DNA from: Hyphomicrobiales bacterium
GTDB lineage: Bacteria > Pseudomonadota > Alphaproteobacteria > Rhizobiales > JACESI01
Length of the DNA stretch: 64,000 bases
Reading direction: 5' to 3'
Assembly: GCA_013911885.1 (NCBI GenBank)
Contig: JACESI010000002.1
Coordinates: 62,001-126,000 of the forward strand
Under the pieces are notes generated by a model. It was given only the letters and a program-made list of their open reading frames with translations. It was not told where the DNA came from and made no database searches. Below are positions 1 through 64,000 of this stretch, in pieces. Positions within the stretch are counted from its first letter, which is position 1, and each line of letters starts with the position of its first letter. The translations under genes and the position numbers were made by a program.

Positions 1-651
1 CGGGCGGCCACTGGTGCCGGAACTGCGGCCGGGGCTGCTGCCGCTGCCGCCGAACCCGACACCGAAGCCGCCGTCACCGGCTGGCAGGCGGTCACCGCAG
101 CGCTCAGCGACTATGCCAGCAAGGCGCGCGAAATTGGTGGGGACATCGGTCAGAGCCTCGTCAGCGCATTTCAGTCCGCTGAAAACGCAGTCGGCAATTT
201 CGTGAAGACCGGCAAGCTGGATTTCCGCGATCTGGTCACCTCACTGCTGGCCGATCTCGCCAAGCTAGCGGCGCGTCGGTTCATCCTCGGGCCGATCGCA
301 AATGCGCTGTCCGGCGCGCTTGGCGGCGCGGGCGGGATCTTCGCGAACATCCTGCATGCGGGCGGCATGGTTGGAGACTCTGCGCCAGGCCGGATGGTCC
401 CGGCGATGGCCTTCGCGGCGGCACCCCGGATGCATTCCGGCGGCATTGCCGGTCTGAGGCATGACGAAGTCCCTGCGATCCTGCAGCGCGGTGAGCGGGT
501 GCTGTCTCGCCGCGAAGCACAGAGCTACGGCACGGGCGGCGGGGTCAACGTCACCATCATGGCGCGTGACGCCGAGAGCTTCCGCCAGTCCCGCACGCAG
601 GTCGCGGCCGACATCGCCCGCGCCGTCTCGCTCGGGCGGAGGGGCATGTGA
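1..651 (+). CDS. Phage/GTA-like tail tape measure protein, C-terminal part (5' end outside window)
   Basis: Frame 1 is open from base 1 to the stop at 651; ...FVKTGKLDFRDLVTSLLADLAKLAARRFILGPIANAL... and HSGGIAGLRHDEVPAILQRGERVLSRRE are typical of tape-measure C-termini; followed by GTA-order tail genes. Confidence 0.85.
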   Translation, partial: RAATGAGTAAGAAAAAAEPDTEAAVTGWQAVTAALSDYASKAREIGGDIGQSLVSAFQSAENAVGNFVKTGKLDFRDLVTSLLADLAKLAARRFILGPIANALSGALGGAGGIFANILHAGGMVGDSAPGRMVPAMAFAAAPRMHSGGIAGLRHDEVPAILQRGERVLSRREAQSYGTGGGVNVTIMARDAESFRQSRTQVAADIARAVSLGRRGM

Positions 652-1277
652 TGGCGTTTCACGAGGTCCGGTTTCCCGACAACATCAGCCGGGGCGCGCG
701 GGGCGGGCCCGAAAGGCGCACCCAGATCGTCGAGCTCGCCTCGGGCGACGAGGAGCGCAACGCCAGTTGGGCCAACTCGCGCCGCCGCTACGATGTCGCC
801 TACGGCATCCGCCGCGCCGACGATCTGGCGGCAGTGGTCGCCTTCTTCGAGGCGCGGAACGGTCGCCTGCACGGCTTCCGGTTCAAGGACTGGGGCGACC
901 ACAAGTCCTGCTTGCCCTCGGGCACGCCGTCGCCCACCGATCAGTCGATCGGCACCGGCGACGGCACCGCCACTGCGTTCCAGCTGGTGAAGCGCTACGC
1001 ATCCGGCGCGCAATCCTGGACGCGCGCCATTGCCAAACCGGTGGCGGGCAGCGTGCGCATCGCGCTCGGCGGGGTCGAACAGCCCTCCGGCTGGTCGGTC
1101 GACACCACGACCGGCCTCGTTACTTTCAGCGCCGCGCCGGGTTCGGGCGTCGCGATCACCGCAGGGTTCGAGTTCGACGTGCCGGTCCGCTTCGACACCG
1201 ATGCGCTCGACGTCACGCTCGACCTCGAGCGGCTCGGCTCGATCACCTCCATTCCGTTGCTGGAACTCCGTCGATGA
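651..1277 (+). CDS. DUF2460 (GTA gp12-like) tail protein
   Basis: MAFHEVRFPDNISRGARGGPERRTQIVELASGDEERNASW...; position between tape measure and DUF2163 genes. Confidence 0.85.
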   Translation: MAFHEVRFPDNISRGARGGPERRTQIVELASGDEERNASWANSRRRYDVAYGIRRADDLAAVVAFFEARNGRLHGFRFKDWGDHKSCLPSGTPSPTDQSIGTGDGTATAFQLVKRYASGAQSWTRAIAKPVAGSVRIALGGVEQPSGWSVDTTTGLVTFSAAPGSGVAITAGFEFDVPVRFDTDALDVTLDLERLGSITSIPLLELRR

Positions 1278-2158
1278 AAAACATCACCCCCGATCTGCAA
1301 GCTCACCTTGATGAGGGCACGACCACGCTCGCCTGGTGCTGGCGGATCGCGCGTGCTGACGGCACGAGTTTCGGTTTCACCGACCACGACCGGACGCTCA
1401 GCTTCGACGGGACCGATTTCGAGCCGGAAAGCGGGCTGACGGCCTCCGAGGTCCGGTCCGGCTCCGACTTGTCCGTCGACGCGCAGGACGCGGAAGGCGT
1501 GCTGACCTCGGACCGGATCACCGAGACCGATATCCTCGACGGCCGCTGGGACAATGCGGCGGTCGAGGTGTGGCGGGTGAACTGGGCGGACACGAGCCAG
1601 CGCGTGCTGATGCGCCGGGGCGCTATCGGCCAGATCCGGCGCGGGCGGCTGGCCTTCGTCGCCGAGGTCCGCTCGCTCGCCCATGTGCTGGGCCAGACGG
1701 TCGGTCGCACGTTCCAGGCGACCTGCGATGCCGCGTTGGGGGATGCGCGCTGTGGCGTCGATCTGGAGGATCCGACTTACAAAGGCACGGGCGCCGTCAT
1801 CGATCTCCTGCGCGACCGGGCCTTCACAGCCTCGGGGCTCGGCGGCTTCACCTCCGGCTGGTTCACCTTCGGCACCGTCGAATGGACCAGCGGGGCCAAT
1901 GCCGGGCGGCGAGCGGAGGTCATTGCAAATGATGTCACGGAGGGCATCTCGGTGATGACACTGCTGGAAGCGCCGGTGCGGTCCATCGCGGGTGGTGATG
2001 CTTTCACCATTCGCGCAGGCTGTGACAAGCGTATCGAGACCTGCAGCGCGAAGTTCGCCAATACCGCCAATTTCCGGGGCTTCCCGCACATCCCCGGCCA
2101 GGACGCGGTTCTCCGCTACGCCACCAAGGATGGTGGGCACGAGGGGGCGGTGCTTTGA
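1274..2158 (+). CDS. DUF2163 (GTA gp13-like) tail protein
   Basis: MKNITPDLQAHLDEGTTTLAWCWRIARADGTSFGFTDHDRTL...; ATG at 1274 overlaps the previous stop. Confidence 0.85.
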   Translation: MKNITPDLQAHLDEGTTTLAWCWRIARADGTSFGFTDHDRTLSFDGTDFEPESGLTASEVRSGSDLSVDAQDAEGVLTSDRITETDILDGRWDNAAVEVWRVNWADTSQRVLMRRGAIGQIRRGRLAFVAEVRSLAHVLGQTVGRTFQATCDAALGDARCGVDLEDPTYKGTGAVIDLLRDRAFTASGLGGFTSGWFTFGTVEWTSGANAGRRAEVIANDVTEGISVMTLLEAPVRSIAGGDAFTIRAGCDKRIETCSAKFANTANFRGFPHIPGQDAVLRYATKDGGHEGAVL

Positions 2159-2589
2159 ATGCTGCCAAATCACGGCGCGTTATCAAGGTAGCGCGGTCCT
2201 GGCTGGGCACGCCTTATCACGACCAGGCCAGCCTCCGGGGCGTTGGCTGCGACTGTCTTGGGCTGGCCCGCGGCATCTGGCGCGAGGTGGTCGGGCCAGA
2301 GCCGTTCCCGATCCCGCCCTACAGCCGCGACTGGGGCGAGACCGGGCCGCGTGAGGTTCTTGCGGATGGCACTCGGCGCATGATGCCGGAGATCGTACCT
2401 TCTGATGTTGTTCCGGGCGCGCTGGTCCTCTTTCGCATGCAGCCCCGCGCCATTGCCAAGCATGTTGGGATCCTGACCGGCCCCGACACCTTCCTCCACG
2501 CCTACGAGCGCCTCGGCGTGATCGAGGAACCGCTCACCCTGTCCTGGCGGCGGCGTATCGCCTTCGCCTTTATGTTCCCGCAACGCTGA
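2155..2589 (+). CDS. NlpC/P60 family phage cell-wall peptidase
   Basis: ARSWLGTPYHDQASLRGVGCDCLGLARGIWRE motif with catalytic GCDCLG; ATG/stop overlap with the previous gene. Confidence 0.88.
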   Translation: MNAAKSRRVIKVARSWLGTPYHDQASLRGVGCDCLGLARGIWREVVGPEPFPIPPYSRDWGETGPREVLADGTRRMMPEIVPSDVVPGALVLFRMQPRAIAKHVGILTGPDTFLHAYERLGVIEEPLTLSWRRRIAFAFMFPQR

Positions 2590-2598
2590 GATTATCCC

Positions 2599-5500
2599 AT
2601 GGCTACCCTCGTTCTTGGTGCCGCAGGTGCTGCCGTTGGCGGCAGCATTGGTGGCGCTATCCTCGGCGTCAGCGCCGCCACCATCGGCGGTTTCATTGGC
2701 TCCACCATTGGCTCGGTCGTCGACAGCTGGATCATCTCGTCACTGGCACCGACCCAGCGGATCGAAGGTGCGCGGATGGACAATCTGCGCATCACCTCGG
2801 CCACCGAAGGTGCGGTGATCCCGCGCCTCTACGGGCGCATGCGAGTCGGCGGCAATATTGTCTGGGCAACCGATTTCCGCGAGGAGACCAAGACCACCAC
2901 GCAAGGTGGCGGCAAGGGCGGCGGAGGCGGCGGCAAGGTCAAGACCACCGAATATTTCTACTATGCAAGCTTCGCGGTCGCGCTTTGCGAGGGGCCGATC
3001 ACCGGTATTGGCCGCATCTGGGCCGACGGCAAGCTGCTGGACACCGCCGGGATCACATGGCGCTGGTATCCGGGCGATGAAAGCCAGGCGGCCGATCCGT
3101 TCATGTCCGCGAAGATGGGTGCAGCGAACACGCCCGCCTATCGCGGCACCGCCTATGTCGTCTTCGAGGACCTGCCGCTCGGCAACTATGGCAACCGCAT
3201 CCCGCAGCTGAGTTTTGAGGTCTTCCGCCCGCTCGCCGATCCGGACACGGCGGAGGGGCTCACGCAGGCCGTGACCATGATCCCGGCGTCGGGTGAGTTT
3301 GCCTATGCCACGCAGGGCATCCGGAAGGGCGGTGGCGGGTCGTCCGAGCCCGAGAACCTCAACGCACTGACCGATACCGCCGACATGGTGGTGGCGCTGG
3401 ACCGGCTGCAGGCGATGGCGCCGAAAGTCGAGAGCGTATCGCTGGTGGTTGCCTGGTTCGGCGACGATCTGCGGGCAGGCAATTGCAAGGTGCGGCCGGG
3501 CGTCGAGGTGACCGCCAAATCGACCACACCGTCGGCCTGGTCGGTCAATGGCGTCAGCCGCGCCAATGCCTTTCTGGTCAGCCGCGACGATCAGGATCGC
3601 CCGGTCTATGGTGGCACGCCCGCTGATTTCGCTGTCGTGCAGGCAATTCAAGAGATGAAGGCACGTGGACTGCGCGTTACCTTCTATCCGTTCATCCTGA
3701 TGGATGTCCCGCCCGGCAACACGCTGCCGAACCCGTATTCCGACAACGCCGCTGAGACGGGCCAGCCCGCCTTTCCTTGGCGGGGGAGGATCACCTGTTC
3801 GCCTGCGGCGGGATATGTCGGGAGCGTAGACAAGACCGGTACGGCCGCCACGCAAGTGTCCGCACTGTTCGGCGCGGCGACGCCCGCCAGCTTCAGCGTC
3901 TCAGGCGAGAACGTCAGTTGGACCGGGCCATCCGGCGACTGGGGTCTGCGGCGCATGGTGCTGCATTACGCCCATCTCTGCGCGGCGGCGGGCGGGGTCG
4001 ATGCCTTTCTGATCGGCACCGAGATGCCGGGCCTGACGACCATCCGCTCGGGCGCAACCACCTATCCGGCGGTGCAGGCCTATCGGGACCTTCTTGCGGA
4101 CGTCCGCTCCATCCTCGGGTCCGGCACCAGGATTGGCTATGCCGCCGACTGGTCGGAATATTTCGGACACCAGCCGGGCGATGGCAGCGGCGACGTGTTC
4201 TTCCATCTCGATCCGCTCTGGGCCGACCCCGAGATCGATTTCATCGGCATCGACAACTACATGCCGCTCTCGGACTGGCGCGACGGGTTCGAGCATGCCG
4301 ACGCGGCCGAGGGCTGGCCCGCGATCTACGATCGCGCCTATCTGCAATCGAACATCACTGGCGGCGAGCTCCACGCCTGGTATTTTGCCTCTGCATCGGA
4401 CCGCACGGCGCAGATCAGGACCCCGATCCGCGATGGTCTGTTCGGCGAAGACTGGCTGTTTCGCCCAAAGGATATCGTCGGTTGGTGGTCACAGCCACAT
4501 CACGACCGTCCTGCGGGTTTGAAGGACAACAACATACCGGACGGAAACACGCCATCCGCGTGGTCTCCGCAAACGGCAAATGTTCTGGTCAGTTCAGAGA
4601 CATTAGGCCCTTTCACATCCGGTGCCAGAATCTCTGCCATAGACGGCGAGAACGATTTCGCGCAGTCGTCCTCTGTGGTCGATCTGGTGCAGTCCGGCGG
4701 AACCTATGAGACCGGCCTGATCCTGAAGCCGGGTACATCCGGGAAGGCGCGGGTTTATGTCAACCTCACCGGCGCGTCGAACAAGGAAGTCAGAATAAAC
4801 TCCTTCTCCACCTCGGGACCATACACATCGGACCCGGATATTTCTGACCTCGCCCTGACCGATATCGGCGGAGGTTTCTGGCGCCTGACCTTCATCTGGA
4901 TTTCGCCAATAACGGATTCATCGGTTCAACTGCGCGTCGGTCCCTATTCGGCAGTTCCGGGGGAGGACGTGCATGTGATGACCGGCTGGATCAACGCACT
5001 GGCGAGGGGCACTACTCCCTGGGTGCCGCAATCCAAGCCGATCTGGTTCACCGAGCTTGGCTGCCCGGCCATCGACCGGGGCACCAACCAGCCCAATGTG
5101 TTCTTCGACCCAAAGTCGTCTGAAAGCTTAACGCCGCATTTCTCGCGGGGCTGGCGCGACGACACGATCCAGCGCGCCTATCTCGAGGCGACGTATCTCT
5201 GGTGGGGCGAGGCCGCGAACAACCCGGTGTCATCGGTCTACGGCGAACGCATGGTGCACGTGCCGGAATGCGCCGCGTGGACCTGGGATGCGCGGCCTTA
5301 TCCCTTCTTCCCGGCGCAGACGGACGTCTGGACGGACGGCGCGAACTGGCGGCTCGGCCACTGGCTGACCGGGCGGCTTGGGGCCGTGTCTTTGGCCGCA
5401 CTGGTCCGTCACCTCTGTCTGCGCGCCGGTATGCCAGAGGCCCGAATTGACGTCACCGGCCTCTGGGGCGCAGTCGGAGGCTACGCCATCGGTGCGCTGG

Positions 5501-7044
5501 AAAGCCCGCGCGCCTCGATCACCACACTGTCGCGGCATTTCGGCTTCGACGCGGTCGAGACAGAGGGGGTCATTCGTTTCGTCATGCGAGGCAGGGCCTC
5601 CGTTGCCACCCTCGCGCACGATGATCTCGTTGCCCCGCGCGAGGGCGACCTATTGGAACTGACCCGCGCGCAGGAAACGGAACTGCCGCAGGCGCTCAAA
5701 TGGCAGGTGGCGCGGGCCGACGAGGACTACGACGCCGCTCTGGTTGAGGCGCGGCGCATCACCGTGGACACGACCCGCATCGCCTCGGAGTCCTTCCCGA
5801 TGGCGGTGCCGCCCGAGGAAGCGGAACGGCGTTGCCGCCGCGCGCTGATGGAAGCCTGGACCGGGCGGGAGACAGCAGCGTTTCGTCTACCGCCGTCGCG
5901 ATTGGCGCTTGATCCCGCTGATGTCATCATGCTGGAACATGACGGTCGGCAAGTCCCGCTCCGGCTCGTCTCCATCGCGGATGCCGAGGCACGCGGCATC
6001 GAGGCCGTCCGCCAGGATCGGGAGGCTCATGACCTGCCGCCCGGATCGCCACGACCGTCGTCACTGTCCAAAGCCGTGGTATTCGGCGCACCCGAGATGG
6101 TGCTGATGGACCTGCCGCAACTGACCGAGGATCAGCCCGCGCATCGACCGTTCATTGCTGCCCATGCAGTTCCCTGGCCGGGCGAGATGGCGGTGTTCCG
6201 CAGCCCGTCAACCGATGGGTTTGAACTGCTGACCACCTTTGGCGGCCGTGCCCGGACCGGGACGCTGGTTTCGGATTTCTACGCCGGTCCAACTTCACGC
6301 TTCGATCTTGGCAATGCGCTGGTGGTCGATCTGCTCACCGGCACGTTAGAAAATGTCACGGACCTGATGCTCTTTGGTGGGGCAAATGCGCTTGCCATCG
6401 AGAGCGCGTCAGGTGTTTGGGAGATCGTCCAGGCAGGCGCGGCGGAACTGATCGCCCCAGGCCGGTATCGCCTGACCAGACTCCTGAGGGGCCAGCGCGG
6501 CACCGAAGGCGCCATGGGCAATCCGACGCTCGCTGGGGCGCAGGTGGTAGTACTCGACGACAGCCTTGCCTCCTTGCCGAGCGCCGAAGCCGATCTCGGC
6601 ATCCCGTGGAACTGGCGCGTCGGCCCCGCAAGCCGGTCGGTCGGCGACGAGACCTATGTCGCGCAGGCCTTCGCGCCGGCGGGCATCGGGCTGCGGCCGT
6701 TCTCCGTCGCCCATGTAGCGCAGCCTTGGCGCACGCCGCACTCGCCCGGCGATTTCACCATCCGCTGGACACGCCGGTCTAGGGCTCTTGCTGCCGACAG
6801 CTGGGGTGCGGTCGAGGTGCCGCTGGCCGAGGAATCCGAGACCTACGAGGTCGAGATCCTCGACGGCGCTGCCGTGAAACGGGCGCTGAGCACCGCCACC
6901 GCCAGCGCCATTTACACCGCCGCCCAGCAGACCGCCGACTGGGGCGCATTGCTCGGCCCAGGCGACACGCTCGATATCCGCATCTACCAGCTCTCCGCCC
7001 TGATCGGGCGGGGTGCGGCCAAAACCATCACGCTCACATTCTGA
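2599..7044 (+). CDS. GTA TIM-barrel-like/host-specificity phage tail protein (1481 aa) with an inserted domain
   Basis: GTA gp15-like: VIPRLYGRMRVGGNIVWATDF, WSEYFGHQPGDGSGDVFFHLDPLWADPEIDFIGIDNYMPLSDWRD, KPIWFTELGCPAIDRGTNQPNVFFDPKSSES. Confidence 0.9.
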   Translation: MATLVLGAAGAAVGGSIGGAILGVSAATIGGFIGSTIGSVVDSWIISSLAPTQRIEGARMDNLRITSATEGAVIPRLYGRMRVGGNIVWATDFREETKTTTQGGGKGGGGGGKVKTTEYFYYASFAVALCEGPITGIGRIWADGKLLDTAGITWRWYPGDESQAADPFMSAKMGAANTPAYRGTAYVVFEDLPLGNYGNRIPQLSFEVFRPLADPDTAEGLTQAVTMIPASGEFAYATQGIRKGGGGSSEPENLNALTDTADMVVALDRLQAMAPKVESVSLVVAWFGDDLRAGNCKVRPGVEVTAKSTTPSAWSVNGVSRANAFLVSRDDQDRPVYGGTPADFAVVQAIQEMKARGLRVTFYPFILMDVPPGNTLPNPYSDNAAETGQPAFPWRGRITCSPAAGYVGSVDKTGTAATQVSALFGAATPASFSVSGENVSWTGPSGDWGLRRMVLHYAHLCAAAGGVDAFLIGTEMPGLTTIRSGATTYPAVQAYRDLLADVRSILGSGTRIGYAADWSEYFGHQPGDGSGDVFFHLDPLWADPEIDFIGIDNYMPLSDWRDGFEHADAAEGWPAIYDRAYLQSNITGGELHAWYFASASDRTAQIRTPIRDGLFGEDWLFRPKDIVGWWSQPHHDRPAGLKDNNIPDGNTPSAWSPQTANVLVSSETLGPFTSGARISAIDGENDFAQSSSVVDLVQSGGTYETGLILKPGTSGKARVYVNLTGASNKEVRINSFSTSGPYTSDPDISDLALTDIGGGFWRLTFIWISPITDSSVQLRVGPYSAVPGEDVHVMTGWINALARGTTPWVPQSKPIWFTELGCPAIDRGTNQPNVFFDPKSSESLTPHFSRGWRDDTIQRAYLEATYLWWGEAANNPVSSVYGERMVHVPECAAWTWDARPYPFFPAQTDVWTDGANWRLGHWLTGRLGAVSLAALVRHLCLRAGMPEARIDVTGLWGAVGGYAIGALESPRASITTLSRHFGFDAVETEGVIRFVMRGRASVATLAHDDLVAPREGDLLELTRAQETELPQALKWQVARADEDYDAALVEARRITVDTTRIASESFPMAVPPEEAERRCRRALMEAWTGRETAAFRLPPSRLALDPADVIMLEHDGRQVPLRLVSIADAEARGIEAVRQDREAHDLPPGSPRPSSLSKAVVFGAPEMVLMDLPQLTEDQPAHRPFIAAHAVPWPGEMAVFRSPSTDGFELLTTFGGRARTGTLVSDFYAGPTSRFDLGNALVVDLLTGTLENVTDLMLFGGANALAIESASGVWEIVQAGAAELIAPGRYRLTRLLRGQRGTEGAMGNPTLAGAQVVVLDDSLASLPSAEADLGIPWNWRVGPASRSVGDETYVAQAFAPAGIGLRPFSVAHVAQPWRTPHSPGDFTIRWTRRSRALAADSWGAVEVPLAEESETYEVEILDGAAVKRALSTATASAIYTAAQQTADWGALLGPGDTLDIRIYQLSALIGRGAAKTITLTF

Positions 7045-7054
7045 AGGCCATCTC

Positions 7055-8131
7055 ATGTCCGACACCACGACCAACCTGCTGCTGCCATATATTCTGGCGG
7101 CGCAGGCCCAGAAGCACGTTACCCACAACGAGGCGCTGCGGCTCTTGGACGGGCTCGTGCAGCTCTCCGTTCTCGACCGGGATCTGACTGCGCCGCCCGG
7201 CAGCCCGGCCGATGGCGACCGCTTCATTGTCGCCAGCGGCGGCACAGGCGACTGGGTGGGCTGGGACCTAAACGTGGCGCTGTGGACCGATGGCGCATGG
7301 CTGCGCCTGCCGCCGCGCACCGGCTGGCGGGCATGGGTCGAGGACGAGGGGCTGCTGCTGGTCTACGACGGGTCCGGCTGGGTCGGGACAACTCCGGCAT
7401 CGCTGCAGAACCTCGCGCTGCTGGGACTTGGCACCACGGCGGACGCGTCGAATCCGTTCTCGGCCAAGCTGAATGCTGCGCTCTGGGCGGCGAAGACCGT
7501 CGCCGAGGGCGGCACCGGAGATCTGTTCTACACCATGAACAAGGAGGCCGCAGGCGACGATCTCGGTCTGACCTTGCAGACCGGCTTCGTGACCAAGGCG
7601 CTCGTCGGTCTCTTCGGCTCTGACCGCTTCCGCCTCGCGGTCTCCGCCGACGGCAGCACCTTCTTCGACGGGCTCAGCGTCGACAACGCAAACGGCATCG
7701 TCGAGCAGCCACAACTGCCGCGGTTCAAGGCGTACACGAACTACGACAACTATGTCGGCGTCGGGACCTGGACGAAGATCGGCCTGAACAACACCGACTA
7801 TAACGATCAGGGCGGGTTCGATGCCGGGAGTAACCTGTTCACTGCGCCGGTCGACGGGACATATTTGTTTGGCGCGACGCTGCTCTACAAAGTCAACTCC
7901 AGCACCTCGGCCCGGATGCGCGGGCGGCTCGTACTGAACGGGGCAACCGAAATCCGGGGCTCCTTCGGCGAAATCTCCGCCACCCACGTCTCGCTCGCCA
8001 CCGCGATCTGGCTGCAAACCATCGTGCCGCTGACCGCAGGCGATACCGTCGAGCTGCAGGGGTATTTCCGCGCTCAGGACGGGTATTTTGCGGCCGACCA
8101 CACGTCCTTTTGGGGCTGCAAGGTCGGCTGA
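7055..8131 (+). CDS. DUF2793 phage tail-associated protein with C1q/TNF-like C-terminal domain
   Basis: MSDTTTNLLLPYILAAQAQKHVTHNEALRLLDGLVQLSV (DUF2793); C-term FTAPVDGTYLFGATLLYKV...GDTVELQGYFRAQDGYFAADHTSFWGCKV resembles C1q jelly roll. Confidence 0.8.
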   Translation: MSDTTTNLLLPYILAAQAQKHVTHNEALRLLDGLVQLSVLDRDLTAPPGSPADGDRFIVASGGTGDWVGWDLNVALWTDGAWLRLPPRTGWRAWVEDEGLLLVYDGSGWVGTTPASLQNLALLGLGTTADASNPFSAKLNAALWAAKTVAEGGTGDLFYTMNKEAAGDDLGLTLQTGFVTKALVGLFGSDRFRLAVSADGSTFFDGLSVDNANGIVEQPQLPRFKAYTNYDNYVGVGTWTKIGLNNTDYNDQGGFDAGSNLFTAPVDGTYLFGATLLYKVNSSTSARMRGRLVLNGATEIRGSFGEISATHVSLATAIWLQTIVPLTAGDTVELQGYFRAQDGYFAADHTSFWGCKVG

Positions 8132-8149
8132 GCGGCGGGAGGACTTCAG

Positions 8150-8440
8150 ATGACACCACCCCGATCCGATCAGGGCTTCGTGCGCATGCCAGACGCCGAG
8201 TTCGAGGCCATGCTGGCGCGGGCCGCCGAGAAAGGCGCGAAGCGCGCACTCGCCGATGTCGGCCTCGACGGTGAAGAAGCGGCGCTCGATATCCGGGACC
8301 TGCGATCCTTGCTCGACTGCGTCCGGCTGGTGCGCCGCACTGCCATGCAGACCGCCGTCCGCATGATCACCACCGGCGTCATGCTGGCGCTGCTCGCGGG
8401 CATCGCCATCAAGCTCAAGATCTTCGGCGGCGGTCCGTAG
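8150..8440 (+). CDS. DUF6127-like small membrane protein, possible holin
   Basis: 96 aa with a C-terminal TM segment, next to the endolysin gene. Confidence 0.55.
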   Translation: MTPPRSDQGFVRMPDAEFEAMLARAAEKGAKRALADVGLDGEEAALDIRDLRSLLDCVRLVRRTAMQTAVRMITTGVMLALLAGIAIKLKIFGGGP

Positions 8441-8473
8441 CCGCTCACCATTCCCCATTCATCAGCCCGCAAT

Positions 8474-8505
8474 GACCCGCCCTCGAGGCGGGTCTATTTG
8501 TTTTT
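8474..8505 (+). terminator. Rho-independent terminator-like hairpin
   Basis: gacccgcc-ctcga-ggcgggtc perfect 8-bp stem followed by tatttgttttt. Confidence 0.6.
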
Positions 8506-8515
8506 GGAGGACACC

Positions 8516-9190
8516 ATGACCACGACTTTCTATGACCATTGGCGCGACGCGCCGGACGACACCTGGCGCTGGACCAATTTCTCGCCCGCCGAGATCGCCT
8601 GCCGCGGCACTGGCAAACTGTTTATCAACGAAACCGCGCTGGACAAGCTGCAGGCGCTGCGCGACCGGTTGGGCAAGCCGCTGATCGTCCGCTCGGCCTA
8701 TCGCAGCCCCGAGCACAATCGCGCCGTGGGCGGAGCCAAACGCTCAAAGCACATGGAGGGTGCTGCCTTCGACATCGCGATGGCGAACCACGACCCGGCG
8801 GCCTTCGAGGCGGCAGCGCGCAAGGTCGGGTTCCTTGGTTTCGGCTTCTACCCGCGATCAGGGTTCATCCATGTCGATCTCGGGCCCGCGCGGCAGTGGG
8901 GCGAGCGGTTCCCGGTCCGGGAGACTGCCTTCGCCGAAGAAGCGCCACCAGCGCGCGAGGTTTTGGCCGACAGCCGGACCATGAAGGGCGGCGGAGTTGC
9001 TGGAGTGGCGACGCTGGGTGCGGCGGGTGTCGAGGTCGCGCAAAGCGTCCTGGCTGAGACCCAGTCCGCGATCCTGCCGCTGGTCCCGTATCTCGACACG
9101 TTGCGCTGGGTGTTTATCGCCATAGCGCTCATCAGCATCGCGGTCACCATCTATGCCCGCCTCGACGATTGGAAACGGGGGCGGCGATGA
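8516..9190 (+). CDS. Phage endolysin-type D,D-carboxypeptidase (peptidase M15_3) with C-terminal TM
   Basis: SAYRSPEHNRAVGGAKRSKHMEGAAFDI...GFIHVDLG motif; ggagg RBS at about 8506. Confidence 0.85.
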   Translation: MTTTFYDHWRDAPDDTWRWTNFSPAEIACRGTGKLFINETALDKLQALRDRLGKPLIVRSAYRSPEHNRAVGGAKRSKHMEGAAFDIAMANHDPAAFEAAARKVGFLGFGFYPRSGFIHVDLGPARQWGERFPVRETAFAEEAPPAREVLADSRTMKGGGVAGVATLGAAGVEVAQSVLAETQSAILPLVPYLDTLRWVFIAIALISIAVTIYARLDDWKRGRR

Positions 9191-9444
9191 TCGGCATTTT
9201 GCTCGGCAGGTTCGCCGTCAGCCCGTGGACGCGGGTGGCGCTGCGCTACGGTGCCATCGCTCTCGCCGTGCTCCTGTTTCTTCTTGCGCTTCGGCGGTCC
9301 GGCGAGCGAGCGGGACGCCTCGCCGAACGCCTTGAAACCACGGAGAAAGTCAATGTCGTCCAACGCCGGATGCTGGAAGCGGCGGCTCGCCGTCCTCGCG
9401 ATCACCACGAGCTTGTTGAGCGGCTGCACGACGGTTCGTTCTGA
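9187..9444 (+). CDS. Inner-membrane spanin (Rz-like)
   Basis: Short protein with N-terminal TM (YGAIALAVLLFLLALRR) and charged C-term; immediately after endolysin; overlapped in another frame by a lipoprotein ORF. Confidence 0.55.
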   Translation: MIGILLGRFAVSPWTRVALRYGAIALAVLLFLLALRRSGERAGRLAERLETTEKVNVVQRRMLEAAARRPRDHHELVERLHDGSF

Positions 9445-9613
9445 GGAAGGCAGGCTCGCGACGTGCCCGCCCGTCGTCGAGTATGGCCGGGTGTTCCAGG
9501 CGCGGGCGGCCGAGGAACTGGCCCGGCTGCAAGAGGGATCGATGATCGCGGAAATGCTGAGCGATTACGCCGTCATGCGCCACCAGGCGCGGGCCTGTGT
9601 CGACGGTGGCTGA
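9353..9613 (+). CDS. Outer-membrane spanin lipoprotein (Rz1-like), overlapping Rz
   Basis: MSSNAGCWKRRLAVLAITTSLLSGCTTVRSEEGRLATCPP: lipobox LLSGC; embedded out of frame in the Rz-like gene. Confidence 0.55.
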   Translation: MSSNAGCWKRRLAVLAITTSLLSGCTTVRSEEGRLATCPPVVEYGRVFQARAAEELARLQEGSMIAEMLSDYAVMRHQARACVDGG

Positions 9614-9639
9614 GTCCGACGTGGTCGATCCCGGCGCAG

Positions 9640-10056
9640 TCATGAACCCTCGAGCGTTTCCAGAACCGGGCAGTCCGGGACATCCTCTCCCGAACATCGA
9701 GCCGCAGTCACTGAGAGCACTTTTTCTATCCGCTTGAGGTCTGCGATCTTCGCCCGCACGTCCGCAAGGTGGCGCTCCGTCCGCTCCTTGACCTCGGCGC
9801 AGGTCGGCGCTGCGCCGTCTTCGAGCCCCATCAGCCCGCGAATGTCCTCCATCGAGAACCCGAGTTCGCGGCCGCGCAGGATGAAGCGCAGGCGCGTGGC
9901 GTGCGCGGCGGAATAGATCCTGTAGCCAGCGTCGGTACGGGGCGGGTCGGGCAGCAGGCCGGTCTTCTCGTAATAACGGATTGTCTCGATGTTGCAGCCG
10001 GTCGCCTGGGCCAGTTCTCCGCGTGTGATTCCGCTCTCGCGCTTGTGATCGGTCAT
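9640..10056 (-). CDS. merR: Mercuric resistance regulator MerR
   Basis: ELAQATGCNIETIRYYEKTGLLP HTH; Cys spacing TC..(35)..RC..(8)..C typical of Hg-type MerR; divergent to merTPFA. Confidence 0.9.
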   Translation of the reverse strand: MTDHKRESGITRGELAQATGCNIETIRYYEKTGLLPDPPRTDAGYRIYSAAHATRLRFILRGRELGFSMEDIRGLMGLEDGAAPTCAEVKERTERHLADVRAKIADLKRIEKVLSVTAARCSGEDVPDCPVLETLEGS

Positions 10057-10069
10057 GGGCAGTTTCCTC

Positions 10070-10100
10070 TTGAGCCTGTAGTCGCTACAGACCCTACACC
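10070..10100 (+). promoter_or_regulatory. MerR-type mer promoter/operator
   Basis: ttgagc-(19 nt: ctgtagtcgctacagaccc)-tacacc; perfect dyad CTGTAG-tcg-CTACAG in a 19-nt spacer between divergent merR and merT. Confidence 0.85.
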
Positions 10101-10131
10101 CATCGTCAACCACAGACGAGAGGTGCGCGAC

Positions 10132-10520
10132 ATGGCGCTGACAGACGACAGAACGGACAGCACGGGCGCGGATCGCCCGGCCCGAAAGGGCTGGCTCGCG
10201 GCAGGTGGGGTGCTGGGCGCCTTTCTCGCCTCGGCCTGCTGCATCGGGCCGCTGGTGCTGCTGACCCTCGGCATCTCGGGGGCCTGGATCGGCAACCTCA
10301 CGGCGCTGGAGCCCTATAAGCCGATCTTCGCTGTGATCGCGTCGGCTTCATCGGGGCGGGTTTCTGGCAGGTCTATTTCCGCAAGCCGACCGTCTGCGAA
10401 CCCGGCTCCTACTGCGCAAGGCCAGCATCGGCGCGCATCACCAAGAGCGCGCTCTGGGCCTCGCTCGTTCTCGTTGTCGCTGCACTCACCATCGACTGGT
10501 GGGCCCCGCTTCTCTACTGA
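10132..10520 (+). pseudogene. merT: Mercuric transporter MerT with 1-nt frameshift
   Basis: Frame 1 gives MALTDD...LAAGGVLGAFLASACCIGPLVLLTLGISGAWIGNLTALEPYKPIFAVIA, then degenerates; the frame shifted by one base from about 10342 gives GFIGAGFWQVYFRKPTVCEPGSYCARPASARITKSALWASLVLVVAALTIDWWAPLLY to a stop at 10520. Confidence 0.85.
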
Positions 10521-10538
10521 CCCCGAAAGGACACCCGC

Positions 10539-10841
10539 ATGAAGATCCTTGCACTTGCGCTGTTCGGCCTGACCGCCGTTGCGCCGATCACCGCCATCCC
10601 TGTTGCCGCGCAGACCGTCGCCGCCGAGCAGACCGTGACCTTCGTCGTGGACAACATGACCTGCGCACTCTGCCCCGTGACAGTGAAGCGCGCGATGGAG
10701 GGCGTCGATGGCGTGCGCGCCGTCGAGATCGACTTCGAGGCCCGCACCGCAACGGTCGTCTTCGACACCGCCGCGACGAGCGCCGACGCCATCGCAACCG
10801 CGTCGGCCAATGCAGGTTACCCGGCGCGCGTCTCGGGCTGA
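10539..10841 (+). CDS. merP: Periplasmic mercury-binding protein MerP
   Basis: Signal peptide plus HMA motif VVDNMTCALCPVTVKRAMEGVDGV. Confidence 0.93.
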   Translation: MKILALALFGLTAVAPITAIPVAAQTVAAEQTVTFVVDNMTCALCPVTVKRAMEGVDGVRAVEIDFEARTATVVFDTAATSADAIATASANAGYPARVSG

Positions 10842-10845
10842 CAGG

Positions 10846-11079
10846 ATGACCGAGCAAACCGACCGCAAGCTGATCGCGACAGGGATCGTCGGCACCGTCA
10901 TCGCAGCGCTCTGCTGCTTCACGCCGGTGCTGGTCGTGCTTCTCGGCGCCGTGGGCCTCTCGGCCTGGCTGGGTTGGCTCGACTACGTTCTGCTGCCCGC
11001 GCTCGCCTTTTTCGGCGCGCTGACCGTGTACGCGGTCTGGAGACGGCGGCGGCGCCAGATCACTCGAACGGATGGATGA
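10846..11079 (+). CDS. merF: Mercury transport protein MerF
   Basis: 77 aa; KLIATGIVGTVIAALCCFTPVLVVLLGAVGLSAWLGWLDYVLLPAL, two TM with CC pair. Confidence 0.9.
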   Translation: MTEQTDRKLIATGIVGTVIAALCCFTPVLVVLLGAVGLSAWLGWLDYVLLPALAFFGALTVYAVWRRRRRQITRTDG

Positions 11080-12508
11080 CTTAATGAAAGACGATTGCTG
11101 CGCCCCTAAGGGCGATTTCGACCTTGCCGTGATCGGCGCCGGATCGGCCGGGTTCTCGGCCGCAATCACAGCCGCGGAAGGTGGCAAGCGCGTCGCGTTG
11201 ATCGGCCATGGTACTATCGGCGGCACCTGCGTGAACGTGGGCTGCGTGCCCTCCAAGACGATGATCCGCGCGGCCGAGGCCGTGCACGGTGCGCAGTTGG
11301 CGCGCCGATTCCCCGGCCTGCACGGCGAGGCGCAGGTATCTGATTGGGCGGCGCTGGTTGCAGCCAAGGACGATCTAGTCGCGACGCTGCGCCAGAAGAA
11401 GTACGCCGATCTGCTGCCGGGCTACGATAGTGTGACCTATATCGACGAGGGTCCGGCACGGCTCGTCCCCGGCGGGGTCGAGGTCGGCGGGCGCCGGATC
11501 ACGGCTCCCAAGGTCATCGTCGCCACAGGCGGCCGACCCGCCGTGCCCGACATCCCTGGGGTCCAGGACGCACCAACGCTCGACAGCACGTCGCTGCTGG
11601 AGCTGGACCAGTTGCCCGAAAGCCTGATCTTCCTCGGCGGCGGCTATATCGGCGTGGAGCTGGCACAGATGATGGCGCGGATGGGCGCGCGGGTTACCAT
11701 CGTCTGCCGCTCGCGCCTGTTGCCGCGCGCCGAGCCGGAGGTGTCCGAAGCTCTGACCGAGGCTTTGCGCGCCGAAGGTCTTACCATCCTCGATGGCGCG
11801 ACCTACCACGCCGCGCGGCGCGACGGGGGCCGTGCGGTGCTGACCGTGACCGTAAATGGCGCGAGGCGCGACCTGACGGCCGACCGCCTCGTCCTGACGA
11901 CGGGACGCGCGCCCAACACCGAGGGGCTGGGCCTCGCGGAGATGGGCGTCGAGACCGACGCACGTGGTGCGATCCGGGTTGGCGACGACATGCAGACCAC
12001 GAAGCCCGGCATCTTTGCGGCGGGCGACGTCACCGAACGCGACCAGTTCGTCTACATGGCCGCCTATGGCGCCAAGCTCGCGTCCCGCAAGGCCGTTCTG
12101 GGCGGGGCGGAGCGCTACGAGAACGCCGCGATGCCGTGGGTGGTGTTCACCGATCCGCAGGTTGCAGGCGTCGGGCTATCCGAGGCGCAGGCCCGCGCGG
12201 CGGGTCATGACGTCAAGACCAGTGTGCTGACCCTCGACAACGTACCCCGCGCGCTCGCCGCCCGCGACACGCGCGGCCTGATCAAGCTGGTCGCCGACCG
12301 GGCGACCGACCGCCTGCTGGGCGGCGTGATCATGGCGCCGGAGGGAGCCGACAGTGTCCAGACGCTCGTGATGGCGCTCAAGTCCGGCATGACGACGAGG
12401 GCGCTCGGCGAGACAATCTTTCCCTATCTGACCACGGTAGAGGGGCTGAAGCTCGCCGCGCAGACCTTCGACATGGATGTCGCCAAGCTGTCGTGTTGTG
12501 CGGGATGA
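11072..12508 (+). CDS. merA: Mercuric reductase MerA (lacking N-terminal HMA domain)
   Basis: FAD motif AVIGAGSAGFSAAI, redox GGTCVNVGCVPSK, C-terminal LSCCAG. Confidence 0.96.
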   Translation: MDDLMKDDCCAPKGDFDLAVIGAGSAGFSAAITAAEGGKRVALIGHGTIGGTCVNVGCVPSKTMIRAAEAVHGAQLARRFPGLHGEAQVSDWAALVAAKDDLVATLRQKKYADLLPGYDSVTYIDEGPARLVPGGVEVGGRRITAPKVIVATGGRPAVPDIPGVQDAPTLDSTSLLELDQLPESLIFLGGGYIGVELAQMMARMGARVTIVCRSRLLPRAEPEVSEALTEALRAEGLTILDGATYHAARRDGGRAVLTVTVNGARRDLTADRLVLTTGRAPNTEGLGLAEMGVETDARGAIRVGDDMQTTKPGIFAAGDVTERDQFVYMAAYGAKLASRKAVLGGAERYENAAMPWVVFTDPQVAGVGLSEAQARAAGHDVKTSVLTLDNVPRALAARDTRGLIKLVADRATDRLLGGVIMAPEGADSVQTLVMALKSGMTTRALGETIFPYLTTVEGLKLAAQTFDMDVAKLSCCAG

Positions 12509-12596
12509 GGCCGATTTCCGGTGTCGATTGCGACCGTGGACTTCGGCACTATTTCGTGAATGGACATTGGATGAACCCGGCAGTAAATCATTGAGA

Positions 12597-12941
12597 ATGC
12601 GTAAATTCGCCTCACTCATTACCGTTGCGATTCTTGTGGTGTTTGCCGCGAGCACAATCGTGCATGCGGTGAGCGCGAACGCGATGGCGTTGGATATGGC
12701 AATGGCGGACGGCGGCGCGATGTCGATGCCCGAGTGCCAGGGCTGTCCCGAGGACGGCGACAGCGGCGCGAACGCAAGCTGCGATCTGATTTGTACTGCG
12801 CCCGCATTCGCCGTCCTGAAAGCGGTGGAACCCGCACAGTTCATGATGCCGTTGCTGCGTCAAGACCGGCCTCTCGGCATGGCCCTTCCGCGCGGGCTCA
12901 GAGCGCCGCCGGACCCTTTCCCTCCCCGAACTCTCATCTGA
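12597..12941 (+). CDS. Small exported Met/Cys-rich hypothetical protein
   Basis: MRKFASLITVAILVVFAASTIVHAVSA signal; MALDMAMADGGAMSMPECQGCPEDGDSGANASCDLICT; precedes the multicopper oxidase. Confidence 0.6.
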   Translation: MRKFASLITVAILVVFAASTIVHAVSANAMALDMAMADGGAMSMPECQGCPEDGDSGANASCDLICTAPAFAVLKAVEPAQFMMPLLRQDRPLGMALPRGLRAPPDPFPPRTLI

Positions 12942-13079
12942 TCCAACGGTTGGCCGCCTGCGAGGGCGTGTTTGCGACCGTTGGCCCGCGTCTCTGCACG
13001 CCTGCTTGGCATCTGGAGGCGCTCAGCCCTCGCGCCGCTCGCGCGAGATCGAACGGCACAATTCAGATGAGACAAACAC

Positions 13080-14528
13080 ATGACTTCGAATTTCCCATCG
13101 GCGCTGTCGCGCCGAGGCTTTCTGGCCGGTAGCGCCGCAGCCGGCGCCGCGCTTTCCCTGCACCCGGCCTGGGCAGATACGCACCGCGCCTTCACCCTGC
13201 GCGCCGCGCCGGGACGGGCGCGGCTTGTCCCCGAACCCTGGGGCGAGAGCGACGTTTGGTGCTATGGCGGTATCGTGCCGGGCCCCGAGATCAGGGTGCG
13301 GCAGGGCGACCGGCTGCGCATCGAGGTCGAGAACGCGCTGGACGAGGAAACGACGGTCCATTGGCACGGGCTGCGGGTGCCGAACGCCATGGACGGCGTG
13401 CCGAATCTGACCCAGGCGCCTATCGCGCCGGGCGAAACCTTCACCTATGAATTCGACGCGGTCGATGCCGGCACATTCTGGTATCACCCGCACCAGCGCA
13501 GCTTCGAGCAGGTCGGGCGCGGACTCTATGGCGCGTTGATCATCGAGGAGGCGGATCCGCCGCGGGTGGACCGCGAGCTTCTCTGGGTGCTCGACGACTG
13601 GCGGCTCACACAAGAGGCAGAAATCGACGACAGTTTCGGCGATTTCCACGACATGAGCCATGCCGGACGGCTAGGCAACACGGTGACGATTAACGGTCGC
13701 GCCCCCGACGCCGTGCCGGTGCGGACAGGCGAGCGGATCCGGCTGCGCCTGATCAACGCCGCCAATGCCCGCATCTTCGCGCTGGATTTCGGCGATCTCG
13801 CGCCGCAGGTGATTGCGCTCGACGGCCAGCCGGTCACGCCGCATGCGCCACTAGACCCGCGTGGATGGGTGGTGATCGGCCCGGCGATGCGGGTCGATCT
13901 GATGCTCGACATGACCGGAACGCCAGGCGAAACGGTGACGATCACCGACCGGTTTTTCTCAGACCAGAATTTCGGAGTGGTCGATCTGGCTTACGCCGAG
14001 ACGCCACTGCGCGACGCGCCGCCCGACTGGGACATGGCGCTGGCCCCGAACCCGCTGCGAGAGCCCGACATCGCCCGCGCCCGCCGCCACGAGGTGACCT
14101 TCACCGGCGGCATGATGGGCGGGATGGTCGAGCGGCAGATGGGGATTGAAAGCCAGGAAAGCATGATGGGCGGCGGCATGATGGGCCGGATGCACGACGG
14201 CAGCATCTGGTTCGTCAACGGCGTGGCGGCCGAAGGACATATCCTCGACCCGATGCTGACGCTGGAGCGCGATGCCAGCCACGTCATCGCCATGACCAAC
14301 GCCACCGCGTTCCACCACCCGATCCACCTGCACGGCCATTCCTTCCGCGTGATCAGCCGCGACGGCGCGCCCACGGCGCATCGCGAGTGGCAGGACACGG
14401 TGCTGATGGCCCCGCGCGAACGCGTCGAGATCGCCTTCGTGGCCGACAATCCGGGCGACTGGATGTTCCACTGCCACATCCTCGAGCACCAAGCCGGCGG
14501 CATGATGGGGGTGTTCCGTGTGGCATGA
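13080..14528 (+). CDS. Tat-exported multicopper oxidase (CopA/CueO-like)
   Basis: SRRGFLAGSAAAGAAL Tat signal; TVHWHGLRVP, FWYHPHQRS, HHPIHLHGHSF, MFHCHILEHQAGGMMG copper motifs; Met-rich GGMMGGMVERQMG...MMGGGMMGRM. Confidence 0.93.
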   Translation: MTSNFPSALSRRGFLAGSAAAGAALSLHPAWADTHRAFTLRAAPGRARLVPEPWGESDVWCYGGIVPGPEIRVRQGDRLRIEVENALDEETTVHWHGLRVPNAMDGVPNLTQAPIAPGETFTYEFDAVDAGTFWYHPHQRSFEQVGRGLYGALIIEEADPPRVDRELLWVLDDWRLTQEAEIDDSFGDFHDMSHAGRLGNTVTINGRAPDAVPVRTGERIRLRLINAANARIFALDFGDLAPQVIALDGQPVTPHAPLDPRGWVVIGPAMRVDLMLDMTGTPGETVTITDRFFSDQNFGVVDLAYAETPLRDAPPDWDMALAPNPLREPDIARARRHEVTFTGGMMGGMVERQMGIESQESMMGGGMMGRMHDGSIWFVNGVAAEGHILDPMLTLERDASHVIAMTNATAFHHPIHLHGHSFRVISRDGAPTAHREWQDTVLMAPRERVEIAFVADNPGDWMFHCHILEHQAGGMMGVFRVA

Positions 14529-14541
14529 CGAGGACGAGATA

Positions 14542-15477
14542 ATGAACATGAACAATCCAACCACAAATCTGCTTGGCCGCCGCAGCGTGCTTGCCATGCT
14601 TGGCGGTGTGGCCGCCGCCGTGCTGTTGCCAGCGCTGCGGGCACGGGCCCAGGGCATTGTGGTCCCCGCACTGGCCTTCGACGGCGATGCGCTCGTCGTT
14701 GCGGGCGCTCAGTTGTGGCGGCACGACCTGTCGGGCGGCGCCTCCGCAGCCTTGCCCACGCCACGCGCCCATATCCGCGCGCTCGCCTGTCACCCCGCGC
14801 GGACCGGGCGGCTGTTCGCGGCGCTGGACAGCGGCGGTCTCGAGCGGTCCGACGATGGCGGCGAGACATGGGCTGCCGCCTCGGGCGGCCTGCCACAGGC
14901 GCAGGTCACGGCGCTCGCCATCGCAGTCGGCGCGCCGGACACCGTCTATGCATTCGTCGCGGAAGACGGGCTCTGGCGCAGTGAAGACGCGGGGGAAAAC
15001 TGGTCCTTCATGATGGACCGCCCCTGGATCGCTGAGGCCGAGCGCGAGGTGCTGACGCTCGCCTCTGTCAATCTCGCCTCAGGCATGGGCGGCATCTGGA
15101 TCTACGCCGGCACCGAGCGCGGCCTGACCCGCGTGCCCGACTGCTTCTGCCGCTGGCAGGACGTGGTGGCGGGCGACGCAATGGATGCGCTGGTCGCGGG
15201 CACGCCGCCCGCGCCCGAGGCCCCGCTGCCCGAGGGCGAGCCGGTACTGGCTCTCGCCTCGGCAATGGCTGCCCCGGAACGACTTGTCGCCGCGCTGTCC
15301 TCAGGCCTTTGGGCCTCCACCGATGGCGGGGTGACCTGGTCGCGGGTTTCGAACATTGCCGCATCCGCGCTTGCTATTCACCCGACGGACCCGAACAGGA
15401 TCGCTGCCGCCACCGTGGACGGCGTGCTCCTTAGCCATGATGGCGGCACCGCCTGGGCCGCGCTCTCCACCACCTGA
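14542..15477 (+). CDS. Exported BNR/sialidase-repeat beta-propeller-like protein
   Basis: Tat-like GRRSVLAMLGGVAAAVLLPALRARA; repeats SDDGGETWAAASGGLP, SEDAGENWSFM, STDGGVTWSRVS, SHDGGTAWAAL. Confidence 0.7.
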   Translation: MNMNNPTTNLLGRRSVLAMLGGVAAAVLLPALRARAQGIVVPALAFDGDALVVAGAQLWRHDLSGGASAALPTPRAHIRALACHPARTGRLFAALDSGGLERSDDGGETWAAASGGLPQAQVTALAIAVGAPDTVYAFVAEDGLWRSEDAGENWSFMMDRPWIAEAEREVLTLASVNLASGMGGIWIYAGTERGLTRVPDCFCRWQDVVAGDAMDALVAGTPPAPEAPLPEGEPVLALASAMAAPERLVAALSSGLWASTDGGVTWSRVSNIAASALAIHPTDPNRIAAATVDGVLLSHDGGTAWAALSTT

Positions 15478-15488
15478 AAGGATCAAAC

Positions 15489-15908
15489 ATGAAACGTATT
15501 GCTCTGACCACTTTCCTCGCCCTTGCCACCCCGGCCTTCGCCGCAGAGCCCGTGACCATCTGGCGCGATCCCGGCTGCGGCTGCTGCGACGCCTATGCCG
15601 AATACCTTCGGAACGAGGGCTTCGAGGTCACCGTGATCGACGACCGCAATTTCGACCAAAGGTCGATCGAGATGGGCGTGCCCGAGCGGGGGATCGGCTG
15701 CCACCTTGCCATGATCGACGGCTATGTTGTCAGCGGTCTTGTCCCGTCCGAGATCATCGAACGCCTGCTTGAGGAACGCCCTGCCATCACGGGGATCACG
15801 TTGCCCGGCATGCCCGGCAATGCCCCTGGCATGGCTGCTGCCAAGACGGGCACCCTGCGCACCTATGCCTTCGGACCGGAGGGCGTGGCGGTCTATTCCG
15901 ATGAATGA
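15489..15908 (+). CDS. DUF411 family periplasmic metal-binding protein
   Basis: TIWRDPGCGCCDAYAEYLRNEGFEVTV...GCHLAMIDGYVVSGLVPSEIIERLL. Confidence 0.88.
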   Translation: MKRIALTTFLALATPAFAAEPVTIWRDPGCGCCDAYAEYLRNEGFEVTVIDDRNFDQRSIEMGVPERGIGCHLAMIDGYVVSGLVPSEIIERLLEERPAITGITLPGMPGNAPGMAAAKTGTLRTYAFGPEGVAVYSDE

Positions 15909-16044
15909 CGGCGCGGGCCTGTTGGCTGACACACTGGGGACCGCGTTTGCGATCCTCGCGATGACCCTCGGACCCATTCTGGCCGTGGCAGCACTTTGCC
16001 TCGTGGTCCGGGCAATCCTGAAGCACATAAGGAGTTCGACATGA
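15901..16044 (+). CDS. Small single-TM hypothetical protein (47 aa)
   Basis: MNDGAGLLADTLGTAFAILAMTLGPILAVAALCLVVRAILKHIRSST; overlaps the flanking genes by a few bases as in an operon. Confidence 0.4.
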   Translation: MNDGAGLLADTLGTAFAILAMTLGPILAVAALCLVVRAILKHIRSST

Positions 16045-16217
16045 ACGGAACTTTAGGCGGCCCGGGAACGGGCTTCATGGGCGATCCCATGGGCCAGATG
16101 ATGGGTGGCCCCATGACGGGCATGATGCTGGGTGGCGGGCTCGTTTTCCTGCTGCTGATTGCGGTGCTGATCCTCGCGGCGGCGGCCCTGATCAAATACT
16201 TGCGGAGATCGGCATGA
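16041..16217 (+). CDS. Met-rich small membrane protein (58 aa)
   Basis: MNGTLGGPGTGFMGDPMGQMMGGPMTGMMLGGGLVFLLLIAVLILAAAALIKYLRRSA; stop overlaps the next start. Confidence 0.5.
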   Translation: MNGTLGGPGTGFMGDPMGQMMGGPMTGMMLGGGLVFLLLIAVLILAAAALIKYLRRSA

Positions 16218-16696
16218 GGAGCGTCGGACTGTTGTCCGGAGGCGTCCTCGCTCTGGTCGCGGGCTTGGCCGCCTGGGTCATGGCGGCCGAAAGGCAGAAC
16301 ATCCCGGAAGGGTTGACCTTTCTGGGTACGCCGGTGACGGCCGAACAGGTGGCCCTTGGGCAAGACCTTTATGCGGCCAATTGCGCCTCCTGCCACGGGG
16401 CGAACCTGGAAGGACAGCCAGATTGGCGCAGGCGGAACGAAAATGGCCGAATGCCCGCGCCGCCGCACGATGAAAGCGGCCATACCTGGCACCATGCCGA
16501 CCGGCCCCTGTTCACGATCACGAAACTTGGGCTCGGCGCCGTCGTGCCAGGCTATGAAAGCGATATGCCCGCCTTCGATGGCATCCTGTCCGATGCCGAA
16601 ATAGCTGCAGTGCTTGCCTACATCAAGAGCACCTGGCCCGAGCGCGAGCGCGGGTTTCAGGCCGAAGTGACAGTCAACGACGGGGACGGATCATGA
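16214..16696 (+). CDS. Class I c-type cytochrome
   Basis: AANCASCHGANLEGQPDW heme motif; distal YESDMPAFDGILSDAEIAAVLAYIKSTWP. Confidence 0.88.
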   Translation: MRSVGLLSGGVLALVAGLAAWVMAAERQNIPEGLTFLGTPVTAEQVALGQDLYAANCASCHGANLEGQPDWRRRNENGRMPAPPHDESGHTWHHADRPLFTITKLGLGAVVPGYESDMPAFDGILSDAEIAAVLAYIKSTWPERERGFQAEVTVNDGDGS

Positions 16697-17265
16697 CAGT
16701 CGGTACGGAGCGGGGCGTGCGCCGGGTCTCGCCTCTGGCGTTGGTGCCCTTGATTGTCTTTGCCGGTCTCGGCGCCGCCTTCTACTGGGGGCTGTTCAAC
16801 AATGACGACCGGCTGCCCTCGACGCTGATCGGCCGGCCGGTGCCGGATTTCAACCTGCCGCCGATAGACGGCCGTGATGACGGCCTTGCCACCTCCGACC
16901 TCGCGGGCGGGGTGTCCATCGTCAATGTCTGGGCATCCTGGTGCGTGCCCTGCCGTGTGGAGATGCCCTTGCTGGTCGATCTGGCCGAAACCGGAACCGT
17001 CCCGATCTATGGCATCAACCACAGGGATCCACCCGAGGCCGCATTGGCCTTTCTGCGTGAACTCGGCGATCCCTACACCCGCATCGGCGCCGACCGGAAC
17101 GGACGTGTTTCCATCGACTGGGGCGTGTACGGCCTGCCGGAAACATTCGTGATCGATGGCGATGGACGGATCGCCTACAAGCATGTCGGACCCTTCGACC
17201 GCCGCGCGCTGGACGAAGAGATCCTGCCCGTCGTCCGCCGGTTGCAGGCGGGGGACGGATCATGA
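16693..17265 (+). CDS. DsbE/CcmG-like thiol:disulfide oxidoreductase
   Basis: VSIVNVWASWCVPCRVEMPLL and GVYGLPETFVIDGDGRI. Confidence 0.88.
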   Translation: MTVGTERGVRRVSPLALVPLIVFAGLGAAFYWGLFNNDDRLPSTLIGRPVPDFNLPPIDGRDDGLATSDLAGGVSIVNVWASWCVPCRVEMPLLVDLAETGTVPIYGINHRDPPEAALAFLRELGDPYTRIGADRNGRVSIDWGVYGLPETFVIDGDGRIAYKHVGPFDRRALDEEILPVVRRLQAGDGS

Positions 17266-17783
17266 GGCGGCGCGACCTGTTGGCCGGTGCGCTGGCCTTT
17301 GCTGCAACACCCGCTGCCGCTCGACCCTTGATGCCGCTGCACGAGACCCCGCGCGAGATGCTCTCGCCGCCCTTCGTGGATGGCGACGGGCGCGACCTGA
17401 CGCTGGCGGATTTCAGGGGCCGCGTGGTCCTGCTGAACATCTGGGCGACCTGGTGTGTTCCCTGTCGCGAAGAAATGCCCACGCTCGACCGTCTGCAGGC
17501 GCAGCTTGGCGGCGACGATTTCCACGTCCTGCCCCTGTCCATCGATCGGGCGGGGCTGAGGCCGGTGCGGCGCTTCTACGACGAAATCGGCATCCGACAT
17601 CTGGGCCAGTACCTCGCCGAGGACATCCGCGCGATGCTCGCCTTCGCCGTCATCGGGCTGCCCACGACCTTGCTGATCGACCGGCAGGGGCGCGAACGCG
17701 GCCGCCTGACGGGACCCGCCGAATGGGACAGCGCGGAGGCGATCGCACAATTCCAGACCATCATCGCTGAAAGGAACAGATGA
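17262..17783 (+). CDS. TlpA-like thioredoxin-fold protein
   Basis: RVVLLNIWATWCVPCREEMPTLDRLQ. Confidence 0.85.
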   Translation: MRRRDLLAGALAFAATPAAARPLMPLHETPREMLSPPFVDGDGRDLTLADFRGRVVLLNIWATWCVPCREEMPTLDRLQAQLGGDDFHVLPLSIDRAGLRPVRRFYDEIGIRHLGQYLAEDIRAMLAFAVIGLPTTLLIDRQGRERGRLTGPAEWDSAEAIAQFQTIIAERNR

Positions 17784-18061
17784 CCATGCCTGACACATCC
17801 TATGACCAAGGCGCCGCCCGACCAGGACGCTTTTCCATGGCCTTCGGGCGCCGCGGTCTCATCCTCGGCGCGATGGCGCTGATCGGCGCGGGGCTGTGGC
17901 TCAATTGGGGCTGGGTGGCCGCAATCGGCGCTGCCCCCTTGATCCTCGCGGTTGCGCCTTGCGCCGTCATGTGCGGGCTGGGGCTCTGCATGATGGGCGG
18001 TTCGAAGGCCTGCGCCGCCCAGAAGAGTTCGGACGGCGGTTCGGACGGCGCACGGGACTGA
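17780..18061 (+). CDS. Small Cys-rich membrane protein, unknown function
   Basis: LILGAMALIGAGLWLNWGWVAAIGAAPLILAVAPCAVMCGLGLCMMGGSKACAAQ; translationally coupled in the operon. Confidence 0.6.
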   Translation: MTMPDTSYDQGAARPGRFSMAFGRRGLILGAMALIGAGLWLNWGWVAAIGAAPLILAVAPCAVMCGLGLCMMGGSKACAAQKSSDGGSDGARD

Positions 18062-18090
18062 TGCTCGCCCCACCAGAAGGACCCGATCCG

Positions 18091-18744
18091 ATGAACTCCG
18101 CTTCCAACACCGAAGGCTTGCGACGCATCCGGCGCCTGCTCTGGGCGGCCGTTGCCGGATCCGCCCTGGCTCTCGGCAGTGCCGTTCTCTGGCGCGCCCT
18201 CATCCCATCCGACCTGCCGGCGCCCCGCGTAACGGGCGAGGCCGCAATCATTAACGCCTACACTTTGACCGATCATACCGGACGATTGGTGACGGCGGAC
18301 AGCTTCGACGGCCAGTGGCAACTGGTGTTCTTCGGTTTCACATTCTGTCCCGACATCTGTCCGACCACGCTCGCCTACATGGCCAGCGTGATGGACATCC
18401 TCGGACCGCAGGCTGACCGGCTCGCACCGATCTTTGTCACCGTCGACCCGGCGCGCGACACCGTCGAGATCATGGCGGAATATGTAGCGGCGTTCCATCC
18501 GCAGCTGATCGGCCTCACGGGAACCGAGGCACAGATCGACGAGGCCGCCGGCAATTTCCGCGTCTGGTACGAGCGATCCGAGCATTCAACCGCGCCCGAT
18601 GGCTATCTGATGGCGCATTCCGGCTACATCTACCTGATGCGCCCCGACGGCGGCTTCGACTCGGTCTACCGGGAAGGCGATCAGCCGCCGGAGGCGCTCG
18701 CCGACGAGATTTTCATGCGTATCGAGAGGGACGAAAGATCCTGA
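18091..18744 (+). CDS. SCO1/SenC/PrrC family copper chaperone
   Basis: LVFFGFTFCPDICPTTLAYMASVMDILG...FVTVDPARDT. Confidence 0.9.
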   Translation: MNSASNTEGLRRIRRLLWAAVAGSALALGSAVLWRALIPSDLPAPRVTGEAAIINAYTLTDHTGRLVTADSFDGQWQLVFFGFTFCPDICPTTLAYMASVMDILGPQADRLAPIFVTVDPARDTVEIMAEYVAAFHPQLIGLTGTEAQIDEAAGNFRVWYERSEHSTAPDGYLMAHSGYIYLMRPDGGFDSVYREGDQPPEALADEIFMRIERDERS

Positions 18745-19184
18745 TGAAGCTTTTTCTTGCCGCGGCCTTTATCGCCGCATTTCCCGCAGCCGCGCTGGCG
18801 GATGTTTCAGTCAGCGACCCCTGGGCGCGGGCCAGCATTCTCGCGTCCCGCCCGGGGGCGGCCTACCTCACTCTGCGCAGCGATGCGGACGACCGACTGC
18901 TGTCCGCGACGACGCCGGTTGCGGATCACGTGATGATCCACGCCTCCGAGACAGATGCGGATTCAGTCACGCGCATGATCCATCTCGACGCGCTCGATCT
19001 GGAGGCAGGACAGACGGTTCGGTTTGCCCCCGGCGGGATGCATCTGATGTTGATGGGGCTCGCGGGCAAGCTCGATGAAGGCGCCTCGTTTTGGCTGACG
19101 CTGACCTTCGAGCAAGCGGGCGCGATCACCGTGGAGGTCCCCGTGCTGGGAGTTGCAGCGTCCGGACCGGAGGTGGAGCCATGA
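18744..19184 (+). CDS. PCu(A)C family periplasmic copper chaperone
   Basis: VSVSDPWARAS...PGGMHLMLMGL. Confidence 0.9.
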   Translation: MKLFLAAAFIAAFPAAALADVSVSDPWARASILASRPGAAYLTLRSDADDRLLSATTPVADHVMIHASETDADSVTRMIHLDALDLEAGQTVRFAPGGMHLMLMGLAGKLDEGASFWLTLTFEQAGAITVEVPVLGVAASGPEVEP

Positions 19185-19795
19185 GGCTGCCTGCTCTTGT
19201 CGCCCTGTTCCTCCTCGCGGGCGCGGCACCGGCCGCCGCGCACCATCCCGGCGACCGTCTCGACGAAGTGATGGCGGAGAAGGAGTCGGCCTTCGAGCCC
19301 ACGGACGAGCGCCGCATGCCGCCGCTGGCGCTCACCGGAGCGGACGGCGCCAGCCTAGATCTGTCGGGGCTTGCCGACCGTATCGTGGTGCTCAGTTTCC
19401 GGCCAGATGGGTGCGACGCGCCCTGCGCAGATCAGCAGGCGCTTCTGCAGGAGGTTCTCGATGCGGTGAACGTCACGCCGATGCGCGACATGGTCCAGTT
19501 CCTCACCGTGGGCGGTGACGTAGCGCCCGATCCGGACGGGGAGGCCGCGAACTGGCGGTCCGTCATGCCCACTAACGAAACGGTGGAGGCAGCTGCCGCG
19601 GCCTTCGCGGCGCTCTCCGCTCGAGGGACGGATGCGCCCATGGTCCATGTCATCGGTCGGGGCGGGCGTCATGCCGGCATTTTCCACGGCGCAGGGTTCG
19701 GGCGCATCAACCTGGTGCTCTACATCAACGGCCTGACCAACGCGCCGCCGCCTGAACCCGGACTGCTGGACCGACTGTTCGGGGCGTTCCGATGA
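19181..19795 (+). CDS. SCO-like thioredoxin-fold exported protein
   Basis: Signal peptide; IVVLSFRPDGCDAPCADQQALLQEVLDAV. Confidence 0.65.
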   Translation: MRLPALVALFLLAGAAPAAAHHPGDRLDEVMAEKESAFEPTDERRMPPLALTGADGASLDLSGLADRIVVLSFRPDGCDAPCADQQALLQEVLDAVNVTPMRDMVQFLTVGGDVAPDPDGEAANWRSVMPTNETVEAAAAAFAALSARGTDAPMVHVIGRGGRHAGIFHGAGFGRINLVLYINGLTNAPPPEPGLLDRLFGAFR

Positions 19796-20292
19796 CAGCG
19801 GGGCCGCAGACCGGCGCGGCGCCGGGACGGGACTGGCTCAGTGCGTTGCGTCGTTACCTCGTCTTCGCCGCCATTGCGCACGCGGTCTGGGAATTCACGC
19901 ACCTGCCGCTCTACTCGATCTGGCTCACCGGGACCCCGGGCGAACTCGTCTTTGCGGCGGTCCACTGCACGGGCGGCGACATACTGATCACGCTCAGCAC
20001 GATCATGCTGTCGCTCTGCGTGTTCGGCAGCGCGGATTGGCCCCATATTCGCTGGCACCGCGTGCTTTGGGGCGCGGTGATCTTCGACGTCGCCTACACG
20101 ATCTTCAGCGAGTGGCTGAACATCGAGCTGCGCGAGGCCTGGGCCTATCGCGAGATGATGCCGGTGATCCCAGTGATCGACGCGGGGCTGAGCCCGATCC
20201 TGCAATGGATCGTCATCCCGGTCGTCGGCTATTGCTGGGCCACCGGAGTCCGGCCGTGGCGGCGCGATTATGTGGAGGTCGCGCATGGCTGA
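19792..20292 (+). CDS. Polytopic membrane protein, unknown function
   Basis: Multiple TM segments; AVWEFTHLPLYSIWLTGTPGELVFAAVHCTGGDILI. Confidence 0.65.
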   Translation: MTAGPQTGAAPGRDWLSALRRYLVFAAIAHAVWEFTHLPLYSIWLTGTPGELVFAAVHCTGGDILITLSTIMLSLCVFGSADWPHIRWHRVLWGAVIFDVAYTIFSEWLNIELREAWAYREMMPVIPVIDAGLSPILQWIVIPVVGYCWATGVRPWRRDYVEVAHG

Positions 20293-21013
20293 CCTATCGC
20301 TTCTCGGAATGACTGCGGCTCTGCTGGCCGGGGCGATCTCCTTCGCATCGCCCTGCGTCCTGCCGCTGGTTCCGGGCTACGTGTCCTACATCGCCGGAAG
20401 GACGGCAACAAGCGGCGTAGCGTCCGGCCGGTCACAGACGCTTTGGTTCAGCTTCTGCTTCGTCCTCGGCTTCTCGACCATATTCATGATCCTCGGCGCG
20501 TCCGCGACGGCCCTCGGACAAGCGCTGCTGCAGTGGCGCTACGAGCTCAATCTCGTCGGCGGCGGCATCGTGATCCTGTTCGGGCTCTTCATGATCGGCG
20601 CGGCGCGGATCGGCGCCATGCAGCGGGATCTGCGCTTCCATCTCGACATTCCCGGCGGCAGGCCCGCCGCATCCTACGTGCTGGGGCTCGCCTTCGGTTT
20701 CGGCTGGACCCCGTGTATCGGCCCCATACTCGGCGCGATCCTGACCGCCAGCGCAGCGAGCGCAACGGTGGGCCAAGGTGTGGCACTGCTTGCGTTCTAC
20801 TCCGCGGGACTGGGCGTGCCGTTCCTGATCGTGGCGGGTTTCACCGACAGGCTCGCCGGCCGATTGCGGGGCGTCGGACGGATCGGGCGTCGGCTGCACC
20901 AGGGCGCGGGCGCGGTCATGGTTCTGATGGGAGTGGCGATGATGACAGGCCAACTCAGTGCAATGTCCTACTGGCTTCTGGACGCCTTTCCCGCTCTGGG
21001 GCGCATCGGATGA
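20285..21013 (+). CDS. ccdA: Cytochrome c biogenesis protein CcdA
   Basis: AGAISFASPCVLPLVPGYVSYIAG and GFGWTPCIGPILGAIL. Confidence 0.92.
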   Translation: MADLSLLGMTAALLAGAISFASPCVLPLVPGYVSYIAGRTATSGVASGRSQTLWFSFCFVLGFSTIFMILGASATALGQALLQWRYELNLVGGGIVILFGLFMIGAARIGAMQRDLRFHLDIPGGRPAASYVLGLAFGFGWTPCIGPILGAILTASAASATVGQGVALLAFYSAGLGVPFLIVAGFTDRLAGRLRGVGRIGRRLHQGAGAVMVLMGVAMMTGQLSAMSYWLLDAFPALGRIG

Positions 21014-21317
21014 TTGCGGACAAGGACTGCACGCTGGAAGCGACAGCCCGCAAAACCGCCAGAAGCGGTCGATGCGCCGGGAGAGTTCGCCGAACGGGAA
21101 GACATTACCCTTGAAATCTCCGAGGCCGAGTTTCGCAGCACCCCTATTGGTCGTGCGCGCGTCGAAAACCGGGGGTAATGCCCGTCGCGTTCCTCCCTGA
21201 CTATACTTTTCCCACTTTTGACCTAATCTTCCGGGACCTGATCGTGCCGTCGGCCAAGGCTCATCGGCGCGGGCCTGTGCTCGCCTTTGACCAGTCGACG
21301 AGCGTTGGGCCTGCCGA

Positions 21318-21794
21318 TCAGGCAGCGGAATAGCTGGTATAGATATCGGTTGAGCCGTCGCGCCGGATGAGGAACACCTCATAGGCTTCACGTTCGCTTT
21401 CAGGTCCCATCCCGGGTGAGCCGTAAGGCATCCCCGGAACGGCAAGCCCGACGGCGTCCGGCCGCTCAGCGAGCAGCCGGCGGATGTCAGCAGCGGGAAC
21501 ATGGCCTTCGAGCACATAGCCTTCAACCATTCCTGTGTGGCAGGAGATCATCCTTTGTGGCACGCCTACTTCGGCCTTGTAGGACATAAGCAGCGTGCCG
21601 TAGCGCTCCTCGTCCGTCACGGTGAAGCCCTCATTCCGAAGATAGGTCACCCAGGCATTGCAACACCCGCAACCGGTCCCCTTGACGACATGGATCGCAG
21701 TGCTGGCGCTTTGCACCGGGCTGGCGGCGAAGGCTGCGATGGCAAGTCCGGACAGGAGTGTTGTTCGGCGGGTCAGATGGGAGGCGCGTGTCAT
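21318..21794 (-). CDS. DUF411 family protein (second copy)
   Basis: HVVKGTGCGCCNAWVTYLRNEGFTVTDEERYG...ISCHTGMVEGYVLEGHVPAADIRRLL. Confidence 0.88.
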   Translation of the reverse strand: MTRASHLTRRTTLLSGLAIAAFAASPVQSASTAIHVVKGTGCGCCNAWVTYLRNEGFTVTDEERYGTLLMSYKAEVGVPQRMISCHTGMVEGYVLEGHVPAADIRRLLAERPDAVGLAVPGMPYGSPGMGPESEREAYEVFLIRRDGSTDIYTSYSAA

Positions 21795-21822
21795 GTGGTT
21801 CTCCTAAAAACAAGTGTCGATA

Positions 21823-22422
21823 TCAGGCAAACAGCCTGCGGATTTTCGGCAGGGCGAAACGGCGGTCCTCGTGGTAGTCGATGATGCTGGCAAAGCGACC
21901 GTCGGCGTGAAACAGGAACACACCAGCGGTGTGGTCCATTGTGTAGTCGCTGCCCTGCGGCACCTTTTCAAACCGGGCGCGGAAGCCTGCAACGGCGCGT
22001 TCAACCTCGGCCAGAGGGCCGGTCAGGCCGTTGATGCGGGGATCGAAGCTCGACAGGTAGTCGGCCAGAACTTGTTGCGTATCGCGCTCGGGATCGACCG
22101 AGATGAAAACGGTGTTCAGGCCATCGGCGTCGGGGCCAAGCTCTTCGAGCCAGCCCGAAATGTCGCTGAGCGTGGTCGGGCAGACATCGGGGCACCAGGT
22201 GAAGCCAAAGAAGGCCATCGTCGGGCGACCGATCCAGTCCGCCGGGCGCACGGCCTCACCGTGATGGCTGGTCAGAGCAAAATTCATTTCGCTGATGGGC
22301 AAAGGCAGCAGCGCCGCTGGAGACTGCACCCGGTTGCGGCTTTGCCACCAACCAAGGCCGAGCGTGAAGGCCAGTGCTGCGCTCGCGCCCGCAAGACCAA
22401 GGATCAGTTGGCGTCGTCGCAA
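21823..22422 (-). CDS. SCO1/SenC family protein
   Basis: MAFFGFTWCPDVCPTTLSDISGWLEELG...FISVDPERDT. Confidence 0.9.
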   Translation of the reverse strand: MRRRQLILGLAGASAALAFTLGLGWWQSRNRVQSPAALLPLPISEMNFALTSHHGEAVRPADWIGRPTMAFFGFTWCPDVCPTTLSDISGWLEELGPDADGLNTVFISVDPERDTQQVLADYLSSFDPRINGLTGPLAEVERAVAGFRARFEKVPQGSDYTMDHTAGVFLFHADGRFASIIDYHEDRRFALPKIRRLFA

Positions 22423-22874
22423 TCCGGCCCCTCCGCGCGCAGGGACAGAACCTCGACGTTGACGACGATCTCGCCCGCGTTCTGGAAGCTCAGCGTCATC
22501 GGGAAGCTGTCGCCTTCCTTCAGCGCCATCGTCAGACCCATGAGCATGCCGTGGTAGCCGCCGGGGGCCAGCGCGACACTCTGGCCCGCCGCAACAGGGA
22601 TCGACATGGCATGCGGCATCGAGGCAACGCCGTCGGTCACCACGGATTCGTGCAGCATCGGCATCCCAGCCGCAGGGGTGGCAATGCTGACAAGCGCATC
22701 ATCCGTGTCGCCGCTATTGGTGATCTCGACATAGAACACGCCCGGCCGCGCCGCGCCGATTGTCGCCTTGGACCAGGCGTGTTCGATGGTCAGGTCACCA
22801 AGCGTAAAGGTCTCGCAGGCCAGCAAGGGAGTCGCGAACAGGGCGATGACAGTGGACAGGATCAGGGGTTTCAT
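22404..22874 (-). CDS. PCu(A)C family copper chaperone
   Basis: LTIEHAWSKATIGAARPGVFYVEI...PMLHESV...LAPGGYHGMLMGL. Confidence 0.9.
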   Translation of the reverse strand: MKPLILSTVIALFATPLLACETFTLGDLTIEHAWSKATIGAARPGVFYVEITNSGDTDDALVSIATPAAGMPMLHESVVTDGVASMPHAMSIPVAAGQSVALAPGGYHGMLMGLTMALKEGDSFPMTLSFQNAGEIVVNVEVLSLRAEGPDCDDAN

Positions 22875-22879
22875 GGGGC

Positions 22880-23473
22880 TCACAATCTTGATTGAAGGTC
22901 GGTCAGGATGTCGGTGGCGGGTGTGCCGTAGGTGAACTGACGCAACCAGTCGCCTGTCGGTCCGATGAGGTAGAGTGCCGGGCTGTGCGACATGGTGTAG
23001 CCGTCTGGTGCGACGGCATCGTCCTCGCGCGCGTAGTAGATGTGGAAACTGTCTGCCGCAGCGCGGGTCTGCGCCTCGTCCCCGGCAAGCCCGATGATCG
23101 ACGGGTGGAACGCCGCTGTGAACTCGGCCAGTCCCAGCCTGCGGTCCCGTTCGGGGTCAATGGAGATGAACAGAGGCTGGACCTTGCCTGCGTCGTCGCC
23201 CAGATCGTCCATCACCTGCGCCACTTCGGCAAGCGTTGTCGGGCAAACGTCCGGGCAGTTGGTGAATCCGAAGAAGACCAGAAGATGCTTGCCCGCAAAC
23301 TCCGAGGGCATACGCATACGCCCCTCGGGATCCGGCAGCGTGAAGGTTGGCCGGAAGGCAGCTTGTGGGAGGGCTTCCGGCGCTCGGTTTGACTGAAGCA
23401 CCAGCAGCCCATAGGCCAGCGCGGCACACCCCGCCGCCGCCCAAAGGATTTTCTGTAGCCTTGTCAAACGCAT
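22880..23473 (-). CDS. SCO1/SenC family protein
   Basis: LVFFGFTNCPDVCPTTLAEVAQVMDDLG...FISIDPERDRR. Confidence 0.9.
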   Translation of the reverse strand: MRLTRLQKILWAAAGCAALAYGLLVLQSNRAPEALPQAAFRPTFTLPDPEGRMRMPSEFAGKHLLVFFGFTNCPDVCPTTLAEVAQVMDDLGDDAGKVQPLFISIDPERDRRLGLAEFTAAFHPSIIGLAGDEAQTRAAADSFHIYYAREDDAVAPDGYTMSHSPALYLIGPTGDWLRQFTYGTPATDILTDLQSRL

Positions 23474-23501
23474 CCCGGATGATCCTGTCTTGCAGACAAG
23501 C

Positions 23502-23532
23502 GTCGTAAACCCTCCAACGACTTGAGCGTCAA
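23502..23532 (-). promoter_or_regulatory. CueR/HmrR-like MerR-family promoter for the SCO-PCuAC-SCO-DUF411 operon
   Basis: Minus strand: TTGACG-(19 nt CTCAAGTCGTTGGAGGGTT)-TACGAC with imperfect dyad, ending about 28 nt upstream of the ATG at 23473; same layout as CueR-type promoters. Confidence 0.6.
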
Positions 23533-23618
23533 GCCGGAAGCTGCCAACGCAATCGGTCGTGAGCCGCCTGGGCGACCGATCGCCGGTGCGATGGTCGCAT
23601 CAGGCGCGAAGCGGATAC

Positions 23619-24380
23619 TCACGAGAAACGGCGTCGCAGTGCGACGTTGAACGCCTCGATTGCAACGACCATGACAATGACCGCCAGCGTGACGCTCGCT
23701 GCCTTGTCGTACTGGAAAGAGCGCACATAGGTCTGGATGTAGAAGCCGATGCCACCGGCCCCGACGATGCCGAGGATCAGCGATTCCCGCAGGTTAAGTT
23801 CGAACCGGAAGATGGTGTCGCGGGCGATCACCGGCGCCATCTGCGGCCAGATCGCGTGGCGCAAGCGCGCGAGCGGCCCGGCGCCCGCGCTCTCCAGTGC
23901 GGCGATCGGCCCACGGGCGACCCCATCGATGGCCTCGGCATAGAATTTCGCCAGCATGCCCGTCGCATGGAAGGCCACCGCGATGATACCGGGCAGCGGA
24001 CCCAGACCCACCGCGCCTACCATCAGCATGGCGACGAGAATCAGGGGTATGGCGCGGATCAGTGCAAGAGTTGTCCGCACGGGGCGGTGGACGACGGGCG
24101 GCGCCATGGTTTCGGAGGCAAGGACGCCGAGTGGCCCCGACAGGAGTACAGCGCCGAGCGTTCCGAGGATCGCGATGCGCAGCGTCTCGGCGCTGCCCTT
24201 GAGGATCTCCTTCATCACACTCGGGTCCGGTGGAATCATCCGGTCTAGAAAATCCACGATGCGTGGTCCGGCTGAAAGGAGGCGAGAAAACTCCACGTCG
24301 GTAGTGGCCAGCGACCAGAGCACGGCCCCGGCGACCAGACCGCCCGCCGCGAAGCCGCCCCAACCCCGGCCTTCCATCAC
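23619..24380 (-). CDS. PhnE-like ABC transporter permease
   Basis: GSAETLRIAILGTLGAVLLSGPLGVLAS...FRFELNLRESLILGIVGAGGIGFYIQTYVRSFQYDKAASVTLAVIVMV. Confidence 0.88.
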   Translation of the reverse strand: MMEGRGWGGFAAGGLVAGAVLWSLATTDVEFSRLLSAGPRIVDFLDRMIPPDPSVMKEILKGSAETLRIAILGTLGAVLLSGPLGVLASETMAPPVVHRPVRTTLALIRAIPLILVAMLMVGAVGLGPLPGIIAVAFHATGMLAKFYAEAIDGVARGPIAALESAGAGPLARLRHAIWPQMAPVIARDTIFRFELNLRESLILGIVGAGGIGFYIQTYVRSFQYDKAASVTLAVIVMVVAIEAFNVALRRRFS

Positions 24381-25159
24381 AGCACCGCCTTCAGGCGGGG
24401 CTGAACGGCAACGGTCGCATCGTCATAGAGCCTTTCTGTCGTACTCTCGGTGAGTTCTGCCGTAGGCGCGTCGAAAACGATCCGCCCGTTGCGCATGCCC
24501 ACGATCCTTTGCGCGAAACGGCGTGCGAGGTCGGGCTGGTGAGAGGAAAAGACCGTCGTTGCACCGCGCCGCCGCGCGGCCTCGGTCAGCAGAGACAGGA
24601 TTTCGGCCGCGCGCACGGGATCAAGGTTACTCACCGGTTCGTCGGCAAGGATCAGACGTGGCTCCTGCGCGAGGCAGCGTGCGATGGCGACGCGCTGCCG
24701 CTGGCCGCCACTGAGACTGTCCACCCGTCGCTCAGCCAGGTCGGCAATGCCGCAATCAGTCAACGCCGCGTGCGCAACCGCAAGATCGTCTTTCGAGGGC
24801 CTCCCGAACAGGGCTCGCAATGGACTCATGCGGCCAAGCCTGCCATTCAGCACATTACGCAGAACGCTCGAGCGTTCGACCAGAGCGAAGTCCTGAAAGA
24901 TGAATCCTGTATCTGCCCGGTGCGCGCGCGGCGGCGCACGGTCCGGATCGAGCGCGTCGCCCAGGACCGAGACGCGGCCGCGCCAGCCCCTCAGGCGACC
25001 ATCGAGCAGCGTCAGCAGTGTCGTCTTGCCTGCACCCGAAGGTCCGATCAGCGCGAGGGCCTCGCCGGGCGGTATCGACAACGACACCTGATCCAGCGTC
25101 GGCAATCCCGATCCGTCATGCGAAAAGCATAGCTCGTCAATGCGCACGACCGAACTCAT
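24377..25159 (-). CDS. PhnC-like ABC transporter ATPase
   Basis: Walker A GPSGAGKTT, signature LSGGQRQRVAIAR, Walker B LILADEP. Confidence 0.9.
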   Translation of the reverse strand: MSSVVRIDELCFSHDGSGLPTLDQVSLSIPPGEALALIGPSGAGKTTLLTLLDGRLRGWRGRVSVLGDALDPDRAPPRAHRADTGFIFQDFALVERSSVLRNVLNGRLGRMSPLRALFGRPSKDDLAVAHAALTDCGIADLAERRVDSLSGGQRQRVAIARCLAQEPRLILADEPVSNLDPVRAAEILSLLTEAARRRGATTVFSSHQPDLARRFAQRIVGMRNGRIVFDAPTAELTESTTERLYDDATVAVQPRLKAVL

Positions 25160-26031
25160 GGCAACAGCCCATAGCGGCGGGCAAGTGCCCGAACACCATC
25201 GAAAGCGCCCGCATCGGCCAGGACATAGCCGTCAGGGCCGTAGAGGTGCCGCAACATGGCGCGATGTTCGGGCGCGTTCAGCCGCAGCATGGCGGTCACG
25301 AAGTTTTCCTGCACCTCGGCGTCCAGTCCGGGGCGGGCAATCACCAGGTGGCTGGGGATCGGCTCGCTCTCGGCGATCCAGGTGACCTGGGACTGTTGGT
25401 CCGGCGCGAGCAGGAGATCGGCATACTGGCTGGCGCCCGCGGCATCGACCAGGCCCTCGGCCATTGCCTGCATCGCCTGCTGATAGCCGCCCGCGAAGAA
25501 CACCCGGCCGAAGAAGGCTTCCGACTCTGCGGGTCCGGCGATCAGTCCCGCACGTTCGAATTCAGCCAGCGGGTAGAGATAGCCTGACTCCGAAATCGGA
25601 TCGGCAAAGGCGATATCGCGCCCGCGCAGATCATCCAGCGTGGTGATGCCACTGTCGCGTCGCACGAAGACCCGTCCGGTGTAGTTGGGTGCATCGCGAT
25701 AGACCTCGGACAAGAGCGGCACCGCACCGATCTGCGCCTCGGCCAGAACGAAGGGCAGCGCCCCCATGAAGGAGATGTCTGCATCGCCGTTGCGCAGCGC
25801 CTCGACGGCGGCTGCGTGATCAATGGTCACGAAACCTTCGACCGGCACGCTGATCTGCTGTGACAGCCAGCTGGTGATGGCCTCGATGTCGCCTAGAAGC
25901 TTTTCAGGGTTCTCCTGCGGAATGAAGGCCAACCGCAACGGGGCAGACTGCGCGCGAACCGGTGCCGCGAGGGCAGCGAGACTTGCGCCGGACAGGGCAA
26001 GCAGACGGCGGCGGGAGAGCATGGAGTTCAT
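25156..26031 (-). CDS. PhnD-like periplasmic substrate-binding protein
   Basis: Tat-like signal SRRRLLALSGASLAAL; LRLAFIPQENPEKLLGDIEAITSWLSQQISVPVEGFV; DISFMGALPFVLA. Confidence 0.88.
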   Translation of the reverse strand: MNSMLSRRRLLALSGASLAALAAPVRAQSAPLRLAFIPQENPEKLLGDIEAITSWLSQQISVPVEGFVTIDHAAAVEALRNGDADISFMGALPFVLAEAQIGAVPLLSEVYRDAPNYTGRVFVRRDSGITTLDDLRGRDIAFADPISESGYLYPLAEFERAGLIAGPAESEAFFGRVFFAGGYQQAMQAMAEGLVDAAGASQYADLLLAPDQQSQVTWIAESEPIPSHLVIARPGLDAEVQENFVTAMLRLNAPEHRAMLRHLYGPDGYVLADAGAFDGVRALARRYGLLP

Positions 26032-27911
26032 CAGAACGCCCTTTCTTCGATGGCTTGCGCCTCTGATTGAAATGCGGCCCAGCTTGCCTCTGCGGCGGCC
26101 CAATCGTCGGCGCGCACTGCTGCGCCAACGGCAGCCAGACGTTCGGCAAGGGAATAGATCTCGGGACGCGCGGCGAGATTCGCCATGGTGCCTGCATCCG
26201 CCGAGAGATCGGCGGCAACGGTGTCGGTCAACAGCAGGATATGCTCAGCGTCTCGGCGCGGCAGAAGCGCATCGAGGGTCGAGGCGAACGTGGTCAATTC
26301 CGCGAAGGCCAGCCGGAACGGCGTGTTCTCGGCATCAAAGACCTCATAAGGTTCATCCGCCGCGCCCACAGTTTCGAGGTAGGCGGTCAGGTCGGCGCGC
26401 TCGGGCTCGGTCAGGCCAAGGCTTCTGGTCGTGTCGAACCAGTCCACCACGGCGGCCAGCGTCGGCATCGAGCCGTCATGGAAATAGGGCGCGGTGTAGA
26501 CGGTCCCGAGCAGGGTCGGCGTGTCGAGTGCTCCGCCGCGCGACCCCTCATAGGCCGCAGTCACCGACCCGATGTCATGCGCTTGGCGATCCAGGAAATT
26601 CCCGTTTGGCACATGGCAGCTGGCGCAGGATTGACCGTCCAGCCCGTCAAAGGGCCGGTTGAAGATCGCCTCACCCCGCCATGCTGCCTCGGGCGCTGCA
26701 TCGGTCAGGCGGCCGTCGCCGGTCAGCATCGCGTTTGGCAGAAAGTCGAACTCGGTCATGTAGGCGACGATGGCGTCCAGCATGAAGGGTGTAGGCTCGG
26801 CACCGGCGAATTCGTTGACGATCACGTTGCGGGTGAAATCGCGAATGCTGGCAAACCGGCCATCACGGCCATAGGGGCCGGTAAACCGCAGCCCGCGCAG
26901 GCTGGGAATGTCGATCGGGTCGGCACGGCGGTCGTTGAACATCGGGTTGAAGAAGGTCCCGTCCACATCCACCGAGCCGGGGTTGTGGCTGGCACCGGGG
27001 ATGAAGAACCGCTGGTTGATGTCCGAACGGTTGTGGCAGGTCGAGCAGGCGATGCCAAGCTCGCGCGCCGGGCCACTGAAGATCTCGGGGCTGTCGAACA
27101 GCATGTCGCCATAGGCGATCAGCGGCAGGTCGGTCTCATCTATGCCTTGCTCTTCGAAACCCAGTACAAGCAGGGGCAACGGATCCTGATCGAAGATGTC
27201 AGAGCCCGGAGGCAGCGTCGCGGGAAGCGTCACCGCACGGCCGCTGAGGGCAATGGTTTCCGGCACGGCGGAGAGGGTTGTGCGCGGCGCAAAATCGGCG
27301 ACGCGGTAGTTGGCGGCGAGATAGTCGGAAATAACCACCCGCGCCGCCGTCATGGCTTCGTGGTCGGGTTCGGTCGCGCCAACACCCAGAACCCCGGTAG
27401 AGCCGGTGTCGCTGGACAGCTCCAGCCAGGCCCGTCCGAGCGCGCGGGCCGCTTCGGGGTCAGCGGCGGCGAGATGATCCTCGATCGCGCGATAAAGCTC
27501 GCGGGCCGTGCGTACCGTCTGCTGTGCTGCGGCGGGGCTCTCGGCCGCCAGCGCCGCGTCAAGCTCTTCGTCGATGCGGGCGGCGACAAGACGCGTCGCG
27601 GCCTCGAAAACCGCTTCCCGATCTTCGCGCGCGATGGCGGCCGTCAGCGCCTCGGTCGGCAGGGAGCTTTGGCCCGCGAGCCAATCGAGCGCACCTTGCG
27701 TGTATTCCGACCCGCGATAGGGCTCTTCCCAGGCGCGCTCCACCGCGTCCCAGGGAACTGGCGCGAGATTGCCGAGAAACAGGGTCAACCGGTAAGCGGC
27801 AGCCTCGGGCAGCCAGGGGGTCTCTTTGGCCGGGGTCGCGATCGCCGGCCCGGCGAGAAAGCCAATTGCCAGCGCGAAACCGCAAGCGAGAGTGGGAATC
27901 CTGATGTGCAC
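26031..27911 (-). CDS. Large diheme cytochrome c peroxidase/MauG-family protein with N-terminal extension
   Basis: Two heme motifs CSTCHNRSDINQRFF and CASCHVPNGNFL; TPTLLGTVYTAPYFHDGSMPTLAAVVDWFD. GTG at 27911 preferred (ggag 6 nt upstream); ORF could extend to TTG at 27926. Confidence 0.85.
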   Translation of the reverse strand: MHIRIPTLACGFALAIGFLAGPAIATPAKETPWLPEAAAYRLTLFLGNLAPVPWDAVERAWEEPYRGSEYTQGALDWLAGQSSLPTEALTAAIAREDREAVFEAATRLVAARIDEELDAALAAESPAAAQQTVRTARELYRAIEDHLAAADPEAARALGRAWLELSSDTGSTGVLGVGATEPDHEAMTAARVVISDYLAANYRVADFAPRTTLSAVPETIALSGRAVTLPATLPPGSDIFDQDPLPLLVLGFEEQGIDETDLPLIAYGDMLFDSPEIFSGPARELGIACSTCHNRSDINQRFFIPGASHNPGSVDVDGTFFNPMFNDRRADPIDIPSLRGLRFTGPYGRDGRFASIRDFTRNVIVNEFAGAEPTPFMLDAIVAYMTEFDFLPNAMLTGDGRLTDAAPEAAWRGEAIFNRPFDGLDGQSCASCHVPNGNFLDRQAHDIGSVTAAYEGSRGGALDTPTLLGTVYTAPYFHDGSMPTLAAVVDWFDTTRSLGLTEPERADLTAYLETVGAADEPYEVFDAENTPFRLAFAELTTFASTLDALLPRRDAEHILLLTDTVAADLSADAGTMANLAARPEIYSLAERLAAVGAAVRADDWAAAEASWAAFQSEAQAIEERAF

Positions 27912-27928
27912 ACGTGTCTCCGTCAATT

Positions 27929-27942
27929 TTAGCCTTGGCTAA
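27929..27942. promoter_or_regulatory. Perfect palindrome TTAGCC-tt-GGCTAA, candidate MntR/DtxR-family operator
   Basis: ttagccttggctaa lies between the diheme protein start (27911, minus) and the mntR-like start (28001, plus). Confidence 0.6.
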
Positions 27943-28000
27943 CTTATGCACCCCGAGCCAACATGTTGTCAATCGGGCAGCGATTTGGCATTGTCACCGC

Positions 28001-28459
28001 ATGACCGACCAGCTTTCACAGACACCCGACGATCTCGCACCAGGCACCCGCGCGCCCGAAGCCCAAGCCGACGGGTTCGCGACCGTGCGAGAAGCCCGGC
28101 GGAACGAAGTGGCCGAGGATTACGTCGAATTGATCGCCGACTTGATCCACGAACAAGGCGAGGCGCGCCCGGTGGACATTGCCACGCGGCTTGGGGTAAC
28201 GGCGCCGACCGTGAACAAGACGCTGAACCGTTTGGCGCGCGAAGGCCTGATCACCCGCGAGAAATACCGTTCGGTATTCCTGACGGTGGAAGGCCGCGCG
28301 CTGGCCAAGGAATGCCGGCGGCGGCACGAGATCGTGCTGCGCTTTCTCATCAGCCTGGGCCTTGACCCCGAGACTGCGGAACGCGACGCCGAGGGCATCG
28401 AGCATCACGTCAGCGAACGAACACTGGCGCTGTTCGCTGACTTCGCCAATCGGTCCTGA
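28001..28459 (+). CDS. MntR-like DtxR-family metal-dependent regulator
   Basis: VAEDYVELIADLIHEQGEARPVDIATRLGVTAPTVNKTLNRLAREGLITREKYRSVFLTVEGRALAKECRRRHEIVLRFLISLGLDPETAERDAEGIEHHVSE. Confidence 0.9.
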   Translation: MTDQLSQTPDDLAPGTRAPEAQADGFATVREARRNEVAEDYVELIADLIHEQGEARPVDIATRLGVTAPTVNKTLNRLAREGLITREKYRSVFLTVEGRALAKECRRRHEIVLRFLISLGLDPETAERDAEGIEHHVSERTLALFADFANRS

Positions 28460-28465
28460 TCGGCC

Positions 28466-29125
28466 TCAGCTATTCTCGACAGCGAACCGCACATCGGCGA
28501 TCAGGCTTTCTGCGCTGAAATTCTCTAGTCGCCTGCCGTTCAGGAAGAATGTCGGTGTCTGACGGATTCCGACGGCTTCGACATCGGCCATGTCCTGATT
28601 GAGGATGCCGGTTATCCCCGGAAACAGTCTGTCGGTTCCGGCCTGCACGACGTCCAGGCCAGCGTCCCCGGCGATTTCCCAGGCAACGTCCATTTGTGGT
28701 GAACCGTGAACAGCCCAGCCGGGTTGCTGTTCCAGCAGCGCATCCAGCACCGGCTCGAACTTGTCCTGCATCCGTGCGGCCTCGAGGATACGCACAGCCT
28801 CGTCCGAGCCTTCGTGGAACACAGTATAGCGCAGGACGACACGGACCTGGGTCGGGAACTGGCGCCGGATCTCTTGCACCACAGGGTGGTAGGCCCGGCA
28901 GGCCTCGCAGGAGGGGTCAAAGAACTCGACCAGTGTGACCGGCGCATCCACAGGACCGAAGCTCGGGGAATAGTCCCGAATGAGCAAATCGGCTTCAACA
29001 GCAGGTGCCGCGGCGGCTGCGGCTTCGGCCTCTGCTTTTCGGCGGCGGGTCAGGACGACGGCACCGCCGGCGAAGGCGGCAAGTGCAAGGGTCGATGCCC
29101 CGATCAAGAGAGTGCGGCGGTTCAT
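28466..29125 (-). CDS. DsbA-family thiol:disulfide oxidoreductase
   Basis: VTLVEFFDPSCEACRAYHPVVQEIRRQFP; exported. Confidence 0.88.
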   Translation of the reverse strand: MNRRTLLIGASTLALAAFAGGAVVLTRRRKAEAEAAAAAAPAVEADLLIRDYSPSFGPVDAPVTLVEFFDPSCEACRAYHPVVQEIRRQFPTQVRVVLRYTVFHEGSDEAVRILEAARMQDKFEPVLDALLEQQPGWAVHGSPQMDVAWEIAGDAGLDVVQAGTDRLFPGITGILNQDMADVEAVGIRQTPTFFLNGRRLENFSAESLIADVRFAVENS

Positions 29126-29559
29126 GCGCGGTTTCCTTTCGGCAATATGAGGCTGAAAAAGATCGCTGCAAAGGCGATCAATGAGAGATATGGGATCGGT
29201 AATCCAAGAATCACCTGGGCTTCGCCGGTGCAGGACGGGCCGTTCTCGGTGCAAGGAACGATGGGGGCGGGCAGGAGGCCGGCATAGAGCCCCGAATGCC
29301 ACGCCGCCAGCGCCAGCCCTGACAGGACCAGCGGCAAGGCGTAGGTGCGCGCCACGCCGTCTCCGCGCCAAAGCGACAAACCGAAAATCGGCACCAGCGG
29401 GAACATGGCAATGCGCTGGTACCAGCAGAGCGTGCAGGGCATTTGCCCCAGCACTTCGCCAATGAACAGCGCGCCAAGTGTCGACGTCAACGCGAACAGG
29501 AACGCGGCGGTGAGGAGCAGGTCGTCGCGCGAGAGGCTTTGCGTGTCAGTTTTGGTCAA
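29122..29559 (-). CDS. DsbB-like disulfide bond formation protein
   Basis: GQMPCTLCWYQRIAMFPL (CxxC); VPCTENGPSCTGEAQVILGLPIPYLSLIAF. Confidence 0.9.
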   Translation of the reverse strand: MTKTDTQSLSRDDLLLTAAFLFALTSTLGALFIGEVLGQMPCTLCWYQRIAMFPLVPIFGLSLWRGDGVARTYALPLVLSGLALAAWHSGLYAGLLPAPIVPCTENGPSCTGEAQVILGLPIPYLSLIAFAAIFFSLILPKGNRA

Positions 29560-30031
29560 GAACGGGCTCCTTGCAGCGTCGAAGGGGAAGCGAGGCCGCG
29601 AGGATCAGGACCGCACCCAAAGTGATTGCAATATCGGCAACGTTGAACGTGGGCCAGTGCCAGTCGCGCCAATAGAGATCAAGGAAATCGGTGACGGAAC
29701 CCTGCCGAAGGCGGTCGATGATGTTGCCAAACGCACCGCCCACAACCAGCGCAAAGCCTGCCCGCTCCAAGGGGTGTCGCGCTCGAAACGCCATGAGCGC
29801 GAAGACGAGAGCCAGTGCGCCCGTCATCGCCGCCATCAGGAGGGGCTTGCCCGCCATGACACCGCCCATCATGCCAAAGCTCGCGCCCTCGTTGAACCCA
29901 AGGGCAAGGTTGAAGCCTGGTAGGACCGGAACCGCGGTTCTCTCCGACAGCAGCGACAGCGCCGCGGCCTTGGTCAACTGGTCTGCCACCACTGCGGCAG
30001 CAATCAGCGAAATCAACATCACCCTTGTCAT
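29546..30031 (-). CDS. lspA: Lipoprotein signal peptidase (signal peptidase II)
   Basis: FNLALGFNEGASFGM; FALVVGGAFGNIIDRLRQGSVTDFLDLYWRDWHWPTFNVADIAITLGAVLIL. Confidence 0.93.
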   Translation of the reverse strand: MTRVMLISLIAAAVVADQLTKAAALSLLSERTAVPVLPGFNLALGFNEGASFGMMGGVMAGKPLLMAAMTGALALVFALMAFRARHPLERAGFALVVGGAFGNIIDRLRQGSVTDFLDLYWRDWHWPTFNVADIAITLGAVLILAASLPLRRCKEPVLDQN

Positions 30032-30651
30032 TGTGCAGCCTTGTTCTTGACGCCGATCCAGCGTGGGACCGAGGCGGCGTAGCGGTCATAGTCCGGTCCA
30101 TGGGCCGCGCGCAGGGCGGCCTCTTCCGACCGGATCTGCGTGTTGGCGGACCAGAGAAACAGGAGCGGCGCAAGAACTGTAGGGACTGCGGGAAGTGCCA
30201 TGGCGATGCCAGCCAGTAGCGCCGCATGACCGACAAAGGTCGGGTTGCGGCTGAAGCGGTATAGCCCGCCCGAGACCAGATCGCCAGTTTCGCCACCCAT
30301 CACGCCAACGCGCCAGGAGGAACCCATCGACATCTGCGCGGCAAAGGCCACCATCGCGCCAAGACCTGACACAAACACCCCGATCAGGCCGAGAAGGACG
30401 GCTTGCCCTTCAGTCCAAAGCGGATCGATCTTGTGCAGTGCGGGCACTGCGAGCCAGAGGAGCGGCCCGAAGAACGCCAGCGTAAATGCCAGGCGGAAAC
30501 CCATGGCGGCAAACCGGTCGCGCCCTTTGGCGCGAGACAGCAGCCAGACGCTGCGACCTGCGGCTTGCGCTGCCAGCGAGCTGCCCCAGAAGAACAGCAC
30601 CAGATACCCGGCCAAAAGGGCCAACGCGGCCCACCCATATGATGCGATCAT
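30028..30651 (-). CDS. Isoprenylcysteine carboxyl methyltransferase-like membrane protein
   Basis: GLYRFSRNPTFVGHAALLAGIAMALP; AALRAAHGPDYDRYAASVPRWI. Confidence 0.8.
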   Translation of the reverse strand: MIASYGWAALALLAGYLVLFFWGSSLAAQAAGRSVWLLSRAKGRDRFAAMGFRLAFTLAFFGPLLWLAVPALHKIDPLWTEGQAVLLGLIGVFVSGLGAMVAFAAQMSMGSSWRVGVMGGETGDLVSGGLYRFSRNPTFVGHAALLAGIAMALPAVPTVLAPLLFLWSANTQIRSEEAALRAAHGPDYDRYAASVPRWIGVKNKAAQ

Positions 30652-30652
30652 G

Positions 30653-31261
30653 TCACTGCTCTCGCTTGAAGGTGTTGGAGGTAGGGTCGCCGGACGGCTT
30701 TGGCCAGCCCAGTATGCGATGTGTCGAACGACGGTATTGCTCAAACGTGTCCCCGTGTGTCGCCGCCAGGGCGCGTTCCTCAAGCGGAATCGCCAGAACA
30801 TAGAGGATTGCCCAGGTCCCAAGTGCCGCCAGAACAGGCGGTTCCGGGATCAGCGCCGCCCAACCGGCAAGGCCAAGCCAGGTCGCCAGATAAATTGGAT
30901 TCCTGCTGAACCTGAACATGCCATCGACCTTCAGGCCTTTGTCTTCTCCGAACGCTTTAGCCCAACCCAGGCTGTAGGTCGCCCCGAAAGCAACGCCAAA
31001 GCCCACAACGGCCAAAACGCCGCCGATCAGTTCGCGCGGGCCGACGGAAGGGGGCAACCGCCCGGCCAGCGAGACTGCCGTAAGGACAACCAGCCCCCAG
31101 ACAAGGCCTCGGAACAAGACAATGAATGACATGTATTCAGCACTGTCGCGCCCTTTGGGGGGCCAGATCCCTTCATCCGCGCGCCAAAGGGCAAGTGCTG
31201 ATCTGGCAAGCAACGCACAGCCACATGCAAACGGTATCAATGCAAACCCAGCTGTCCACAT
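30653..31261 (-). CDS. Isoprenylcysteine carboxyl methyltransferase-like membrane protein (second)
   Basis: GMFRFSRNPIYLATWLGLAGWAALIP; HGDTFEQYRRSTHRILGWP. Confidence 0.8.
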   Translation of the reverse strand: MWTAGFALIPFACGCALLARSALALWRADEGIWPPKGRDSAEYMSFIVLFRGLVWGLVVLTAVSLAGRLPPSVGPRELIGGVLAVVGFGVAFGATYSLGWAKAFGEDKGLKVDGMFRFSRNPIYLATWLGLAGWAALIPEPPVLAALGTWAILYVLAIPLEERALAATHGDTFEQYRRSTHRILGWPKPSGDPTSNTFKREQ

Positions 31262-31264
31262 ATC

Positions 31265-33517
31265 CTATCCTTGCCGTTCCGGGTTGAACCGCAACAGGCG
31301 CAGCGCGTTCAGCGTTACCAGAACGGTCGCGCCTGTATCGGCCAGAATCGCGATCCACAGGCCGGTCAGTCCCAGAACCGAGGTTACAAGGAATACGACC
31401 TTGAGCCCGAGTGCGATGGTCACGTTCTGGCGGATATTGGCCATCGCGGCGCGGGACAAACGGATCGTGGCGGGAATGTCGGTCACCCGGTCGCGCAGGA
31501 TCGCCGCATCGGCGGTTTCCAGCGCCACATCGGTGCCCGATCCCATCGCCACGCCGACCGATGCCTGCTTCAGCGCGGGCGCGTCGTTGATGCCGTCGCC
31601 GATCATCATCACGCCGTCCTTGCTGCCTATCTCGCGGATATAGGCGAGCTTGTCCTCGGGCAGCATGTCGGCCTCGAACTGCAGCCCGAGGCTTCCGGCA
31701 ATCGCGGCGGCTGTGCGCGGGTTGTCCCCGGTCAGGATCACCGATGTCACCCCCATGGCGGTCAGCTGTCGTACGGCATCCTTGGCATCCGGGCGGGGCT
31801 CGTCCCGCATGGCAATCAGACCGAGCGGGGTCTTCTCGCGGAACACGGCAACGGCGGTTTTGCCGTCCTCTTCGAAGATCGTGGCCTGCCGAAGGCCAAG
31901 GCCATCGAGCCCGCCATGCTCCATCGCGTAACGGGGCGAGGACACATAGGCCGCAGCGCCGCCCACGGTTGCAACAACGCCCTTGCCCATCAGTGCCGTC
32001 GCGTCTTGCGACGGCAGCGCGGAAACGCCCGCGTCCTGGGCCTTGTTGAGGATCGCAATCGCCAGCGGGTGGCTCGACCCTGTTTCGACGCCCGCTGCGA
32101 CGGCAAGAAGCTCGGCTTCGGTGGTCGCCCCGAACGGCACAACATCCGTCACCTGCGGGCGGCCATGGGTCAGCGTTCCGGTCTTGTCGAAGGTCACGAA
32201 CCCGACCCTCGCGGCCGCCTCGATGACCGCACCACCCTTCATCAGCAGTCCGCGGCGCGCGCCGGTGGAAAGCGCTGAAGCGATGGAAGCTGGCACCGAG
32301 ATGACCAGCGCACAGGGGCACCCGATCAGCAGCAGCGCAAGGCCGCGATAGACCCAGGTGTCCCACGGCTGACCGAAGACAATGGGAGGCACCACGACGA
32401 CCAGAGCCGCGACGGCCACGATGGCTGGCATGTACCAGCGGCTGAACCGGTCGATGAAACGTTCGGTCGGCGCGCGGGCTTCCTCGGCCTCTTCCACCAG
32501 CCGGATGATGCGGGCGATGGTGTTGTCTTCAGGGCCTTTGGTGACTTTCACCCGCAGCGCGGCTTCGGTGTTGATCGCCCCGGCAAAAACCGCATCCCCC
32601 GGTCCTCGCGTCTTGGGTACGCTTTCGCCAGTGACCGGGCTTTCGTCCACGCCCGAGGTGCCCTCGATGATCTCGCCATCCGCCGGAATGCGGTCGCCGG
32701 GGCGCACCAATACGGTCTGGCCAATGGTCAGGCTGGCGGCGGGAACCTCGCGCGTTATGCCGTTCATTTCCAGCATTGCGGTCTTGGGCACCAGATTGGC
32801 AAGGGCGCGGATGCCGTCGCGCGCCTTGCCTGCCGCCACGCCTTCCAACACCTCACCCACGGCGAAAAGGAAAACCACTAGAGCCGCTTCTTCGGCGGCA
32901 TCGATGAACAGCGCACCAACCGCGGCGATGGTCATCAGGCTTTCTATGGTAAAGGGTTGCCCCAACCGCAGCGCCGCGAAAGCGCGCCGGGCCACAGGGG
33001 TCACCCCAATCAGGCAGGCCGCGACAAAAGCCCATTTGCCGATTTCGGGCGCCAGGTATTCTACGACCCAGGCCGCGCCCAGAAGTAGGGCGGTGAAAAT
33101 CACCAGCTTGCCCTTGGCCGTCTGAAACCAGCGCTTGCCGCGGTCGGCGGGGTCGTCATGCACATGGCCAGGGCTGCCATGGCGCGCTTCTTCACCCCGT
33201 GCGGTCGCGTCAGAGCCATGGTCATCGTGGTCGTGCCGATCCTGCGCGGCACTTTCCCCTGGCAGAACACCCCCCCTCTTTGCCGATGCTGCCCGCGGCG
33301 CAATCCCGTAGCCGAGGGCGCGCACTGTTTTTTCCACTTTGTCACGCCCCGACTGTGCCTCATCCAGCGTTAACCGCAGTCGTTCCGACATGATGGTGAC
33401 CTCGACGCCGCTGACACCGGGAATCCGCGCGACCGCATCCTTGATTTTCGTCGCGCAAGAGCCGCAATCCATGCCTGACACGGTCCAGTCGCAGGCGGTT
33501 TCGGTTGCTGTTTTCAT
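31265..33517 (-). CDS. P1B-type heavy-metal ATPase (Zn/Cd/Pb; ZntA/CadA/PbrA-like)
   Basis: N-terminal SGMDCGSCATKIKDA HMA motif; GCPCALVISVP; FDKTGTLTHG; MIGDGINDAPAL; His/Asp-rich HDHDDHGSD linker. Start ambiguous (33517/33520). Confidence 0.93.
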   Translation of the reverse strand: MKTATETACDWTVSGMDCGSCATKIKDAVARIPGVSGVEVTIMSERLRLTLDEAQSGRDKVEKTVRALGYGIAPRAASAKRGGVLPGESAAQDRHDHDDHGSDATARGEEARHGSPGHVHDDPADRGKRWFQTAKGKLVIFTALLLGAAWVVEYLAPEIGKWAFVAACLIGVTPVARRAFAALRLGQPFTIESLMTIAAVGALFIDAAEEAALVVFLFAVGEVLEGVAAGKARDGIRALANLVPKTAMLEMNGITREVPAASLTIGQTVLVRPGDRIPADGEIIEGTSGVDESPVTGESVPKTRGPGDAVFAGAINTEAALRVKVTKGPEDNTIARIIRLVEEAEEARAPTERFIDRFSRWYMPAIVAVAALVVVVPPIVFGQPWDTWVYRGLALLLIGCPCALVISVPASIASALSTGARRGLLMKGGAVIEAAARVGFVTFDKTGTLTHGRPQVTDVVPFGATTEAELLAVAAGVETGSSHPLAIAILNKAQDAGVSALPSQDATALMGKGVVATVGGAAAYVSSPRYAMEHGGLDGLGLRQATIFEEDGKTAVAVFREKTPLGLIAMRDEPRPDAKDAVRQLTAMGVTSVILTGDNPRTAAAIAGSLGLQFEADMLPEDKLAYIREIGSKDGVMMIGDGINDAPALKQASVGVAMGSGTDVALETADAAILRDRVTDIPATIRLSRAAMANIRQNVTIALGLKVVFLVTSVLGLTGLWIAILADTGATVLVTLNALRLLRFNPERQG

Positions 33518-33568
33518 CATGATCTTTCCCTCGGCCCGCAAGCGGACAGTTGCCTTCATCGAATCAGG

Positions 33569-33599
33569 AACCTAATGTCTCTAGCAACTATAGCTTCAA
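33569..33599 (-). promoter_or_regulatory. MerR-family promoter for the P1B-ATPase operon
   Basis: Minus strand TTGAAG-(19 nt CTATAGTTGCTAGAGACAT)-TAGGTT with dyad CTATAG..CTAGAG, between the divergent ATPase and merR-family gene. Confidence 0.75.
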
Positions 33600-33609
33600 G
33601 GGAAATCTC

Positions 33610-34050
33610 ATGCTGACAATCGGAAAACTGGGTCAGGCCGCCGGGGTCAAGGTTCCGACCATCCGTTATTACGAGCAGATCGGCCTATTGCCCGAGGCAG
33701 AGCGCAGTGCAGGTAACCAACGGCTGTATGGCCACAAGGCGCTTGAGCGGCTGGCCTTTATCCGGCACGCGCGGGATCTAGGCTTCACGCTCGAGGCAAT
33801 CCGCGACCTGCTCAGCCTGTCGGACAATCCCGACCAATCCTGCGCAGCCGCCGATGCCATCGCCAAGGCACAGCTGGCCGAGGTTGAAAGCCGTCTTGCG
33901 CGCCTGACCGCGCTGAAGGCCGAACTGGAACGCATGGTCGTGCAATGCGCGGGCGGAAAGGTCGCCGATTGCCGGGTGATCGAGGTGCTGGGCGATCATT
34001 CCCTTTGCACAACCGATCATCGCCATCCCGAGAACGAGACCAACACGTGA
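33610..34050 (+). CDS. MerR-family regulator (CadR/PbrR/ZntR-like)
   Basis: [41 protein letters not shown]; Cys pattern SCAAAD...[12 protein letters not shown]; divergent to the P1B ATPase. Confidence 0.9.
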
Positions 34051-34388
34051 CCGTGCCCGGCACTCTCGCCATCTACGCCGGTGCCGCTTTGGCCGAGATC
34101 GCGGGCTGCTTTGCGGTCTGGGGCTGGATGCGGCAGGGCGCGAGCGCGCTCTGGCTGGTCCCCGGTCTGCTAAGCCTTGCGGTGTTTGCCTGGCTCCTGA
34201 CGCTCGCCCCCTCTGATTTCGCGGGACGGGCCTACGCAGCCTATGGCGGGGTCTATATCGCCGCCTCGCTCCTCTGGCTGTGGCTCATAGAGAAGCAGCG
34301 TCCCGACACTTGGGACCTGACAGGTGCCGCAATCTGCCTGGTCGGCGCAGCCGCGATACTCTTTGCGCCGAGGGCGACTGGAGGATGA
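34047..34388 (+). CDS. YnfA family small multidrug-resistance-like membrane protein
   Basis: [47 protein letters not shown]...[23 protein letters not shown]. Confidence 0.88.
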
Positions 34389-34798
34389 TCGGGGGTGCTC
34401 TCCAAGGTCGATGCAGTCGGCTGCCGCTCATCGTTGCCGACCTCGTGATAGGACCAGCAGTTGCGGACAGAGTACCGCCCTTCCAACGCAGCAGTCATGC
34501 ATGTAAAGTAAAATCAATGACTTAAGGTAGAGAAGGTTCGACGCCAGTACCGTTCCCTCCGCCATTTACAACAAAAAACTCCATCTATGGATGGTGTTGC
34601 AACGAAAATAATGTTGATTTACAAGCGGTTTAGGGCATTGTAACCCGTACTAGAGAGTTTGAAATAGGTTCGAATTTTCGTTTCTTTTCCTCTCTATAGA
34701 CAGATTCTCCTATAAAATCTGCTTTGCCAAAACCCTCTAAAGTACGGGAAATGCTGGGGTTCGAAACCCGTACTTCGTTTTTGGTGGTACGGCACTGA

Positions 34799-35464
34799 TT
34801 ATTCCTCAATGACCATATCACTTTTTCCGATGTTGCATCTACTACACAATGTTCTGAGGTTTTCTTCGACCGTCTCTCCGCCCTTTGACCAAGGATGAAT
34901 ATGATCAACATGCAAAACCACTTCTGAGTCTTTTGCAGGGCTAGTTCCACACATTTGGCAGATGCAATTATCACGTATTAAAACTTTGGCTCGAAGTCTC
35001 CAATTTATATTACGGGGAGTTCGCTGTTTCTGCTTTGATTTATCTTGGCTACTTATAATAGGAAGGTCAATTTCCTCACCGTTGATATAGTCAACAAACG
35101 CCCTAAGCGCATCATTCCAAGACCCAAACCTATTCTCATAAGTGCCAACTGAGAATCTTGAAATATCTTTTGATAGTGCTTTATAACTTGGTTGCTCTCC
35201 TAACTTGGTCCAAACCTCAGCTAAATTGGAAAATAACTCTTCATTAGTATTATATATTGGTACTTTTACACCAAGCCCCAGCTTCTCTAACACCTCTGAC
35301 CATTTTCCTAGTCTTCTAAGAACCGTAGTAAAACCATATTTTCCATGTTCTTCATACTCGCCACGAGTTAGCGTTTGGGAGTTAAGTTTTTCAGCCACCC
35401 GCTTAACATCTTCAAGTAACTCTTCGTCTGGTATATTTCTTCTTCTTTCTTTAAATTCAAACAT
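34799..35464 (-). CDS. HNH endonuclease with N-terminal homing-endonuclease-associated repeats
   Basis: Repeats YGFTTVLRRLGKWSEVLEKLG and FSVGTYENRFGSWNDALRAF; HNH core RDNCICQMCGTSPAKDSEVVLHVDHIHPWSKGGETVEENLRTLCSRCNIGK; AT-rich. Confidence 0.88.
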   Translation of the reverse strand: MFEFKERRRNIPDEELLEDVKRVAEKLNSQTLTRGEYEEHGKYGFTTVLRRLGKWSEVLEKLGLGVKVPIYNTNEELFSNLAEVWTKLGEQPSYKALSKDISRFSVGTYENRFGSWNDALRAFVDYINGEEIDLPIISSQDKSKQKQRTPRNINWRLRAKVLIRDNCICQMCGTSPAKDSEVVLHVDHIHPWSKGGETVEENLRTLCSRCNIGKSDMVIEE

Positions 35465-35865
35465 GCATATACCGACTTTTATTCATTTTCTAAAATTGCC
35501 CACCATTGGAAACTCCAACGCCATCAGCATAAACCATTCTCCAGTCATAGCAACCACTTAGCCAATCTCTCCCTAAAGATTCTTCAGTGATTTTTGAGTC
35601 CATGAACCGCCACATTCCTAGGATGCCCGTCCCTTCAGGCACAGTATTCTCCCGAATAGTTGCCGACGCATTTTGGTGAATTTTCTTCAAGCTATTGAAA
35701 AGGACGCACCATCAGAGCGCCGCCGACAGGCCTTCGATTTCAGGGGCGTTGCCCGAATTTTCCTGAAATTCAACGCGCGTATGCTGGGATCGCGTATCAG
35801 TCTTGCCTTCATCGCCGTTCAGGTTATATCGGGAACAGGATCAGAGGCTGGCCTCGCGTTCCGTC

Positions 35866-36930
35866 CTAGAAGTTCAGTGCAAGATCGGCGGTGATACGCC
35901 AGTCGAGAATGCTGTTTCTTGTGTCCGTCACAGCCGTTTCTGCGCCAATACCCATAATCGCATTGTCACTGAACCGATACCGGAAGCCGCCGCCGACCGT
36001 AATCGTCGTATCGCGGTCGGAACTGCCGAAATTTGCAAGATCGACGCCGTCAAGACCGGAAAGCGGCGCCGTGGTGAAGCGGTTGCCATGGGCGAACGGA
36101 ACGAAGCCGTTCACTTCGACCAGGGGATAAAAATTGTCGAAAAGCTCATAGTTGGCATGCAGCGAAAAATGCAAGAAAGACGTTTCCGCATCCTGATCGA
36201 ATGCAATGTTGGCACCCACACTGCCTTGAAGCTGAACATTGTCAAATAGTCCAAGTCCGTGCAGCGTTGTCGCGCCCGTGACAAAAGGATTGATGAAACC
36301 TGCGCCGGCACCTTGAAACTCGACGACGTCGCCAAGGGTTGACAATTCCTGGGCCACAATCTCGACCCTCAGGCCACCAGTGAGGATAGATCCGGTTTCC
36401 TTGTTGTCATAGAAAGCATATTTCACACCGCCCGCAATGTTGAGAAACCCGCTCTCATCAGGAAGCAGCGGGCTGTCGAAATTCGCGAAAGCATAGCCGT
36501 CCTTGGTTGCAATAAGCGCCAGACGATCGGTCAGTTTGAAGCGCCCGGCGCCCGCAATGGCCTGAATGTTTCCACCGCCGCCGCCAAGCGCCGGATCCGG
36601 AAAGGAATCCGGTATCGCATTGTAAAGATAGACAAAATGCGCTTCGGAAACGATAAACGGTGATTCATTGAAGAGCGGGTTGGTGAGAGGGGGCACATAG
36701 CGCTCGGGAAATTTTGCCCCGCCAATCGGAATGCCGAAAATGCGTGGCCGATTATCAGCAATCACACCATCGGTTTGGTCAATATCCGCTGCATATGAGG
36801 GCATCGTGAACGCGCCCGTCAAGGCGCAAGCAAGCACGAGCGCACCAAGCGTGGCACGGCAGCCCCTGTCGGCAATCGCAGGCTCGCGCGATTGGCTCAA
36901 CAAGCGATCTGAGAAGGTCGATACGGTCAC
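35866..36930 (-). CDS. Outer-membrane beta-barrel protein
   Basis: Signal LGALVLACALTGAFTMPSYA; alternating strands ending in DWRITADLALNF with C-terminal Phe. GTG start proposed at 36930 (upstream ggggggcatcc). Confidence 0.7.
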   Translation of the reverse strand: MTVSTFSDRLLSQSREPAIADRGCRATLGALVLACALTGAFTMPSYAADIDQTDGVIADNRPRIFGIPIGGAKFPERYVPPLTNPLFNESPFIVSEAHFVYLYNAIPDSFPDPALGGGGGNIQAIAGAGRFKLTDRLALIATKDGYAFANFDSPLLPDESGFLNIAGGVKYAFYDNKETGSILTGGLRVEIVAQELSTLGDVVEFQGAGAGFINPFVTGATTLHGLGLFDNVQLQGSVGANIAFDQDAETSFLHFSLHANYELFDNFYPLVEVNGFVPFAHGNRFTTAPLSGLDGVDLANFGSSDRDTTITVGGGFRYRFSDNAIMGIGAETAVTDTRNSILDWRITADLALNF

Positions 36931-37043
36931 TTGGATGCCCCCCTGTGGCAGTTTAGTAAAGACGTGTCGCAAATCGCAAAGAATGCTCAGTCTCGCGAGA
37001 AGTCGGATTACTGCCAAGATCATCCACTCGGGCTGCTGGGGCT

Positions 37044-37057
37044 TTGATCTCAATCAA
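37044..37057. promoter_or_regulatory. FNR/FixK-type box TTGAT-ctca-ATCAA
   Basis: Exact match to TTGATnnnnATCAA, upstream of the OMP gene (minus) and lysR (plus). Confidence 0.65.
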
Positions 37058-37424
37058 CCGAAGTTTCAAAATGTCATATTCTTCGTTTCTTTCTTATTTT
37101 TGGCGTCAGGCCATGTTTCTTCGGGTTACTTCTTGCCTTTGTGCCAATGGCGTCTCGAACATTGAAAATGCGAAGAGTTACAAATGAAACTACCAATGAC
37201 GTTCAAAGCATTGCTGGGATTTCCTCCATTTCCAGCGAAGCTGCGTCGCAATCCTCACCATTTTGACGGTTTCTGGATAGGCCGCGCGTTTGGGGCTTTC
37301 ATAGCATCGCGATGTCGTCGAACATGCCTTCCATTGACTTGCCAGAACCAAAATGCCCTTAAAGTGCAGTCCGGGAATTTTACGCCTGCACACGGGCCCA
37401 GCACACGGGCAAGGGAGATTATAC

Positions 37425-38312
37425 TTGTTTGATCTTCGCGATATGCAGCTTCTGGTGGCACTCAAGCGGCACGGGCATTTCGGACGGGCGGCGATGGAGT
37501 GCGGAATTTCGCAGCCGGCGTTTTCGTCGCGCATCCGCAATCTTGAACTTGAGCTCGATGTTTCGCTCGTCCAGCGCGGCAATCGCTTCATGGGTTTGAC
37601 ACCAGAGGGCGAGATTGCCCTCAAATGGGCGCGCAAGATGCTGCTCGATGCCGATGGCATGCGCCAGGAACTGACCGTTTCGACGAAAACTCTTGAGGGC
37701 AATCTCGTGATCGGGGTCATTCCGACCGCCCTCGCCGTCGCCGCACGTCTGCCCTCCATCATTGCAAAAGCGCATCCGAAACTCAGGATCGAGATCACCT
37801 CCGCCTCCTCAACAGAGATCAAGCGCGGTCTGGAGGATTTCTCGTTCAATGCGGGAATATCCTATATCGACGACAATGTGCCTGCGAGCGTCGAGGCGAT
37901 TTTTTTCTATCCTGAAACCTATTACCTGCTCGCGCCGAGACACCTTTTTGAGACGCCGCCGGCTGCGATCCGTTGGGCGGATGCGGCAAGGTTGCCGCTG
38001 TGCCTCCTCTCCCGGACGATGCGCAACCGGCGGATCATCGAGGAGGTGTTCACCGAACTCGGCATTTCAATCGACCCGGTGATGGAAACCAACGCGCTCA
38101 CTGTATCGCTTGCACAGGTTGAAAATGGCTACACGGCCACCATCGTTCCTGAGGCCCTTATCGGCATGTTGCCGATAAGCGCGCAGGTGCTGGCTCTCGA
38201 ACTCATTGAGCCGGAGGTCAGACGCAGCGTCGGCCTGCTGCTGCCCAATCGCACGCCGGTTCCCCCTGCCCACAAAGTGCTTCTCGATGCGATCGCGCTG
38301 GCGGTACGATAG
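37425..38312 (+). CDS. LysR-family regulator, likely of the formate dehydrogenase operon
   Basis: HTH DMQLLVALKRHGHFGRAAMECGISQPAFSSRIRNLELELDVSLVQRGNRF; TTG start with aagggag RBS; upstream of fds genes. Confidence 0.85.
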   Translation: MFDLRDMQLLVALKRHGHFGRAAMECGISQPAFSSRIRNLELELDVSLVQRGNRFMGLTPEGEIALKWARKMLLDADGMRQELTVSTKTLEGNLVIGVIPTALAVAARLPSIIAKAHPKLRIEITSASSTEIKRGLEDFSFNAGISYIDDNVPASVEAIFFYPETYYLLAPRHLFETPPAAIRWADAARLPLCLLSRTMRNRRIIEEVFTELGISIDPVMETNALTVSLAQVENGYTATIVPEALIGMLPISAQVLALELIEPEVRRSVGLLLPNRTPVPPAHKVLLDAIALAVR

Positions 38313-38328
38313 AGTAAAGCTATCGTAC
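38304..38328. repeat. 9-bp inverted repeat GTACGATAG-agtaaag-CTATCGTAC overlapping the lysR stop codon
   Basis: Perfect stem read from sequence; possible terminator or regulator site ahead of fds. Confidence 0.7.
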
Positions 38329-38402
38329 GTTTGCAAGTTTCAATTTGAAGCCTGATCCCTCGATAGAATACCGTTTCTGCAAACGGGATTGCGGGAGGCA
38401 GC

Positions 38403-40100
38403 ATGCAGACGACAACAGCGAAGCGCGCCGGTGTTTGGAAAGACGGGTCCGGCAAAGGTCGGTCCACGCCCAAGGGCCGTCAGTTCAAGGATGAGGCGCT
38501 TCAGGAAGTCTGTGCCCTGCTTGGCGACAAGCCGCGCCGCCCTGACCTTCTGATCGAATTTCTCCATCTCATTCAGGATCGCTATCGCTGCCTTTCCGCG
38601 CCGCATTTGCGGGCACTTGCTGAAGAAATGCGCATGGCGCAGGCCGAAGTCTATGAGGTCGCGACCTTTTATGCCCATTTCGACGTGGTCAAGGAAGGCG
38701 GTAAGACGCCGCCCGATCTCACGATCCGAGTGTGCGATTCGCTTTCCTGCTCGCTTGCCGGTGCCGATAAGCTTCTTCGCGATCTTGCGGCAAAATATCA
38801 TTCCGGCGGCAAGGTTCGCGTTCTTCGCGCGCCATGCATGGGGCGCTGCGACACCGCGCCAACCCTTGAACTCGGTCACAATCACATCGACCATGCGACC
38901 CTTGAAAAGGTTGAGGCTGCAATTGCCGCTGGTGACACCCATGCCCATCTGCCGGATTATGAGACCCATCAGGCATACGTTGCCAATGGCGGTTACGCGA
39001 CGCTTGGCAGTTTGCGCGAGGGATCGCAGACGCCGGAGCAGGTTCAGGAAACGGTCCTCGCCTCCGGCCTTCGCGGCCTTGGTGGCGCGGGTTTTCCCTC
39101 GGGCAAAAAATGGTCCTTCGTGCGGGCGGAGAAGGGCCCGCGTTATCTTGCCGTCAACGGCGATGAGGGGGAACCGGGAACCTTCAAGGACCGCTACTAT
39201 CTGGAACGCACGCCACACCTCTTTCTCGAGGGCATGTTGATCGCCGCCTGGGCGGTCGAGGCGGAGACCTGCTATATCTATATGCGCGATGAATATCCGG
39301 CTGTGCTTGAAATTCTTGCCCGCGAGATCAGGGCGCTCGAAGAGGCGGGCGTCGTGAAGCCCGGCTATATTGATCTTCGCCGCGGCGCAGGCGCCTATAT
39401 CTGTGGCGAGGAAAGCGCCATGATCGAGAGCATCGAGGGCAAACGCGGCATCCCGCGCCATCGCCCGCCCTTTGTTGCAAAGGTCGGCCTGTTCGGTCGC
39501 CCGACCCTCGTCCACAATGTCGAAACCCTCTACTGGGTGGCCCGCGTCTGTCGTGAAGGCGGCGAGATCCTCTCCAGCGTCGAGAAGAACGGCCGCAAGG
39601 GCCTGCGCTCCTACTCCGTGTCCGGGCGCGTCAGGCAACCGGGCATGAAACTTCTGCCTGCCGGCTCAACCATCATGGATATTATTGACGCAGCAGGCGG
39701 CATGCTCGATGGCCACAGCTTCAAGGCCTATCAGCCGGGTGGCCCGTCTTCGGGCCTCCTGCCTGCGTCGATGCATGATATTCCCCTCGATTTCGACACG
39801 TTGCAGCCGCATGGCTCTTTCATCGGCTCGGCCGCTGTCGTTGTGCTTTCGGACAAGGATTCCGCCCGCGACGCCGCGCTCAACATGCTGAAATTCTTCG
39901 AAGATGAAAGCTGTGGTCAGTGCACGCCCTGCCGCTCCGGCTGCGAAAAGGCGGTCAAGCTGATGCAGGCGGACAAATGGGATCAGGCGCTTCTGACCGA
40001 CCTCTGCGAGGTTATGGCGGATGCGTCGATCTGCGGCCTCGGTCAGGCCGCCCCCAACCCGATCAAACTGACGATGAAACATTTCGCGGACGAGATTTGA
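38403..40100 (+). CDS. fdsB: NAD-dependent formate dehydrogenase, fused gamma-beta (FdsG-FdsB) subunit
   Basis: N-term 24 kDa thioredoxin-like [2Fe-2S] domain (CDSLSCSLAGA...APCMGRC) fused to 51 kDa FMN/NAD domain (GLRGLGGAGFPSGKKW, GAGAYICGEESAMIESIEGKRG, ESCGQCTPCRSGC). Confidence 0.93.
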   Translation: MQTTTAKRAGVWKDGSGKGRSTPKGRQFKDEALQEVCALLGDKPRRPDLLIEFLHLIQDRYRCLSAPHLRALAEEMRMAQAEVYEVATFYAHFDVVKEGGKTPPDLTIRVCDSLSCSLAGADKLLRDLAAKYHSGGKVRVLRAPCMGRCDTAPTLELGHNHIDHATLEKVEAAIAAGDTHAHLPDYETHQAYVANGGYATLGSLREGSQTPEQVQETVLASGLRGLGGAGFPSGKKWSFVRAEKGPRYLAVNGDEGEPGTFKDRYYLERTPHLFLEGMLIAAWAVEAETCYIYMRDEYPAVLEILAREIRALEEAGVVKPGYIDLRRGAGAYICGEESAMIESIEGKRGIPRHRPPFVAKVGLFGRPTLVHNVETLYWVARVCREGGEILSSVEKNGRKGLRSYSVSGRVRQPGMKLLPAGSTIMDIIDAAGGMLDGHSFKAYQPGGPSSGLLPASMHDIPLDFDTLQPHGSFIGSAAVVVLSDKDSARDAALNMLKFFEDESCGQCTPCRSGCEKAVKLMQADKWDQALLTDLCEVMADASICGLGQAAPNPIKLTMKHFADEI

Positions 40101-40110
40101 GGCAGGTACA

Positions 40111-42912
40111 ATGCTCGAAACCAACAAGAACAACATGGTTCGCTTCACCCTGAATGGGAAAGACGTGACCGCCGTCAAGGGTCAGACCATCTGGAACGTG
40201 GCCAAAGAACAGGGCACGCTGATTCCGCATCTTTGCCACAAGGATGCGTCCGGCTATCGCCCGGATGGCAATTGCCGCGCCTGCATGGTCGAAGTCGAGG
40301 GGGAGCGTACGCTGGTTGCCTCATGTATCAGGCCCGTGGCGGAAGGCATGAAGGTTACGACGGAGAGCGCGCGGGCGGAGAAAGCCCGCAAGATGGTGAT
40401 GGAACTTCTCGTGACCGATCAGCCCGCGCGCGCCGAGGCGCACGATCAATCATCGCATTTCTGGGCCATGGCCGACATGGAGGATGTTTCGCAAAGCCGC
40501 TTTCCGGCACTGGAGAGAGAGCGTATTCCGCTTCTCGATTCGAGCCATGTCGCGATGCATGTCAATCTCGATGCCTGCATTCAGTGCAATCTGTGCACCC
40601 GCGCCTGCCGCGAAGTTCAGGTGAATGACGTCATCGGCATGGCCGGGCGGGGTCGTGATTCCGAAATTATCTTCGATCTGCATGATCCGATGGGTGCATC
40701 AACCTGTGTTGCCTGCGGCGAATGCGTGCAGGCATGCCCGACCGGCGCTCTGATGCCGGCGACGGAACTCAACGATGCCGAGGTCGGCGACAGTGCGGAT
40801 TTCGACCGCGAGGTTCAAAGCGTCTGCCCTTATTGCGGCGTCGGCTGCCAGCTTTCCTACAAGATCAAGGACGAGAAGATCATCCGCGTCGACGGCGTCG
40901 ACGGTCCCGCAAACGAGAGCCGGCTCTGCGTCAAGGGCCGCTTCGGCTTCGACTATGTGGCGCATCCCCACCGCCTGACAAAGCCCCTGATCCGGCGTGC
41001 CGATGCCCCGGAAAAGGGTCTCAATATCGATCCCTCCAATCCGTGGACGCATTTCCGCGAAGCCTCGTGGGACGAAGCGCTTGATGTGGCTGCGCGCGGA
41101 CTTGCCGATCTTCGGGCCTATTATGGCGGGAAATCCGTCGCGGGCTTCGGTTCGGCCAAATGTTCCAACGAAGAGGCTTATCTCTTCCAGAAGCTGATCC
41201 GTCAGGGCTTCAAGCACAATAATGTGGATCACTGCACCCGTCTCTGCCACGCCTCGTCGGTTGCAGCCTTGATGGAGAATGTCGGCTCCGGCGCCGTCAC
41301 CGCGACTTTCAACGAGATTGAGAACGCCGATCTTGCCATCGTCATCGGGGCGAACCCGACAGAGAACCATCCGGTCGCCGCGACCTATTTCAAGCAATTT
41401 GCCAAACGCGGCGGCGAACTCATCGTCATGGATCCGCGTGGACAGGGTCTGAAGCGGCATGCGACGCATATGCTCCAGTTCCGTCCTGGAACCGATGTCG
41501 CGATGCTGAATGCGATCATGCATGTGATCGTCGAGGAAAAGCTCTACGACCGCCAGTATATTGAAGGTTTTACCGAGGGCTTCTTCGAGTTCCGCGAACA
41601 TATCCGCGCTTTCCCGCCAGAGCGTATGGCAGCCCTATGCGGTATTGATGCCAAGACCCTGCGCACGGTCGCGCGCCATTATGCCAAGGCAAAGTCAGCG
41701 ATGATATTCTGGGGCATGGGTGTCAGCCAGCACATTCACGGCACGGACAATGCGCGCTGCCTGATTTCGCTCGCCCTGCTCTGCGGCCAGATCGGTCGTC
41801 CCGGCTCTGGCCTTCATCCGCTGCGAGGCCAGAACAATGTGCAGGGCGCGTCCGATGCCGGTCTGATCCCGCAGGTTCTGCCGGATTACCAGTCGGTCGC
41901 GGACGGCGAGGTGCGTGAGCTCTTCCGGCATATCTGGAAGGGCACCGAAATTGACCCGAAGCCGGGCCTGACCGTGGTGGAGATCATCGACGCAATCTAT
42001 CGCGGCGAGATCAAGGGCATGTATATCATGGGCGAGAATCCCGCGATGTCGGACCCCGATGTCGAACATGCCCGCGATGCCCTCGCCTCGCTCGATCATC
42101 TGGTCGTGCAGGATATTTTCCTGACCGAGACGGCAAACTTCGCCGATGTGATCCTGCCTGCGACGGCCTGGCCGGAGAAAACCGGCACAGTGACGAACAC
42201 CAATCGCCAGGTGCAGATGGGCCGAAAGGCGATTGATGCGCCGGGCGAGGCGCGCGAGGACTGGAAAATCATTGTCGATATATCGAACCGCCTCGGTCTC
42301 GACTGGGACTATGATTCGCCGCGCGAGGTCTTCAACGAGATGAAAATGTCGATGCGCTCACTGCATCACATCACCTGGCAGCGCCTTGAAAACGAACACT
42401 CGGTTACCTATCCGTGCCTTTCGAACGATGATCCGGGTCAGGCCGTGGTCTTTGGCGATGGCTTTCCGCGCCGTGCGGGACGGGCGAAATTCACCCCTGC
42501 CCGTGTCACCGCACCGGCGGAGGTGCCGGACGAGGCCTATCCGATGATCCTGACAACCGGCCGCCAGCTCGAACATTGGCACACCGGCTCCATGACACGC
42601 CGCACCAAGGTTCTGGACGCCGTGGAGCCGCAGGCCAATGCGTCGCTGCATCCCAAAACCCTGCGCGCCCTCGGCGTGACACCGGGCGACATGATCGAGG
42701 TTTCGACCCGACGGGGCAAAGTCACCATCATGGCCCGCGCCGACCGTGCCGTGTCGGAAGATATGGTGTTCATGCCTTTTGCCTTTGTTGAGGCGGCGGC
42801 AAACGTTCTCACCAACCCGCAGCTTGATCCTTTCGGCAAGATCCCGGAATTCAAGTTCTCCGCCTGCCGGGTGTCCGCTGTGACCGCACGGACAGCGCAA
42901 GCAGCGGAATAA
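40111..42912 (+). CDS. fdsA: Formate dehydrogenase alpha subunit (Mo/W-bisMGD)
   Basis: N-terminal [2Fe-2S] and 2x[4Fe-4S] (CIQCNLCTRAC, CVACGECVQACPTGAL), CPYCGVGCQL; VDHCTRLCHASSVAAL active-site Cys. Confidence 0.95.
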   Translation: MLETNKNNMVRFTLNGKDVTAVKGQTIWNVAKEQGTLIPHLCHKDASGYRPDGNCRACMVEVEGERTLVASCIRPVAEGMKVTTESARAEKARKMVMELLVTDQPARAEAHDQSSHFWAMADMEDVSQSRFPALERERIPLLDSSHVAMHVNLDACIQCNLCTRACREVQVNDVIGMAGRGRDSEIIFDLHDPMGASTCVACGECVQACPTGALMPATELNDAEVGDSADFDREVQSVCPYCGVGCQLSYKIKDEKIIRVDGVDGPANESRLCVKGRFGFDYVAHPHRLTKPLIRRADAPEKGLNIDPSNPWTHFREASWDEALDVAARGLADLRAYYGGKSVAGFGSAKCSNEEAYLFQKLIRQGFKHNNVDHCTRLCHASSVAALMENVGSGAVTATFNEIENADLAIVIGANPTENHPVAATYFKQFAKRGGELIVMDPRGQGLKRHATHMLQFRPGTDVAMLNAIMHVIVEEKLYDRQYIEGFTEGFFEFREHIRAFPPERMAALCGIDAKTLRTVARHYAKAKSAMIFWGMGVSQHIHGTDNARCLISLALLCGQIGRPGSGLHPLRGQNNVQGASDAGLIPQVLPDYQSVADGEVRELFRHIWKGTEIDPKPGLTVVEIIDAIYRGEIKGMYIMGENPAMSDPDVEHARDALASLDHLVVQDIFLTETANFADVILPATAWPEKTGTVTNTNRQVQMGRKAIDAPGEAREDWKIIVDISNRLGLDWDYDSPREVFNEMKMSMRSLHHITWQRLENEHSVTYPCLSNDDPGQAVVFGDGFPRRAGRAKFTPARVTAPAEVPDEAYPMILTTGRQLEHWHTGSMTRRTKVLDAVEPQANASLHPKTLRALGVTPGDMIEVSTRRGKVTIMARADRAVSEDMVFMPFAFVEAAANVLTNPQLDPFGKIPEFKFSACRVSAVTARTAQAAE

Positions 42913-42953
42913 CCCGCCGAAAAGTTCTGAAGAAAGTTTCAGAGGAATGAAAA

Positions 42954-42990
42954 AGCCCCGCCTGACATCATGTCCGGCGGGGCTTTTGTT
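42954..42990 (+). terminator. Rho-independent terminator after fdsA
   Basis: agccccgcc-tgacatcatgtcc-ggcggggct followed by tttgttct, flanked by A tract. Confidence 0.8.
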
Positions 42991-43021
42991 CTATTTCTCG
43001 GCATAGGGCGCGAAGGCAGCT

Positions 43022-44458
43022 CTAGCTGATCTTCTGTAAGAGAAGATCAATCGACGCTTTCGCATCGCCATAGAACATGCGGGTGTTTTCCTTGAAGAAA
43101 AGCGGGTTCTCAATCCCTGAATAACCCGTGCCCTGTCCGCGTTTCGAGACGAAAACCTGTTTCGATTTCCAGACTTCGAGCACCGGCATTCCGGCAATCG
43201 GACTGTTCGGATCGTCCTGAGCTGCCGGGTTCACGATATCGTTCGAACCGATGACAATGCACACATCCGTCGTCGGAAAATCTTCGTTGATCTCGTCCAT
43301 TTCGAGAACGATGTCATAAGGCACTTTCGCCTCCGCCAGAAGCACGTTCATATGACCGGGAAGACGGCCCGCGACCGGGTGGATCGCGAAGCGGACTTCC
43401 TTGCCCTTGGCGCGCAGGCGGCGGGTGAGTTCGGATATCGACTGCTGCGCCTGGGCCACCGCCATACCATAGCCAGGCACGATGATGACGCTTTCTGCAT
43501 CCTCAAGTGCGGCGGCAACGCCGTCCGCGTCGATGGCAATCTGCTCGCCTTCGATTTCCATGGCGGGCCCCGACGTACCGCCAAAGCCACCCAGAATGAC
43601 CGAGATGAAGTTGCGGTTCATCGCGCGGCACATGATATAGGACAGGATCGCGCCGGAGGAGCCGACAAGCGCGCCGGTGACGATGAGAAGATCATTGCCG
43701 AGGGTAAAGCCGATAGCCGCCGCCGCCCAGCCCGAATAGGAGTTCAGCATCGAGACCACGACCGGCATATCCGCGCCGCCGATGGCCATGACGAGATGCC
43801 AGCCGATGAAGCCCGCAATCAGCGCCATGAGGACCATTGTCCAGATGCCTGCGCCGGTGAAATAGAGAATACCAAGGATCAGACAGAGGATTGCCGCGCC
43901 CGCATTGATGGCGTGCCTATATGGCAGTGTCAGCGCTTTGCCGTCAATGGAACCGGCGAGTTTGCCATAGGCGACAATTGAACCCGTAAAGGTGACCGCA
44001 CCGATGAAGATACCGAGGAAGACCTCAACCTTCATGATGTTGATTTCGACTGCCGATTTGTGGGCGAGAATCGCTGCGAAATTCCTCAGCGCATCGAGCG
44101 TGCCCGCTGCACGGGCCGCTTCCATGACACTGCGCTCGATCTCGGCGTTGAAGCCGATGAAAACCGCGGCGAGGCCGACAAAGGAGTGCAGCGCTGCGAC
44201 AAGCTGCGGCATGCCGGTCATCTCGACGCGCTGGGCGACGATGGTGCCGATAACCGCGCCCACCAGGATCATCGGGATAAGCGCCCAATAGGCGCCAACG
44301 CCGGGACCGGCAATGGTGAAAAAGACGGCAACCGCCATGCCGACGATGCCGTACCAGACCGCGCGTTTGGCACTTTCCTGGTTGCTCAGACCCCCGAGGG
44401 AGAGAATGAAGAGAACGCTGGCCGCAATGTAGGCGGCGGTGACGAGACCGATGCTCAT
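43022..44458 (-). CDS. pntB: NAD(P) transhydrogenase beta subunit PntB
   Basis: [87 protein letters not shown]. Confidence 0.95.
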
Positions 44459-44477
44459 GTGATTTACCCCTGCCGCT

Positions 44478-46046
44478 TTATGATTTCTGGAACATGGCGA
44501 GCATGCGCCGTGTGACCATGAAGCCACCGACAATATTGATTGTTGCGATCAGCACCGAGATGGATGCAAGAACGAGAACGAGCCATGAACTCGATCCGAC
44601 CTGCAATAAGGCGCCGACAATCACAATCCCTGAAATCGCATTCGTAACGGCCATCAGCGGCGTGTGCAGAGAATGGCTGACATTCCAGATCACCTGGAAG
44701 CCCACGAAGCACGAAAGCGCGAACACGATGAAATGCTGCATGAAGCTGACCGGCGCATAGGCACCGACGAGAAGCATCAGAAGACCGCCGATGCCGAGAA
44801 GCGTGTATTGGAACTTGGTCTGCGCCTTAAAGGCGGCGGCTTCTTCCGCGAGCTTTTCCTCACGGGTTTTTTCCGGTGCTTTCGGCTTCTGCTTCGCGAT
44901 CGCCTGAATTTTCGGCGGTGGCGGCGGGAAGGTGATGGCGCCCGCATGGGTCACTGTCGCCCCGCGGATCACGTCATCTTCCATGTTGACAACGGTCCTG
45001 CCATCTTTTTCCGGCGTCAGATCGTCCATCATGTGGCGGATATTGGTCGCATAGAGCGTTGATGACTGGGTTGCCATCCGGCTTGGAAAATCGGTATAGC
45101 CGACAACGGTAACCCCGTTTGGCGTTTCGATCTTCTCGTCCTTGACGGTATAGTCGCAATTGCCGCCACGTTCGGCCGCGAGATCGACGATCACGGAACC
45201 CGGCTTCATGGCATCGACCATATCCTTGAGCCAGAGTTTTGGCGCGTCGCGACCCGGAATCAGCGCGGTGGTGATGACGATATCGACATCCGGCGCCTGC
45301 TCACGGAAAAGCGCGAGCTGCTTTTCACGGAATTCCGGCGAAGATGGCGCCGCATAGCCGCCGGTTCCCGCGCCGTCCTGCTTGTCGTCAAAATCGAGGA
45401 AGAGGAATTCGGCACCCATCGATTCGATCTGTTCGGCAACTTCCGGGCGCACATCGAAGGCGCGTACGATGGCGCCCATGCTTTGCGCTGCGCCAATCGC
45501 GGCAAGACCGGCAACACCCGCGCCGATAACGAGAACTTTCGCGGGCGGAACCTTGCCCGCAGCGGTGATTTGACCCGTGAAGAAACGACCGAAATTGTTG
45601 CTCGCCTCGATGACCGCGCGGTAACCGGCAATATTCGCCATAGAGGAAAGAGCGTCCATTTTCTGCGCCCGCGAAATGCGCGGCACCATATCCATCGCAA
45701 GGCAGGTGACGTTCTTCTTGTTCAACGCCTCGAGAAGTTCCGCATTCTGCGCCGGCCAGATGAATGAGATCAGCGTCTGTCCGTCCTGAATGCGCTTCAT
45801 CTCGACCGCGCCTTCAGGCGCGCGCACTTTCACGATGATATCGCAGGCCTTCCAGAGAGCCGCAGCACCCTTGATCACCTCTACGCCGGCCGCGCGGTAA
45901 TCATCGTCCGAGAATCGGGCCGCATCCCCCGCCCCGCTTTCAACGGCGACATCATATCCAAGCTTCTGGAGTTGCAGCGCGCTCGCAGGCGACAAGGCCA
46001 CGCGGTTTTCGCCGCTTATCGTTTCTTTTGGACTTCCAATTTTCAT
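44478..46046 (-). CDS. pntA: NAD(P) transhydrogenase alpha subunit PntA (alpha1-alpha2 fused)
   Basis: [86 protein letters not shown]-terminal TM domain. Confidence 0.95.
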
Positions 46047-46252
46047 GGACGAATTCCCCATTTATCGCGGACGCAAGTGCCAGAACAATGGCATAAGCCA
46101 TCGCACTATGTTTTTTCTTGCCCCAATCTCAACAGAAATGGCGTGCCGAAACGAAGCTTTGATGAGAATGTTTATCGGATGCCCCATCAATCGCCCCAAT
46201 CGTTCAATTTGTGTAAGGCGGCTTCATCAAAAAGTCTATATAGGGGCGAAAG

Positions 46253-46627
46253 TCAACCCGGCTGGCGTAATGCCTGTTTGAGTTGATCAATCATTGCTGC
46301 TCCATCCTTTTTTGACCATCCGACGAGCAACGCCGCCTTTGCTTCAATCACCGGACGCTTGATCAATGTCGGATATTCGACAAGAAGCGCCAAAGCGTCC
46401 TGCGGGGTGGATCGGTTCTGTAACGACGGGTCAAGGCCGCGCCATGTTGTGGAGCGGGTGTTCAAAAGCCGTTCGATTCCAACCCGATCAATCCAATCCC
46501 GCAGCCTTTCAGGCGCGATCGGGTGGTCGCGCAGATCGTGTAGTTCTGCGCTGAGGCCTGCGTTTTTGATATCGCTCATGGCCTGTTTGCAGCTGTCACA
46601 ATTTTTCAGCCCGTAGACAATCAGCAT
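46253..46627 (-). CDS. ArsC/Spx/YffB family thioredoxin-fold protein
   Basis: LIVYGLKNCDSCKQAMSDIKNAGLSAELHDLRDHPI; TLIKRPVIEAKAALLVGWSK. Confidence 0.88.
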   Translation of the reverse strand: MLIVYGLKNCDSCKQAMSDIKNAGLSAELHDLRDHPIAPERLRDWIDRVGIERLLNTRSTTWRGLDPSLQNRSTPQDALALLVEYPTLIKRPVIEAKAALLVGWSKKDGAAMIDQLKQALRQPG

Positions 46628-46656
46628 CATCGTCGTTCTCCGCTGGGCCGAGAAAA

Positions 46657-47637
46657 TTATTCCGGAAGCAGAACCGTCGATCCGCTGGTATTGCGACCCT
46701 CAAGCGCGCGGTGGGCATCTGACGCATCACGCAGCGAAAACTGCTGATTGACGGGAATTTTGACCGCGCCGCTTTTGACCACCTCAAAAAGCTCCTTCGA
46801 CATCTGGTCGAGATCGCTGCGCTGGGCGATATAGGAGAAAAGCGTCGGTCGGGTTGCAAACAGCGATCCCTTCTTGGCGAGAAGTCCGAGATCGAAATCC
46901 TTGATCGGACCTGACGCCTGGCCAAAAGTTACCCAGGTGCCCATCGGCTTCAGACAATCGAGCGAATCCGGATAGGTATCGCGCCCGATCGAATCGTAGA
47001 CCACATTCACACCTTTTCCATCCGTGATCGCCTTGACCCGCTCGACGAAATTCTCGCTGCGGTAAAGCACCGTATGGGTGCAGCCGTTTTCCTTGGCAAG
47101 CGCCGCCTTTTCCTCAGATCCCACCGTGCCGATTGTGGTGATGCCAAGATGACGCGCCCACTGGCACATCAAAAGGCCGACACCGCCCGCTGCCGCATGA
47201 ATCAGGACCGTATCGCCAGACTTGGCGTTGTAGGTGCGGCGCAAGAGATATTGCGCGGTCAGGCCCTTCAACATCATGCCAGCCGCAGTCCTGTCGTCAA
47301 TGCCATCGGGAATTGCAACCAGCCGGTCAACCGGCACAACGCGTTCATCCGCATAGGCGCCGACCGGCAGAACATAGGCGACCCGGTCGCCCGGATCGAC
47401 GGTCGTGACCCCGGCTCCAATCATCTCGACCACGCCGACAGCCTCAGCACCTGGAATGAACGGAACACCATTCGGCGCCGGATAAAGACCGGAGCGGAAA
47501 TATGTATCGAGAAAATTGACGCCAATCGCGGTCTGGCGGATGAGAACCTCGCCCGGACCGGGTTTTGGCGTCGCGATCGGTTCATATTTCATGACTTCCG
47601 GTCCGCCGACTTCGCGCACCATGATTGCGTGACCCAT
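46657..47637 (-). CDS. NADPH:quinone oxidoreductase (zeta-crystallin/MDR family)
   Basis: MGHAIMVREVGGPEVMKYEPIATPKPGPGEVLIRQTAIGVNFLDTYFRSGLYP; DTVLIHAAAGGVGLLMCQWAR. Confidence 0.92.
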   Translation of the reverse strand: MGHAIMVREVGGPEVMKYEPIATPKPGPGEVLIRQTAIGVNFLDTYFRSGLYPAPNGVPFIPGAEAVGVVEMIGAGVTTVDPGDRVAYVLPVGAYADERVVPVDRLVAIPDGIDDRTAAGMMLKGLTAQYLLRRTYNAKSGDTVLIHAAAGGVGLLMCQWARHLGITTIGTVGSEEKAALAKENGCTHTVLYRSENFVERVKAITDGKGVNVVYDSIGRDTYPDSLDCLKPMGTWVTFGQASGPIKDFDLGLLAKKGSLFATRPTLFSYIAQRSDLDQMSKELFEVVKSGAVKIPVNQQFSLRDASDAHRALEGRNTSGSTVLLPE

Positions 47638-47813
47638 AACCATCTCCTGAAAATGCTGTGTCAAAATGCCGAAAGGGCACATGATTGTTCGCAAGGGTCG
47701 TAATATGTTAAGGCAGCTTCTGCAATTCAATTTCGTTGACGTCCGGCATGGCAAGGCGGATTGCCGGTTGCAATTGCGCACCGGTCAAGCCGGCAAAGCG
47801 TTGAGAGGTCTTT

Positions 47814-48971
47814 ATGTTTGACGTGCTCGTTGTCGGTGCCGGACCGATCGGTCAGATGGCGGCAATGCTTCTTTCGAACAAAGGGGCAAGCGTTGCGCTC
47901 GTCGGACCCGACGCTCCGGTTGATGGGCGGACGACCGCAATTCTTCAGGATGGCGTTCAGCTGCTGCGTGACATCGGTGTCTGGCAAGCCGTTTGCGAAC
48001 AGACCGCCCCCTTGCAGACCATGCGCATCGTCGATGGCACAAAACGTCTGATCCGTGCGCCCGAGGCAGCCTTCGTTGCAGCCGAACTCGGGCTTGAGGC
48101 ATTCGGATACAACATCAGAAACACCGATCTCAACGCCGCACTTCGTCAGGCGGTGGCGGACAATGGCGCGGTCACGCGCATCAGCCAGAAAATTGTAGCC
48201 GCAAACGTAGAACCAAGTGACGCCGCTGGCGTCACGCTTGAGGATGGAACCGTGCTTTGCGCAGCGCTTCTCGTTGCCGCCGATGGCCGCCGCTCGCTCC
48301 TGCGGGAGCGCGCCGGCATCAGCGCGCGGGACTGGTCCTATCCTCAGACGGCGCTGGTCATGAACCTTGCCCATACCCGCGAGCATGACTTCACCTCGAC
48401 AGAATTTCATACCGAAGGCGGCCCTTTCACCCTCGTCCCCCTGCCCGGTCGGCATTCGAGCCTCGTCTGGGTCGAAAAACCGGATTACGCGGAAGATTTG
48501 TTTCATCGCTCCGAGCATGACCTTGCCCGAGTGATTTCGGAGAAATCACACTATATTCTGGGCGACGTCACGCTCACCTCAAAACCGATGCGCTATCCGC
48601 TCGGGGGCATGATCGCGAACCGGTTCGGCCTCGGCCCGGTTGCGCTGATTGGAGAGAGCGCCCATGCATTCCCGCCGATTGGCGCACAGGGAATGAATCT
48701 CGGTATCCGCGATATCCGTGCGCTTGCGGGCGTTCTGGCCGACCACCCGCGGCTTGACAGCGCGTCGGAAACGGCCGCGGCGACAGAGGCCTATTCCCGG
48801 GCACGTCTCGTTGATGTCTCGCTCAGAACTGCCGCCGTCGACGCGCTTAACCGCAGTCTCCTCACAGGCATTCTGCCTGTTCATCTTGGACGCGGCCTTG
48901 GCCTCTTCGCGCTCAACCGTGTTGCCCCGTTGCGCAAACTCGTCATGAAACATGGCCTCGGCGCGCATTAG
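47814..48971 (+). CDS. UbiH/COQ6-family FAD monooxygenase
   Basis: FDVLVVGAGPIGQMAAMLLSNKG; LLVAADGRRSLLRERAGI; GPVALIGESAHAFPPIGAQGMNLGIRD. Confidence 0.9.
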   Translation: MFDVLVVGAGPIGQMAAMLLSNKGASVALVGPDAPVDGRTTAILQDGVQLLRDIGVWQAVCEQTAPLQTMRIVDGTKRLIRAPEAAFVAAELGLEAFGYNIRNTDLNAALRQAVADNGAVTRISQKIVAANVEPSDAAGVTLEDGTVLCAALLVAADGRRSLLRERAGISARDWSYPQTALVMNLAHTREHDFTSTEFHTEGGPFTLVPLPGRHSSLVWVEKPDYAEDLFHRSEHDLARVISEKSHYILGDVTLTSKPMRYPLGGMIANRFGLGPVALIGESAHAFPPIGAQGMNLGIRDIRALAGVLADHPRLDSASETAAATEAYSRARLVDVSLRTAAVDALNRSLLTGILPVHLGRGLGLFALNRVAPLRKLVMKHGLGAH

Positions 48972-49045
48972 ATGCGCCAATTGCCGGGGACGAGCGCCAG
49001 AACGGGTTGCACCTTTCCGGCAATGCTGTAATTGCCTTTCTAGCC

Positions 49046-50020
49046 ATGCAGAAAACGCAATCGCCCATAAAACTGCGCTACTACGCAGAATATTACCTGA
49101 CCCGTCTGTTGCGCGGACTGCTTTTCATTCTTCCGATTGATGTCGCGTCCTTTGTGATGGGCAAGATGTGGCGGCTGATCGGCCCCTTGAATTCCCGTCA
49201 CAAGCGGGTTCTGCGCCATATGGAATGGGCGCTGGGCGGCGAAACAAATCACGAGGATCGGAAAACCTTCGCCCGGGAAATGTGGGAAAATCTCGGCCGC
49301 ACCTTTGCAGAAGGCTTGATATCGGATCGCCTCATTCATGATCCGCATCGATTCAGTGTCGATCCCGCTGTTTTTGCTGATTGGGCGGATGATTGCCGCA
49401 ATGGCAGCCTGCTCGTCACCCATCACTTTGGAAACTGGGAGCTCAGCAGCCTGCCGACGGTGATCTTCAGCGATCACAAGGTGATGGGCATCTATCGCCG
49501 GGTTAAAAACCCGCTGGTCGAACGATTTTTCCTCGCCAAACGCAGTCATCTGTTTCCAGGCGGGCTTTACTCTCAAAGTGGCGGTGCGGCGCGTCAGGCG
49601 GTCATGCGCGTCAAATCGGGAACCGACATGGCAATGGTCGCGGATCTGCGCGATAATCGCGGTGTCACCGTTAATTTGTTCGGTATGCCTGCCACAATGT
49701 CGGGTTTTCCGGCGACCCTTGCGATCAAATTCAAGAAGCCGGTTTTCGTGGCGCAGTTACGTCGTCTTTCAGGCGCTCATTTCAAACTCGACATCCGTCG
49801 CATTGACGCTCCGGATACAGGCGATTTCGATGCGGATTGTACACAGCTGACACAGCTTATATTCAATCAATTCGAAGCCTGGATCCGGACAGATCCGGCG
49901 CAATGGATGTGGGCGCCTTATCGCTGGAGTGCGCGACGGGACGAAGAGAGCAAACCATTGAGTTGGGCCGAGCACCAGGCAACATTGTACAATGCGCCTC
50001 ATGTCGATCTTGACAATTAG
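49046..50020 (+). CDS. Lysophospholipid/lipid A acyltransferase (LpxL/HtrB family)
   Basis: LLVTHHFGNWELSSLP (HX4 motif) and KVMGIYRRVKNPLVERFFLAKRS. Start may be 49007. Confidence 0.88.
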   Translation: MQKTQSPIKLRYYAEYYLTRLLRGLLFILPIDVASFVMGKMWRLIGPLNSRHKRVLRHMEWALGGETNHEDRKTFAREMWENLGRTFAEGLISDRLIHDPHRFSVDPAVFADWADDCRNGSLLVTHHFGNWELSSLPTVIFSDHKVMGIYRRVKNPLVERFFLAKRSHLFPGGLYSQSGGAARQAVMRVKSGTDMAMVADLRDNRGVTVNLFGMPATMSGFPATLAIKFKKPVFVAQLRRLSGAHFKLDIRRIDAPDTGDFDADCTQLTQLIFNQFEAWIRTDPAQWMWAPYRWSARRDEESKPLSWAEHQATLYNAPHVDLDN

Positions 50021-50112
50021 CCGCGATCACACATTTTTTAATAACAGGAACGATGATCGTCCCCTACCATTTGAACGGGGCTGCTTAAGTATTTGATGAG
50101 AAAGCCAAGACG

Positions 50113-50445
50113 ATGAAACAGCAACGCGTGGCACGCTTCAAGATCGGACAGGTTGTGAAACACCGCATCTTCGATTTTCGCGGCGTCATTTTTGATATTG
50201 ATCCGGAGTTCAGCAACACCGAGGAATGGTGGCTGGCGATCCCTGAACAGGTGCGCCCGCGCAAGGATCAACCGTTTTATCACCTTCTCGCTGAAAATGC
50301 GGAGACGGAATATGTCGCCTATGTGTCCGAGCAGAATCTGATCATCGACGAGAGCGGTCTGCCGGTTCGTCATCCGCAAATACCGGAAGTGTTTGGCGAA
50401 CTGCACGATGGCGTCTATGAGAACCGCGGACAGACGCTGCACTGA
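50113..50445 (+). CDS. hspQ: Heat shock protein HspQ (YccV-like)
   Basis: ARFKIGQVVKHRIFDFRGVIFDIDPEFSNTEEWW...QPFYHLLAENAETEYVAYVSEQNLI. Confidence 0.93.
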   Translation: MKQQRVARFKIGQVVKHRIFDFRGVIFDIDPEFSNTEEWWLAIPEQVRPRKDQPFYHLLAENAETEYVAYVSEQNLIIDESGLPVRHPQIPEVFGELHDGVYENRGQTLH

Positions 50446-50463
50446 TACGATCTATCGACTTGT

Positions 50464-50505
50464 TCGAAAAGGCCCGTGGCGAAGAAGTTTCTCACGGGCC
50501 TTTTT
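50464..50505. terminator. Bidirectional terminator between convergent hspQ and ialB-like gene
   Basis: aaaaggcccgtg-(gcgaagaagtttct)-cacgggccttttt. Confidence 0.8.
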
Positions 50506-50520
50506 GGTTGAACTGCCGAA

Positions 50521-51225
50521 TTATTGCGGTTTTGGCGCAGGCGCGGCACCGGTCGCACCTGGCGCTGCGGCACCTTCCGCGGGCGCTTTTTCAAGAAGGC
50601 GCTGGCGTGCCTCTTCCGCTTTGCGCTGAAGCCGCTGCTGCAAGGTTTCGCGGCTTTCGGCGGCAAGGGAAGGATCAATCGGCGGGCCGTCATAGGTCGC
50701 GGTGAAGCCTGCGAGAGAAATCGGAAACTCGACCTGCTTGCCGTTGGTTCCAATTCCGATGACTTTCATATCCTTGCCGCGTTTCATCGAGGTGACAAGG
50801 GTATCTTCAAACCGTGCTTCGACGAAACAGGCCTGCGGCGAGCAGACCTGGAATTTGGCCGTGCCCGTATTGGCGCCGTCAATCTGAATGCGCATGCCCG
50901 GCTGGATCAGCAGTCCCGGTGGGACAGCCATGGTAAAGCCCTTCTGCTTGACCCCTTCAAAATCGGTAATCCGCAGCGAAGCGATAGGTTTGCCATCATT
51001 GCCTGGCACCTGAATGTTGATCGCGCAGATCTTCTTGTTTTCTTTGGGATCGACCTGACAGATCTTGAACCAACCTTCAGGAAGCACCGGCGCGGCAGGT
51101 TGCTGACCTGCTGCAGGTGGCTGTGTCGCGGGCGCCTGCTGCTGTGCGTACGCATGGGTCGCCATCAATGCGACGAGCATAGTGGAACAAAGCGATGCGA
51201 CAAACGACCTTTGTAATCTCTTCAT
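50521..51225 (-). CDS. Invasion-associated locus B (IalB) family protein
   Basis: GWFKICQVDPKENKKICAINIQV...GFTMAVPPGLLIQPGMRIQIDG...FQVCSPQACFVEARFEDTLVTSMKRG. Confidence 0.88.
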   Translation of the reverse strand: MKRLQRSFVASLCSTMLVALMATHAYAQQQAPATQPPAAGQQPAAPVLPEGWFKICQVDPKENKKICAINIQVPGNDGKPIASLRITDFEGVKQKGFTMAVPPGLLIQPGMRIQIDGANTGTAKFQVCSPQACFVEARFEDTLVTSMKRGKDMKVIGIGTNGKQVEFPISLAGFTATYDGPPIDPSLAAESRETLQQRLQRKAEEARQRLLEKAPAEGAAAPGATGAAPAPKPQ

Positions 51226-51626
51226 GAATACCTCGTAGTGAATAGGCCTCTCGGCAATACCCTTTGGATAAACCGCAGAGCCCCGTGCTTTCGGCGCGCT
51301 GTCTTTACCACGAATTTGAGGTAAAATATGACAAAGCGCCTCGTTGATTGTTTTTTCAAAGTCGATCTACATCATCACAACCAAGAAACCAAGTCTTTGG
51401 GCAAGACCCTGCCGGAGATCGCGGCCTTTTGCCTCGTTAGCGGATGAGCCCCAACCACCTTTTCGCCGCCTTCTTGCGCACTTGATTGGGGAATTTGAGT
51501 GCTCTATCGGCCTTCGGCGTGGGCGGTACTTTCTATTGGGTCACGGTTCTGTTCAAATATAGGTGTGATTCTGTGCAGCATTCGCCGGGCGGGATAGAGC
51601 ACGATCAAGCATAGAGAGTAGAGTGA

Positions 51627-53555
51627 ATGAACACGAATCACATCAATCAGGTGCGGATCACAGTACCCATCAAAGTGCGGAATTCACCCGTGTCCCGTTT
51701 CAATCGTCTGCCAGGTCCAAGAACCCCTTTCGGCAGGGCCGTTATTCTGCTTGCGATGATCGTGACCATCCTGGCAGGCGCGGACGATTTGCGGGCAAAT
51801 GAAGCGCTTCAGCCGGTCGGCGGCATTGCCATGCATGGGGTGCCCGAACTGCCTGACGGCTTTACGCATTTTCCCTATGCGGACCCGGCAGCGCCGAAAG
51901 GCGGCACAATCACCTACGGCATTCAGGGGTCGTTTGACAGCGTGAACCCTTTCATTCTGCGCGGCCAGAAAGTTTCAGGCCTCCGTGATGCGTTTTATGG
52001 CAACAATGTCTTTGAAAGCCTGATGATCCGCAGTCATGACGAGCCGTTTGCGATGTATGGCTTGATCGCGGAGAACGTGATCATGCCCGCCGACCGTTCT
52101 TTCATCGAATTCATTCTCAATCAAAAAGCACGGTTTTCGGATGGCATGCCGGTCACGCCCGAAGACGTGATCTTTTCGGCTGAAATTCTCGCGAAGAAAG
52201 GCCGTCCGAACTATCAGAAATATTATTCGCGCATTCGGTCGATGGAGAAGACCGGCGAAAACCGGGTGCGGATCACCTTTAACGGCGAGCCTGACCGGGA
52301 ATTGCCGCTTCTTCTCAGCCTTTTGCCGATCCTGCCCAAACATGCAATCCATGCCGAGACATTCGACCAGACGACCTTGACGCCGATCATCGGAACCGGC
52401 CCCTACCTTCTCACCAAGGTCGATCAGGGTTCTGGCATCACCCTCACCAGAGATCCGAATTATTGGGCAAAGGATCTGCCGGTGAAGCGCGGTCTCGATA
52501 ATTTCGATGAAATCCGCTTCGTCTATTATCGCGAATCAAAAACGCTTTTCGAGGCCTTCAAGAAGGGCCTTGTCGATGTTTATTTCGATAGTGATCCAAA
52601 CAACTGGAGCGCCGCCTATGAAGGGCGTGCCCTGAGCGAAGGCCGGATCATCCAATCGACCTTCGAAACCGGCCTTTCAAGCGGCGTTCGGGGCTATGCC
52701 TTCAACACCCGCCGTGCGCCGCTCTCAGACATCCGGGTGCGCAAGGCACTTTCGATGATGTTCGATTTCAAATGGATGAACGAAAACCTCTTCAGTGGCG
52801 GGTATGAACGCACGGGGAGTTTTTTTCAGAATTCGGAACTTTCAGCCCTTGGCGTCGCAGCCTCCGGGAATGAGCGCGCGTTGCTGCGCCCGTTCATGGC
52901 GGAAATCGATCCAGAAGTTCTGGAGGGGCGCTATCAACCATCTAAAACCGATGGTTCGGGGCGCGACCGCGCCATGTTGCGCGCGGCACTTACTGAATTG
53001 CAGTCTGCGGGCTATCGTCTCAAGGATCGCGTTCTTGTCGATCATACGGGAAAGCCGCTTGCGCTCGAACTCCTGATGGCCTCTGGGGGTGATCAGGAAC
53101 GGGTCGCGCTTTCCTATTCCCAGACGCTCGCCACGCTCGGCATTCAGCTCACCGTGCGCCCAGTTGATGCAGCGCAGTTCGAGGAGCGGCGCAAGACTTT
53201 CGATTTCGACATGCTGTCCTGGAATTGGGCAGGATCGCTCTCGCCTGGCAACGAGCAATATTTCCGGTGGAGTTCGCCATTTGCGGATCAGCCCGGTTCT
53301 TTCAATTTTTCCGGGGTTAAAAGCAAAGGCGTGGATGCAATGATTGACGCCATGCTCGCAGCCGTTGAAAAGTCGGATTATGTCGATGCCGTTCGTGCGC
53401 TCGACCGTTTGCTGATGTCGGGCCGCTATGTCCTTCCGCACTACCACATGCCACGTCAGCTTGTCGGCCACAGCGCGCGGATCGGCATGCCACAGACGGT
53501 TTCGCTTTATGGCGCACGACCGGAAACATGGTGGATCAGGGAGGTTGTGCAATGA
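51627..53555 (+). CDS. ABC transporter extracellular solute-binding protein, family 5 (oligopeptide, YejA-like)
   Basis: GGIAMHGVPELPDGFTHFPYADPAAPKGGTITYGIQGSFDSVNPF; FSDGMPVTPEDVIFSAEILAKKG. Confidence 0.9.
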   Translation: MNTNHINQVRITVPIKVRNSPVSRFNRLPGPRTPFGRAVILLAMIVTILAGADDLRANEALQPVGGIAMHGVPELPDGFTHFPYADPAAPKGGTITYGIQGSFDSVNPFILRGQKVSGLRDAFYGNNVFESLMIRSHDEPFAMYGLIAENVIMPADRSFIEFILNQKARFSDGMPVTPEDVIFSAEILAKKGRPNYQKYYSRIRSMEKTGENRVRITFNGEPDRELPLLLSLLPILPKHAIHAETFDQTTLTPIIGTGPYLLTKVDQGSGITLTRDPNYWAKDLPVKRGLDNFDEIRFVYYRESKTLFEAFKKGLVDVYFDSDPNNWSAAYEGRALSEGRIIQSTFETGLSSGVRGYAFNTRRAPLSDIRVRKALSMMFDFKWMNENLFSGGYERTGSFFQNSELSALGVAASGNERALLRPFMAEIDPEVLEGRYQPSKTDGSGRDRAMLRAALTELQSAGYRLKDRVLVDHTGKPLALELLMASGGDQERVALSYSQTLATLGIQLTVRPVDAAQFEERRKTFDFDMLSWNWAGSLSPGNEQYFRWSSPFADQPGSFNFSGVKSKGVDAMIDAMLAAVEKSDYVDAVRALDRLLMSGRYVLPHYHMPRQLVGHSARIGMPQTVSLYGARPETWWIREVVQ

Positions 53556-55264
53556 TTCTGGTTTCTGAAAGCCAGCAGCAGGCCTATCTCGATGCGGGAT
53601 TGTGGTCGCAGGACAGCGCGACCCATAGCCTTGACGGGCTGTTGCGCGCGCATGCCGTCCGGATACCCGACGCTACCGCCCTCGCCGATTCCCCGGATCG
53701 CAATGCATGGACCAGTGGCGACCCGCGCCGCCTCTCCTGGGCTGATCTCGACCGCGCGGTCACGGCATTTGCGCGCTTTCTCAATAGCCTTGATCTTCCG
53801 CCGGATGCAGTGATCGCGCTCTATGGGGCGCAAACCAGCGACATGGTAATATCGCTTCTCGCGGTCCACCGCGCGGGTTTCATCGCTGCCCCGATTCCGC
53901 TTTATTGGCGTGAGGCCGAGATGCGCGACTATCTCACGGAAATACAGGCCCGTGTCATTATCGTGAGCGACCGTGTGGAGGCTGACCTTCCGGCGCTTCG
54001 ATGCCGCGATCTCGCACAAAGCCTTTTCTCTGTCAAATTCATCATGGGATTCGGCGATTTCCTGCCGGATGGTGTTGTTGATCTCGATACGATCCTGCCC
54101 GCCTTCGCGGAAAACGCGGATGCGCAGGAGAGTTTTGTACCGATTGACCCAAACGCCATTGTCTCAGTCCACCCCTGCGGCTTGCAATCGCGCGATACGG
54201 AAATCGTCCTGCCGCGATCATCAAACCAGTGGCTTGCCGCTGAAAGGGCTTTGTTCGGTGCCATCAATAACGAACGCGACAATGCGGCGGGGAGTGTTCT
54301 GACGCCATTTTCTCTATCCGGGCTTGCCGGTTTTCTTGCTGGCTTCATTCACGCGCTGCGGCACGGAAAGACGCTGCATCTGCATCATTTTCGCAGTCTC
54401 AATACGCTGAACGGGCATATTGACCTCGTCAAACCCGGTCTTGTCCTCGTGCCGAAATCGCTCCTCGACGAGGCGAACAATCGTCTTTCCGTCCACCGAA
54501 ATCTGATCGTGGCGGCGGTATGGAAAAACGATCACCTGCGCCCGCAACCGGTCAGCGGCGACCAGCCGGAGACGATTTTCGACATCACCATCATCAATGA
54601 AATCACTGCCTTTGGCAGCCTTCGTCCTAATGGCGCGATGGTTCCGGAACCGTTGTCGCTGAATGCGCCGGGCAAGGATATTGCGCTCCATCTGCGCGGT
54701 GCAAACAATGGCCGCGTTCGCCAGCCACAGAAAATTGGCGGTGGCGAGCTGATCGCGACAGGTGCCGCGATCCCGGAGTTTCTTTTTCCAAGCAACAGCG
54801 AGAAGCGGGCACTAGCGCGCCTGCGCAACAAAAAACTCGATGATGGCGTGCACACCCATGTCGCCTGCCGCGTGACCAACGAAGCCGGCACTGCGTGCGA
54901 GCCGATCGGCTTTCTCATCAACACCGTTTCCCGCTCCAGTCAGGTGGTTGCCGCAGACGAACTCGATGATCTCTACAAATCAGTGCCGAATGTTGCCGAT
55001 GCCGCGCATTTCATTGATCCGAATTCAGGCAGCCTCAACGTCGCCGTCGTCGGCGTCGGCAATGTTGTGCCATCGCCCGATGAGTTCCGCGACGCCCTTA
55101 TCGAAATGGGGGTAAGCCCCCTCAAGCTGCCGGAAGGCGTCTATCGCACCAATGCGATCAAGCGTGGTGTGGGCGATCTCGTCATCCGCCATGAACTTGC
55201 GGCCCTGATCGCTCACAGCGAGACCCGCCGCCGTGTTCTGGAAATGCAGCAGGCCCTCGGCTAG
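53552..55264 (+). CDS. Degenerate AMP-binding (ANL superfamily) protein
   Basis: N-terminal ANL-like RLSWADLDRAVTAFARFLNSLDLPPDAVIALYGAQTSDMVISLLAVHRAGFIAAPIPLYW; canonical ATP-binding (S/T)GTTGxPK motif not found. Confidence 0.7.
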   Translation: MILVSESQQQAYLDAGLWSQDSATHSLDGLLRAHAVRIPDATALADSPDRNAWTSGDPRRLSWADLDRAVTAFARFLNSLDLPPDAVIALYGAQTSDMVISLLAVHRAGFIAAPIPLYWREAEMRDYLTEIQARVIIVSDRVEADLPALRCRDLAQSLFSVKFIMGFGDFLPDGVVDLDTILPAFAENADAQESFVPIDPNAIVSVHPCGLQSRDTEIVLPRSSNQWLAAERALFGAINNERDNAAGSVLTPFSLSGLAGFLAGFIHALRHGKTLHLHHFRSLNTLNGHIDLVKPGLVLVPKSLLDEANNRLSVHRNLIVAAVWKNDHLRPQPVSGDQPETIFDITIINEITAFGSLRPNGAMVPEPLSLNAPGKDIALHLRGANNGRVRQPQKIGGGELIATGAAIPEFLFPSNSEKRALARLRNKKLDDGVHTHVACRVTNEAGTACEPIGFLINTVSRSSQVVAADELDDLYKSVPNVADAAHFIDPNSGSLNVAVVGVGNVVPSPDEFRDALIEMGVSPLKLPEGVYRTNAIKRGVGDLVIRHELAALIAHSETRRRVLEMQQALG

Positions 55265-55450
55265 AGACAGTCTGATATCCCTATTGGCAGCCCACCGGGT
55301 CTTCTGGTTGAGCGTGTGTTAACTTCGATTACAAAGTTTGTATGCCAATTCTTTCCGGGTCATCGATTTTTCACCGTGTTTTCATTCATCTGATCTCATT
55401 CTTGTCGGAACGACCTGGTCAATTCTGATCGACTTTTGCAGATGGGTGAG

Positions 55451-56773
55451 ATGATGTACCGAGCAGCGCGCGCACTGATAATTAAGCCGCCTCGCGACAA
55501 CCAGCAAATCAGCCTTGATCACGACCCGCTTCAGGAGATCATGAATTTTGGCATCTCGGCGGAGACGGTTTATGCGGGCGGAAAGGTCGATCTGAGCGCG
55601 ATTGCGAGCCTGCCGGACATCGTGATCCTTGACGCGGCAAACAGCAGCGATCCGATGATCATGGCGGATTATTCGAGACAGCTCCTCACCCATTCGCTTT
55701 CAAGCATTCTGCCGATTGTGATGATCGGAAAAGCATCCGATTTCGCCAAATTCGACGTCAATCTTCATCTCGATTGCCGCGCGCCCGCCCATGTCATTGC
55801 GAAAAAGCTGAAACACGCCATCCGTATTGCCGCAATGAAGCTTGAACATATGGCCCGCCTCGAGACCGCCCGCGTCTTCGGTATTGCCGCGGAGGCAGCG
55901 GCGGAGCCCGCACCAGCCAAATCCGAACGACTGCTCGTCGTCGGCAAGGGCGAGCGTTATTTTCAGCTTGCAAGCGCGTTTCAGGGAACCGCAAGCCTGA
56001 AATGCGTCACGACCTTTGCGGAGGCCTGGCGCATTCTCGAGGAGAAAGCAGCATTTGATTGCCTGATCATCGACACTTTTGCTTCGCCGGATTTCGATCT
56101 CGATGATCTGAAGGCGCGCAAATTGAATACGCGGTTTTTCAGCCTGCCGGTCCTCCTCTTGCAGGAAGGTCTTTCCTTTGAAACGCAGGAAGCTCTTGCC
56201 GAGACCGGCATATGCGATCTTTTTGATCTTCAGGGCGGCGGCAGCGAAATCGCAGCCTATGTCAAGACGCTCATTCAGGCCGAACGGATGCGCCTCTCGC
56301 TGCTCACGGCCTTTAAGGCGCCGCGCTTCGAACCGGTGCACGACAGGACGACGGGTCTTGCAAGCCGGGCTTTCTTCGAAAAGCATCTCGAGCGGCTTCT
56401 CGTGCAAAGCCGCGCCTGGCGGATACCCGTGGCCTTCGGGCTTCTCGATGTCAGCGTGCTGTTTCACGCCGGTGGCGAGAGCGACCATGCGCGCTGCCGG
56501 GTGATACACGCGCAGGTCGGCCAGACGATTGCTTCTCTGGTACGGGCCGAGGATACGGCGACCCATCTTGGTGATGGGAAATTCGTCATCGCTGCGCCGA
56601 ATTCGACCGGTCTCACGATTTCCGTCCTGATCGGCCGGATCAGCGCGGTGCTTGGAATGACAGCCTTTTCCGTTGGCGACGAACTCGGCCGGATTGATAT
56701 TGATACCCACTATTTTGAATCCCGCCCCGGGGATTCGCTCCAAACCGTGATGCAGGAATTGACCGGCGGCTGA
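55451..56773 (+). CDS. REC-REC-GGDEF-like (PleD/PopA-type) protein with degenerate GGDEF
   Basis: Receiver-like DIVILDAAN and DCLIIDTFASPDFD; DRTTGLASRAFFEKHLERLL GGDEF-domain start; signature position reads HLGDGKFVIAAPN. Confidence 0.7.
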   Translation: MMYRAARALIIKPPRDNQQISLDHDPLQEIMNFGISAETVYAGGKVDLSAIASLPDIVILDAANSSDPMIMADYSRQLLTHSLSSILPIVMIGKASDFAKFDVNLHLDCRAPAHVIAKKLKHAIRIAAMKLEHMARLETARVFGIAAEAAAEPAPAKSERLLVVGKGERYFQLASAFQGTASLKCVTTFAEAWRILEEKAAFDCLIIDTFASPDFDLDDLKARKLNTRFFSLPVLLLQEGLSFETQEALAETGICDLFDLQGGGSEIAAYVKTLIQAERMRLSLLTAFKAPRFEPVHDRTTGLASRAFFEKHLERLLVQSRAWRIPVAFGLLDVSVLFHAGGESDHARCRVIHAQVGQTIASLVRAEDTATHLGDGKFVIAAPNSTGLTISVLIGRISAVLGMTAFSVGDELGRIDIDTHYFESRPGDSLQTVMQELTGG

Positions 56774-56833
56774 GTGACAAGGGCTAAAGGCTCATGCTAA
56801 CTCTCGGTTAAACTGGAAAAACCGGAGAGCCAC

Positions 56834-57493
56834 ATGACCGCGAAACCGCTTACCATCGATATCGTCTCCGATGTCATGTGCCCCTGGTGCTATATTGGCA
56901 AACGACGCCTTGAACAGTCCTTGGCAATGATGCCCGACCTTGACGTCGAAATCCGCTGGCGCCCGTTTCAGCTTGACGCGACGATCCCGGAAGGCGGGAT
57001 GTCACGCACGGAATATCTCACCCGGAAATTCGGTGGCGACGATCGCGCGCGTCAGATCTATGCGCAGATTCAGGAAGCCGGAGAAACGGAGAATCTCGAC
57101 TTCGCCTTCGATCAGATCGCAAAATCGCCAAACACGCTCAACGCCCACCGCCTGATCCGCTGGGCGCAATCGACCGGTCATCAGAACGCCCTTGTTGAAG
57201 AACTGTTCAAGCTGTTCTTCATGGAGGGCGCAGATATCGGCGACAAGGCCGTGCTTGCCGATGCAGCAGCCGCGGTCGGCATGGAGCGCGAGGTGGTGGA
57301 AAGGCTCCTTGCCGGATCATCCGATGTTGAGCAGGTGAAAGCAGAAATCGCCCATGCCCAGCAGATCGGCGTCACCGGTGTGCCGTGTTTCATCATTGAT
57401 GAGAAATATGCGCTGATGGGCGCACAGCAGCCGGAAACACTGGTTCAGGCATTTCAGCAGGCCCTGTCCGAACGCACGGCGCCGACGGGTTGA
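56834..57493 (+). CDS. DsbA-family FrnE-like oxidoreductase
   Basis: TIDIVSDVMCPWCYIGKRRLEQSL; GVTGVPCFIIDEKYALMGAQQPETLVQAFQQAL. Confidence 0.93.
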   Translation: MTAKPLTIDIVSDVMCPWCYIGKRRLEQSLAMMPDLDVEIRWRPFQLDATIPEGGMSRTEYLTRKFGGDDRARQIYAQIQEAGETENLDFAFDQIAKSPNTLNAHRLIRWAQSTGHQNALVEELFKLFFMEGADIGDKAVLADAAAAVGMEREVVERLLAGSSDVEQVKAEIAHAQQIGVTGVPCFIIDEKYALMGAQQPETLVQAFQQALSERTAPTG

Positions 57494-57500
57494 AAGCGTC

Positions 57501-60500
57501 TCAAGCGGCCTTCTCGCCTTCGCTGACGAGCTTTGCAAGCTGGCTCAGGATCACAGCGCTGCCCTTCAGCCGCTTTTCCGGCACTGGCCAGTCGCGCAGA
57601 ATCACGAGCCGCTGATCCGGCTTGATCTTGGCCAGACTTCCCTGCTCGGAAATATAGCGCACCAGAGCCGTCGGGTTCGGGAATTCCTTGTTTCTGAAAG
57701 TCAGAACCAGTCCTTTCGGTCCCGCATCCACCTTTTCTACATTGGCAACCCGGCAAAGCCCCTTGATGAAGACGATCTTCAGCAGATGTTCGACCTCTTC
57801 CGGCAAGGGGCCGAAGCGGTCGATCAGGTCCGCGCCGAAGCCGTCGATTTCCTTTGCATCGGCAAGGTCGGCAAGGCGGCGATAGAGTTGCAGCCTCAAG
57901 TTAAGATCGGGCACATAAGTCTCCGGGATCAGGACGGGTGTGCCGACGGTGATCTGCGGTGACCATTTGCCGTCGTCCTCGCTCTCGCCCCCAGCCTTCT
58001 GGGTTGCGACCGCCTCTTCCAGCATTTGCTGGTAAAGCTCGAAGCCGACCTCCCGAACATGGCCTGATTGTTCTTCACCGAGAAGATTGCCAGAACCGCG
58101 CTGATCGAGATCGTGGCTTGCAAGCTGGAAGCCGGCGCCGAGACTATCAAGCGATTGCAGCACTTTGAGCCGGCGTTCTGCGGCACGTGTCAGCGTCTTG
58201 TTCACTGCAACCGTCATGATGGCATAGGCGCGGGTCTTGGATCGGCCGACCCTGCCCCGGATCTGATAGAGCTGGGCAAGCCCGAACATGTCGGCGCGAT
58301 GTACAATCAGCGTGTTCGCCCGCGGCACGTCCAGACCCGATTCAACGATGGTCGTTGAAAGCAGCACGTCATATTGCCCTTCGTAGAAGGCATTCATGAC
58401 ATCCTCAAGCTCGCTCGGGGCCATCTGGCCATGGGCGACCGCGACCTTGAGTTCCGGTACTTTTTCATCCAGAAATTCACGAATGGTGCGAATATCGCTG
58501 ATGCGCGGACAGACATAGAAGCTCTGCCCGCCGCGATAGCGCTCGCGCAGCAAGGCTTCCCGGATCGTGATTCCGTCGAAAGGCGAGACGAAGGTGCGCA
58601 CCGAGAGCCGATCGACCGGCGGCGTGGTGATCAGCGACAATTCCCTCACCCCGGTCAGCGCCAGTTGCAGCGTACGCGGGATCGGCGTTGCCGAAAGCGT
58701 GAGGACGTGCACTTCCGATTTCAGTTCCTTCAGCCGTTCCTTGTGCTTCACGCCGAAACGCTGCTCTTCGTCAATGATCAGAAGGCCGAGATCCTTGAAG
58801 GCGATCGCCTTGCCGAGCAGCGCGTGGGTGCCGATAACGATATCGACATTGCCGTTCATCATGCCGGATTTCGTGTCATTCAGGACCTTTCCGCTGACGA
58901 GACGCGATGCCTGTTCAACACGAACGGGAAGGCCGGAAAAGCGGTCGCGGAAAGTCTGGAAATGCTGCCGGGCGAGCAGTGTCGTCGGCACGACGACCGC
59001 AACCTGCTTGCCGTTCATGACAGCGACGAAGGCGGCCCGAAGGGCAACTTCTGTCTTGCCGAAGCCGACATCGCCGCAGATGAGGCGGTCCATCGGCCGG
59101 CCGGTGACGAGATCATCGAGAACCGCGTCGATGGCCGACAACTGATCTTCCGTCTCATCATAGGGAAAGCGGGCGACAAATTCGCCATAAAGACCATCAG
59201 GCGTCGGCAAGGGCGTTGCCGTCTTGAGAGCGCGTCTTGCCGCCACCGCGATCAGCTGATCGGCCATGTCGAGAAGCCGCTTTTTCAGCTTTGCCTTGCG
59301 CGCCTGCCAGGCGGTACCGCCGAGCCGGTCAAGCGGGGTCTCGCTCTCGCCTGATCCATAGCGCGAGAGAAGTTCGATATTCTCAACCGGCAGGAACAGA
59401 CGGTCGCCGCCATGATAGGTTATTTCGAGGCAATCATGCGGCGCCCCCGCCGCCATGATCGAGCGCAGACCTTCAAACCGACCGATCCCGTGGTCGATAT
59501 GAACGACCAGATCGCCTTCGGAAAGACTGGTGACTTCCGAAATGAAGTCGGCATCCTTGCGCCGCCGTTTCGATTTGCGCACGAGCCTGTCGCCCAGAAT
59601 ATCCTGCTCGCCGATCATCATGAGGCCGGGGGTCTCGAAGCCTGTCTCAACCGGCAGAACAACCAGGGCAGCCACCCCGCTCGGCAGAGCCAGAACCTCA
59701 TCCCAGTTGCCGCAGGTGCGCACCAGCGCGAGGCCGTGGTCATTCAGCATCTGCCCCATGCGTTCGGCCGTGCCGGTCGACCAGCAGGCAATCGCCACCC
59801 GTCTCTCAGGCCCAAGCTGCGCTTTCACATGTTCGCTTACGGCATCAAAGACATTCATCTGGTCATTGTTGCGCTCGGGTGCGAAACTTCGCCCGGTCTT
59901 TCCTTCAAGATCGATCACGCGACGGTCGACCTGCATGACGCTGAACGGCGACAATTCGATCTTCTGGCGGTGCGCCATCGAGGCAAACAACTCTCTCGGT
60001 TCAGCATAGAGCATGTCCGGTTTGACCGGCTTGTAGGGCGTCCCGTCGCCATGGGCTTCTTCCATCGCGCTGAGACGGGCCTGATAATGATCTTTCACCT
60101 GTGCGTAGCGGGCCTTCATCGCCTCATCGGCAAGGTGATCCAGAATGATCGGCGCATCACCGGTCAGGCTCAGCACGTCGCTCAGGCTTTCATGGAAAAA
60201 TGGCAGCCAGTGTTCCATACCGGCATAACGCCGCCCCTCGCTCACGGCCTGATACAGCGCATCGTCACGGGTCGTGGCGCCGAACGTGCGCACATATGTT
60301 TCGCGGAAACGGCGGATTGTCTCCTCATTGAGCTGGATCTCGCTCATCGGAACGAGGCTGAAGTCATTCATCTGATGAAGCGAGCGTTGCGTTTCGGGAT
60401 CGAAACTGCGGATCGATTCAAGCGTATCGCCAAAGAAATCAAGCCGCAGCGGATCGCCCTCGCCGGGCGCATAAAGATCGATAATGCCGCCACGAACGGC

Positions 60501-61034
60501 ATATTCGCCGCGCTCGCGCACGGTCGGCGTGCGGTCAAATCCGTTATCCTGAAGCCAGCCTGTAATCGCCTCCATATTGAGGCGCTGGCCGGGGCGTCCG
60601 CTCAGGGCTTTCGCTTCCAGCGCCTGAACCGCCGGTATCCGCTGCACGGCGGCATTGGCGGTCAAGAGAAAGATCACGGGTCTACCCGTCTCTCCGATTG
60701 TCGCAAGCTGGCTCAATGCAGCCATCCGGTGGGCTGAAACGGCGGCCGACGGGGACACCCGGTCATAAGGCAGACAATCCCATGCCGGAAGCGTTGCAAT
60801 CTGGATGTCTGGCGCGAAGAACTGCAAGGCCTCTTCGAGCATCGACAAACGGCTGCCATCGCGCGCGATCATCACAAGAGCTGGTCCCTTCGGCACCCGT
60901 CTGTTCGGTGCCTTATCGCGTGCTCCGGTGCGGGTGCGGGCGAGATCGGCAAGAACGAGCGCCTCCATCCCATCCGGCACGCCGGAAAGGATGAGATCAT
61001 CACCGGATTTGAGAATGTCCTCGGGCAGGTTCAT
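57501..61034 (-). CDS. mfd: Transcription-repair coupling factor Mfd
   Basis: RLICGDVGFGKTEVALRAAFVAVMNGKQVAVVVPTTLLARQHFQTFRDRFSG; LLIIDEEQRFGVKHKERLKEL; IRGRVGRSKTRAYA. Confidence 0.97.
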   Translation of the reverse strand: MNLPEDILKSGDDLILSGVPDGMEALVLADLARTRTGARDKAPNRRVPKGPALVMIARDGSRLSMLEEALQFFAPDIQIATLPAWDCLPYDRVSPSAAVSAHRMAALSQLATIGETGRPVIFLLTANAAVQRIPAVQALEAKALSGRPGQRLNMEAITGWLQDNGFDRTPTVRERGEYAVRGGIIDLYAPGEGDPLRLDFFGDTLESIRSFDPETQRSLHQMNDFSLVPMSEIQLNEETIRRFRETYVRTFGATTRDDALYQAVSEGRRYAGMEHWLPFFHESLSDVLSLTGDAPIILDHLADEAMKARYAQVKDHYQARLSAMEEAHGDGTPYKPVKPDMLYAEPRELFASMAHRQKIELSPFSVMQVDRRVIDLEGKTGRSFAPERNNDQMNVFDAVSEHVKAQLGPERRVAIACWSTGTAERMGQMLNDHGLALVRTCGNWDEVLALPSGVAALVVLPVETGFETPGLMMIGEQDILGDRLVRKSKRRRKDADFISEVTSLSEGDLVVHIDHGIGRFEGLRSIMAAGAPHDCLEITYHGGDRLFLPVENIELLSRYGSGESETPLDRLGGTAWQARKAKLKKRLLDMADQLIAVAARRALKTATPLPTPDGLYGEFVARFPYDETEDQLSAIDAVLDDLVTGRPMDRLICGDVGFGKTEVALRAAFVAVMNGKQVAVVVPTTLLARQHFQTFRDRFSGLPVRVEQASRLVSGKVLNDTKSGMMNGNVDIVIGTHALLGKAIAFKDLGLLIIDEEQRFGVKHKERLKELKSEVHVLTLSATPIPRTLQLALTGVRELSLITTPPVDRLSVRTFVSPFDGITIREALLRERYRGGQSFYVCPRISDIRTIREFLDEKVPELKVAVAHGQMAPSELEDVMNAFYEGQYDVLLSTTIVESGLDVPRANTLIVHRADMFGLAQLYQIRGRVGRSKTRAYAIMTVAVNKTLTRAAERRLKVLQSLDSLGAGFQLASHDLDQRGSGNLLGEEQSGHVREVGFELYQQMLEEAVATQKAGGESEDDGKWSPQITVGTPVLIPETYVPDLNLRLQLYRRLADLADAKEIDGFGADLIDRFGPLPEEVEHLLKIVFIKGLCRVANVEKVDAGPKGLVLTFRNKEFPNPTALVRYISEQGSLAKIKPDQRLVILRDWPVPEKRLKGSAVILSQLAKLVSEGEKAA

Positions 61035-61035
61035 G

Positions 61036-61332
61036 TCAGCGGGAGTGGAACGCGACGATCCGGTCGAAGAGAGCGGAGCGGTAATTATCGGGTGCGTCAG
61101 CTTCGCCGCTGATCCATTTGAACAATTCGCGGTCCGGCGCGTCCATGAGATGTTCGAATGTATCAAGATCATCCGGCGCCATGCTGGGAAGATGATTGTC
61201 GGCGAAAGTGCCGAGAATGATGTCCATTTCCTTGATGCCCCGGTGCCAGGCCCGGAAAAGCATCTTTTTGCGACGCGGCTCCAGCCCGTCGGATGAAAGA
61301 GACGGACCACTGGAATTGGGAATGGGTGACAT
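61036..61332 (-). CDS. sdhE: Succinate dehydrogenase assembly factor SdhE
   Basis: RRKKMLFRAWHRGIKEMDIILGTFADNHLPSM...LDAPDRELFKWISGE pattern. Confidence 0.93.
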   Translation of the reverse strand: MSPIPNSSGPSLSSDGLEPRRKKMLFRAWHRGIKEMDIILGTFADNHLPSMAPDDLDTFEHLMDAPDRELFKWISGEADAPDNYRSALFDRIVAFHSR

Positions 61333-61457
61333 CGGATTCTCATGCGTTCTGGGGGCGTTGCCTGTGGAAGCCGACGCGCCCGCTTGATTGAAAGGTTCTA
61401 TACCGCCTTGAAAGCGACTAGGCTATAGATCGCTTCCTTTGCAAGGATTTAATTCAG

Positions 61458-63593
61458 ATGACGCTGATGACAACGCGCCCGAACGATCTCGATCCGCTTT
61501 TCCGCTCGGTTTCCGTTCTTGAGGGGATCGGTCCCAAGCTTGCAAAGATGCTCCAGAAACTGTTGCCGAGCGTGCGCGCTGATCAGGAAGCACGGGTGCT
61601 GGACCTGTTGTTCCATATGCCATCCGGTCTTGTCGACCGTCGTCACCAGCCCGGTATTGCAAATGCCTTTCCCGGCCAGATCGTGACGCTGAAGGTGACA
61701 ATCGACGAACACCGCCCGCCGCCGCGTGGCAACCGTCGCGCACCCTACAAGATCGCGGTGCACGATGCGACAGGCAACCTGACGCTGATTTTTTTCCACA
61801 GCCACGGCGATTATCTCGCAAAGCAATTCCCCCCCGGAGAAACGCGTTATGTCAGCGGCCGGATCGAGGATTTCGGCGGTATGCCGCAAATGACCCATCC
61901 CGATTATATCGTCACAGAGACGGCGTTTCAGGACTTGCCGCTGATCGAGCCGATCTATCCCCTGACAGCGGGGCTGTCGCCGAAAACCCTTGGCCGGGCG
62001 GTGCGTTCCGCCCTCTCCTTCGTCCCGGTTGATCCCGCATGGCCGGAATGGATCGACCCGTCGGTGATGCGCCTTCGAAGCTTCCCGCCTTTTGGTGCGG
62101 CCCTGTCGGCAATCCACTGTCCGCTTGATGCAGCCGTTCTTGAACGGGAAAGCCTGGCGTTTCAGCGGCTTGCCTATGATGAATTGCTGGCGGGCCAGCT
62201 GGCGCTCGGTCTCGTGCGCCTCAAGATACGCAAGACACGCGGCATCGTGCGAAAGGGGGATGGCGTTCTTTGCCAGCGCATTGCGGCCGCCCTAAAGTTT
62301 CAACTCACCGCCTCCCAGCAGACCGCCATTACGGAAATAGCCGAGGACCTTGCCTCGCCCGAGCGAATGGTGCGCCTTCTTCAGGGCGATGTCGGAGCTG
62401 GAAAAACCATTGTCGGTCTCATGGCAATGGCGACGGCCTGCGAGGCGGGCTTTCAGTCCGCATTGATGGCGCCGACGGAAATTCTGGCGCGCCAGCATCT
62501 TGCAACCATCCGCCCGCTCGCCGAGGCTGCGGGCATCCGGGCGGAAATCCTCACCGGGCGGGAGAAAGGCGCCGAGCGCCGGGCGATCCTCGAAGCGTTG
62601 CTCAGCGGCGATATCGACATTCTCATCGGCACCCACGCGCTGTTTCAGGAAAGCGTCCGCTTCTCCAGCCTTGGCCTTGTCATCATCGATGAGCAACATC
62701 GCTTCGGCGTGCATCAGCGCCTCGCCCTCACCCAGAAGGGTGATGCGACCGATCTTCTCGTCATGACCGCGACCCCGATCCCACGGACATTGGTGCTGAC
62801 TTATTTTGGCGAGATGGACGTCTCGAAACTGACCGACAAGCCGGTTGGGCGACTTCCGATAGAGACACGGACCATTGCCCTTGAGCGGGTCAGCGATGTG
62901 GCCGGGCGCATCAAGGCGGCGATTGATGATGGTGACAAGGTCTATTGGGTCTGCCCGCTTGTCGAGGAAAACGAGGAACTCGATTTCACAGCGGCCGTCG
63001 AGCGCGAACGCACACTTGCAGCCCTTCTCGGGCGGGAGCGGGTCGCACTGGTGCACGGTCAGATGGCCCCGGCAGAAAAAGACGAGGCGATGCGGCGCTT
63101 CCAGACCGGCGATGCCCGCGTTCTCGTTGCAACCACGGTGATCGAGGTCGGCGTTGATGTCGCGAATGCGACCATCATGGTGATCGAACACGCCGAACGC
63201 TTCGGCCTGTCGCAGCTCCATCAGCTGCGGGGGCGGGTCGGGCGCGGCAGCAAGCGGTCAACCTGCCTGCTTCTTTACAAATCACCGCTCAGTGAAGTGA
63301 GCCGCGCACGACTTCAGGTGATGAAGGATACCCAGGATGGTTTCGTGATTGCAGAGGAGGATTTGCGATTGCGCGGTGAAGGCGATCTTCTCGGCACCCG
63401 CCAGAGCGGCATGCCCGGTTTCCGTGTCGCCAATCTTGCGATCCATGCCGATCTTCTGGAAACGGCCCGCGATGATGCGCGTCTCATTCTTGCAAGGGAC
63501 CCGGACCTGAAGAGCGAGCGCGGCGCAGCGCTCAGGCGGCTTCTTTATCTGTTTGACCGCGATGAGGCGATCCGCCTTCTGCGCGCCGGGTGA
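61458..63593 (+). CDS. recG: ATP-dependent DNA helicase RecG
   Basis: LLQGDVGAGKTIVGLMAMATACEAGFQSALMAPTEILARQH; LVIIDEQHRFGVHQR; QLRGRVGRGSKRSTCLLLY. Confidence 0.97.
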   Translation: MTLMTTRPNDLDPLFRSVSVLEGIGPKLAKMLQKLLPSVRADQEARVLDLLFHMPSGLVDRRHQPGIANAFPGQIVTLKVTIDEHRPPPRGNRRAPYKIAVHDATGNLTLIFFHSHGDYLAKQFPPGETRYVSGRIEDFGGMPQMTHPDYIVTETAFQDLPLIEPIYPLTAGLSPKTLGRAVRSALSFVPVDPAWPEWIDPSVMRLRSFPPFGAALSAIHCPLDAAVLERESLAFQRLAYDELLAGQLALGLVRLKIRKTRGIVRKGDGVLCQRIAAALKFQLTASQQTAITEIAEDLASPERMVRLLQGDVGAGKTIVGLMAMATACEAGFQSALMAPTEILARQHLATIRPLAEAAGIRAEILTGREKGAERRAILEALLSGDIDILIGTHALFQESVRFSSLGLVIIDEQHRFGVHQRLALTQKGDATDLLVMTATPIPRTLVLTYFGEMDVSKLTDKPVGRLPIETRTIALERVSDVAGRIKAAIDDGDKVYWVCPLVEENEELDFTAAVERERTLAALLGRERVALVHGQMAPAEKDEAMRRFQTGDARVLVATTVIEVGVDVANATIMVIEHAERFGLSQLHQLRGRVGRGSKRSTCLLLYKSPLSEVSRARLQVMKDTQDGFVIAEEDLRLRGEGDLLGTRQSGMPGFRVANLAIHADLLETARDDARLILARDPDLKSERGAALRRLLYLFDRDEAIRLLRAG

Positions 63594-64000
63594 TCACTCG
63601 GCCGCTGCCGCCCGCCCGCCCTTTTCAGTCAGGCTCTTCAGTTGCTCCTGATATTTCGGCGAGACGAGGCCAGCCGAGATCACAAGTTTTGCCGCGTCCT
63701 CGATGCTCATATCAAGCGGAATGATTTCGGACTCGCGTATATATAGAAGAAATCCGGATGTGGGGTTCGGTGTTGTCGGCAAAAATACACCGATGATATC
63801 ATCACCTTCATCACCAGCTCCGGTTTCACCATCAAGTCTGGCGCGGATTTCGCCCTGTGCGGCGGTTGATATGAACACAACGGCAAAAAGACCTTTGCGC
63901 GGATATTCGACAAGGCCCGCACGCTGAAAGCTCTTCTGCTGCTGCGACAGAACCGTTTCGAACAATTGCTTGAGGCCGCTATAGAGATTGCGGATCAGCG
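63594..64000 (-). CDS. DUF502 family membrane protein (5' end outside window)
   Basis: Frame open to window edge: LIRNLYSGLKQLFETVLSQQQKSFQRAGLVEYPRKGLFAVVFIST...GDDIIGVFLPTTPNPTSGFLLYI. Confidence 0.88.
   Translation of the reverse strand, partial: LIRNLYSGLKQLFETVLSQQQKSFQRAGLVEYPRKGLFAVVFISTAAQGEIRARLDGETGAGDEGDDIIGVFLPTTPNPTSGFLLYIRESEIIPLDMSIEDAAKLVISAGLVSPKYQEQLKSLTEKGGRAAAAE

Follow-up and report, generated by a model that had tools for sequence, protein, structure and literature searches.

Five genes at positions 23619-28459 of the window (the whole 64,000-nucleotide stretch of DNA analyzed here) probably make up a self-contained, horizontally spread, high-affinity importer of Mn(II) or, less likely, of Fe. 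On the plus strand, mntR (28001-28459) encodes a 152-aa Mn-type repressor of the DtxR family. Divergent from it, a minus-strand operon extends from 27911 down to 23619 and comprises a gene for a 626-aa diheme c-type cytochrome (26031-27911; signal peptide, two CXXCH motifs, PF03150), phnD for a PhnD-family substrate-binding protein with an altered pocket and a twin-arginine signal (25156-26031; PF12974, 188 bits), and phnC (24377-25159; PF00005) and phnE (23619-24380) for the PhnC-family ATPase and PhnE-family permease of an ABC importer. Four-nucleotide overlaps join phnD to phnC (ATGA-type) and phnC to phnE, and the diheme gene and phnD overlap in TGATG; because the genes overlap by so few nucleotides, the four are probably translationally coupled. 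An earlier sequence-only reading had described just such a coupled operon, with a diheme GTG start at 27911, facing mntR, and all five genes proved real and placed as it claimed; the GTG start also accords with relatives. The same reading put the mntR start at GTG 27914, which is probably too early: the longer frame would read through the putative operator and place it inside the gene, leaving ATG 28001 as the most likely start.

We propose that metal-loaded MntR would bind the palindrome TTAGCC-NN-GGCTAA on the operon promoter and block transcription, whereas under metal scarcity MntR would release the promoter and the diheme-phnD-phnC-phnE operon would be expressed. The PhnD relative would then capture the metal through His72, Glu148 and His228, together with Tyr183 and Tyr117, in the cleft where its relatives hold phosphorus oxyanions, and hand it over to the pump formed by PhnE and PhnC. 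The diheme protein would work in the periplasm beside the binding protein, where it may shift the metal's redox state ahead of capture or else remove peroxide. Support for Mn as the substrate comes from the conservation of the neighborhood, of the promoter/operator geometry, of the six Mn ligands of MntR and of the PhnD pocket.

Distribution and genomic surroundings

Of 298 sampled genomes of the host's order, just 4 encode the diheme protein, that of the host itself (2.75 Mb) among them, and none of three genomes from the same genus does. Plasmid records, together with a scan that took a single genome from each species, yielded more than 80 further loci. In 76 of the 78 alphaproteobacterial loci of 12 kb or more (long loci), mntR, phnD, phnC and phnE each stand beside the diheme gene, and the order mntR / diheme-phnD-phnC-phnE is likewise kept in 76/78. 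Since the companions are present in so many long loci, their grouping is more than chance, and this strong synteny bears out the conserved neighborhood proposed in the sequence-only reading. The five-gene unit occurs across marine alphaproteobacteria, and many of its loci are plasmid-borne, on conjugative or mobilizable replicons from Roseobacteraceae, Roseibium/Labrenzia and Martelella. On D. shibae plasmid pDSHI03 (locus L016, 7388-8219), phnDCE is gone, and alongside mntR and the operator only a diheme stub with about 64 matching residues is kept; this natural deletion may have left mntR without its target.

The operon lies within a metal-resistance island (window 9640-34050) that also holds a merR-like gene (9640), a mercuric reductase gene (11072; TIGR02053, over cut-off), a multicopper oxidase gene (13080), a DUF411 gene, a Sco/PCuAC/Sco cluster (21823-23473), a Zn/Cd/Pb-type P-ATPase gene (31265) and a CadR/CueR-like regulator gene (33550). 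Genes for DsbA-like and DsbB-like proteins, lspA, a methyltransferase and the P-ATPase adjoin mntR (28466-33559), and their order recurs on a Martelella plasmid (L010) with 61-79% identity where compared.

The unit could therefore be read as a heavy-metal handling module of the resistance island, concerned with Cu, Zn or another metal, for example in metal delivery for oxidase assembly or in scavenging. Sco, PCuAC, DUF411, Zn/Cd/Pb-type P-ATPase, MerA and multicopper oxidase genes do occur in the window and around most loci: a P-type ATPase related to the window's heavy-metal genes is near 58 of the 78 long loci, and DUF411, Sco and PCuAC genes are near 51/78, 36/78 and 31/78, respectively. 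With Cu/Zn/Cd/Hg resistance genes as its usual surroundings, the unit may serve a metal other than Mn. However, ten long loci are without any of these heavy-metal genes by tblastn, and since the full unit is found in eight of the ten, the five genes, judged by these loci, move as an independent unit. The mapped pocket positions of the binding protein contain neither Met nor Cys, and the regulator is MntR rather than a MerR- or CopY-type protein, making a heavy-metal role improbable. Copper uptake, which the copper chaperones had raised as a candidate, was set back by the several loci without them and by the control through MntR.

MntR, its putative operator and substitute regulators

The window's MntR exceeds the curated cut-off of the NCBIfam MntR equivalog (NF008273/PRK11050; 205.6 versus 153 bits), and its closest PDB relative is E. 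coli MntR (2h09). The six residues that ligate metal in B. subtilis MntR (D8, E11, H77, E99, E102 and H103) are all kept in 87/87 sequences, the window's included, and this protein is the only DtxR-type protein of the host genome. The putative operator in the window, TTAGCC-TT-GGCTAA (27929-27942), matches the derived consensus at 12/12 positions and covers the -10/start region of the operon promoter, whose -35 element TTGACA lies at 27967-27972 on the minus strand. Across 84 intergenic regions, 33 of them distinct below 85% similarity, the palindrome TTAGCC-NN-GGCTAA is present at 10 or more of its 12 positions in 83 loci; TTGACA is matched at 6/6 positions in 81 and starts exactly 30 nt upstream of the palindrome in 80. 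Shuffled intergenic regions, which preserved base composition only, reached 10/12 in 0.3% of cases and 11/12 never. The host genome contains a single perfect operator, at the window locus, and the looser pattern TTAGCN4GCTAA occurs in just two places genome-wide, one of them the window locus. The other (C12:174078) lies between purD-like and ubiA-like genes, lacks the promoter arrangement and was judged a chance match.

With the operator conserved, no other DtxR-type protein in the host and all six Mn ligands kept, MntR most likely represses the diheme-phnDCE operon under Mn sufficiency, and it possibly represses itself as well. The metal-responsive control suggested by the sequence-only reading gains from this operator, from the Mn-type ligand set and from a Fur/Mur-type replacement in one relative. 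At that locus (L100), mntR is missing and the gene in the divergent position specifies a member of the Fur family, which scores 125 bits to PF01475 but does not reach the Fur equivalog cut-offs; the promoter contains the palindrome TTGCGAATTATTCGCAA. Two further loci (L101 and L102) have no adjacent regulator; upstream of their diheme genes, shortly before TTGACA, a conserved TTAGAA-N3-TTCaAA resembles the iron control element (ICE). Given a Fur-type regulator in the one case and an ICE-like motif in the others, metal-responsive control seems to be kept by different means across loci, with Mn favored. The ICE-like motif itself points to iron. The L100 regulator supports Mn: it shares 57% identity with the Fur-family protein encoded divergently from the SitA-like gene of the host.

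That gene belongs to a SitABCD-like importer, and its presence weakens the Mn reading, since the host already owns such a system. The SitA-like protein has its highest scores against Mn/Fe binding proteins, EfaA among them, but exceeds none of their cut-offs. The host's PF01297 proteins are encoded on contig C2; the window's binding protein falls in PF12974 and so is not of the ZnuA/TroA type. In the host genome, the SitABCD-like genes share one cluster with znuA-type genes (L139, 3317-10756), which also includes two Fur-family regulator genes.

A rebuilt pocket in a PhnD-family protein

By family membership the importer resembles phosphonate transporters, though only PhnE surpasses its equivalog cut-off (TIGR01097, 241.1 versus 216.7 bits); PhnC (TIGR02315, 234.2 versus 266.1 bits) and PhnD (TIGR03431, 146.8 versus 261.1 bits) both fall short. 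The ligand positions of Te_PtxB, including the STS-H motif and Tyr55 of the phosphonate/phosphite-binding pocket, have been described (PMC5700983), and the window's PhnD aligns without gaps around them. Three are kept (S130 as S147, S132 as S149 and Y100 as Y117), and five are changed: Y55 to H72, T131 to E148, H160 to Y183, Y208 to H228 and D22 to Q39. In place of STS-H and Tyr55 the protein thus carries SES, Y183 and H72. The altered residues (H72, E148, Y183, H228 and Q39) are invariant in 29 members, nearly all of which also have the twin-arginine signal. A comparison set of 32 PhnD-family proteins from outside this group comprised three PDB entries and others mostly sampled across the phylum: 31 have Tyr at position 72, 29 have STS and 31 have the His, and the Glu and both new His residues of the altered pocket are absent from all of them. 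Profile scores separate the groups by a wide gap, with members at 560 bits or more and the next PhnD at 141 bits. A structural model (mean pLDDT 65) confirms the PhnD/PtxB fold, a type II binding-protein fold, but its pocket segments score below 50 and are too weak for pocket geometry; a transferrin is among its weak fold matches.

Judged by its residues, the binding protein is not a phosphonate binder. Loss of the anion site, together with the gain of two His and one Glu in one cleft, suggests that the ligand is a metal cation, and such N/O-type ligands would suit Mn or Fe better than Cu. Alternatively, the unit may import phosphonate, phosphite or another oxyanion and stand beside MntR by coincidence, consistent with its PhnD/PhnC/PhnE family membership, with closest PDB relatives that bind phosphite or arsenate, and with the two pocket serines and Tyr117 that are kept. 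Yet the STS Thr is replaced by Glu, which puts a negative charge at the anion's place, the STS-H His has become Tyr and the cap Tyr has become His; the operator and MntR are conserved; and the host has a phosphonate system elsewhere with its own PhnD. That system, on contig C15, includes phnJ and, about 3.4 kb from it, a canonical phnD whose product retains an intact STS-H (L002), an arrangement that further supports Mn for the window's unit. An oxyanion substrate is accordingly quite improbable. The sequence-only reading had proposed import of a metal or an oxyanion: the metal branch has been strengthened, as has its suggestion that a PhnD relative could carry a ligand other than phosphonate, and the oxyanion branch is now unlikely because the pocket is rebuilt. 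It was also correct that the window holds no phosphonate-metabolism genes. Its contrary case, phn genes closest to characterized phosphonate or phosphite transporters and without synteny, is not what was found; synteny is strong and the pocket altered.

The diheme protein and kinship with known systems

The diheme protein combines a signal peptide, a helical N-domain (about residues 30-220), a MauG/CCP-like core and a helical C-tail. Its heme motifs are CSTCH (289-293) and CASCH (429-433), and the CXXCH cysteines and histidines are invariant in 34 diheme sequences. It exceeds the CCP_MauG cut-off (PF03150, 38.3 versus 25.6 bits) and falls far below every named subfamily (MbnH 40.7 versus 362.85 bits; MauG 33.9 versus 443.85 bits). 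The structural model (mean pLDDT 63, heme core below 50) was not used for geometry. Matches to the N-domain fold were weak four-helix bundles (PsbQ, cytochrome c'; E 0.4 or worse), with no imelysin among the matches listed. An EfeO/imelysin identity for this domain, suggested by the EfeO gene beside distant homologues, was not confirmed: the long diheme proteins give no M75 match. Those distant homologues, which lack the N-domain, follow an EfeO/M75 gene in genome G285 and on a Bradyrhizobium plasmid. Pairs in which an EfeO/M75-like gene stands immediately before one for a diheme peroxidase-like protein, with no transporter, occur at L015 (7168-9326), L007 and L103 (8455-10628); a phosphatase-type gene is nearby, and the pair is uncharacterized.

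Such neighbors hint at a link between the diheme family and metal handling, and a role in changing the metal's redox state or in removing peroxide, as the sequence-only reading had also proposed, is a guess. Were peroxide removal the main purpose, the unit would serve oxidative stress, with the diheme peroxidase as its chief product when Mn is short and the ABC part importing a helper ligand. Mn is the cofactor of Mn-SOD and Mn-catalase, and the diheme gene stands first in the operon and is as conserved in occurrence as the transporter. Against this, the CCP_MauG score is just 38 bits, and in the first heme domain, which HMMER did not align to the known enzymes, a comparison by eye only suggests that the FWDGR inter-heme Trp motif may be replaced by YGRDGR (within PYGRDGRF). 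The metal-type pocket would also be left unexplained, and we consider a stress unit very improbable.

Iron import deserves more weight but is still unlikely. In composition, the window's PhnD pocket is similar to the FbpA/transferrin-type ferric site: it offers two His, a Glu and a Tyr, and its Ser hydroxyls could hold a partner anion. EfeB in EfeUOB has been proposed to oxidize Fe(II) before capture, and the diheme protein could do the same here, with MntR merely coupling the system to Mn status. The type II fold with its weak transferrin match, the ICE-like motif in the two loci without a regulator and the EfeO/M75 genes directly upstream of diheme homologues are consistent with iron; however, more than 80 loci are under MntR with a Mn-type ligand set, and the EfeO neighbors come without phnDCE. 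Returning to Mn, the most specific version of the proposal holds that a PhnD-family protein turned from binding oxyanions to binding a transition metal (STS-H to His/Glu/His/Tyr) within an MntR-controlled Mn importer whose diheme protein acts on metal redox before capture; this version is tentative and rather doubtful.

In ancestry the unit stands nearest to PhnCDE, and in its manner of operation to MntR-controlled Mn importers, without belonging fully to either. It shares the three-protein ABC architecture, protein families and type II fold of the PhnCDE/PtxABC/HtxBCDE importers (TIGR01097/01098/02315, PF12974), from which it differs in the subthreshold PhnC and PhnD, the replaced STS-H, the MntR operator, the coupled diheme gene and the lack of an adjoining C-P lyase or phosphite dehydrogenase. 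With SitABCD/MntABC and MntH it has in common a Mn-type MntR, a promoter operator and proposed metal import, but its binding protein belongs to the PhnD family instead of PF01297 (ZnuA/TroA-type), and it has an additional diheme cytochrome; to our knowledge, no Mn uptake system described so far has a diheme partner. EfeUOB (EfeU permease, EfeO and the heme peroxidase EfeB) likewise pairs a heme protein with import in a metal-responsive operon, and distant homologues of the diheme protein adjoin an EfeO/M75 gene, yet the unit has no EfeU/FTR1 permease gene beside it, no DyP-type EfeB and no M75 match in its long diheme proteins. The diheme protein shares two CXXCH motifs, a PTL-x5-APYFHDG motif and the PF03150 match with the MauG/bCCP/MbnH superfamily, and differs in its 626-aa length with extra helical N- and C-domains. 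AioX and ArrX are also PhnD-family proteins recruited for a non-phosphonate ligand, but they bind arsenite or arsenate, whereas this unit has an ABC transporter and a pocket with a Glu and two His. No published description of the operon was found in the literature searched, coverage of which was incomplete.

If the proposal is correct, a group of marine alphaproteobacterial systems now annotated as "phosphonate transporters" would be metal importers, and automatic annotation would misread both the phosphorus and the manganese nutrition of these bacteria. A few residue exchanges would suffice to carry a binding-protein family from anions to metal cations. A reason would also emerge for finding a Mn importer on metal-resistance plasmids: it could replenish Mn under interference from Cu, Zn or Cd.
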